34,145 bases of DNA from the NCBI GenBank assembly GCA_026390815.1, contig JAPLFH010000058.1, forward strand, positions 1-34,145. Direction: 5' to 3'. Both the position numbers and the translations under genes were made by a program. The notes under the pieces were generated by a model. It searched no databases and was not told the DNA's origin. It worked only from the letters and a program-made list of their open reading frames with translations. The DNA comes from Ignavibacteriales bacterium (lineage in GTDB: Bacteria; Bacteroidota; Ignavibacteria; Ignavibacteriales; SURF-24). Below, in pieces: positions 1-34,145 of this stretch; positions within the stretch are counted from its first letter, which is position 1; each line of letters begins with the position of its first letter.

Positions 1-141
1 GAATCGTATTGATCATAAACTTGAATTACGTGAGGATAAACTTTCGAAGGCTAAACTAAACAGAGCTGAGGTTAGAAATGCTAACTGATTTTCTACCTTA
101 TCTCACGATACCGAAATTCCTGTTTCCGCTGAACCAGTACA
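1..141 (+). mobile_element. probable end of an insertion sequence (partial)
   Basis: The surface-protein gene on the minus strand matches the usual T9SS-protein pattern until about base 142, then changes abruptly to unrelated sequence. The foreign piece ends in CA at 140-141, so read inward from that edge it starts TGTACTGGTTCAGCGG. TG...CA ends are typical of IS3/IS481-type elements. A plus-strand open frame ends at 88, leaving 53 bases to the proposed edge, as expected for a transposase gene near the right end of an element. The other end and the target duplication lie outside the window, so the identification is inferred. Confidence 0.42.
2..88 (+). CDS. C-terminal end of a gene, possibly a transposase (partial)
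   Basis: A plus-strand frame is open from base 2 to a TGA at 86-88. The 28 visible residues are rich in Lys, Arg, Glu and Leu and end in RAEVRNAN. That composition suits the helical basic tail of many proteins, including transposases, but no motif identifies a family. It lies just inside the proposed insertion-sequence edge and converges on the truncated surface-protein gene. An AT-rich 28-codon open frame can also occur by chance, so both its reality and its identity are uncertain. Confidence 0.33.
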   Translation, partial: NRIDHKLELREDKLSKAKLNRAEVRNAN

Positions 142-1969
142 GTACTTCAAAACCATAATTATTAACCTCTGTTGCCGTTTGCCAGTTGAGGATAATATTT
201 TTTCCACTTGATGATGCTGCGAATGAGTTTAGTTCAACGGGAAGGGGCGCATTACCATCACCTAAGACAAAATTTGAAAATTCTGTAATACCCGTAATAG
301 TGAATGTATAAGTACCGGAACCTGAAGCTCCCCCTACAGATCCGACTGCTACCCAAGCAGAACCATTGTGTCTGAAAGCTTGAATTCTGTTACCGGTTCT
401 TGCTGCGGTAAAATTGGCATTCTCATCAGAACCTGCCCATTGAAATATTATGGAAGTATTCGAACCCCCAGTGGTTCCTTCAGCAATTGTCCAGGTTCGT
501 GGCAAACAATTGCTACTGTTGGCATGAGCCGGGCTGATTCCCGTTTCCACGTGAACATCAAATCTATCGGAAGTGCCAGAGTTATTGATTACCAAAGGAT
601 TATAACTTGAAGCATCAGCTCCAACTGGAAAAGAGAAATCAACGCTAGAACCAACTCCTTCTCTGCGTAAGTAACCGCTTGTGATGATATAATTCGAATA
701 ACTTGCGCCGGTGATTGACCCACTTGAACCTATTGTAAGATTGTAGGAACTTAATGATACTTTCCCGTCAGTCAAAGTTAGAGCGCCATTGATTGTCGCA
801 TCCCCCTCTAAAGTTTTTATACTTCCTCCAGAGACTTGTACGTCATTATAAGTTTTTGACGATATGGTTTGCGCTCCACTTCCGGCAAAATGATAATTGT
901 TATTTACAACATTTAGTCTGGTGTAACCATCAATTGTATAACCGCTATATAAAGTGAGAGTACCATTCACTATAGTATTATTAGCCGGAATCCACTTTTG
1001 ACCTGTTCCGCTAAATGTTAAATTACCATAATCATAACTGGTTGAGATATTTTGCATTACATTACCATTAAATTCGACCGTGCTCATAGAATGGAAATTC
1101 AATTGATGACCTGATGGTATACTGTTCCCAACTATCATTGTAGCGCCACTTTGTAGTGTTAAAGTTGGGACAGTAAATGGTGGCGATGGATATCCTATCC
1201 CATAAGAACCTAAATTAAATGTTCCGGCTTCTACGGTAATATATCTTGCGTTTATGTTCCCTATTAGTGTCTTAGTTCCACTTCCAGAGATTATTATATT
1301 ACCATAATTAATTGTGCTTGAGGCATTACCAATATTTTGATCTGAGCCTTTGAACTTAATAGTGCTTTCAGGATCTATTCCATAATAATTAATTGAAGAT
1401 AAATAACTTGTTCCTCCCATTTCAAGAATACTTGCACTCCATAAAAATAAATGTAACGTATTAGCACCGTTAAGATTATAAATGTCTGTATTGATAGTCC
1501 CAGCTAATTGGAGATCATTACTGATTGTTTGATCAGCATGAAATGTAATTAATAAACTTGAATAATCACCTGCATAAATATTGTAAAACGAATTCGATCC
1601 ATATATGTTGTGTGTAGTACCCAGAAATCTTACTGTACCGGTTCCAGCATTAAAAGAACCGTTATTGATAAAATCTCCATATAAATAGAGCCATTGATCT
1701 GATAGATCAAATGATCCATATATTGTAATTGAATTACAATAACCAGTGGTATTAAGAGTTGGCCAGAAATGTCCTGTAATACTGGAAGGAATAACAACAT
1801 CATCTGTAGAAGTTGGTAGAGCCCCGGGCACCATTCCCGGAGGTATAGACCAGTTTGAAATATCATTCCATTGTGTACTTATTGAACCTGTCCAAGTATA
1901 GGTGGTAGCAAATAAGGAAGAGGCATTGAAAATAAGAATCATTATCAGGCTTGAGAATAATTTTTTCAT
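98..1969 (-). pseudogene. cell-surface beta-repeat protein of T9SS type, 3' end lost
   Basis: The product has a signal peptide (residues 1-21, ending SSLFA), an opening TWTGSISTQWNDISNWS segment common in Ignavibacteria and Bacteroidota surface proteins, and then many short beta-rich repeats of the FNNITVSGSGTKTL type, suggesting a beta-helix. Near the end it carries PLPVELNSF...NWQTATEVNNYGFEV, the linker that normally precedes further domains and a C-terminal T9SS sorting domain. Here the frame leaves this pattern at about base 142 and reads 14 unrelated residues before stopping at 98. The sorting domain is therefore missing and the protein could not be secreted and anchored normally. The start at 1969 is ATG followed by a good signal peptide. 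The exact function is unknown; adhesion or surface-layer roles are guesses. Confidence 0.72.
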
Positions 1970-2033
1970 TTTAATTCTTCATCAATTTATTTTAATGTTT
2001 GGAAATATTCATACACTTTAATTATTTTAAATT

Positions 2034-2101
2034 ACACACCACTTTTAATTCCTCTCTCGAGCTTGCCTCCCGAAGGGAGGATGGAAAAAGAAGAGGTGTG
2101 T
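2034..2101. repeat. palindromic intergenic repeat with CACACC/GGTGTG ends
   Basis: A 68-base unit has complementary ends (ACACACC at 2034-2040 and GGTGTGT at 2095-2101) and a perfect central hairpin, CCTCCC-GAA-GGGAGG, at 2066-2080. CTCT-rich and AGAG-rich segments between them add partial pairing. It lies between two minus-strand genes. The architecture is that of REP-like or MITE-like intergenic palindromes; it might also stop transcription from the upstream 245-residue gene, though no clean T-run follows the hairpin. Confidence 0.5.
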
Positions 2102-2162
2102 TGCTTTTACTTTTATTATTTTTTCTAAAAACAAATTAAATCAACCAATAAATATTCACATC

Positions 2163-2900
2163 CTATGTCGTTGGTTGTTCAATCGGTTTTTCCTCTGGTT
2201 TTATTTCATCTACGGGTTCACCCGGTCTGGATACATAAACAACACCATACTCACGTGCTTTCCTTCTCATTGCAGAAGAATCATCTTTGCGGAATTTGAA
2301 TTCTATCTCATCCCAAATATCACGGATTAATTCATCCGCTTCTGCACGAAGGTTATCTACATCTTTCTGCTCTTTTTCATAAGCATCCTTCTTTGTGCTC
2401 TGCTCTGTTAATTTAATTACATAAGTATTATATACAGCTTCAACTTCTGCTATAGAAGGATTAACCATTTCTGCTCCGCCTGCTGCTGTACGTTTTGGTT
2501 CTCCGTTAATTATATTCTCTGTCCAGGTTCTTAAATTCTGTTCGGTTTTAAGATCAGGTACAGTTTCCTGGTTAACATCCAATTGATAGTAAGCTCTATC
2601 GCTTACTTTGTATTTACCTCTTGCCACACCAAGGTTAAATACCTGGTAAAAGTGAGAAGTAAACATTCTGCAATTGTCTTCCACTTCAATCCGCGCAGTT
2701 GTAGATTCTGACTGAACAGAAAGAGCATTTCCTCTTTCATCCATTTCTTTTTTAAAGTCTGGATAAAAGGTTTTAAGTATGTTAAAGTTTGTTTCGTTAA
2801 AAGCGAGTTCAGTTAATGGCGTGTTATTAGCTTTATCTGAAGCAGAACGTAAAGCCTCTAAACGCTGAATATCGGTATTAGGCAGTTTTCTAAATGGCAT
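2163..2900 (-). CDS. conserved-looking protein of unknown function, 245 aa
   Basis: I do not recognise a named family. The start is set at the ATG at 2900 (MPFRKLPNTD...), because the minus strand carries GGAGGGAGAA just before it; a longer frame starting 15 residues earlier lacks such a site. The protein is soluble, with no signal peptide or membrane segment. The N-terminal half is mixed helical and contains DNCRMFTSHFYQVFNLGVARGK. Residues about 165-205 are charged and probably coiled-coil (TKKDAYEKEQKDVDNLRAEA). The last 20 residues are a Pro/Glu-rich tail. The gene stands alone between the truncated surface-protein gene and a long non-coding stretch, so context gives no clue to its job. 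Confidence 0.8.
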   Translation of the reverse strand: MPFRKLPNTDIQRLEALRSASDKANNTPLTELAFNETNFNILKTFYPDFKKEMDERGNALSVQSESTTARIEVEDNCRMFTSHFYQVFNLGVARGKYKVSDRAYYQLDVNQETVPDLKTEQNLRTWTENIINGEPKRTAAGGAEMVNPSIAEVEAVYNTYVIKLTEQSTKKDAYEKEQKDVDNLRAEADELIRDIWDEIEFKFRKDDSSAMRRKAREYGVVYVSRPGEPVDEIKPEEKPIEQPTT

Positions 2901-3176
2901 ATTCTCCCTCCAATAATTTGTTGATGATAATGTGAAAAGTAACAAAGAGCATATTTATTAAAAGAACCATTTAATTATCTAAATATTTGGCAATTTCCAT
3001 TAAAAACAGGTTAAATAATTGAAAAACCAATAAAATACTGTAAAAACTTACAATTGTAAGTGCAACAACAGCTATTTTATTTGTAAAACTGCACCCGTTG
3101 CATACAGCGAAGGAGAGATTTGATTTGAATCGTGGATCGTTGTATCCAACGAGACTGCTTTCATAAATGAATCAGT

Positions 3177-3324
3177 CTATTTATAACACAACGAGGTTGG
3201 GTTAGTTTAGGAAAAGTCTATCAAATAAAACAACGACTAAGAATTTCTCTAATAACAACATATTTCTATTTCTTAAGAAATGATTATACTAAAGATAAAC
3301 CTCACTTCGTTTTGTTTATAATAG
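3177..3324. repeat. imperfect inverted repeat, MITE-like
   Basis: The left arm at 3177-3205 (CTATTTATAACACAACGAGG and onward) pairs imperfectly with the right arm at 3295-3324, whose reverse complement begins CTATTATAAACAAAACGA. About 28 bases match with several mismatches and small gaps, enclosing about 90 bases with no coding potential. It could be a decayed miniature element or a remnant stem-loop. Confidence 0.3.
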
Positions 3325-3617
3325 AAAAGGCATCAATTAAAAAAGTATTTATTAAATTATTCACTAATATTCCTAAAAAATATGGGGATTAAATATCAGG
3401 ACTGCCAAAGATTATTATGTTGTTTTATCACCCTCAACACATTGCCTAATAAATTCTGAAAATAATCTACAATTATAAAAAAAGAGTGTCAAGTAAATTC
3501 TAATGAATTTATAAAATTTATTCTTATTATCCTGGCATAATAAACTATTACTTGGTTAGCCGGAAAATAAAATATTACATTCTATCAGTTTTCATCCGTT
3601 AGCAATCCTGCCAGCCT

Positions 3618-3632
3618 TTCCCATATTGGGAA
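3618..3632. promoter_or_regulatory. palindromic operator candidate for HigA
   Basis: TTCCCATATTGGGAA is a 15-base palindrome with five-base perfect arms, 25 bases before the toxin start codon. HigA-type antitoxins bind palindromes over their own promoter, and this is the only strong dyad in the upstream 100 bases. An AT-rich TATATTATAAAC stretch (about 3640-3651) between it and the ATG may include the minus-10 region. Confidence 0.55.
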
Positions 3633-3657
3633 CATTTGTTATATTATAAACAGAATT

Positions 3658-3981
3658 ATGCGAATTATTTCCAGAAATATTTTAATTGCATTTTGGAGTA
3701 AACATCAGGATGCTGAAGAACCACTAAAAGCCTGGTTTGATGAAGCTAAAAAAGCCAAATGGAAAAGTCCAAATGAATTAAAGAAACATTATAAAAATGC
3801 TTCAATCATTTCAGATAAGCGGGTTGTCTTCAACATAAAAGGAAATCATTATCGATTGGTGGCTGATATTGAATATTATATTGGTATTGTTTTCATTATA
3901 TGGATAGGAACGCATAAAGATTATAACAAACTTAATATAAAGGATTTGCAATATGCTAAAACCTATAAAAACAAAAAGTGA
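3658..3981 (+). CDS. higB: HigB-family mRNA-interferase toxin
   Basis: This is a 107-residue protein of the HigB/RelE-like toxin family, whose members cut mRNA on the ribosome. Visible family hallmarks are the N-terminal MRIISRNIL...FWSKHQDAEEPLKAWF, the central KAKWKSPNELKK, the RVVFNIKGNHYRLV core strand and the C-terminal WIGTHKDYNKL with the conserved GTH. Its length is normal for the family. It is first in a two-gene unit and its end overlaps the antitoxin gene by 29 bases, the toxin-first order typical of higBA. Expression is probably autorepressed through the palindrome at 3618-3632. No residue loss suggesting inactivation is apparent. Confidence 0.9.
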   Translation: MRIISRNILIAFWSKHQDAEEPLKAWFDEAKKAKWKSPNELKKHYKNASIISDKRVVFNIKGNHYRLVADIEYYIGIVFIIWIGTHKDYNKLNIKDLQYAKTYKNKK

Positions 3982-4312
3982 ATATAAAAAATCGCTAAAG
4001 AGGATTTATGAATTAATGCATCTGGATTTAAAACCCAATATGCCTGAATTTGATGAGCTTGATTTATTGTCACTTTTAATAGAGCATTATGAGGAAAGAA
4101 ATTTTCCTATTGCATCTCCCGATCCTATTGAAGCTATTAAGTTTAGAATGGAGCAGATGGGATTATCTAACAAGGATCTGGTTAACATTCTTGGTTCAAA
4201 AAGCAGAGTATCCGAAATATTAAGCAAAAAAAGAAAGCTAAGTTTGCAAATGATTCGATCGCTCCATAATAATTTGAATATTCCCGCTGAAGCGTTAATT
4301 ACTGACTACTGA
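3953..4312 (+). CDS. higA: HigA-family antitoxin with helix-turn-helix
   Basis: This 119-residue partner of the upstream toxin has the HigA layout: an N-terminal helical part (to about residue 60, including EFDELDLLSLLIEHYEE) and a C-terminal helix-turn-helix (about 65-115) with IKFRMEQMGLSNKDLVNILG, SRVSEILSKKRKLS and MIRSLHNNLNIPAEALI. It should neutralise HigB by direct binding and repress the operon. Its ATG lies inside the toxin gene (29-base overlap), so translation is probably coupled. The stop codon falls inside a hairpin (4305-4336). It is most likely a stability or stress module; its position beside repeat-rich non-coding DNA fits an acquired cassette. Confidence 0.88.
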   Translation: MLKPIKTKSEYKKSLKRIYELMHLDLKPNMPEFDELDLLSLLIEHYEERNFPIASPDPIEAIKFRMEQMGLSNKDLVNILGSKSRVSEILSKKRKLSLQMIRSLHNNLNIPAEALITDY

Positions 4313-4336
4313 TAATTGTACGCAATATTTAGTAGT
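4305..4336 (+). terminator. hairpin at the end of higA
   Basis: ACTACT (4305-4310) pairs with AGTAGT (4331-4336), and inside it ATTG-TACG-CAAT forms a second short stem. The hairpin covers the higA stop codon. It is followed by A-rich rather than T-rich sequence, so it is not a classical intrinsic terminator, but it could limit read-through or stabilise the mRNA end. Confidence 0.35.
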
Positions 4337-4382
4337 AATAACCAATAAATTACAATGGATTGAATCTGTTATACTTAATTTG

Positions 4383-4414
4383 TTTGAACTACATTTCTTT
4401 GTAACTTATCTTTA
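4383..4414 (+). promoter_or_regulatory. Bacteroidota-type promoter candidate for the M48 gene
   Basis: TTTG at 4383-4386 and TATCTTTA at 4407-4414 are separated by 20 bases, resembling the Bacteroidota minus-33 TTTG and minus-7 TAnnTTTG pair with one mismatch. The ATG begins at 4420, only 5 bases beyond the box, so the transcript would have almost no leader. Confidence 0.4.
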
Positions 4415-4419
4415 GAGCA

Positions 4420-5505
4420 ATGGATTCAAAAAAATATAATAATATAAAACTTGGCGTTGGAATTGGGAAAGGCATTGCTTCCTTTATTCTTATATTACTT
4501 TTCATATTGCTTGGATTTAGTCTTGCCGTAGAAATTTACCTTTCAAGATATTTATCTAACAACTATTTAATATTTTTATCATTCGTTTTTGTAACCGGAT
4601 TGGCTGGCTCTATAATTTTCTTTCCGGTTAATTTTTATTCTGAGTTTTATCTTGAACATAAATTTCAACTTTCTAATCAAACTTTCTGGGGTTGGATTTG
4701 GGAAGACCTAAAAGGAGTTTTAGTTTCAGCAGTAATCGGCATACCTTTGCTTTTTATTTTTTATTATGTAATGATTAGATTTGGTTCATTCTGGTGGCTT
4801 CCGTTCGCAATCATTCTTTTTATCGTTTCAGTAGTTCTTGCAAGGATCGTCCCGGTTTTTATTCTTCCACTCTTTTACAAAATAACTCCATTAGAAAACC
4901 AGGACTTGGAAAGCAAGATAGAAAATTTAGCAACCGGAGCTGGTTTAAAATTAAAAGCAGTAATGAAATTTAATATGAGCAAGAATACCAAGAAAGCAAA
5001 CGCTGCCTTTACCGGAATAGGGAAATCAAAAAGAATTTTGCTCGGTGATACTTTACTGGAAAATTATTCCACTGATGAAATTGAAACTGTTATTGCACAT
5101 GAACTTGGACATTATTACCACAAGCATATTTTAAAGAATATTATTTTTGGAACAGTAACAAGTTTCTTAACACTTTATCTTTTGGCGGTTCTGTATCAAG
5201 TTTCAATTAGCTGGTTTGGATTTAATCACATAACACAGGTATCTGCAATTCCAATTCTATCTCTATGGGCAATGCTTATTGGCATAATTCAATCTCCAAT
5301 TGGCAGTGCAATCTCGCGGAAGTTTGAATACCAGGCTGATGAATACGCTGTAAAAGTAACCAACAAACCAGAAGATTTCATCAGAACTTTGGAAAAACTA
5401 AACGAACAAAATCTTGGTGACAAAGAACCGCATCCTTTTGTTGAATGGTTTTTTTACAGTCACCCATCGGTTAAGAAAAGAGTGGCGGCAATAAAAGGAA
5501 GTTAG
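4420..5505 (+). CDS. M48 family membrane zinc metalloprotease (Ste24/CAAX protease type)
   Basis: This 361-residue integral membrane protease has several hydrophobic segments (about 15-38, 49-70, 100-120, 127-152, 238-262, 275-295). The zinc motif is HELGH at residues 227-231, and the third ligand is probably Glu303 in KFEYQADEYA. The C-terminus has the family ending FYSHPSVKKRVAAI. The N-terminal half (FPVNFYSEFYLEHKFQLS) matches the M48 N-terminal domain of CAAX prenyl protease 1. Bacterial members act in the inner membrane, but their substrates are mostly unknown, and no prenylation role should be assumed. There is no clear Shine-Dalgarno site. The stop codon overlaps the first unit of the repeat array that follows. 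Confidence 0.88.
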   Translation: MDSKKYNNIKLGVGIGKGIASFILILLFILLGFSLAVEIYLSRYLSNNYLIFLSFVFVTGLAGSIIFFPVNFYSEFYLEHKFQLSNQTFWGWIWEDLKGVLVSAVIGIPLLFIFYYVMIRFGSFWWLPFAIILFIVSVVLARIVPVFILPLFYKITPLENQDLESKIENLATGAGLKLKAVMKFNMSKNTKKANAAFTGIGKSKRILLGDTLLENYSTDEIETVIAHELGHYYHKHILKNIIFGTVTSFLTLYLLAVLYQVSISWFGFNHITQVSAIPILSLWAMLIGIIQSPIGSAISRKFEYQADEYAVKVTNKPEDFIRTLEKLNEQNLGDKEPHPFVEWFFYSHPSVKKRVAAIKGS

Positions 5506-5618
5506 AAAGTGGGAAAGTTAAGCAGTTAGAAAGTTTAACATGTAAAAAGTTTGTCAAGTTGGAAGGTTTATCAGGTAGGAAGGTTAGTCAAGTTATAAAG
5601 TTCATCAGGTTGATAATG
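5502..5618 (+). repeat. left array of seven degenerate 16-18-base repeats
   Basis: Seven contiguous units start with TT and mostly end in AAG or AGG: 5502-5517, 5518-5533, 5534-5549, 5550-5566, 5567-5583, 5584-5600 and 5601-5618. The best units are TTTGTCAAGTTGGAAGG and TTTATCAGGTAGGAAGG; the consensus is about TTTRTCARGTTKGAARG. The same unit recurs in opposite orientation at 6009-6103, on the other side of the four-helix-bundle gene. Units decay towards the protease gene. Confidence 0.85.
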
Positions 5619-5643
5619 TTAAAAAAATCTAGTTGAGGATAAT

Positions 5644-5988
5644 TTGAAGTTTGAAAGGTTTGAGGAAATAATTGTATATCAGAAATCAAAGGAATTAGCG
5701 ATTGAGATTTATAAATGTTTCTCCATGATTAAAGATTTTGGATTTAAAGATCAAATTCAAAGAGCCGTTATTTCTATCAGTAATAATATAGCGGAAGGTT
5801 ATGAACGAAAGAGCAATAATGAATTTAAACATTTCCTTTTTATTGCAAAAGGGAGCTCTGGTGAAGTTAGAAACATGTTGGATTTAGCTAAAGAACTTGG
5901 TTATATTCCTCAACAAAGATGGAAAGAATTGAATGATCAATCTTTAACGATTTCCAAAATGATTTCTGCTTTAATTAAAACATTGTAA
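5644..5988 (+). CDS. four-helix-bundle protein of the S23/23S-rRNA-IVS family
   Basis: This 114-residue all-helical protein is recognised from its family pattern: an N-terminal FERFEEIIVYQKSKELAIEIY, then IKDFGFKDQIQRAVISISNNIAEGYERKSNNEFKHFL, then the GSSGEVRNMLDLAKELGYI segment. Relatives are encoded inside intervening sequences of 23S rRNA genes, as free-standing genes, or as diversity-generating-retroelement accessory proteins; they form pentameric basic bundles that probably bind nucleic acid. The start is TTG at 5644: GAGG at 5635-5638 lies five bases upstream and there is no in-frame ATG until residue 28. The gene sits exactly between two inverted repeat arrays (5502-5618 and 6009-6103), like an IVS loop, but no rRNA gene or reverse transcriptase is next to it. 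Confidence 0.9.
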   Translation: MKFERFEEIIVYQKSKELAIEIYKCFSMIKDFGFKDQIQRAVISISNNIAEGYERKSNNEFKHFLFIAKGSSGEVRNMLDLAKELGYIPQQRWKELNDQSLTISKMISALIKTL

Positions 5989-6008
5989 AATTTATAATCT
6001 TAATAAAA

Positions 6009-6103
6009 CTTTCAAACTTGACAAACTTTCAAACTTGACAAACTTGACAAACTTTCAAACCTGAAAAACCTTCCAACCTGATAAACTAACTAATTCTGAT
6101 AAA
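6009..6103 (-). repeat. right array of the same 17-base repeat, inverted
   Basis: Read on the minus strand, the units are TTTGTCAAGTTTGAAAG twice in perfect copy (6009-6025 and 6026-6042), a half unit (6043-6051), then 6052-6068, 6069-6085 (TTTATCAGGTTGGAAGG) and a diverged 18-base unit at 6086-6103. The unit at 6069-6085 differs from the left-array unit at 5567-5583 by a single base. The two arrays could pair over much of their length in RNA or as a DNA cruciform, enclosing the 114-residue gene. Confidence 0.85.
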
Positions 6104-6140
6104 CTTGATTAACAAATTAGTTACTATTCAATTGATTTAT

Positions 6141-6148
6141 TAAATTTG
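6141..6148 (+). promoter_or_regulatory. TAAATTTG minus-7 box candidate for gatC
   Basis: TAAATTTG fits the Bacteroidota minus-7 consensus TAnnTTTG exactly. It lies 28 bases before the gatC ATG, leaving room for a short leader with the Shine-Dalgarno TGAGGA. No convincing TTTG is seen at the minus-33 position. Confidence 0.4.
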
Positions 6149-6176
6149 CAAAAAGAAATTACTATTTGAGGAATAA

Positions 6177-6470
6177 ATGTCTGTAACACGAAAAGATGTT
6201 GAACATATTGCGGAGCTTGCAAGATTAAATTTTAAAGAAGATGAACTGGAAAATTTTACACATCAGCTTAATCAAATTCTTGATTATATGGAGAAGCTGA
6301 ATGAGCTGGATACTGAAAATATTGAACCTCTTTCTCATCCCGTTGAAGTGAGCAATGTTTTTAGAGAAGATGAATTAATACAATCAATTCCAACCGAAGA
6401 AGCGTTAAAGAATGCTCCTGATAAAGACGATCAATTTTTCAAGGTACCAAAAGTTATAAATGTGGATTAA
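6177..6470 (+). CDS. gatC: Asp-tRNA(Asn)/Glu-tRNA(Gln) amidotransferase subunit C
   Basis: At 97 residues this has the usual GatC length and sequence: RKDVEHIAELARLNFKEDELENF near the start, LNQILDYMEKLNELDTENIEPLSHPVE in the middle, and the NAPDKDDQFFKVPKVI tail that wraps around GatA. GatC stabilises the GatA/GatB complex that converts Glu-tRNA(Gln) and, in some species, Asp-tRNA(Asn) to the amidated forms in the cytoplasm. TTGAGGAATAA before the ATG is a good ribosome-binding site. gatA and gatB are not in this window. kdsB follows after 14 bases and is probably co-transcribed. Confidence 0.95.
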   Translation: MSVTRKDVEHIAELARLNFKEDELENFTHQLNQILDYMEKLNELDTENIEPLSHPVEVSNVFREDELIQSIPTEEALKNAPDKDDQFFKVPKVINVD

Positions 6471-6484
6471 CTGAGGGTTTCTAA

Positions 6485-7255
6485 ATGACGCTTGGAATTA
6501 TTCCGGCTCGATTCGCATCAACACGCTTAATGGGAAAACCACTTGCAAGCATTGGCGGCAAACCGATGATTCAGCATACATATGAAAGCGCGCTTAAATC
6601 CAAACTTCTTCATGAAGTTGTAATTGCTGTTGATGATGAAAAAGTTTACCAGGTAGCTAAAGTGTTTGGTGCCAGAGTAATAATGACACCGAAGGATATT
6701 TCCACCGGATCAGATAGAATTGCTTTTGTGGCAAAAAAAATTCCAAATGCGGATATAATTGTAAACATCCAGGGAGATGAACCATTTATTCCAGGCAGAA
6801 TGATTGACGAAGCTATTGAGCCGCTTTTATTCGATAAATGCGTAAACGTAACAACTCTTGTAAAAAGAATTACCGACGTTGAGGAATTAAAATCACCATC
6901 AGTAGTTAAAGTTGTTTATGATTATAACAACTATGCGCTTTATTTCTCCCGCGCTCCCATTCCTTTTGTACGGGAAGCTCATTCGAATATTCAGAGGATT
7001 ACATTAGCAGAAATTTATAAACACATTGGACTTTATGTTTATAGACGCGATGCTTTACTTGAATTTACAACTCTTCTGCCAACTGATCTGGAACAAATTG
7101 AAAAGTTAGAACAATTACGAATGTTAGAGAATGGATTTAAAATAAAAATAGTGGTTACTGAATTAGAAAGCCTATCTGTTGATACTCCGGAGGATTTGGA
7201 AAAAGCACGTTTATATTACCGGAGATATTTACGCAGCGAAAAAATTAAAACCTGA
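6485..7255 (+). CDS. kdsB: 3-deoxy-manno-octulosonate (Kdo) cytidylyltransferase
   Basis: KdsB transfers CMP from CTP to Kdo, giving the CMP-Kdo donor needed for the LPS inner core. The 256 residues match the family length. The N-terminal nucleotide loop IPARFASTRLMGKPL is at residues 6-20, TGSDR at 74-78, and NIQGDEPF around 94-101 supplies the metal-binding Asp98; ALYFSRAPIPF and SVDTPEDLEKAR are further signatures. It is cytoplasmic. It follows gatC by 14 bases but is separated by about 4 kb from kdsA and kdsD, which lie in the same window with the Lpt genes, so the Kdo pathway is split over two transcription units. Confidence 0.96.
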   Translation: MTLGIIPARFASTRLMGKPLASIGGKPMIQHTYESALKSKLLHEVVIAVDDEKVYQVAKVFGARVIMTPKDISTGSDRIAFVAKKIPNADIIVNIQGDEPFIPGRMIDEAIEPLLFDKCVNVTTLVKRITDVEELKSPSVVKVVYDYNNYALYFSRAPIPFVREAHSNIQRITLAEIYKHIGLYVYRRDALLEFTTLLPTDLEQIEKLEQLRMLENGFKIKIVVTELESLSVDTPEDLEKARLYYRRYLRSEKIKT

Positions 7256-7304
7256 AATGAACTGATACTTAATTCCGGGTTACTTTAACATAAATATTTT
7301 GCAA

Positions 7305-8264
7305 ATGATACACCCCAGGAAAATAACTCTGGCAAACATTCCAACACCAATTCAATTGATTTCATTTGAAGGCTGCAAATTCCTTATTAAGCGAGATGAC
7401 TTAACAGGATTGGAATTATCTGGGAATAAAGTAAGAAAGCTTGAGTACCTGTTATATGAAGCTAAAAAACAAAAAGCGAATTATATTTTTACCTGCGGAG
7501 GAGAACAATCAAACCACGCCAGGGCAACGGCGGTTGCAGCAGCTTCTCAAGGATTTAAGTCAAAATTATTTCTTTGGGGGAAAGACACAAAATTTGCCGA
7601 TGGTAATCTCTTTATCAATAAATTCATTGGATCAGAATTTTCCTTTTTGAATAAAAAAGAATATTGGAATGTGAATAATATAATGGAGAATGAAAAAATT
7701 AAATTTGCAAAAGCCGGGGAAAAAGTTTTTATCATTCCTGAAGGCGGATCTTCAGAACTTGGTATTTGGGGCTACGTAAATTTTATTGATGAACTTAAGT
7801 TACAAATTAACTCTAAATCGCTTAAAGGAATTATAACCGCTGCAGGTTCAGGTGGCACCAGCGCAGGTTTGCTGGTAGGAGCAGCATTAAATAATTTAAA
7901 ACTTAAAATCTTTAGTGTAAACGTTCTTTATTCTGCTAATGAAATAAGAGAGAAGATTTTGCTTTTAGCAAATTCCTGCATCGATAAATTCAAATTAAAT
8001 TGTAAGATTGATGAATCCCAACTTGAAATCCTTGATGGTTTTTCTGAAGAAGGATATAAAAATATTTCTGTTGAAAAAATTCAATTAATAAAATCATTCG
8101 CAAAAACATCTGGCATTATTCTCGATCCGGCTTACACTGGGAAAGCATTTTATGCTTACCAGCAGCATTTTTTAATGAATAGAAAAAAATCAGATATTCT
8201 TTTTGTTCATACCGGGGGATTTTTGGGAGTATTTGGTAAGAAGAAAAAATATTTATCAGCATAG
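7305..8264 (+). CDS. PLP-dependent enzyme of the D-cysteine desulfhydrase/ACC deaminase family
   Basis: This cytoplasmic fold-type II PLP enzyme is about 319 residues long. Counting from the ATG at 7305, the PLP lysine is in LSGNKVRKLEYLL (about Lys42), the substrate-contact motif CGGEQSNHARATA follows at about 65-77, and the phosphate-binding loop is AAGSGGTSAGLL. Family members break down D-cysteine to pyruvate, sulfide and ammonia, or deaminate 1-aminocyclopropane-1-carboxylate; the sequence alone does not separate these, though the first is commoner in bacteria. A TTG two codons earlier (7299) is possible, but neither start has a clear Shine-Dalgarno site. TATTTTG lies directly before the ATG, as at other putative leaderless starts here. 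Confidence 0.85.
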   Translation: MIHPRKITLANIPTPIQLISFEGCKFLIKRDDLTGLELSGNKVRKLEYLLYEAKKQKANYIFTCGGEQSNHARATAVAAASQGFKSKLFLWGKDTKFADGNLFINKFIGSEFSFLNKKEYWNVNNIMENEKIKFAKAGEKVFIIPEGGSSELGIWGYVNFIDELKLQINSKSLKGIITAAGSGGTSAGLLVGAALNNLKLKIFSVNVLYSANEIREKILLLANSCIDKFKLNCKIDESQLEILDGFSEEGYKNISVEKIQLIKSFAKTSGIILDPAYTGKAFYAYQQHFLMNRKKSDILFVHTGGFLGVFGKKKKYLSA

Positions 8265-8371
8265 CTTCCAAGTGTTAAAATCCTTTTCTCAATCAACCAT
8301 TGCAATCTCAATAACAGCATCTTTCAAAAATCATTATTAAAACAATCTAAAAATCGTTAATTTTACTCAAG

Positions 8372-8379
8372 TAAATTTG
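8372..8379 (+). promoter_or_regulatory. TAAATTTG box three bases before the HIT gene
   Basis: TAAATTTG (8372-8379) is a perfect TAnnTTTG minus-7 box. The ATG starts at 8383, so a transcript starting 4-7 bases after the box would begin at or within the first codons. The next codon is also ATG (8386), which could serve a leaderless message. The sequence around it, TAAATTT-S-TAAATG, is repeated before ruvB. Confidence 0.42.
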
Positions 8380-8382
8380 TAA

Positions 8383-8817
8383 ATGATGAACTGTATTTTT
8401 TGTGATATTATTGAAAAGAAAGCTCCAGCCGAAATTATCTATGAGGATGAGAAGGTTTTAGCCTTCCTGGATATTAAACCAATTCATTTTGGGCACATTC
8501 TTGTGGTTCCGAAATTCCATTGTACAGATTTTCTTGAAATTCCAGAAGAAGATTTGCATTCTTTAATAAAGGTTACAAGATTTGTTACAGAAGGTTTGGT
8601 TAAGAGTTTGAAACCGGACGGCTATAATATATTTTCAAACAATGGAATGGCTGCAGGGCAATCGGTGTTTCATTTTCATATGCACATTACTCCACGCTAC
8701 TTTAAAGATAAAATTTACTTTAAGCTGAATCTTAAAAATTATAAAGAAAGAGAAATGAAAAACTTTGCTGATATCATTCGTGCAGAAATTAAAAATAAAT
8801 CTGAGGAGATTAACTAA
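8383..8817 (+). CDS. HIT family nucleotide hydrolase
   Basis: This 144-residue histidine-triad protein has the active-site motif HFHMHITPR, with histidines at residues 97, 99 and 101. It opens with CIFCDIIEKKAPAEIIYEDE, where Cys4 and Cys7 (with His46) probably form the structural zinc site of the Hint branch, and has the conserved LDIKPIHFGHILVVPK strand. Such enzymes hydrolyse nucleoside phosphoramidates or dinucleotides in the cytoplasm; the physiological substrate is uncertain. Two adjacent ATG codons (8383 and 8386) are possible starts, and no Shine-Dalgarno site precedes them. The stop codon touches the ATG of the B12-binding gene, so the two are co-transcribed. Confidence 0.93.
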   Translation: MMNCIFCDIIEKKAPAEIIYEDEKVLAFLDIKPIHFGHILVVPKFHCTDFLEIPEEDLHSLIKVTRFVTEGLVKSLKPDGYNIFSNNGMAAGQSVFHFHMHITPRYFKDKIYFKLNLKNYKEREMKNFADIIRAEIKNKSEEIN

Positions 8818-9225
8818 ATGGAAAAAAAGATTAGAGTGTTGATTGCTAAAGCAGGACTTGATGGACATGACCGGGGTGCAAAAGTAATTGCTGCTGCCTT
8901 AAGAGATGCCGGCATGGAAGTGATTTATACTGGGTTAAGGCAAACACCGGAAATGGTTGTAGAAGCAGCTCTTCAGGAAGATGTTGATGTGATTGGGATT
9001 AGTATTCTTTCCGGTGCTCATATGACGATCTTTCCAAAAGTGCTTTTGCTTATGAAAGAAAAAGGATTAGATGATATACTGTTGGTTGGCGGTGGTATTA
9101 TTCCCGAAGCCGATCTAAAGGAATTGAAGAAATTGGGTGTTGGAGAAGTTTTTACTCCCGGTGCTTCAACCGGTTCTATTGCCAATTATTTAAAAGAATG
9201 GATTAACACCCATCCAAGGAATTAA
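8818..9225 (+). CDS. small cobalamin-binding protein (methylmalonyl-CoA mutase C-terminal domain type)
   Basis: This 135-residue protein consists only of a B12-binding Rossmann domain. It carries [18 protein letters not shown] with the DxHxxG motif at residues 15-20; His17 is expected to ligate cobalt. Further family strands are [30 protein letters not shown] and LLVGGGIIP, with EVFTPGAS near the end. In relatives this chain pairs with a separate TIM-barrel subunit of methylmalonyl-CoA mutase or another acyl-CoA mutase; that catalytic subunit is not in the window. GAGGAG inside the end of the HIT gene acts as the ribosome-binding site, and the ATG directly follows the HIT stop. Confidence 0.92.
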
Positions 9226-9340
9226 AACATTTTGTTTTGATTTCCCGATCAATTTTTGTTCAGCAAAGATTTAGCCTTTAATTCAAGCAAATCTTTCCGT
9301 ATTTTTAGTGTAGTTTTTTAAGAATTTTTAAGGTCTCAAG

Positions 9341-10459
9341 TTGGATAATTCAATTTTTGGAATGAAGAAAAATAGAATAATATTTATTGATTTGATGCGT
9401 GCCATTGCTGTTCTGATGATGGTTCAAGGTCATACAATTGATACTTTTTTAGCAGATAGTTACCGCAGTTATGATTCTTCAATTTTTAATTTTTGGAATT
9501 TTTTGCGTGGATTAACGGCGCCAATATTCCTGTTTTCCGCCGGAACGGTTTTTACTTACTTACTTCATTTCAATAAACTTCCGTTTAAAGAAAATCCACG
9601 CATTAGAAAAGGAATAAAAAGATTTTTTCTTTTAATCGGACTCGGATATTTGATGCGCTGGCCTACGCCATACTTATTTTATTTTGGTGATGTTACATCA
9701 ATTCAATGGCAGGTTTTCTTTACTGTAGATGTTCTCCACTTGATTGCATTTGGTCTATTGTTTACAATTGGACTAACATTCCTTGCTGAAAAATTCAAAG
9801 TACGAGGTTCTTTTATTTATGCCACAACAGCATTTATAATTTTTGCAATTTATCCAATCATTATGAAAATTGAATGGAAAAACTTTTTGCCATTTCCAAT
9901 AGCTGCATATTTCTATCAAGGGACAGGCTCGTTATTTCCGCTTATACCATGGGTAGGATTTGTTTTAGCTGGTGCAATGTTAGGGCATTACCTGGAAAAT
10001 AATCCGGGTGTATTCAAATCAACACGGTTTAGCCTAAATCTGTTTGCAATTGGAATTTCTTTTATAGCTCTTTCCCTAATTGGAGATAGACTTGAATTTT
10101 TATTATACAAAGAAAGTGCGTTTTGGACTACAAGCCCTAATCTTATATTTTTTAGATTAGGAGTTGTCTTATTACTTAACAGCTTAGTTTCCTATTTGGC
10201 AATTCGATTGGAAACAATACCATCTCTTTTCATCCAAATTGGACGCAATACCTTACCTGTGTATGTAATCCATCTTGTTATATTGTATGGTAGTCCTTGG
10301 TCCTTAGGATTATATAATATACTTGCCAAGAGATTAGATTTATGGACAACAATTGCGGCAGCTATTCTGATGGTTTCTTTGATGATTGCTTTAGTTCAAA
10401 GTTTCCAGGTTGTTAAGGGATATTATAGAAAAAAGAAATTAGTAACCGAAAAGATCTAA
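9341..10459 (+). CDS. membrane acyltransferase, HGSNAT/DUF1624-like
   Basis: This 372-residue protein has about ten hydrophobic segments. Its N-terminus, IFIDLMRAIAVLMMVQGHTID with His31, is the signature shared by acyltransferase-3 and heparan-alpha-glucosaminide N-acetyltransferase-like proteins, followed by FWNFLRGLTAPIFLFSAGTVF. These enzymes move acyl groups from cytoplasmic acyl-CoA to sugars on the other side of the inner membrane, which would suit modification of envelope polysaccharide; the substrate here is unknown. The start is probably TTG at 9341, with AAGG seven bases before it. An internal ATG at 9362 (MKKNRIIF) is possible but has no ribosome-binding site. ruvB follows after 19 bases. 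Confidence 0.78.
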   Translation: MDNSIFGMKKNRIIFIDLMRAIAVLMMVQGHTIDTFLADSYRSYDSSIFNFWNFLRGLTAPIFLFSAGTVFTYLLHFNKLPFKENPRIRKGIKRFFLLIGLGYLMRWPTPYLFYFGDVTSIQWQVFFTVDVLHLIAFGLLFTIGLTFLAEKFKVRGSFIYATTAFIIFAIYPIIMKIEWKNFLPFPIAAYFYQGTGSLFPLIPWVGFVLAGAMLGHYLENNPGVFKSTRFSLNLFAIGISFIALSLIGDRLEFLLYKESAFWTTSPNLIFFRLGVVLLLNSLVSYLAIRLETIPSLFIQIGRNTLPVYVIHLVILYGSPWSLGLYNILAKRLDLWTTIAAAILMVSLMIALVQSFQVVKGYYRKKKLVTEKI

Positions 10460-10467
10460 GGATTGAT

Positions 10468-10475
10468 TAAATTTC
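10468..10475 (+). promoter_or_regulatory. TAAATTTC box three bases before ruvB
   Basis: TAAATTTC differs from TAnnTTTG at the last base and ends three bases before the ruvB ATG. Box and spacing repeat those of the HIT gene (8372-8379). It may give ruvB its own leaderless transcript in addition to read-through from the acyltransferase gene. Confidence 0.3.
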
Positions 10476-10478
10476 TAA

Positions 10479-11507
10479 ATGCGAAAATCAGAAAACACCA
10501 ACACTAATTTAACTACTGAAGAAAAACAATTTGAACTGACTTTGCGTCCTTCCAAATTTGAAGACTTTATTGGACAACAAAAAATAACTGATAACCTAAA
10601 AGTATTTATTTCAGCCGCAAGAAAGAGAGATGAAGGACTTGATCATGTATTGCTTACAGGTCCACCTGGATTAGGAAAAACAACTCTTGCCTACATCATT
10701 GCAAACGAAATGGGTTCAAGAATTAAAATAACATCCGGACCTGTTTTAGAAAAACCTGGAGATTTAGCCGGACTGCTTACAAATCTGGAAGAAAAATCTG
10801 TTTTATTCATTGATGAAATTCATCGGTTAAGTCCTGTAGTTGAAGAGTATCTTTATTCCGCGATGGAAGATTACAAACTGGACATTATGATCGACAGCGG
10901 TCCTAACGCCCGTTCTGTACAAATTAAATTACCACAATACACTTTAATTGGAGCAACAACCCGTGCTGGTTTATTAACAGCTCCATTGCGCGATAGATTT
11001 GGAATTAAATCCCGGTTAGATTATTATGATTCGGAATTGTTAAGCAGAATTGTTAAACGTTCTTCTGCAATTCTAAATCTAAAAATAGATGAAAATGCTG
11101 CTTTCGAGCTGGCAAAACGTTCAAGAGGAACGCCGAGAATAGCAAATCGGCTTCTTAGAAGAACCCGTGATTTTGCTGATGTTGAAAATAAAAAAATGAT
11201 TGATCTTGCAATCGTTAAAAAAGCTTTAGCTGCTCTTGATGTTGATGAATATGGTCTTGATGAAATGGATAAAGATATAATTCTTGCAATCATTGAAAAG
11301 TTTAGAGGTGGACCCGTAGGATTAAGTACTCTTGCCGTTGCCGTTAATGAAGACCCTGGAACAATTGAAGAAGTTTATGAACCATTTTTAATTCAGCAGG
11401 GATTTATTCAGCGTACACCTCGCGGTAGGGAAGCAACCGAATTGGCGTATATAAGGTTTGGAATGAGTAAACATAAATCAACTGAAACAAAAAGTCTGTT
11501 CGATTAA
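10479..11507 (+). CDS. ruvB: Holliday junction branch-migration DNA helicase RuvB
   Basis: RuvB is the hexameric AAA+ motor that, with RuvA, drives branch migration of Holliday junctions. The 342 residues are full length. ETTLRP-like [16 protein letters not shown] opens the domain, Walker A GPPGLGKT is at 61-68, Walker B/DEIHR at 112-116, sensor 1 is in [12 protein letters not shown], and [13 protein letters not shown] is the sensor 2/arginine region. The C-terminal winged helix contains [28 protein letters not shown] and the PRGREAT end. No ruvA or ruvC is in this window. The gene lies 19 bases after the acyltransferase and carries its own TAnnTTTG-like box. Confidence 0.97.
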
Positions 11508-11588
11508 AATTAATTTTGTTTTGGAAGAAACCAATAAAGTATTCTATTTACTTAAATTTATAATGAATGAAAATCTTCAATTAATAAA

Positions 11589-12401
11589 ATGCAATTAAAG
11601 AATATAAATATTGGCAACCAGCTTCCTTTCGTTTTAATTGCTGGACCGTGCGTTATTGAATCCGAATCTCTCATACTTTCAACTGCTGAAGAGATTAAAA
11701 AAATAACAAGTGAACTTGGTATTCCGTTTATTTTTAAATCCAGTTACAAGAAAGCAAATAGAACAAGTATTAATTCATTTGTTGGAATTGGTGATGATGA
11801 AGCTTTGAGGATTTTGGAAAAGGTGAAGAATGAATTTGATCTTCCTGTTTTAACGGATATTCATACAGAAATGGAAACGCAAAAGGCAGCACAGGTTGTA
11901 GACGTGCTTCAAATTCCGGCTTTCCTATCCAGGCAAACGGATTTGCTGATTGCTGCAGGTAAAACCGGTAAAGCAGTAAACATCAAAAAAGGGCAATTCC
12001 TTGCACCTGAGGATATGAAACATGCTGTCGAAAAAATATTGTCTACCGGAAATAAAAATATTCTTTTAACAGAAAGAGGAACAACATTCGGTTATCATAA
12101 TTTAGTTGTTGATATGCGTTCACTGATAATTATGCGCCGGTTTGGTTTTCCTGTTGTAATGGATGCAACTCATTCTGTGCAAATTCCAAGTAAGGGAGAG
12201 GAATCTGGTGGAGAACCAGAATATATTCCTGCACTGGCAAGAGCCGCAGTTGCAGTCGGAATTGACGCTCTGTTTATGGAAGTACATCCAGAACCTTCCA
12301 AGGCTTTAAGCGATGCTGCCAGTCAATATCCTTTAAGCAAATTGAAGAAATTGCTTGTTGAACTTCTGAGTATTGACAGAATTGTGAAAACAAATTCCTG
12401 A
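11589..12401 (+). CDS. kdsA: 3-deoxy-8-phosphooctulonate (Kdo-8-P) synthase
   Basis: KdsA condenses arabinose-5-phosphate with phosphoenolpyruvate to Kdo-8-phosphate, the first committed step to Kdo. The 270-residue TIM-barrel protein shows AGPCVIES (about 18-25), FKSSYKKANRTSINSF, the DVLQIPAFLSRQTDLL strand, VNIKKGQFLAPEDM, TERGTTFGYHNLVVDMRS and DATHSVQ, with MEVHPEPSKALSDAASQYPL near the end. All are family blocks. It is the first gene of the Kdo/Lpt cluster, and kdsD, which makes its arabinose-5-phosphate substrate, follows after 47 bases. An AT-rich TTAAATTTATAATG stretch upstream (about 11552-11566) could include the promoter. Confidence 0.97.
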   Translation: MQLKNINIGNQLPFVLIAGPCVIESESLILSTAEEIKKITSELGIPFIFKSSYKKANRTSINSFVGIGDDEALRILEKVKNEFDLPVLTDIHTEMETQKAAQVVDVLQIPAFLSRQTDLLIAAGKTGKAVNIKKGQFLAPEDMKHAVEKILSTGNKNILLTERGTTFGYHNLVVDMRSLIIMRRFGFPVVMDATHSVQIPSKGEESGGEPEYIPALARAAVAVGIDALFMEVHPEPSKALSDAASQYPLSKLKKLLVELLSIDRIVKTNS

Positions 12402-12448
12402 TTAAACCTAATGCAAATTCCAAATTAAAATTTTTAACTGAGGTTATT

Positions 12449-13426
12449 TTGTCTATCGATCAAATTATACAAAAAGCAAAAGAAGTAATACGCATTGAAG
12501 CAAACGCAGTTGCTGTTCTGGAAGAAAGAATTGATGAAGAATTTATTAAAGCAGTAAAAGTAATTGCTGATTCCAAAGGTAGAGTTGTTTTAACCGGGAT
12601 GGGTAAATCGGGACTAATTGCAAGAAAAATTGTTGCTACATTAAACTCAACCGGTACAGCGGCAATTTACCTTCATCCCACAGATGCGCTGCACGGAGAT
12701 CTTGGAATGGTAAGAACTGAAGATGTAGTAATATTAATTTCCAAGAGTGGTGATACAGAAGAAATTATTAAATTGATTCCGATGCTTAAGAGATTAAATC
12801 TTGTGTTAATTGGAATGGTTGGTAGAAAAGATTCTAAAGTTGGAAAAGAATGTGATATTGTTCTTAACATCAGTGTAAAGGAAGAAGCCTGTCCATACGA
12901 TCTCGCTCCAACAGCATCAAGTACAGTAACTTTGGTATTAGGTGATGCGCTTGCCATAGCTCTTCTTGAATACAAAGGATTTACCATGGAGGACTTTGCT
13001 CTTTTACATCCTGGTGGAAGCTTGGGTAAAAGACTTTCACTTAAAATTTCTGAAATAATGATTGAAGGTGAAGCAGTTCCTATTGTTAAAAAATCAGCTT
13101 CTTTAAAAGATGCTATCCTTGAAATAACGTATAAACGGCTTGGAGTTACTGCCGTGGTTGATGATTCCAATTCTTTAGTTGGAATAATTACCGATGGCGA
13201 TTTGCGTAGATTGCTTGAAAAAACTCTGGAAATAAAAAATCTAAAAGCTGAAGATGTTATGACCATAAATCCTAAAACCATTAAGCAGGAATACCTGGCA
13301 TCCTTTGCTTTGCAGTACATGGAAAATTTTAAAATTACATCATTGATTGTGGCTGATGAATTTAATAAACCTGTTGGTATTGTTCACCTTCATGATCTTG
13401 TTAAACTTGGATTGCAGACTAGGTAA
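12449..13426 (+). CDS. kdsD: arabinose-5-phosphate isomerase (KdsD/KpsF/GutQ family)
   Basis: This enzyme converts ribulose-5-phosphate to arabinose-5-phosphate for KdsA. The 325 residues are full length: an SIS domain (about 30-180) with GMGKSGLIARKIVATLNSTG, the YLHPTDALHGDLG loop and LISKSGDTEEI, followed by LAPTASSTVTLVLGDALAIALL and LLHPGGSLGK, then a tandem CBS pair (about 205-325) that may sense nucleotides. The start is TTG at 12449, with GAGG five bases before it. Between this gene and lptC, where many Gram-negative bacteria carry the Kdo-8-P phosphatase gene kdsC, there is only a short tandem repeat, so the phosphatase must come from elsewhere. Confidence 0.96.
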   Translation: MSIDQIIQKAKEVIRIEANAVAVLEERIDEEFIKAVKVIADSKGRVVLTGMGKSGLIARKIVATLNSTGTAAIYLHPTDALHGDLGMVRTEDVVILISKSGDTEEIIKLIPMLKRLNLVLIGMVGRKDSKVGKECDIVLNISVKEEACPYDLAPTASSTVTLVLGDALAIALLEYKGFTMEDFALLHPGGSLGKRLSLKISEIMIEGEAVPIVKKSASLKDAILEITYKRLGVTAVVDDSNSLVGIITDGDLRRLLEKTLEIKNLKAEDVMTINPKTIKQEYLASFALQYMENFKITSLIVADEFNKPVGIVHLHDLVKLGLQTR

Positions 13427-13449
13427 CACTTTAAATTAGTTTATTGTAC

Positions 13450-13486
13450 GAATCGGAGAATCGGTGAATCGCAGAATCGGTGAATC
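13450..13486 (+). repeat. 8-base tandem repeat, about 4.6 copies
   Basis: GAATCGGA, GAATCGGT, GAATCGCA, GAATCGGT and a final GAATC follow without gaps between kdsD and lptC. The array includes a GTG that could be read as an upstream lptC start, which I consider unlikely. It resembles a short-repeat relic or slippage-prone spacer. Confidence 0.8.
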
Positions 13487-13499
13487 TAATATTTGTGGA

Positions 13500-14135
13500 A
13501 TGAATGATTGGGTAATTGAGAGAACTGGGAAAACAAAATTCCTTTTCAAAATCTTAAATTCTAAAATTGTAAAAACGATAACATCTCATCTTGCAGCTAT
13601 TTGTTTATTCTTTGCTATTCTTATTTCAGGTTGCGCGGAAGAAAAAGTTAAACCTCCAATCGATCCTTCATTGAGCGAAAAAATACTTCCCTCCCAGGAA
13701 GGTTGGAATTCCAAAGTGAATTTTACAGACGAAGGGAAGCTGAAGGCAATTCTTTATTACCAGCATATGCGTATGTATAATGAGAAAAGTGAGACTCTGC
13801 TAGATAAAATTAAAATCGATTTTTATAATGAGAATGAAATTAAAACAACTACGCTTACATCTTTAAAGGGAAGAGTGGATGACATCACCAAAAATATGTG
13901 GGCAATAGACAGTGTTGTAGCCAAAAATGATAGCGGAGTTACTTTAACAACTCAAGAATTAATGTGGCGGCAAAAGGATAAAAAAATTGTCTCGGATAAA
14001 TTTGTTACAATAATTTCACCTAAAGAAAAGATTCAAGGATATGGTTTTGAATCTGACCAAAATTTAAAGAACTATATTATCTTTAAAATCACTTACATTA
14101 CAACCATTGATAATACAAAACAAAAGACCAATTGA
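13500..14135 (+). CDS. lptC: LPS export protein LptC, lipoprotein-type
   Basis: LptC sits in the inner membrane and hands LPS from LptBFG to the LptA bridge. From the ATG at 13500 the product has 211 residues: a basic stretch, then a hydrophobic segment ending in the lipobox LISGC (Cys45), then a beta-rich periplasmic domain. Recognisable LptC-like blocks are ILPSQEGWNSKVNFTDEG, LYYQHMRMYNE, IKIDFYNEN, LTSLKGRVDD and ELMWRQKDKKIVSDKFVTI. A lipoprotein anchor in place of a plain transmembrane helix is usual in Bacteroidota-type LptC. The frame continues upstream to a GTG at 13464 inside a tandem repeat, a less likely start. Its end overlaps the next gene by four bases (TTGA). Confidence 0.85.
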   Translation: MNDWVIERTGKTKFLFKILNSKIVKTITSHLAAICLFFAILISGCAEEKVKPPIDPSLSEKILPSQEGWNSKVNFTDEGKLKAILYYQHMRMYNEKSETLLDKIKIDFYNENEIKTTTLTSLKGRVDDITKNMWAIDSVVAKNDSGVTLTTQELMWRQKDKKIVSDKFVTIISPKEKIQGYGFESDQNLKNYIIFKITYITTIDNTKQKTN

Positions 14136-15541
14136 AAAAAATCTTTATTACATATTTTATTCTTTCTCCGCTTTTACTCTTTAGCCAGAACAAAGGAGAA
14201 ATGATAACAATTGTTGGCGATAGCTTAGTTGGTAAAATGATAAATGGCGAAAACATTCGAGAAGTATTCGGGCATGTAATTCTAATTCAGGGGAATGTTA
14301 ATATCACTTGTAACCATGCAACTCAATATTTGGCAAAGAATGACGCCATCCTTGAAGGGAATGTGGTTGTTACTCAGGATACGTTAACCATCAATGCAGA
14401 AAAGGGATATTATTATGGTAATGATCGGATTGCAAAATGTTATACCGGTGTAAAACTTAATGATCGAAAAGTTATTCTAACTGCTGTAAACGGAAATTAT
14501 TATTTTAATGAAAATCGTGCATTCTTTTCTGATAAAGTTAAACTGTATGATACTGTTACTACTTTAACCAGCAACCAGCTAACTTATTTTAAATATGAAG
14601 AAAGGGCAATTGCAGTTGGTAGCGTTATTATTATGGATTCGATCAATACAATTTATGCGGATAGCATTGTCCATCTTCGAAAAGATAAAATTACTTTTGC
14701 TGAAAACAATGTTAAGATCATTGATTCAAAAAACAATACGGTGATTTATGGAAGCCACCTGGAGGATTATTCAAAAAAGAAATATACTTTGATGACAAAG
14801 TTTCCATTATTAGTCCAGGTAGATACAACTGAAGATGGAAAGAAAGATACTCTGGTTATTTCTTCGCGGATTATGGAATCCTTTAATGATACTTCCAAAA
14901 AGTTTATTGCAATAGATTCAGTAAGAATTGTCCGCGATGAATTTGCATCAAAGAATAACTATTCAATCTTGTACAGGAACCAGGATAAAATTGTTACGAT
15001 GAAAAGAAAAGCTGAAGAACCGCTTCCAATACTTTGGTTTGAACTTACCCAGCTTTCCGGAGATAGCATAAATATTTATTTGAAAAAAAACAAACTTGAT
15101 AAAGTTGAAGTTTTTAATAACGGATTTATCCTTTCTCAGAATAAAAATTATGAAAAGCGATATGATCAAATTTCTGGTGATAAGGTATCAATATTTTTTG
15201 ATAGCATTGGAATAAACCATACTGATGTTGCCGGAAATGTTCTTAGTATTTACTATACTTACGAAGACGATGAACCAAACGGTTTAACTAAATCAAGTTC
15301 TCAAAAAGCCAAAATTATTTTTAAGGATAAAATAGTTGATGAGGTAAAGCTTTATTCAAATCCTGTTAGCGATTATTACCCGGAAAATTTAGTGGAAGGA
15401 AATGAATTGAATTATACTTTGCCAGCTCTCATTATTTTTAATAATAGACCAAAGAAAGATGAAATGCTTAAAAATGGGAATAGGTTTATGGAAGATGGAA
15501 AAGGAATGACAAAAGACCAATTAAAAAATAATAAGTTTTAA
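14132..15541 (+). CDS. OstA/LptA-like periplasmic LPS transport protein, long form
   Basis: This 469-residue protein has a signal peptide (1-19, ending LLLFSQ) and repeated beta-strand pairs of the OstA-like fold: [68 protein letters not shown] and so on to the end. It probably provides the LptA bridge between LptC and LptD in the periplasm. Proteobacterial LptA is about 185 residues, so this form is more than twice as long and may hold two OstA-like modules. The start is a TTG overlapping the lptC stop as TTGA; no other start keeps the signal peptide. lptB follows one base after the stop. Confidence 0.85.
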
Positions 15542-15542
15542 A

Positions 15543-16280
15543 ATGGAAAATTCGACTTTACGAAGCGAAGATTTAATTAAGATTTACAAAAAACGAAAAG
15601 TTGTAAATAAAGTTTCCGTTCAAGTATCTAAAGGAGAAATTGTTGGATTACTTGGTCCAAATGGCGCTGGTAAAACTACCACCTTTTATATGATTGTTGG
15701 AATGATAAAACCAAATGATGGTAAAGTTTTTATGGATAATAAAGAACTTACCAAGCTGCCCATGTACAAGCGGGCGAGGATGGGAATTGGTTACCTGCCA
15801 CAGGAAGCATCAGTTTTTAGAAGATTGAGCGTTGAAGACAATTTAATGGCTGTGCTTCAAATGACAAAACTTTCTATTAAAGAAAGAAAAGAAAGATGTG
15901 AAAAACTTTTGGAAGATTTAACTATTGCTAATATCCGGAAAAGTATAGGCTACCAGCTAAGCGGGGGCGAAAGAAGAAGAACCGAAATTGCGCGTGCTCT
16001 TGCAACCAATCCAGATTTTATTTTGCTTGATGAACCATTTGCCGGCATCGATCCAATTGCTGTTGAAGATATTATGAACATTGTTGCAAACCTGAAAAAT
16101 AGAGGAATAGGAATTTTAATTACAGATCATAATGTTCACGAAACACTTAGCATAGTCGATCGAGCATATATTCTTATAAACGGATTAATATTTAAGCAGG
16201 GAACAGCTAACGTTCTTGCCGAGGATGCCGATGTTAGAAAGCTTTATCTTGGCGAAAAGTTTAAGCTGGATAGGTATTAG
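15543..16280 (+). CDS. lptB: LPS export ABC transporter ATP-binding protein LptB
   Basis: LptB is the ATPase that powers LPS extraction from the inner membrane by LptFG. The 245 residues show Walker A GPNGAGKT at 38-45, the Q-loop/LptB signature [18 protein letters not shown] at about 84-101, ABC signature LSGGE at 139-143, followed by [10 protein letters not shown], Walker B FILLDEP at about 159-165, [13 protein letters not shown], and the H-loop [10 protein letters not shown]. The EASVFRRL segment and the [21 protein letters not shown] end distinguish LptB from general ABC ATPases. It is the last gene of the cluster; lptF, lptG and lptD are not in this window. Confidence 0.96.
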
Positions 16281-16393
16281 AAAAGTTTATTATGGATTTT
16301 CTATCTTGACAGTCAAGTTCTTTTTGTTTTATTTGAGAGTGGTTTTGAATCATTAAATATCTAAGAAACTTCTTTTACAATATTGGGGCTGAA

Positions 16394-18052
16394 TTGAAAT
16401 TTGAAATAAAAAATTTTATCTGTTTTCTCTTAATAATTTTTCTTTTACTAAGTATCTCTTATGCTGAAGAACCAAAAACAAAAAAGCTTTTTAAGACAAC
16501 AGCAAACGATGATTATAATTTCATTTCTATAAACCAAATACTAATGTGGGTTTCTAATAATGGAAGCGGTTCACATAATCCAAATACTGATGGACCTGGT
16601 TTCTATTGGCGGAGAGGAGAAGATTCTACTCATACAGCAATTTTCCAGGATGGATTAGTTTTTGGAGGAATAGTAAATAATGAAATTTATTTTAATGGAA
16701 ATACACATCGTATAGGTTTACAGGCAGGAAAAATTCTGAATGAAGGACAACCGGATAATCCTAATTTGGAAAAATACAGGGTTTACAAACTAACACGTGG
16801 TTGGGAAGGTTTACCACCAGGTAATCTTAAAAATTCTTATAAAAAAAATTACGATGAATGGCCAGTTGAAGACGGAGCACCCTGGATTGATATTGATCTT
16901 GATGGAAAATTTACGAGAGGAATTGATAAACCAGAAATTCTTGGCGATGAAATACTCTGGTATGTTTCAAACGACCTTGATACAAATAGAGTTTCATTAA
17001 CTTATGGTTCATATCCAATCGGTCTCGAAATTCAGACCACGGTTTATGGATTCAATCTTACTAATGTTTTAGGCAGAACTGTTTTCAAAAAATATAAAGT
17101 GATAAATAAAAGTAAAAACACTATTGACTCTATGTATTTAGGTTATTGGTCAGATCCGGATATTGGCAATGGTTTAGATGACTATGTGGGATGTGATACG
17201 ATTCTAAATTTAGCTTTTTGCTATAATGCTGATAACAATGATGAAGGAAATTACGGTAAAAATCCTCCTGCCGTTGGATACCTGTTGTTAAAAGGACCTT
17301 TAGTTAAAGAAAATGGAATTGCCAAGATTATTGATGATGAAAAATGGACAAATAAAAATCATGAGATGACGAGTTTTTTACTATTTGTTCCTTATGATTT
17401 CGACCCAATAGAATCATTCGATGGGAAACAACAATTTTATAATTATTTGAAAGGTTTAAATAGAAGCGGTGGACCATTTATTAATCCAGTTGATTCTTTA
17501 CCAACAAAATTTGTTTTATCTGGTGATCCTGTCAATCAGATTGGCTGGTACGAAGGTAAAGGTTGGATAACTGGATTAAATCCTGGCGATAGAAGAATAC
17601 TTATGTCAACGGGTCCATTCAACTTAGCTCCAGGCGATACACAGGAGATTACGATTGCAATAATAATAGCCCGAGGAAATGATAACATAAACAGCATTAC
17701 TGAATTAAAGCAGGATGCTGGTCTAGTTCAATACTTCTTTACAAATAGTCCTGAGTTGCCAATTTGCAAAGGACCTTTACCATTACCGGAATACTTTTAC
17801 CTAAGTCAAAATTATCCCAATCCTTTTAACCCGGTGACGACAATAAAATATTCCTTGCCTATACAAAAACAAGTTAGCATTAAGGTATTTGATGTTTTAG
17901 GAAGGGAAGTAAAAACATTGATAGATGATTTGAAATTGCCAGGTAATTATGAGGTTATTTTTAATGCTACCGGACTTTCAAGTGGCATTTATTTCTACAG
18001 AATTGATGCAGGTGAATTTAGTAAAACAAAGAAAATGCTGGTTCTAAAATAA
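16394..18052 (+). CDS. secreted protein with T9SS type A sorting domain
   Basis: This 552-residue protein has a signal peptide (1-24, ending SISYA). The mature part has an immunoglobulin- or jelly-roll-like beta-rich composition that I do not recognise, with repeated references to WYVSND, GLEIQTTVYGF and STGPFNLAPGDTQEITIAI. The end, from about residue 464, is a clear T9SS type A sorting domain: SQNYPNPFNPVTTIKYSLP, VSIKVFDVLGREVKTL, and GLSSGIYFYRI before the Lys-rich terminus. It should be exported and attached to, or released from, the cell surface. The start is TTG at 16394; no other start in the signal peptide exists. Function beyond surface location is unknown. Confidence 0.88.
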   Translation: MKFEIKNFICFLLIIFLLLSISYAEEPKTKKLFKTTANDDYNFISINQILMWVSNNGSGSHNPNTDGPGFYWRRGEDSTHTAIFQDGLVFGGIVNNEIYFNGNTHRIGLQAGKILNEGQPDNPNLEKYRVYKLTRGWEGLPPGNLKNSYKKNYDEWPVEDGAPWIDIDLDGKFTRGIDKPEILGDEILWYVSNDLDTNRVSLTYGSYPIGLEIQTTVYGFNLTNVLGRTVFKKYKVINKSKNTIDSMYLGYWSDPDIGNGLDDYVGCDTILNLAFCYNADNNDEGNYGKNPPAVGYLLLKGPLVKENGIAKIIDDEKWTNKNHEMTSFLLFVPYDFDPIESFDGKQQFYNYLKGLNRSGGPFINPVDSLPTKFVLSGDPVNQIGWYEGKGWITGLNPGDRRILMSTGPFNLAPGDTQEITIAIIIARGNDNINSITELKQDAGLVQYFFTNSPELPICKGPLPLPEYFYLSQNYPNPFNPVTTIKYSLPIQKQVSIKVFDVLGREVKTLIDDLKLPGNYEVIFNATGLSSGIYFYRIDAGEFSKTKKMLVLK

Positions 18053-18062
18053 ATTTTATTTT
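18046..18062. terminator. AT-only hairpin between convergent genes
   Basis: AAAATAA (18046-18052), a three-base loop ATT and TTATTTT (18056-18062) form a short stem that includes the T9SS gene's stop codon and is followed by another T. It lies in the 17-base gap between two convergent genes and might act in both directions, but an all-A/T stem is weak. Confidence 0.28.
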
Positions 18063-18069
18063 TCAAGCT

Positions 18070-18822
18070 TTAATTAAAAAACTCTTTCAGCTTTGCATAA
18101 CCACTCTTGCTAACAGGCAAAGATTTTCCATCTGTTAAAATAACTTTGTATGATTCCTTCTCGAACAATTCGATTTGTTTAACTTTAGTAAGCCTAACGG
18201 TGTAGGATCGGTGTATCCGAATAAAGTCGGCAGGATCAAGATGATCTTCAAAATATCTCATAGTTTTTTGCTTTAGGAATTTACCTTCCTCGGTGTAGAG
18301 CATAACATAATCATCTTGGGCTTCTAAATAATTAAGCTTATCTATCGGGATGATTGAAATCTTAGCCCCGCTTTTAACAATTACTCTTTCCAGAAATTCT
18401 TCCCGATCATCCAGGTGAGTTTGCAGCTTTTTTACTTCAGCAACATATTCATTTTTATTTTTCAATCTGGCTATTGCTTTATCAACCGCTTCACCAAATC
18501 TTTCTTCAGAAAATGGTTTTAGTAGATAATCAATCGCGTTAACCTCAAAAGCTTTCAATGCATATTGATCGTATGCAGTTGTAAATATAATTATTGGCTT
18601 TTCTTCCAATAGCTCAAGCATTTCAAACCCGGTAATCTTTGGCATTTGAATATCGAGAAATACAATGTCCGGTTTCAAATCAGTTATTGCTTTAATTCCT
18701 TCAAAACCATTGCTGCATTCAGTTAAAATTTCTATTGCTGGAAACGATTGAACATATTTTTTAACAATTTCCCTGGCTAAATCTTCATCATCAATTAAAA
18801 TTGCTTTAATCTTTTTTTCCAT
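18070..18822 (-). CDS. LytTR-family response regulator
   Basis: This is a 250-residue two-component regulator. The receiver domain (about 4-120) has the acidic pair in LIDDEDLAREIV, the phosphoacceptor Asp57 in DIVFLDIQMPK, the Thr in IIFTTAYDQYALKAF and the Lys in DYLLKPF. The C-terminal LytTR DNA-binding domain (about 145-250) contains IPIDKLNYLEAQDDYVMLYTE, then FIRIHRSYTVRLTKVKQIE and LPVSKSGYAKLKEF. The ATG at 18822 is preferred because AAGG lies eight bases before it; a TTG at 18837 overlapping the kinase stop is the alternative. It probably controls genes of its own envelope-stress operon; targets are unknown. Confidence 0.93.
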   Translation of the reverse strand: MEKKIKAILIDDEDLAREIVKKYVQSFPAIEILTECSNGFEGIKAITDLKPDIVFLDIQMPKITGFEMLELLEEKPIIIFTTAYDQYALKAFEVNAIDYLLKPFSEERFGEAVDKAIARLKNKNEYVAEVKKLQTHLDDREEFLERVIVKSGAKISIIPIDKLNYLEAQDDYVMLYTEEGKFLKQKTMRYFEDHLDPADFIRIHRSYTVRLTKVKQIELFEKESYKVILTDGKSLPVSKSGYAKLKEFFN

Positions 18823-18833
18823 CTTATTTACCT

Positions 18834-19880
18834 TCAAGCTATAGGAATAAATACATTAACAGTGAATAAATCTTTTTTCTTTTCAACCGAAAGCAGATTA
18901 TCCTGGTTATAAATTAAACTTAACCTGTTCTTAATGTTCTGCAAACCGATTCCTTTCCCTTTTTTAATTCTTATTTCCTCATCAAAATTATTTTCAACTG
19001 TAAACTTCAGATAATTATTTTCCCGCGAACATTTTACTTTGATAAATATTTTTTCAAGACTTTCATACACACCATACTTGATGGCATTCTCAAACAATGG
19101 TTGGAATATCATGTTTGGTACTTTTACTTTTAAGCATTCAGGTGTATAATCTTCAATCAATTCAAATTTATCACCGAATCTGATTTTTTCAATATCGAGA
19201 TACAATTTTATATTCTTAAGCTCCTCTCCAAGTTCATTGGTTTGCTTTTCATTTTCTGATAAAGTTGATCGAAGAAATCCAGACAACTTAATAATCATTT
19301 CCCTTGCTCTGTCTGGATTAGTAATCGTTAATGAGCTAATCGAATTAAGACTATTAAAAATGAAATGCGGATTTAACTGGTACTTTAATGTGCGGAGTTC
19401 AGCCTCCTTTACTAGAGTATTAAGCTCAACTTCTCTTTCAATTTTATCTCTTAAATTATAATAAAAAATTATCAAGTAGTTTATTGATACAATCAAAGTG
19501 AAATAAAGTACACCAAGCAGTAATCGCCAATAAAAAGTACTATACAGAAATTTCATTGTCTGATCATCTGATAATAGAATATTACGAAAGATGAAATCAG
19601 TTATTCCAACAGCAATTAAAGCACTTAATATTATTCCAACACTATTCTGAAGTAAAACTTTTATAAATGTATTTTCCTGAATGTTGATATACTTTACCAT
19701 ATACCATAAGCTTACTCCTAATAACATAAAACTTACATTGGAAATTAAACTATCAAGTGCAGCGTAACCCCACGGAAAAGCCAGCGCCTCAGCAAGAAGA
19801 ATGAATTGAACAATTGAAACAGTTGTCCAGAAAATTAAATAATAAATGAAATTCTTAAGTTTTAAAAGAGGATTATTCAT
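18834..19880 (-). CDS. LytS-type sensor histidine kinase
   Basis: This is a 348-residue inner-membrane kinase. Four hydrophobic segments (about 12-32, 41-62, 79-97 and 117-140) form the sensor part with no large external domain. A short coiled region leads to the His_kinase domain with QLNPHFIFNSLNSISSL; His172 is the predicted phosphorylation site. The HATPase region has IFQPLFENAIKYGV (N-box) and KGKGIGLQNIKNRL (G-box). It partners the downstream LytTR regulator, whose gene starts within a dozen bases of this stop. It follows the LiaF-like gene by 8 bases, so the three form one minus-strand operon. Confidence 0.93.
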   Translation of the reverse strand: MNNPLLKLKNFIYYLIFWTTVSIVQFILLAEALAFPWGYAALDSLISNVSFMLLGVSLWYMVKYINIQENTFIKVLLQNSVGIILSALIAVGITDFIFRNILLSDDQTMKFLYSTFYWRLLLGVLYFTLIVSINYLIIFYYNLRDKIEREVELNTLVKEAELRTLKYQLNPHFIFNSLNSISSLTITNPDRAREMIIKLSGFLRSTLSENEKQTNELGEELKNIKLYLDIEKIRFGDKFELIEDYTPECLKVKVPNMIFQPLFENAIKYGVYESLEKIFIKVKCSRENNYLKFTVENNFDEEIRIKKGKGIGLQNIKNRLSLIYNQDNLLSVEKKKDLFTVNVFIPIA

Positions 19881-19888
19881 TTGATTTA

Positions 19889-20611
19889 TTATGCTTCTTT
19901 TATTTCGCCACCCCCAAAGATAACTACCCCTTTAATAATTAAAACTTTATCATCTGGGTAAACTGCATTTCTATCTCTTCTTCTTTCATCATTAAAGCCA
20001 CCAAATAGTGGAGTGATCTTTAGAATTACTTTCCAATCTCTTGGAACGTAGAAAGATACCCCACCCATAATCGCAAGTATATCAATTACATTTTCACCAG
20101 GAGCTAACTGGGAATCAGAAAGATCTATCTCGGCTCCACCCATAATAGCAGTTATTTTTCCACCCTGAAAATTCTTTGAATTTATATATCGTTTTCCACC
20201 ACCGAATACAGCCATTTCATCAAGGATATCTTCATTAATCTCGGTGCCTTTAGACCTCGAATTTTCGAAATGATTTGAATGATAATTTTTTGGTTTTCGT
20301 TTAACATTTAAGAGTATATAAATACCAAGGATTATTAATGCAATGGGCCACAATTCCCATGCATTGAAAAAATAATACTTCGATAAAAGAAAAATGACAC
20401 CAATAGCAACAAGAATATACCCGGCTACATCATTAGAATTAATTATTATAATGGCGCCGATTATTATTAAAATTACTTGCCACGAAAAAAGAATGTGAGG
20501 TATGTTGAAATCTATCATTTCGAAGTTGGATAGAAGGAATAATACACCCATAAGTAGAAAAATTCCTCCAATAATAGCTCTACCGCCGATTCTATTTTTA
20601 CGTTCTACCAT
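19889..20611 (-). CDS. LiaF-like membrane protein (DUF5668 plus LiaF C-terminal domain)
   Basis: The start is ATG at 20611 (MVERKNR), with AAAGGA seven bases before it; a TTG five codons earlier is less likely. The N-terminal half has four hydrophobic segments (about 13-30, 39-57, 61-78 and 86-102), then a charged linker. The C-terminal half (about 130-240) has the glycine-rich repeats of the LiaF/DUF2154 domain: MAVFGGGKRYI, TAIMGGAEIDLSDS, LAIMGGVSFYVPRDW, PLFGGFND and VVIFGGGEIKE, a small beta-helix. In Firmicutes LiaF inhibits the LiaSR envelope-stress system. Here it is followed by a LytS/LytTR pair, so an analogous brake role is inferred from context. Confidence 0.87.
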   Translation of the reverse strand: MVERKNRIGGRAIIGGIFLLMGVLFLLSNFEMIDFNIPHILFSWQVILIIIGAIIIINSNDVAGYILVAIGVIFLLSKYYFFNAWELWPIALIILGIYILLNVKRKPKNYHSNHFENSRSKGTEINEDILDEMAVFGGGKRYINSKNFQGGKITAIMGGAEIDLSDSQLAPGENVIDILAIMGGVSFYVPRDWKVILKITPLFGGFNDERRRDRNAVYPDDKVLIIKGVVIFGGGEIKEA

Positions 20612-20639
20612 TTTGGATCCTTTCAATTATTTTTACATA

Positions 20640-20647
20640 CAAAAATA
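20640..20647 (-). promoter_or_regulatory. TATTTTTG minus-7 box candidate for the LiaF-kinase-regulator operon
   Basis: On the minus strand TATTTTTG fits TAnnTTTG exactly and ends 28 bases before the LiaF-like ATG, leaving room for the AAAGGA ribosome-binding site. No clear TTTG lies at the minus-33 position, so the support is partial. Confidence 0.35.
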
Positions 20648-20871
20648 TCAAAGTAATGTTGTGGCGGAATAAGAAATCGGTGAAGAACTGATTTTTATCG
20701 GTAAAGACGCAAGCGATATGAGTTTTCGGGTTAATGACTTCAATCCTCCCTGGAAATTTATTTAATTGCAAAATTGTTTAATGGTTAATTTGCTGTTGGA
20801 GTTACAACAATTTATAAATTTAACAGTTACGCAATTTTCAATTTCCCAGGGCAATCTTCATTTTTAAATTA

Positions 20872-22425
20872 CTATTCCGGTGTATCCTGCAAATTTGATT
20901 CATCAAGTAATGCTGGCTGCCCTGCAACCGGTAATACTTGAACGTCTCTTAATCTTCTTTCAATCGATCTAGTTCTTTTGCTTGCTTCATCAATTGTATT
21001 GGTTGCTTCCTGTAATTTCTTTTGAGTTTTATCAAGAACATCACCAAACTTGCCAAACTCTGTCTTAACAGCACCCAGCAGGCTCCAAACCTCACTTGTT
21101 CTTTTTTCTATTGCAAGCGTTCTAAATCCCATCTGCAAACTATTTAGAAACGCAGAAAGATTAGATGGTCCAGCTACAGTTATTTTATATTCCCGTTGAA
21201 GAATTTCAAGCATTCCGGGTCGCTTTGCAATTTCTGCATAAAGTCCTTCAAACGGAAGGAACATAATTCCAAAATCTGTAGTGTTTGGCGGATCTAAATA
21301 TTTATCTCTAATATCTTTTGCCGATAACTTAATAGTTTTTTCAAGTTCTTTATTTGCCAAATCAATTCTTTCTGTGTTACCGCTTTCATAAGCGTCTAAT
21401 AAGTACTGATATTTTTCTTGTGGAAATTTTGAATCTATTGGTAGCCAAACAGTCTGTTCAGTTTTTTCTCTTCCGGGTAATTTAATAGCAAACTCAACAT
21501 TTTCCTTGCTTCCGATTTTTGTTATTACATTTTTAGAGTATTGTTCAGGGGATAAAATCTGTTCTAATATATTTTCCAATTGATATTCACCCAGTATTCC
21601 TCTTGTCTTTACACCGGACAAAACTTTTTTCAAATCACCAACACCAATTGCCAGGGTTTGCATTTCACCAAGTCCTTTGTGAACTTGTTCAAGTCTGTCA
21701 CTAACAAGTTTAAATGATTCACCAAGTCGTTTTTCCAAAGTTGATTGTAATTTTTCATCCACAGTTGCTCTCATTTCATCAAGTTTCTTTGTATTGCTGT
21801 CCTGAAGATTTATAAGTCGTTCTTCAACTTTATCTCTCAACTGATCCAGCTTAACTTCATTCGTTTGCGTTAATTTATTTAGCTGTTCAGAGAATAATTT
21901 CAATTCGTTCTTTTGAAGTTGCGATGTTTCAGAAAGTTGTTTCAGTAAAGAATCAGTAATTGATTTTAGTGTGCCGGATAATTCTTCGCGGCTATGTTTT
22001 GATGAAAGTGAAAATTCATTTTGAAAGTTTTGAAGTTTTTTCTCCATTCCATCACGGAACAATTCCATTTTATCTTCAATCGTTCTGGAAAGTGTGTTCA
22101 TGGTTTCTCTAAACGTTTCAAGCTGCGATTTTTGAAGATTGGAAACCTCTATCATCCTGTTAAAGAAAGAATCGTTTAAAAGTTTGAATGAACCACTTAG
22201 TTCCTCGCGGGTTTGTTTTGCAGCGTTGTTTGTTTCCTCACGGTTTCGCGAAAATTCATCTTTAATTAGTCGCTCTTGCTTGGTGGAGTTTTCTTCCAAT
22301 GCAAGTTTAAAAGTTGTTTGTAATTCTGATAAATTAGTGCCAGTAATTTTCTTCAGCAAAATATAAATGATGATGAGACTGACTAAACTAATTATTAATG
22401 TAATGATGGAAAGAACTTCAATCAT
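20872..22425 (-). CDS. rmuC: DNA recombination protein RmuC
   Basis: RmuC is a membrane-anchored nuclease-like protein that limits DNA inversions between short repeats. This 517-residue copy has an N-terminal membrane helix (about 5-26), a long coiled coil (about 35-240) and the RmuC core (about 245-450), with GVGDLKKVLSGVKTRGILGE, LPIDSKFPQEKYQ, FGIMFLPFEGLYAEI and GPSNLSAFLNSLQMGFR as family blocks. The coiled coil contains two copies of a roughly 63-residue unit (from REELSGSF at 73 and REELSGTL at 146). TTGAGGAATTT precedes the ATG. It is divergent from the penicillin-acylase-type gene. Confidence 0.95.
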   Translation of the reverse strand: MIEVLSIITLIISLVSLIIIYILLKKITGTNLSELQTTFKLALEENSTKQERLIKDEFSRNREETNNAAKQTREELSGSFKLLNDSFFNRMIEVSNLQKSQLETFRETMNTLSRTIEDKMELFRDGMEKKLQNFQNEFSLSSKHSREELSGTLKSITDSLLKQLSETSQLQKNELKLFSEQLNKLTQTNEVKLDQLRDKVEERLINLQDSNTKKLDEMRATVDEKLQSTLEKRLGESFKLVSDRLEQVHKGLGEMQTLAIGVGDLKKVLSGVKTRGILGEYQLENILEQILSPEQYSKNVITKIGSKENVEFAIKLPGREKTEQTVWLPIDSKFPQEKYQYLLDAYESGNTERIDLANKELEKTIKLSAKDIRDKYLDPPNTTDFGIMFLPFEGLYAEIAKRPGMLEILQREYKITVAGPSNLSAFLNSLQMGFRTLAIEKRTSEVWSLLGAVKTEFGKFGDVLDKTQKKLQEATNTIDEASKRTRSIERRLRDVQVLPVAGQPALLDESNLQDTPE

Positions 22426-22654
22426 AAATTCCTCAATGAATTTTTAAGTAACAGTTAAGATTTAATTCTGAAATTATTTAAAAATGAATATCTGAATTAT
22501 ATATTTTCAGATAAGGTACCATTTCAGCTTCCTTAAACTGCGATATAAAAATAATGATTATTATTTTCTAAAATATAATTTTTCATACAAATAGTATGGG
22601 AAATTATTAGTTTGCTAATGTTCTTTTTTATTTTAATAGAACCTAAACGAATTT

Positions 22655-25069
22655 ATGGCAAATTGGTTTAAACTTTCAATTGGAATTTTTGTTTCTACAG
22701 TAGTTTTAATTTCTGCCGGCATATTCCTTTTCTATCTTCTATTGCAGCATTCTTTACCGGATTACAATGGTGAAAAGGATTTTCCTGGTTTATCAAACAA
22801 AGTTGAAATATACCGGGATGATTATGGAATTCCATATATTTTCTCGCAGACTGATGAAGATGCTGCATTTGCATTAGGATACGTTCATGCTCAGGAAAGA
22901 TTATTTCAGATGGATATTGCAAGACGAGCTGGTGAAGGTAAGTTGAGTGAAATCTTTGGCTCTAAAACTCTTGCATTCGATATGATGTTTAAAACTATTG
23001 GAATGGATAGAGTTGCAACGCAGGTTCTGAAACAATTAAATCGAGAAACTAAAAATATATTAGAAGCCTATTCAGAAGGTGTGAATGCATATATCCAGGA
23101 ATACAAAGGAATGTACGCTTTTGAGTTCGATGTTTTACAATACGATCCCGAGCCATGGAAACCTGAACAAAGTTTGCTTATTGGTAAATTAATGGCTTGG
23201 GAGCTTAATATTAGCTGGTGGACAGATATTGCATTTTCAAATCTTGTTCAAAGTTTAGGAGAAGAAAAAGTAAAAGAAATTTTACCAGACTATCCGGAGA
23301 ATGCACCTACGATAATTCCTTCAGCAATTTCCAGTTACTCTAAAATAACTACAGGTTTGATTGATGTTGAAAAATCATTCCGAACATTTATGGGATTCAA
23401 GGGGACCCATATTGGATCAAATAATTGGGTTGTGAATGCAACCAAATCTGCAAGTGGAAAACCTATAATTGCCAACGATCCACATTTAGCTTTTCAAGCT
23501 CCGGGTAAGTGGTATGCTGCAGTTATAAGGGGAAAGGATTGGAAAACTGAAGGAGTAACATTGCCCGGTATTCCAGCAATAGTAATTGGAAAAAATCAAA
23601 ATATATCATGGGTGCTTACAAATGTAATGGCTGATGATGCTGATTTCTATAACGAGCATATTGATTCAACAGGTAAGAAATATTTATTTAACGGTAATTG
23701 GATGGATCTAAAAACTTTCGATTATAGAATACATGTTAAAGATTCCTCAGTTGTTAAAATAACTGTAAAAGAAACTCATAGAGGACCTATCGTTTCGGAT
23801 ATTCATTTGCTTAATAAAAACTATCCGGTAAAAAACGGCAGCCAGGCTGTAATGAGTATGCGTTGGACAGGTCTTGATATAAGTAATGAGTTACCTGCTT
23901 TTTATTCAATCAATAAAGCAAAAAACTGGATTGAGTTTAAGGAAGCATTAAAAAACTTTTCTTCACCTGGACAAAATTTTGTATATGCTGATAAAGAAGG
24001 GAATATCGGTTATGTCTGTGCAGCTAAACTTCCTATCCGAAATTCAGTTAGTCCAACTTTTATTTATGATGGTTCAACAGACATTAATGATTGGAAAGGA
24101 TTTGTTCCATTTGAACAAATGCCAACGCTCTACAATCCACCAGAAAATTTTATTGCTACTGCAAATAATAAAACGGTTAAAAATTTTCCTTATCATATAT
24201 CCAATCTTTGGGAGCCACCTTCAAGAATTACAAGAATAAATGAGCTGTTAAATTCAAAACCAAAACTATCGATAAATGATTTTAAGAATTTTCAAATGGA
24301 TTTTATTTCTCCATATGCACGGGAAATTACCCCATTCATCCTTTCCGCATTTCAAGATATAAAAATCACAGATATAAATTTGAATTTAGCTTTAGAGTTG
24401 TTAAAGAAATGGAATTTTGCAATGGATGAATTCAGCCAGGTTCCAGCTATATACAATGTTTTCTTTAATTATCTTTTGCAAAATATTTTTGAAGATGAGA
24501 TGGGGAAGAATCTTTTTCAACAATATATTTTTATAGCGAATGTTCCATACAGAACCGTAGCAAAATTGTTAAAGGAAAATTCTTCTACATGGTTTGATAA
24601 TACAAAAACTCCAAAAAGCGAAAGTAGAGATGATATTATTCGGAAAAGTTTGGCTGATGCTCTAACATTCTTAGAGCGGAAGTATGGCAGCAATCTGGCA
24701 GATTGGCAATGGGGAAATCTTCACCAGGTCGTTCATAAACACATGTTCCATGGAAAAATCTCTGCTCTGGATAATTATATTGATGTTGGTCCGTACAATG
24801 TTGGAGGTGATGGAACTACTATTTTCAATACGGAATATTCTTTTAACCAACCATACGAAAATATCCTGGGACCTTCGATGCGTTACTTATTTGATTTTTC
24901 TAAGCCCGAAGAATTTCAATTAATTCTTCCCACCGGAGAATCCGGAAATATTTTTTCTAATCATTATAAAGATATGAGCAGAATGTGGCTTACTGGTAAA
25001 TACATTACAATAAACACCAACGAAGATCATATCAGGAATGCAGGTTACAAACTACTTATTCTAAAATAA
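22655..25069 (+). CDS. penicillin acylase family N-terminal-nucleophile hydrolase
   Basis: This 804-residue precursor of the S45 family is cut into two chains; the new N-terminal serine is the nucleophile. A hydrophobic signal or anchor segment spans about 7-30. The alpha part has RDDYGIPYIFSQTDEDAAFALGYVHAQERLFQMD and RRAGEGKLSEIFG. The predicted cleavage is Gly254/Ser255 in HIGSNNWVV, followed by SGKPIIANDPHLAF. The beta part has NISWVLTNVMADDADFYNE and the TANNKT segment, with WQWGNLHQV near the end. It would act in the periplasm on amide bonds; members cleave penicillins, cephalosporins or acyl-homoserine lactones, and the substrate here cannot be told. No Shine-Dalgarno site precedes the ATG. 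Confidence 0.93.
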   Translation: MANWFKLSIGIFVSTVVLISAGIFLFYLLLQHSLPDYNGEKDFPGLSNKVEIYRDDYGIPYIFSQTDEDAAFALGYVHAQERLFQMDIARRAGEGKLSEIFGSKTLAFDMMFKTIGMDRVATQVLKQLNRETKNILEAYSEGVNAYIQEYKGMYAFEFDVLQYDPEPWKPEQSLLIGKLMAWELNISWWTDIAFSNLVQSLGEEKVKEILPDYPENAPTIIPSAISSYSKITTGLIDVEKSFRTFMGFKGTHIGSNNWVVNATKSASGKPIIANDPHLAFQAPGKWYAAVIRGKDWKTEGVTLPGIPAIVIGKNQNISWVLTNVMADDADFYNEHIDSTGKKYLFNGNWMDLKTFDYRIHVKDSSVVKITVKETHRGPIVSDIHLLNKNYPVKNGSQAVMSMRWTGLDISNELPAFYSINKAKNWIEFKEALKNFSSPGQNFVYADKEGNIGYVCAAKLPIRNSVSPTFIYDGSTDINDWKGFVPFEQMPTLYNPPENFIATANNKTVKNFPYHISNLWEPPSRITRINELLNSKPKLSINDFKNFQMDFISPYAREITPFILSAFQDIKITDINLNLALELLKKWNFAMDEFSQVPAIYNVFFNYLLQNIFEDEMGKNLFQQYIFIANVPYRTVAKLLKENSSTWFDNTKTPKSESRDDIIRKSLADALTFLERKYGSNLADWQWGNLHQVVHKHMFHGKISALDNYIDVGPYNVGGDGTTIFNTEYSFNQPYENILGPSMRYLFDFSKPEEFQLILPTGESGNIFSNHYKDMSRMWLTGKYITINTNEDHIRNAGYKLLILK

Positions 25070-25124
25070 ATTCCGCCTAAAATCCCGGGTCATTCTTTTA
25101 AAAACAATTTAATTGGAAGTTTAG

Positions 25125-25132
25125 TAAATTTG
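25125..25132 (+). promoter_or_regulatory. TAAATTTG minus-7 box candidate for the metF operon
   Basis: TAAATTTG matches TAnnTTTG exactly and lies 22 bases before the metF ATG in the only sizeable gap (85 bases) ahead of a five-gene run, so it is well placed to drive the whole run. The minus-33 region has no exact TTTG. Confidence 0.42.
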
Positions 25133-25154
25133 TCAGTAAAAAAATTGAAGATAA

Positions 25155-26105
25155 ATGAAAGTAGTAGAACATCTTGCTCGATCAACAAATCCGCTCATCA
25201 GCTTTGAGATTATACCTCCTCAGCGAGGCGGTGATATTAAAGGATTGCTTGGAATTATTGATGCAATTTCAAAATACAATCCTCCATTTATAGACATTAC
25301 AAGTCACGCGGCTGAAGTTATCTATGAAGAAACACCCCAGGGTATTCAGCGAAGGATAAAACGAAAGCGACCGGGTACACTTGGTATTTGTGCCTTGATT
25401 CAAAATAAATATAATATTGATGCCGTGCCGCATATTTTATGTCAGGGTTTTACACGAGAGGAAACAGAAGATTTTTTAATAGAGCTTCTGTACCTTGGGA
25501 TTGATAATGTTCTTGCAATCCGCGGAGATGAGAACAATTATAAAAAACCGCTTCATTCCGGCAGGAGTGCAAACATATATGCAGTTGATTTGGTAAAACA
25601 AATTTCCGCACTTAACAAAGGAAAATATTTAGAGGAAGGTCTGTTGGATGCTAAACCAATGGACTTTTGTATTGGTGTAGGCGGATATCCTGAAAAACAT
25701 TTTGAGTCACCTAATATTAAAATTGATATTAAATTTACCAAAGAAAAAATTGAAGCTGGTGCAGGGTATATTGTTACTCAGATGTTTTATGACAATGGTA
25801 AATTTTTCAAATACCTTGAACTATGCAAAGAGGAAGGAATTAACGCACCGATAATTCCAGGATTAAAAATTATAACATCCAAATCTCAGTTAGTTAATAT
25901 TCCACGCAACTTCTATATTGATATTCCGGAAGATCTTGCTATGGAAGTTAGTAATGCTAAGCCTGAACATGTAATTGAGATTGGTGTAGAATGGGCATAC
26001 AAACAGGTAGAAGAATTATTAAACAGAAAAGTAGCAGGTGTTCATTTTTATATTATGCAGAGCTCCAAACCAATTTTAAAATTGATGGAGAAGTTGAATC
26101 TATAA
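25155..26105 (+). CDS. metF: methylenetetrahydrofolate reductase
   Basis: MetF reduces 5,10-methylene-THF to 5-methyl-THF using FAD, supplying methyl groups for methionine. The 316-residue barrel shows ISFEIIPPQRGG (catalytic Glu28 region in NPLISFEIIPP), PFIDITSHAAE, HILCQGFTREETEDFLIEL, the NVLAIRGDE strand, FCIGVGGYPEKH, and EAGAGYIVTQMFYDN, with PIIPGLKII and GVHFYIM near the end; all are family blocks. It is cytoplasmic. It begins a same-strand run with a Gfo/Idh oxidoreductase (12-base gap), an aldolase, ddl and an ftsB-like gene, with no obvious common pathway. Confidence 0.95.
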   Translation: MKVVEHLARSTNPLISFEIIPPQRGGDIKGLLGIIDAISKYNPPFIDITSHAAEVIYEETPQGIQRRIKRKRPGTLGICALIQNKYNIDAVPHILCQGFTREETEDFLIELLYLGIDNVLAIRGDENNYKKPLHSGRSANIYAVDLVKQISALNKGKYLEEGLLDAKPMDFCIGVGGYPEKHFESPNIKIDIKFTKEKIEAGAGYIVTQMFYDNGKFFKYLELCKEEGINAPIIPGLKIITSKSQLVNIPRNFYIDIPEDLAMEVSNAKPEHVIEIGVEWAYKQVEELLNRKVAGVHFYIMQSSKPILKLMEKLNL

Positions 26106-26117
26106 AATGGAAAACTA

Positions 26118-27122
26118 ATGTTAAATATTCATAAAAGAATTATACGAAGATTAAGATGGGGTGTTGCCGGCTGTGGCAGTTTTACAGAAAATGCTTTCAT
26201 TCCAACTTTGCAATTGATGCCAAAGAGTAAATTGATTTCGCTATACAGTTCAGATATTAACAGAGCTAAGACTTTGGCAGATAAATTTGGAGCGCAATTT
26301 GCGTTTAATAATTATTCTGAATTTCTAAAAAGCGACATAGATTGTGTTTACATTGGAAGTGCTAATATAAATCACTACTACCAGGTTATTGAAGCTGCCA
26401 AATCGGGTAAACATATTCATTGCGAAAAACCTTTGGCAATAAATTTTGAACAAACAAAAGAAATGGTTGAGGTCTGCCAGGCAAATAATGTTTTGTTGTC
26501 GGTTAATTATGTTCACCGCTTTCATCCAATAGTTGTTAAAGCAAAGGAAATAATTGAAAAAGGAATGCTGGGTAAAATTGTTTCAATAAGTGTAAACTTT
26601 AATATGGATTATATGCCCAATGAAAATTTTAGATTCAAAAAAGAATTAAGCGGTGGTGGAGCACTTAGAGATGTCGGCACTCATATGATTGATCTTTTAA
26701 GGTTTTTTGGTGGTGAGATTTTGGAAATCCAGGGAGTTATGGATAACATTATTTATAAAAGTGAAGTAGATGATTTTGCGGCAGCAATAGTTAAATTTGA
26801 AAAAGGCGGGTATGGGCAATTTAACGTTTCCTATAATACAAAGAAGGCGTTTAATAGAGTTGAAATACTTGGCTATAAAGGTTGTATCAGTATAGAAAAT
26901 TTAATTGGTAAAAGAACTTCTCCGTGTAAGCTGATTATAGATTTAAATGGAGAAGGTAAAAAAGCATTCAGGAAAAGAGGAAATAAGTTACTTTATACTT
27001 TACGTGCTATACAAAAATCTTTTTTAAATAATCAACCACTTCCTATTACCGGAAAGGATGGAATGATAAATATGAAATTGATGGAAGAACTTGAGAGAAA
27101 ATGTCTTTACGGAAAGAACTAA
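26118..27122 (+). CDS. Gfo/Idh/MocA family NAD(P)-dependent oxidoreductase
   Basis: This 334-residue dehydrogenase has an N-terminal Rossmann domain (about 12-130) with WGVAGCGSFTENAFIPTL in place of GxGxxG, the YIGSANINHYYQVIEAAKSGKHIHCEKPLA block with the conserved EKP lysine, and the C-terminal alpha/beta domain from about 135 with FRFKKELSGGGALRDVGTHMIDLLRFFGG; the GTHMID histidine is the usual catalytic residue. Members oxidise or reduce sugars, inositols and related compounds; the substrate here is unknown. Its end overlaps the class II aldolase gene by 22 bases, so the two are translated together and may handle a shared sugar intermediate. Confidence 0.9.
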   Translation: MLNIHKRIIRRLRWGVAGCGSFTENAFIPTLQLMPKSKLISLYSSDINRAKTLADKFGAQFAFNNYSEFLKSDIDCVYIGSANINHYYQVIEAAKSGKHIHCEKPLAINFEQTKEMVEVCQANNVLLSVNYVHRFHPIVVKAKEIIEKGMLGKIVSISVNFNMDYMPNENFRFKKELSGGGALRDVGTHMIDLLRFFGGEILEIQGVMDNIIYKSEVDDFAAAIVKFEKGGYGQFNVSYNTKKAFNRVEILGYKGCISIENLIGKRTSPCKLIIDLNGEGKKAFRKRGNKLLYTLRAIQKSFLNNQPLPITGKDGMINMKLMEELERKCLYGKN

Positions 27123-27748
27123 TTGAAGCTTGCCATAAGGTTTATCAACAAGGATTTGTTGCTGCAACAGATGGAAATCTTTCATGCCGAATTTCTAAAA
27201 ACAGATTTCTTATAACTCCATCTGGCAAATCTAAAGGTGAACTTTGCGAAAAAGATTTGCTGGAAATTGATGAGAATGGGAAAATTCTTAAAGGCAGCGG
27301 AAAAGTTTCAACTGAATTTAAACTGCATCTTTTTGTTTACAAAAATAGGGAAGAAGTAAAATCAGTAATCCACTGTCATCCGGTATTTGCAACGGCATTC
27401 GCGGCTTCCGGTTTGGCATTGGATAAACCAGTTTTTCCGGAAGTAATTTTAACTTTAGGAAAAATTCCAATTTGTAAATACGCCACTCCCTCAACCAAAG
27501 CGGTTACTTCTTCAATGGAACCATATATTAAAACAGCTTGGGCAATGCTGCTGGCAAATCACGGAGCAGTTACCCTTGGTAAAAACATCAGAGATGCTTT
27601 TTATAAGATGGAAAAACTGGAGCATACTGCAAAAACTATTTTTGTCGCAAAATTACTGGGGGGAGAAAAAATTCTTTCCAGGAAAAATGTAATTGAGTTA
27701 TACTCTATTGCTGAAAAAGTGTATGGAGCTAAATCAAATATCAAATAA
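27101..27748 (+). CDS. class II aldolase/adducin family protein
   Basis: This 215-residue zinc-dependent aldolase resembles L-fuculose-phosphate aldolase and its relatives. Key residues are visible: GNLSCR at 25-30 and TPSGKSKG at 39-46 bind the phosphate, Glu72 in STEFKLH is the catalytic acid/base, and zinc ligands are His91 and His93 in VIHCHPVFATAF and His154 in LLANHGAV. Members split sugar-1-phosphates or dehydrate methylthioribulose-1-phosphate (MtnB); the sequence alone does not decide. The ATG lies inside the end of the oxidoreductase gene, with GAGAG just before it. ddl follows after 25 bases. Confidence 0.9.
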   Translation: MSLRKELIEACHKVYQQGFVAATDGNLSCRISKNRFLITPSGKSKGELCEKDLLEIDENGKILKGSGKVSTEFKLHLFVYKNREEVKSVIHCHPVFATAFAASGLALDKPVFPEVILTLGKIPICKYATPSTKAVTSSMEPYIKTAWAMLLANHGAVTLGKNIRDAFYKMEKLEHTAKTIFVAKLLGGEKILSRKNVIELYSIAEKVYGAKSNIK

Positions 27749-27773
27749 CATTTATAACAATAACTAAAATTTA

Positions 27774-28781
27774 ATGGATGGAATTAAGAAATTGAAAATT
27801 GCTCTTTTAATAGGAGGAACTTCACCAGAACGAGAAGTATCTAAGTCGTCAGGAAAAAGTATTTATTACTCTCTGAAGGAGTTGGGATATTCAGTAATAT
27901 TAATAGATCCCGCTTATGGTTTGAACCAACCTACAAAAGAGGAAGATTATTTCTCCGAAAAGGATTTTGCAGAGATTACCAATCGCAATTGTGGAATTGC
28001 AATTAATTCTTCGTTGCTGGATGATGTGGATTTAGTTTTTATTGGACTTCATGGTAAATGGGGAGAAGATGGAACAATCCAGGCATTGTTGGAATTGAGA
28101 GGAATTAAATACACTGGAGCCGGTGTACTTGCAAGTGCTTTAGCTATGGATAAAAATGTTTCGAAAATCATGTTTCAGCATTATGATGTTGCTACACCAA
28201 AATGGTTTGTAGTTGAAAAGTGGGATAAGGATTTCCAGGTAGTAATTGAAAAGACTAAAAAGTTTTTTGGCTTCCCCTGTATAATTAAACCAAATGATCA
28301 GGGTTCTACGATTGGTTTAACCTTATGCAGAAGTGAAGAAGAATTACAGCCGGCAGTTGAAATAGCGCGAAAGTTTTCTGATAAGGTTTTGATTGAGGAG
28401 TATATACCCGGAAAAGAAATTGAAGTTGGAATTCTTGATAATGAAGCTCTTCCGGTTCTTGAAATTAAACCAAAGCATGATCTTTACGATTATGAATGCA
28501 AATACACAAGTGGCATGAGCGAATATATTGTTCCTGCCCAAATTCCTATTGCCATAGCCCGGCATCTTCAACATCAAGCACTGCTTGCCTTCCAATCAGT
28601 AGGTGGAAAAAGTTATGGTAGAATTGATTTTAGAATGACGAATGAATTTAAAACCTATTGCCTTGAAGTAAACACTTTGCCTGGAATGACTAACACAAGT
28701 CTTGTTCCCAAAATGGCAAAAGCTGCGGGAATAAGTTTTGGCGATTTATTAGAAAGAATTATTCAACTGGCAATAAAATGA
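27774..28781 (+). CDS. ddl: D-alanine--D-alanine ligase
   Basis: Ddl joins two D-alanines with ATP to make the dipeptide end of peptidoglycan precursors. The 335-residue ATP-grasp enzyme has LIGGTSPEREVSKSSGKSI at the start, FIGLHGKWGEDGTIQALLEL, GIKYTGAGVLASALAMDK, the ATP-binding lysine in PCIIKPNDQGSTIGLTL, EEYIPGKEIEVGIL, and the C-terminal YGRIDFRM...CLEVNTLPGMTNTSLVPKMA that binds metal and substrate. It is cytoplasmic. Its stop overlaps the ATG of the ftsB-like gene (ATGA), linking cell-wall precursor synthesis to division. Confidence 0.96.
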   Translation: MDGIKKLKIALLIGGTSPEREVSKSSGKSIYYSLKELGYSVILIDPAYGLNQPTKEEDYFSEKDFAEITNRNCGIAINSSLLDDVDLVFIGLHGKWGEDGTIQALLELRGIKYTGAGVLASALAMDKNVSKIMFQHYDVATPKWFVVEKWDKDFQVVIEKTKKFFGFPCIIKPNDQGSTIGLTLCRSEEELQPAVEIARKFSDKVLIEEYIPGKEIEVGILDNEALPVLEIKPKHDLYDYECKYTSGMSEYIVPAQIPIAIARHLQHQALLAFQSVGGKSYGRIDFRMTNEFKTYCLEVNTLPGMTNTSLVPKMAKAAGISFGDLLERIIQLAIK

Positions 28782-29071
28782 AAAACGCCGGAAAAAAAAG
28801 TAAAATAAAATATTTTATTTACTTTCTAATCTTCATTGCTGTGATTTCATTCTTTTTATTCAACCGGTTTGGCATATTAAAATATGTTGATTTGGTTAAT
28901 CAAAAGAATAAATTAAATGACCAGATCAAGCAAGTGGAAAATGAGAATAAAAATCTCCGGAATGAAATTGATTCTTTAAAATCAGTTGATTCCAAAATTG
29001 AGAAAGTTGCCCGGGAAAAATATCACATGAAAGCAAAGGGTGAAAAAGTCATAAGGGTGGAAGCAAAGTAA
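28778..29071 (+). CDS. FtsB/DivIC-like septum formation protein
   Basis: This 97-residue bitopic membrane protein has a basic N-terminus, one membrane helix (about 12-30), then a leucine-zipper-like coiled coil (about 36-72: LVNQKNKLNDQIKQVENEN and onward) and the family tail KVAREKYHMKAKGEKVIRV, which resembles the conserved end of FtsB/DivIC. Such proteins bridge FtsL and FtsQ in the divisome. The start overlaps the ddl stop as ATGA. Whether it is the FtsB or the DivIC form cannot be told from the sequence alone, so no symbol is given. Confidence 0.88.
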   Translation: MKNAGKKSKIKYFIYFLIFIAVISFFLFNRFGILKYVDLVNQKNKLNDQIKQVENENKNLRNEIDSLKSVDSKIEKVAREKYHMKAKGEKVIRVEAK

Positions 29072-29157
29072 GTACTTTGCACAATACAGCAAAATCGAAT
29101 AAAATTTATAACAGAATACTTCATCATCATTTGTAAATAAAAATTATTTTAAAGTTG

Positions 29158-30456
29158 ATGCTAAGCGAGAAAATAAAAATATCATCGGTTCCTTTAGCTG
29201 AAAGAGTCAGACCAATTGACCTGAATGAATTTCAAGGACAGACAGCATTGCTTGGAACGGGAAAACCGATTCGATTAATGATAGAGAATGATAATCTAAG
29301 TTCGTTTATTCTTTGGGGTCCTCCGGGTAGTGGAAAAACTACAATAGCAAGAATTATAGCTCAGAAAACCAAATCAGAATTTTATAAAATCAACGCTGTT
29401 TCATCAGGTGTTAAAGACCTTAGAGAAATAATTATTAAAGCTGAACAGAATAAACTTTATAACAAAAGAACAATTTTATTTATTGATGAAATCCATCGTT
29501 TTAATAAAGCACAACAGGATGCACTTTTGTCAGCAGTTGAATCTGGATTAATCATTCTTATTGGCGCCACTACAGAAAATCCTTCATTTGAAGTTATTCC
29601 AGCTTTAAGATCGAGATGCCGCGTTTTTGTTTTAGATGAACTTTCGAAATCTGATTTGGAAAATATTTTAGACAATGCATTATTGAAGGATGAATTTCTT
29701 TCTGTAAGAAAGGTGGAAAAGATCGATAAAGATTTTTTAATTTTTGCTTCCGGCGGAGATGCCAGAATTCTTCTTAATATTTTAGAAGCTGCTTATATAC
29801 AGGAATCTAATTCTGAAGTAATAAATCTTTCCAAAATTGTAATTGAAAATGTACTGCAGAGAAAGAATATTTTATATGATAAAGCTGGTGAAGAACATTA
29901 TAATGTCATTTCAGCATTCATTAAGAGCCTTAGAGGCAGCGATCCTGATGCATCCTTGTATTGGATGGCAAGAATGCTTGAAGGCGGGGAAGACCCTTTA
30001 TTCATTGCAAGGAGAATGGTAATTTTTGCCTCCGAAGATGTTGGTAACGCATCACCAAATGCATTGCTTCTTGCCGAAGCTGCCTTTAGCGCCGTTGATA
30101 AAATTGGGATGCCGGAAGGAAGAATTATTCTTGCTCAGTGTGTTACATATTTAGCATCATGTCCAAAAAGTAATTCTTCGTATATGGGGATTGAAAGTGC
30201 ACTATCCGATGTAAGGAATAAAGAGCTTTTTGCGGTTCCTCTTCATTTAAGAAATGCACCAACCAAACTTATGAAAGAGCTTGGTTATGGAAAAGAGTAT
30301 AAATATCCTCATAGTTTTGATAATCATTTTGTAGAAGTAAATTATCTTCCAGACGAATTAAAAAATGCTCAATATTATTTTCCCTCTGAAAACGGGCAGG
30401 AAAAATCCCTGAAAGAAAGATTGAAAAGTCTTTGGAAGAATCGGAAAAAATATTGA
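29158..30456 (+). CDS. rarA: replication-associated recombination protein A (RarA/MgsA/WRNIP1)
   Basis: RarA is a tetrameric AAA+ ATPase that acts at stalled replication forks and resembles the clamp-loader family. The product has 432 residues from the ATG at 29158; a TTG directly before it is less likely. Opening block PLAERVRPIDLNEFQGQ, Walker A GPPGSGKT at about 54-61, Walker [19 protein letters not shown], sensor 1 LIGATTENPSFEV, and SRCRVFVL are present, and the C-terminal tetramerisation part has IKSLRGSDPDASLYWMARMLEGGEDP and HLRNAPTKLMKELGYGK. Its stop TGA (30454-30456) abuts the dprA stop on the other strand, within a shared TGATCA. Confidence 0.95.
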   Translation: MLSEKIKISSVPLAERVRPIDLNEFQGQTALLGTGKPIRLMIENDNLSSFILWGPPGSGKTTIARIIAQKTKSEFYKINAVSSGVKDLREIIIKAEQNKLYNKRTILFIDEIHRFNKAQQDALLSAVESGLIILIGATTENPSFEVIPALRSRCRVFVLDELSKSDLENILDNALLKDEFLSVRKVEKIDKDFLIFASGGDARILLNILEAAYIQESNSEVINLSKIVIENVLQRKNILYDKAGEEHYNVISAFIKSLRGSDPDASLYWMARMLEGGEDPLFIARRMVIFASEDVGNASPNALLLAEAAFSAVDKIGMPEGRIILAQCVTYLASCPKSNSSYMGIESALSDVRNKELFAVPLHLRNAPTKLMKELGYGKEYKYPHSFDNHFVEVNYLPDELKNAQYYFPSENGQEKSLKERLKSLWKNRKKY

Positions 30457-31575
30457 TCAGATTAGAGCAAACATTTTGCCGGGCAATTGTGTAACTAACC
30501 CCTTAAATTCCAGTGAAAGTAAATGAACAAGACAATCCGAAGTTGACATTGAAGTCAATTCTGAAATTTTATCTATTTGGATTGGAGTATTTGTTAGATT
30601 AGAAATAATTTTATCTTCAAAAATTGATAACTCGATGCTTGGTTTTGGAATATTCTTTCCAATAACTGGTTTTAATTTTAACTCTAACTCTTGTAAAATA
30701 TCTTCTGGATTTAAAACAAGTTTAGCTTCACCTTTTTGAATAAGAAGATTTGTTCCTTCGCTTTGTTTAACATCAATATTGCCTGGAATAGCAAATACTT
30801 CTCTGTTCTGATCAAGTGCAAAAGAAGCTGTTTGCATTGCCCCGCCATTCAATGCGGTTTCAATAACTAAAGTACCTAAAGTTAAACCGGAAATTATACG
30901 GTTTCGTTTTGGAAAATTTTGTGCATCGGGTTTTGTTCCTAAAGGATATTCAGAAATTATTAATCCCTTTTCAGAAATTTCATCAAACAATTTTTTATTT
31001 TCGGGTGGATATATGACGTCCAAACCAGTACCCAGTATTGCGATTGTTCGTCCATTAATCCTTAGAGTTGATTTATGTGCAATAGAATCAATTCCACGAG
31101 CCAAGCCACTAACTATTGGGATATTTTGTTTTGCAAATTCGGATGAGAATCTTTCTGCCTGATTCTTACCATAAGCTGTTGGAGTTCTTGTTCCAACTAT
31201 TGAAAGAGCAAATTTATCAAATTCTGAATATTTCCCTTTTATGTATAAAATTAATGGCGGATCGTAAATTTTTTTTAATAATTCCGGGTATTCGGTATCC
31301 CAAACAGTAAGTACACTTCCACCAATTTTTAAAAGCTGATCATATTCTTTTTCTAAATTAATTTGAAGTTTATTTTTTGTTAACCTGATATTCGAAATTC
31401 TTGTAGCAAGAATTTTGTCGATTCCTTCAGCTTGGATTAAAGAAGTTGTGCTTGAGTTTAGAATTTTTTCAAGAGATTTAAATTTTGAAAGTAAGTTGCG
31501 AAGTTTAAGAGGACCTATTCCCTCAACACTTAATAATAAGCGAAGATTTACAAATCGATCAAAACTAATTCTCAT
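30457..31575 (-). CDS. dprA: DNA-processing protein DprA (Smf)
   Basis: DprA binds incoming single-stranded DNA during natural transformation and loads RecA. The 372-residue protein has an N-terminal helix-hairpin-helix-like part (about 10-70, VEGIGPLKLRNLLSKF), the Rossmann core (about 85-290) with SIVGTRTPTAYG at 126-136, IVSGLARGIDSIAHKSTL, AILGTGLDVIYPPEN, and FPKRNRIISGL, and a C-terminal winged helix (about 310-372) ending LTQLPGKMFAL. It is complete, so some DNA-uptake ability is plausible, although no competence pilus genes lie here. No clear Shine-Dalgarno site precedes the ATG; TAATTTTAATTAAAATTA does. Confidence 0.94.
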   Translation of the reverse strand: MRISFDRFVNLRLLLSVEGIGPLKLRNLLSKFKSLEKILNSSTTSLIQAEGIDKILATRISNIRLTKNKLQINLEKEYDQLLKIGGSVLTVWDTEYPELLKKIYDPPLILYIKGKYSEFDKFALSIVGTRTPTAYGKNQAERFSSEFAKQNIPIVSGLARGIDSIAHKSTLRINGRTIAILGTGLDVIYPPENKKLFDEISEKGLIISEYPLGTKPDAQNFPKRNRIISGLTLGTLVIETALNGGAMQTASFALDQNREVFAIPGNIDVKQSEGTNLLIQKGEAKLVLNPEDILQELELKLKPVIGKNIPKPSIELSIFEDKIISNLTNTPIQIDKISELTSMSTSDCLVHLLSLEFKGLVTQLPGKMFALI

Positions 31576-31647
31576 TAATTTTAATTAAAATTACCTAATT
31601 ACAATTTCTTGTTAAAATGCAATTAAAGATGAAAATTTTGGAAAAGT

Positions 31648-31914
31648 TCAGTTTACTGATTTTTTATTATCTTGTCTTTTCCTATAAAATATTGAAGTTG
31701 GAATAATTAAAAAATAGCTAATAATTAATGTAATGGGTGATACTATCAATGCAATAGGACTGTCCCAAGTACCAACAGACATTAAATAAAAGCCTATTAT
31801 CAGTAAAACAATTCCAATCAACAAAAAATAGTAATTTCCTTTATCCCAATAGATAGTAAATGGAGATGAGGAAATAAATTTTTGTGGTTTACTTATCTTT
31901 TTAGATTTTGCCAT
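31648..31914 (-). CDS. small DUF3098-like membrane protein
   Basis: This 88-residue protein has a Lys-rich N-terminus and two hydrophobic helices, about 29-48 (NYYFLLIGIVLLIIGFYLMS) and 57-77, with a short Lys/Arg-rich tail. The pattern, including GNYYFLLIGIVLLIIGFYLM, a short glycine/tryptophan linker, then a second helix, resembles DUF3098, a family known mainly from Bacteroidota and relatives. The function is unknown. The ATG at 31914 (MAKSKK) is preferred to a TTG four codons earlier. It follows a structured RNA and terminator that separate it from the 82-residue gene, so it probably has its own promoter in the AT-rich gap. Confidence 0.7.
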   Translation of the reverse strand: MAKSKKISKPQKFISSSPFTIYWDKGNYYFLLIGIVLLIIGFYLMSVGTWDSPIALIVSPITLIISYFLIIPTSIFYRKRQDNKKSVN

Positions 31915-31931
31915 ATTTAATCTCAAATATT

Positions 31932-31968
31932 AAAATTTAAAAGCCCAGTGTTGGGGGGGACACTGGGC
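31932..31968 (-). terminator. strong intrinsic terminator
   Basis: On the minus strand GCCCAGTGT and ACACTGGGC (31960-31968 and 31943-31951) form a perfect nine-base GC-rich stem with an eight-base C-rich loop, immediately followed by TTTTAAATTTT. It ends transcription of the 82-residue gene before the DUF3098-like gene. There is no T-run on the plus strand side. Confidence 0.82.
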
Positions 31969-31969
31969 C

Positions 31970-32013
31970 GACTCCATAATTGCCAAATTCTGGGGAGTGA
32001 ACTTGGCGGAGCC
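31970..32013 (-). ncRNA. structured 3' RNA element before the terminator
   Basis: In minus-strand RNA, GGCUCC (32008-32013) pairs with GGAGUC (31970-31975), using one G-U wobble that would be an A-C mismatch on the other strand. Directly inside, GCCAA (32003-32007) pairs with UUGGC (31982-31986), with a six-base bulge AAUUAU on one side and a 16-base loop. The stop codon of the 82-residue gene lies five bases before it and the terminator hairpin starts one base after it. It may be a plain 3' structure, an sRNA from the 3' end, or a leader element for the next gene. Confidence 0.45.
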
Positions 32014-32018
32014 AAAAA

Positions 32019-32267
32019 TCATTTATGAATTTGATATACAATTTTTCGTATAGTATCAAACTGTAAATAAGGATATTCATCCCTTAATGCATCAATTGCA
32101 TCGCTGGCACTAAGTTTAGAAGCTCTTAACTCCTTAAACTTATTTCTGATTTGATAATCTCTAACTGATTTTTCATCAATTAGCCCTTTGCTACTTAATA
32201 ATTCAAAAATTTCATCACTAATTAAGTCACTCAAGGGATTTTCAATCCTGGATTTTAATGTTTTCAT
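32019..32267 (-). CDS. small helical protein of unknown function, possibly HTH, 82 aa
   Basis: I do not recognise a named family. The protein is short, soluble and helical. Residues about 40-80 (NKFKELRASKLSASDAI, then LRDEYPYLQFDTIRKIVYQ) have the spacing of a helix-turn-helix, with a turn after LSASDAI and a likely recognition helix FDTIRKIVY. Gene quality is good: GGGAAGGTTAT before the ATG is a strong ribosome-binding site, and a structured RNA and intrinsic terminator follow the stop within a few bases. A small DNA-binding regulator is possible but only inferred. It lies divergent from the rRNA operon, with about 590 bases between. Confidence 0.75.
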   Translation of the reverse strand: MKTLKSRIENPLSDLISDEIFELLSSKGLIDEKSVRDYQIRNKFKELRASKLSASDAIDALRDEYPYLQFDTIRKIVYQIHK

Positions 32268-32551
32268 ATAACCTTCCCTTCCTACTTTGTTAAACAGATT
32301 AACTATTCAATACAAATCGTATCAAAAATCTATAAAACCTCACCATTTAAAACAATAAAACCTAAAAATAGTTCCGGAAAAAAATACTTGAAAACATTAT
32401 TATTACATTGAAAAATACAAATAATAATCTCTAAATGTCAAATAAAATTTGTCTACTGTAAGATTAATTTATTATAAATATACTCCAAAAAAAAAAATAT
32501 GGCAGACACTGAACAACACCTATCAGAATTGTAAACACTTCAGTAAAAAAT

Positions 32552-32689
32552 TATTTCTAGAAACTTTTGAAAAATTAATAATTAGTTGAGCGGCACTCCC
32601 ACTAAAGTGTGAATCTAAAATAAATTCAATGGATTCCTGCTTTCGTAGGAATGACAAATTAAATTTTCCAGAAGTTTCTTCTAGAAATA
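32552..32689. repeat. MITE-like 138-base element with inverted ends
   Basis: The left arm 32552-32576 (TATTTCTAGAA then ACTTTTGAAAAATT) matches the reverse complement of the right arm 32662-32689 (TATTTCTAGAA, GAA, ACTTCTGGAAAATT) apart from a three-base insertion and two mismatches. Each arm contains the palindrome TTCTAGAA. The interior is non-coding and holds a second palindrome. This is the structure of a small non-autonomous element or a large stem-loop. Confidence 0.5.
32633..32652. repeat. dRS3-like palindrome
   Basis: ATTCCT-GCTTTCGT-AGGAAT has six-base perfect arms and an eight-base spacer, followed by GACA. It has the form of the widespread ATTCCnnnnnnnnnnGGAAT genomic repeats, such as Neisseria dRS3. 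It sits inside the 138-base inverted-repeat element. Confidence 0.6.
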
Positions 32690-32722
32690 GAATAATTATT
32701 TTATCTTTTTTGCTACAATCAC

Positions 32723-32751
32723 TTGACTTTTATGAATCATTGCATTATTTT
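32723..32751 (+). promoter_or_regulatory. rRNA promoter candidate
   Basis: TTGACT (32723-32728) and TATTTT (32746-32751) are 17 bases apart, about 110 bases before the 16S gene. The spacing is ideal for a housekeeping promoter, although the minus-10 box is imperfect. Confidence 0.45.
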
Positions 32752-32771
32752 TTAAGTCCAATTTTTATGGA

Positions 32772-32784
32772 TGTTCTTTGAAAA
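32772..32784 (+). promoter_or_regulatory. boxA-like antitermination site in the rRNA leader
   Basis: TGTTCTTTGAAAA resembles the TGCTCTTTGAAAA boxA found in rRNA leaders, where NusB/NusE bind to prevent premature termination. It lies between the promoter candidate and the 16S gene, as expected. Confidence 0.6.
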
Positions 32785-32860
32785 AGTGAGTGTAAAAAAC
32801 CTGTCAGTAATGGTTTCAATTGAATTATATCTCTGTTGATTACAAAATTTTAAATAATTT

Positions 32861-34145
<1,285 letters not shown>

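Follow-up and report, generated by a model that had tools for sequence, protein, structure and literature searches.

The S23 (PF05635) family is the protein family of the intervening sequences (IVS) of 23S and 16S rRNA genes, in which, according to the accessible text of the source, the gene lies within complementary, stem-forming flanks (PMC4990558). PF05635 ORFs are likewise described in the rRNA insertions of CPR bacteria (PMC11270868, accessible text). The locus considered here raises the question of what such a gene is doing outside rRNA. In the window (the whole stretch of 34,145 nucleotides analyzed, contig C58 of the Ignavibacteriales genome G000), a PF05635 gene is found between an M48 protease gene and gatC, not inside a 23S or 16S rRNA gene, and is enclosed by two inverted arrays of short repeats (Table 1). 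Sequence comparison identifies this feature as one copy of an insertion unit of ~450-700 bp, whose arrays consist mostly of 7-9-base repeats.

Table 1. The element and its neighbours, in window coordinates.
Feature	Position	Strand	Remarks
M48 (CAAX-type) protease gene	4420..5505	+	upstream neighbour
5' array	5500..5618	+	degenerate repeats of 8-9 / 17 bases, consensus about AAGTTTGTCAAGTTTGAAAG
GAGGA	5635..5639	+	putative ribosome binding site ahead of the TTG start, read from the sequence
Unit-like stretch within the first codons of the PF05635 gene	5643..5660	+	83% complementary to 6049-6066
PF05635 / TIGR02436 four-helix-bundle gene	5644..5988	+	114 aa, TTG start
3' array	6006..6103	-	inverted copies of the 5'-array unit
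gatC	6177..6470	+	downstream neighbour

The gene scores 115 bits against PF05635 and 113 bits against TIGR02436, and the solved structures nearest to its product by sequence are 2gsc (XCC0516) and 2rld. The initial annotation had described a basic bundle; the pI is indeed 9.0, but with 18 K+R against 15 D+E the protein is only mildly basic. It had also placed the gene between inverted arrays, and this is borne out by the profile matches together with arm pairing in several registers: 5548-5594 with 6041-6087 (47 nt, 85% complementary), 5546-5569 with 6006-6029 (92%) and 5546-5560 with 6041-6055 (100%). Tandem Repeats Finder reports a period of 17 in the 5' array (5549-5593, 2.6 copies, 78%) and in two overlapping parts of the 3' array (6006-6054, 2.8 copies, 93%; 6039-6087, 2.9 copies, 81%), the 5' array being the more degenerate (5524-5610, period 34, 77%). 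The number of units per array, previously given as seven and five and a half, hinges on the degeneracy allowed. When scored for inverted similarity, the flanks of the element reach 29.5, against a median of 9.5 and a maximum of 16.5 at 207 other window positions. Folded as RNA, 5490-6115 reaches -156.6 kcal/mol, compared with -116.1 (sd 6.0) for 20 shuffles (z -6.7). The left array begins at 5500 and so overlaps the protease stop codon (5503-5505), as first reported.

The element contains a single ORF of at least 60 aa, that of PF05635, and no transposase. Across the window, Rfam yields a single match at gathering score, a 16S rRNA at 32861-34145, and the description of the element as free-standing holds. 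With a PF05635 ORF within complementary flanks, it nevertheless has the layout of an IVS. Elsewhere in the window, 3658-4312 contains a HigB-type toxin gene (PF09907) and an overlapping helix-turn-helix gene, which likely form a toxin-antitoxin pair, and a tandem repeat with a period of 8/16 (GAATCGGA) lies near an ORF start at 13450-13486, outside the element.

Occupied and empty versions of the site can be compared. In three related genomes (G002, G003, and G004) roughly 100-190 nt separate the protease tail from gatC, and this interval contains no gene and, as judged by eye, no arrays; in a fourth, gatC was not found in the stretch examined. The comparison supports the view that the window gene and its arrays behave as one insertion outside rRNA. 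The intergenic part of these empty sites is too diverged to define a target-site duplication.

The window genome (4.52 Mb) harbors 15 PF05635 matches, one of them under the family cut-off, and a reading of their flanks reveals inverted short repeats around most copies, with letters that vary from copy to copy. One 7 kb contig (C21; L001, L013, L015, and L002) carries four of the matches, one with an internal stop and one partial. For counting, each locus was given an arm score, in which its own 5' flank is compared with its own 3' flank, and arms swapped between loci served as control; loci with less than 100 nt of flank on one side (1/44 in own and related genomes, 4/88 named) were left unscored. 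In own and related genomes the score is at least 16 in 24/43 loci, at least 14 in 27/43 and below 14 in 16/43, whereas none of 29 GatC loci of the same class reaches 14 (L045 was excluded from this control for having an element on its upstream side). Among the loci from named genomes and cyanobacterial plasmids, the named ones supplied by a scan as the best 80 of at least 589 confirmed stretches, 48/84 score at least 16 and 69/84 at least 12, against 1% and 5% of swapped arms, respectively, and 24/84 fall below 14. About a third of the PF05635 loci from own, related and named genomes have flanks without clear arms. Swapped arms remain at background (median 9.0 vs. 16.8 for own arms), and terminal inverted repeats are accordingly not common to the copies. 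In a first statistic on the 15 own-genome loci, own arms ranked top in 7/15; three of these loci run into contig ends, and arrays that are short and degenerate obtain low scores. In an early swap control, related loci facing the opposite way raised the background (for GatC too, mean 14.5), and the counts given here do not come from it.

Judged by record titles, many of them of MAG contigs whose single taxon labels may be wrong, arms scoring at least 16 occur in Bacteroidota, Chloroflexota, Planctomycetota, Acidobacteriota, Pseudomonadota, Thermodesulfobacteriota, Bacillota, Cyanobacteriota, Kaiserbacteria, KSB1, WOR-3, and SAR324. Most of the PF05635 genes sampled, which represent about a dozen phyla, are thus accompanied by inverted arrays of short units. 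A contig labelled Limnohabitans (L130) encodes a protein 83% identical to that of a Flavobacteriales MAG (L100) and is possibly misbinned. In a viral collection, 25 contigs (L346-L370) have PF05635 genes and 18 of these, near-duplicates included, have arms of at least 16; a collection of named phages gave no match to one PF05635 query protein. Boxed PF05635 units therefore make up a large class, in which the window element is nothing out of the ordinary, and the original observation was real, with a reach that was underestimated.

The units themselves differ between lineages, which rules out a single repeat family for all elements. Clear periodicity is present in 112/259 PF05635 flank sides, with a period of 7 or 14 in 78 of the 112, and in 1/58 GatC flank sides. 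Read in gene sense, the 5' arm is C-poor (10% over 72 arms). The window's own unit has 17 bases (8+9), compared with mostly 7-base units in the class, and units of 8-9 bases like it are a minority among PF05635 elements; the 17-base unit put forward by the initial annotation is thus confirmed as the period of both window arrays but is not a family-wide property. Among 345 genomes of the phylum, the protein closest to that of the window element is found in G030 (59% identity), and its arms (TAAAGTTTGTAAAGT) resemble those of the window element (score 19 vs. 9 for an antisense control). Relatives at 50-54% identity have arm similarity scores of 9 to 15.

Between unrelated sites the unit tends to travel with the protein. 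In a comparison of 80 loci with an arm score of at least 15, the 26 non-orthologous pairs above 60% protein identity, which overlap in members and for which orthology was excluded by DNA comparison of outer flanks only, have a mean arm similarity of 10.9, against 5.6 for the antisense control and 5.6-6.2 in all lower identity bins. This is a tendency, as an arm score of 14 is attained by only 19% of these pairs, and some pairs have no common unit, among them L138 and L162, whose proteins are 67% identical (arm similarity 4.75). Examples of such co-travel are the AGC-type units of Pseudanabaena, Calothrix, and G024, and a Trichormus plasmid element together with four loci from relatives of the window genome (L029, L026, L003, and L032; 73-81% protein identity). 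Copying of the units from the target site is unlikely, given that arm similarity tracks protein identity between unrelated sites.

The protein tree, built from 123/132 proteins (those with stops or unknown residues and short ones were dropped) and 116 columns, intermixes window-genome relatives, cyanobacteria and all others, a group that spans many phyla; it requires 18 changes where the least possible is 2. The tree is weakly resolved and its bootstrap not settled; the changes forced by well-supported branches number at least 8 for window-genome relatives and 3 for cyanobacteria. By eye, related proteins on the tree carry related units. That gene and arms occur as a unit, both at different sites and across phyla, is well supported by these comparisons, and the class behaves like a mobile unit, as had been proposed for the window element. 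Counting against a simple mobile unit, no recent duplicate is seen in the 20 copies compared out of 45 in G024, G036, and G011, where the closest within-genome pair has 68% protein identity.

Within Flavobacterium, one site could be followed across species. It is defined by the gene pair flanking L112 and was traced via the upstream gene, which was matched in 194/199 genomes. The best 30 loci, one of them in L112's own genome, are all occupied by the element at the same site, which looks like long vertical maintenance. Twenty further loci, hand-picked from ranks past the first 30 (81-84% identity), comprise 6 with an insert-sized gap and 14 that are gene-less. With a median dN/dS of 0.12 (264/435 pairs), the PF05635 gene evolves under purifying selection; the arms turn over fast, but both together. 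Own arms exceed permuted arms with a z of 5.8, while inside a clade the scores of swapped and own arms are nearly equal (18.9 vs. 19.9), so that the own-arm effect lies mainly between clades. It is visible in the core of the unit, which in both arms is CA(A/G/T)AG in clade A and CT(A/G/T)AG in clade B: the two arms of clade A (13 species) contain 46 and 46 CA-cores and 3 and 1 CT-cores, and those of clade B (17) contain 62 and 65 CT-cores and 3 and 0 CA-cores. Protein and repeat are thus linked, and the sequence of the unit tends to follow the protein lineage. At the gene-less sites a hairpin with a z of -5 or lower relative to two-letter block shuffles is present in 12/14, and a short AAGANNN hairpin array with a spacing of seven is seen by eye in 10/14. 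These hairpins may be gene-less relatives of the element or ordinary hairpins; no target-site duplication could be defined here either, another hairpin being present at most gene-less sites.

The reading favored here, and considered probable, is that of an insertion unit composed of a PF05635 gene and inverted arrays, in which each protein would recognize the repeats around its own gene and the unit would be moved or copied by a host factor. Recognition, which is likely, would most probably concern DNA, either as double-stranded repeats or as single-stranded hairpins, and would tie the core of the unit to the protein. Slippage and arm-to-arm correction would keep the two arrays alike. The gene would rely on read-through transcription from the host operon, and its sense orientation would be kept in this way; gene-less arrays would represent non-autonomous or decayed derivatives. 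As the natural protein-repeat pairs covary in sequence, both a recognition code and movement become testable.

Orientation and position bear on whether the arms act as RNA or DNA. In the 114/132 loci scored with a simple ORF finder, orientation relative to the two neighbours is ++ in 95, +- in 10, -+ in 6 and -- in 3. One of the only three antisense cases is L077, on a Nostoc plasmid, in which a PF05635 element is located between the genes for the beta and alpha subunits of ribonucleotide reductase and is antisense to both. When PF05635 and GxxExxY loci (see below) with arms of at least 16 are pooled, the 5' arm starts at a median of 3 nt past the upstream stop (58/79 within -20 to +30), and a median of 15 nt lies between the end of the 3' arm and the next ORF (49/77 within -20 to +40). 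The sense orientation and the position at operon junctions indicate that the unit lives inside host transcripts, a situation that fits either an RNA function or a dependence on read-through.

Under the former option, the element would be an RNA-level intervening sequence, that is, a stem-loop in the operon transcript that is cut by RNase III as in 23S rRNA and whose stem is bound by the protein. Sense orientation in operons, the strong predicted RNA fold of the window element and membership of the rRNA IVS protein family all count in its favor, as does a partial register match: most loci score lower once the units of their 3' arm are shuffled, the mean fraction of shuffles that reach the own score being 0.17 in 47 loci preselected for a score of at least 18 and an aligned arm of at least 28 nt, and 0.25 in the 30 Flavobacterium loci. 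A partial match of this kind is, however, expected from arm-to-arm correction and from a DNA hairpin as well as from an RNA stem. A selected sense-RNA stem should tolerate G.U but not A.C mismatches, and no excess of G.U is present in any of three PF05635 sets: 58 G.U vs. 81 A.C in set A (72 arms, p 0.06), 25 vs. 37 in set B (35 arms, with near-duplicate viral loci and most set A loci removed by hand, p 0.16), together 83 vs. 118, and 31 vs. 56 in Flavobacterium, where rows are related. The GxxExxY arms lean the opposite way (33 G.U vs. 24 A.C, p 0.29), and neither this lean nor those of sets A and B are significant. Sense-RNA pairing therefore gains no support, and the stem of rRNA-IVS type that the initial annotation had envisaged does not emerge as a selected feature. 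In addition, the main change within Flavobacterium affects the core of all units in both arms and does not consist of single compensated pairs. An RNA-level intervening sequence is regarded as unlikely. The element differs from rRNA IVS also in its location outside rRNA at an operon junction, and probably in its arms, which are short-repeat arrays differing by lineage.

The arrays are not confined to PF05635 genes. A 400 kb sample of the window genome yields eight inverted matches at seven places (raw count). They include an inverted array without a gene that is built from the 17-base unit of the window element and apparently lies between two genes (G000:C5:30282-30527, L267:10282-10527), another gene-less array that by eye resembles the unit of a different G000 element (L272 and L007), an array around a Y1 transposase gene, and an inverted GCGGATA-like array boxing a GxxExxY/PDDEXK_3 gene (L260:9133-9604, G000:C33:129133-129604). 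The last of these plans recurs: in one locus from each of 30/39 own and related genomes with a GxxExxY match, own arms have a median score of 16.2 and reach at least 16 in 17/30, with units of ~9-10 bases by eye. Swapped GxxExxY arms are raised as well, with 6% at 16 or more, as the units of different loci are similar.

A Crocosphaera MAG with one gene-bearing element in view contains 147 matches to the unit of that element (overlaps counted), against 0 for the backward control. Across 21 distinct sites (30 loci), the gene is present at 1, a gene-less inverted pair at 2 and a single array within the stretch examined at 18; some of these single arrays lie at contig ends, and a partner arm differing at more than 3 of 15 bases would have been missed. 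The predominance of single arrays argues against a strictly paired life of the arrays and is the strongest result against the simple mobile-unit picture; arrays may spread or arise alone, too. Scattering of the unit without its gene, which the initial annotation had named as a sign against its proposal, is hence seen in part, in the mostly single Crocosphaera arrays and in the gene-less G000 array, the latter being inverted nonetheless.

The single arrays of Crocosphaera also invite a mutational explanation, in which slippage makes the arrays, template switching makes the inverted copies and the gene is merely caught between them. Heptamers are over-represented in bacteria, with slippage proposed as the cause (PMC4692102, accessible text), and the AAGANNN hairpin arrays at gene-less Flavobacterium sites point the same way. 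Such a by-product would not account for PF05635 genes being boxed by arrays in many phyla when GatC genes are not, nor for a unit that tends to go with the protein from site to site and that, at the Flavobacterium site, changes with the protein clade, and this explanation is held to be very improbable.

The insertion-unit reading calls for a host factor, and several candidates were considered. A resident reverse transcriptase is ruled out as a present requirement, given that PF00078 is absent in 14/28 genomes with at least four copies; searches with this profile (RVT_1) gave no match in G000 (15 copies), nor in G024 (19) and G011 (15). A GxxExxY nuclease is ruled out as an obligatory helper by G021, with 11 PF05635 and no GxxExxY matches. 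It could still be supposed that the units are remnants that owe their movement to a known enzyme acting in trans, for instance a Y1/HUH transposase (RAYT-like) or a GxxExxY nuclease. PF05635 counts correlate with those of Y1_Tnp (rho 0.43) and GxxExxY (rho 0.49) across 39 genomes, uncorrected for kinship and genome size, and GxxExxY genes are themselves boxed by inverted arrays. Elements are nevertheless found without a GxxExxY match in G021 and in G012 (4 copies), and without a Y1_Tnp match in G003 and G017 (one copy each), and there is little reason to expect that this account is the right one. In G000, Y1_Tnp has 6 matches, none of them on the window contig.

Small size, inverted halves, gene-less copies and RAYT (Y1) transposases are features of REPINs. 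The PF05635 elements resemble MITEs and REPINs in the first three respects but have no common terminal sequence, no transposase inside and a lineage-specific unit. The accessory protein Avd of diversity-generating retroelements (DGR) is a four-helix bundle homologous to PF05635 (PMC10053308, accessible text); unlike a DGR, the window element resides in a genome without an RVT_1 match.

A closer parallel is offered by bacterial heptamers, described in the accessible texts as GGGAATC in Xanthomonas, GGGGA(T/C)T in Nostoc and TAACTGA in Beggiatoaceae and cyanobacteria (PMC4692102; PMC4679880; for further work see PMC6749651). The heptamers are mostly intergenic; those of Xanthomonas are near the upstream ORF, with 70 (Xcc) and 75 (Xac) convergent two-site cases, and few of those in Nostoc are paired (PMC4692102); for the TAACTGA sets horizontal transmission was suggested, with no mechanism evident (PMC4679880). 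Like the units of most periodic PF05635 arms, these repeats are seven bases long and mostly intergenic, and those of Xanthomonas resemble the arms also in lying near the upstream ORF and in some cases being convergent, but in the accessible texts they are described alone, with no link to a PF05635 gene. The accessible text of PMC8934634 likewise contains no repeat-PF05635 link, and a search of open-access papers, with most subscription journals and all preprints outside its range, found none connecting short repeats with a PF05635 gene.

It is conceivable, if rather doubtful, that all of these belong to one minimal class of mobile elements, in which a small bundle protein and its own arms co-evolve as partners in recognition. 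The class would then be so far undescribed and spread over much of the bacterial tree; the heptamers of cyanobacteria, Xanthomonas, Beggiatoaceae and others would be its gene-less or decayed copies, and rRNA IVS would be the special case of members that landed in rRNA genes. The boxed PF05635 units as such connect three things: free-standing, many-copy PF05635 genes with no known role, unexplained heptamers, and the PF05635 genes reported as ancillary in cas loci (PMC3936711, accessible text). Boxed PF05635 units may in any case explain some bacterial short repeats so far without explanation. The cas context recurs on plasmids of Pseudanabaena (L075) and Anabaena sp. 90 (L081), where a PF05635 gene is positioned between cas6 and cas4; both genes bear their own inverted arms (scores 30.5 and 28.0), so that PF05635 reads there as an insertion and not as a Cas component.
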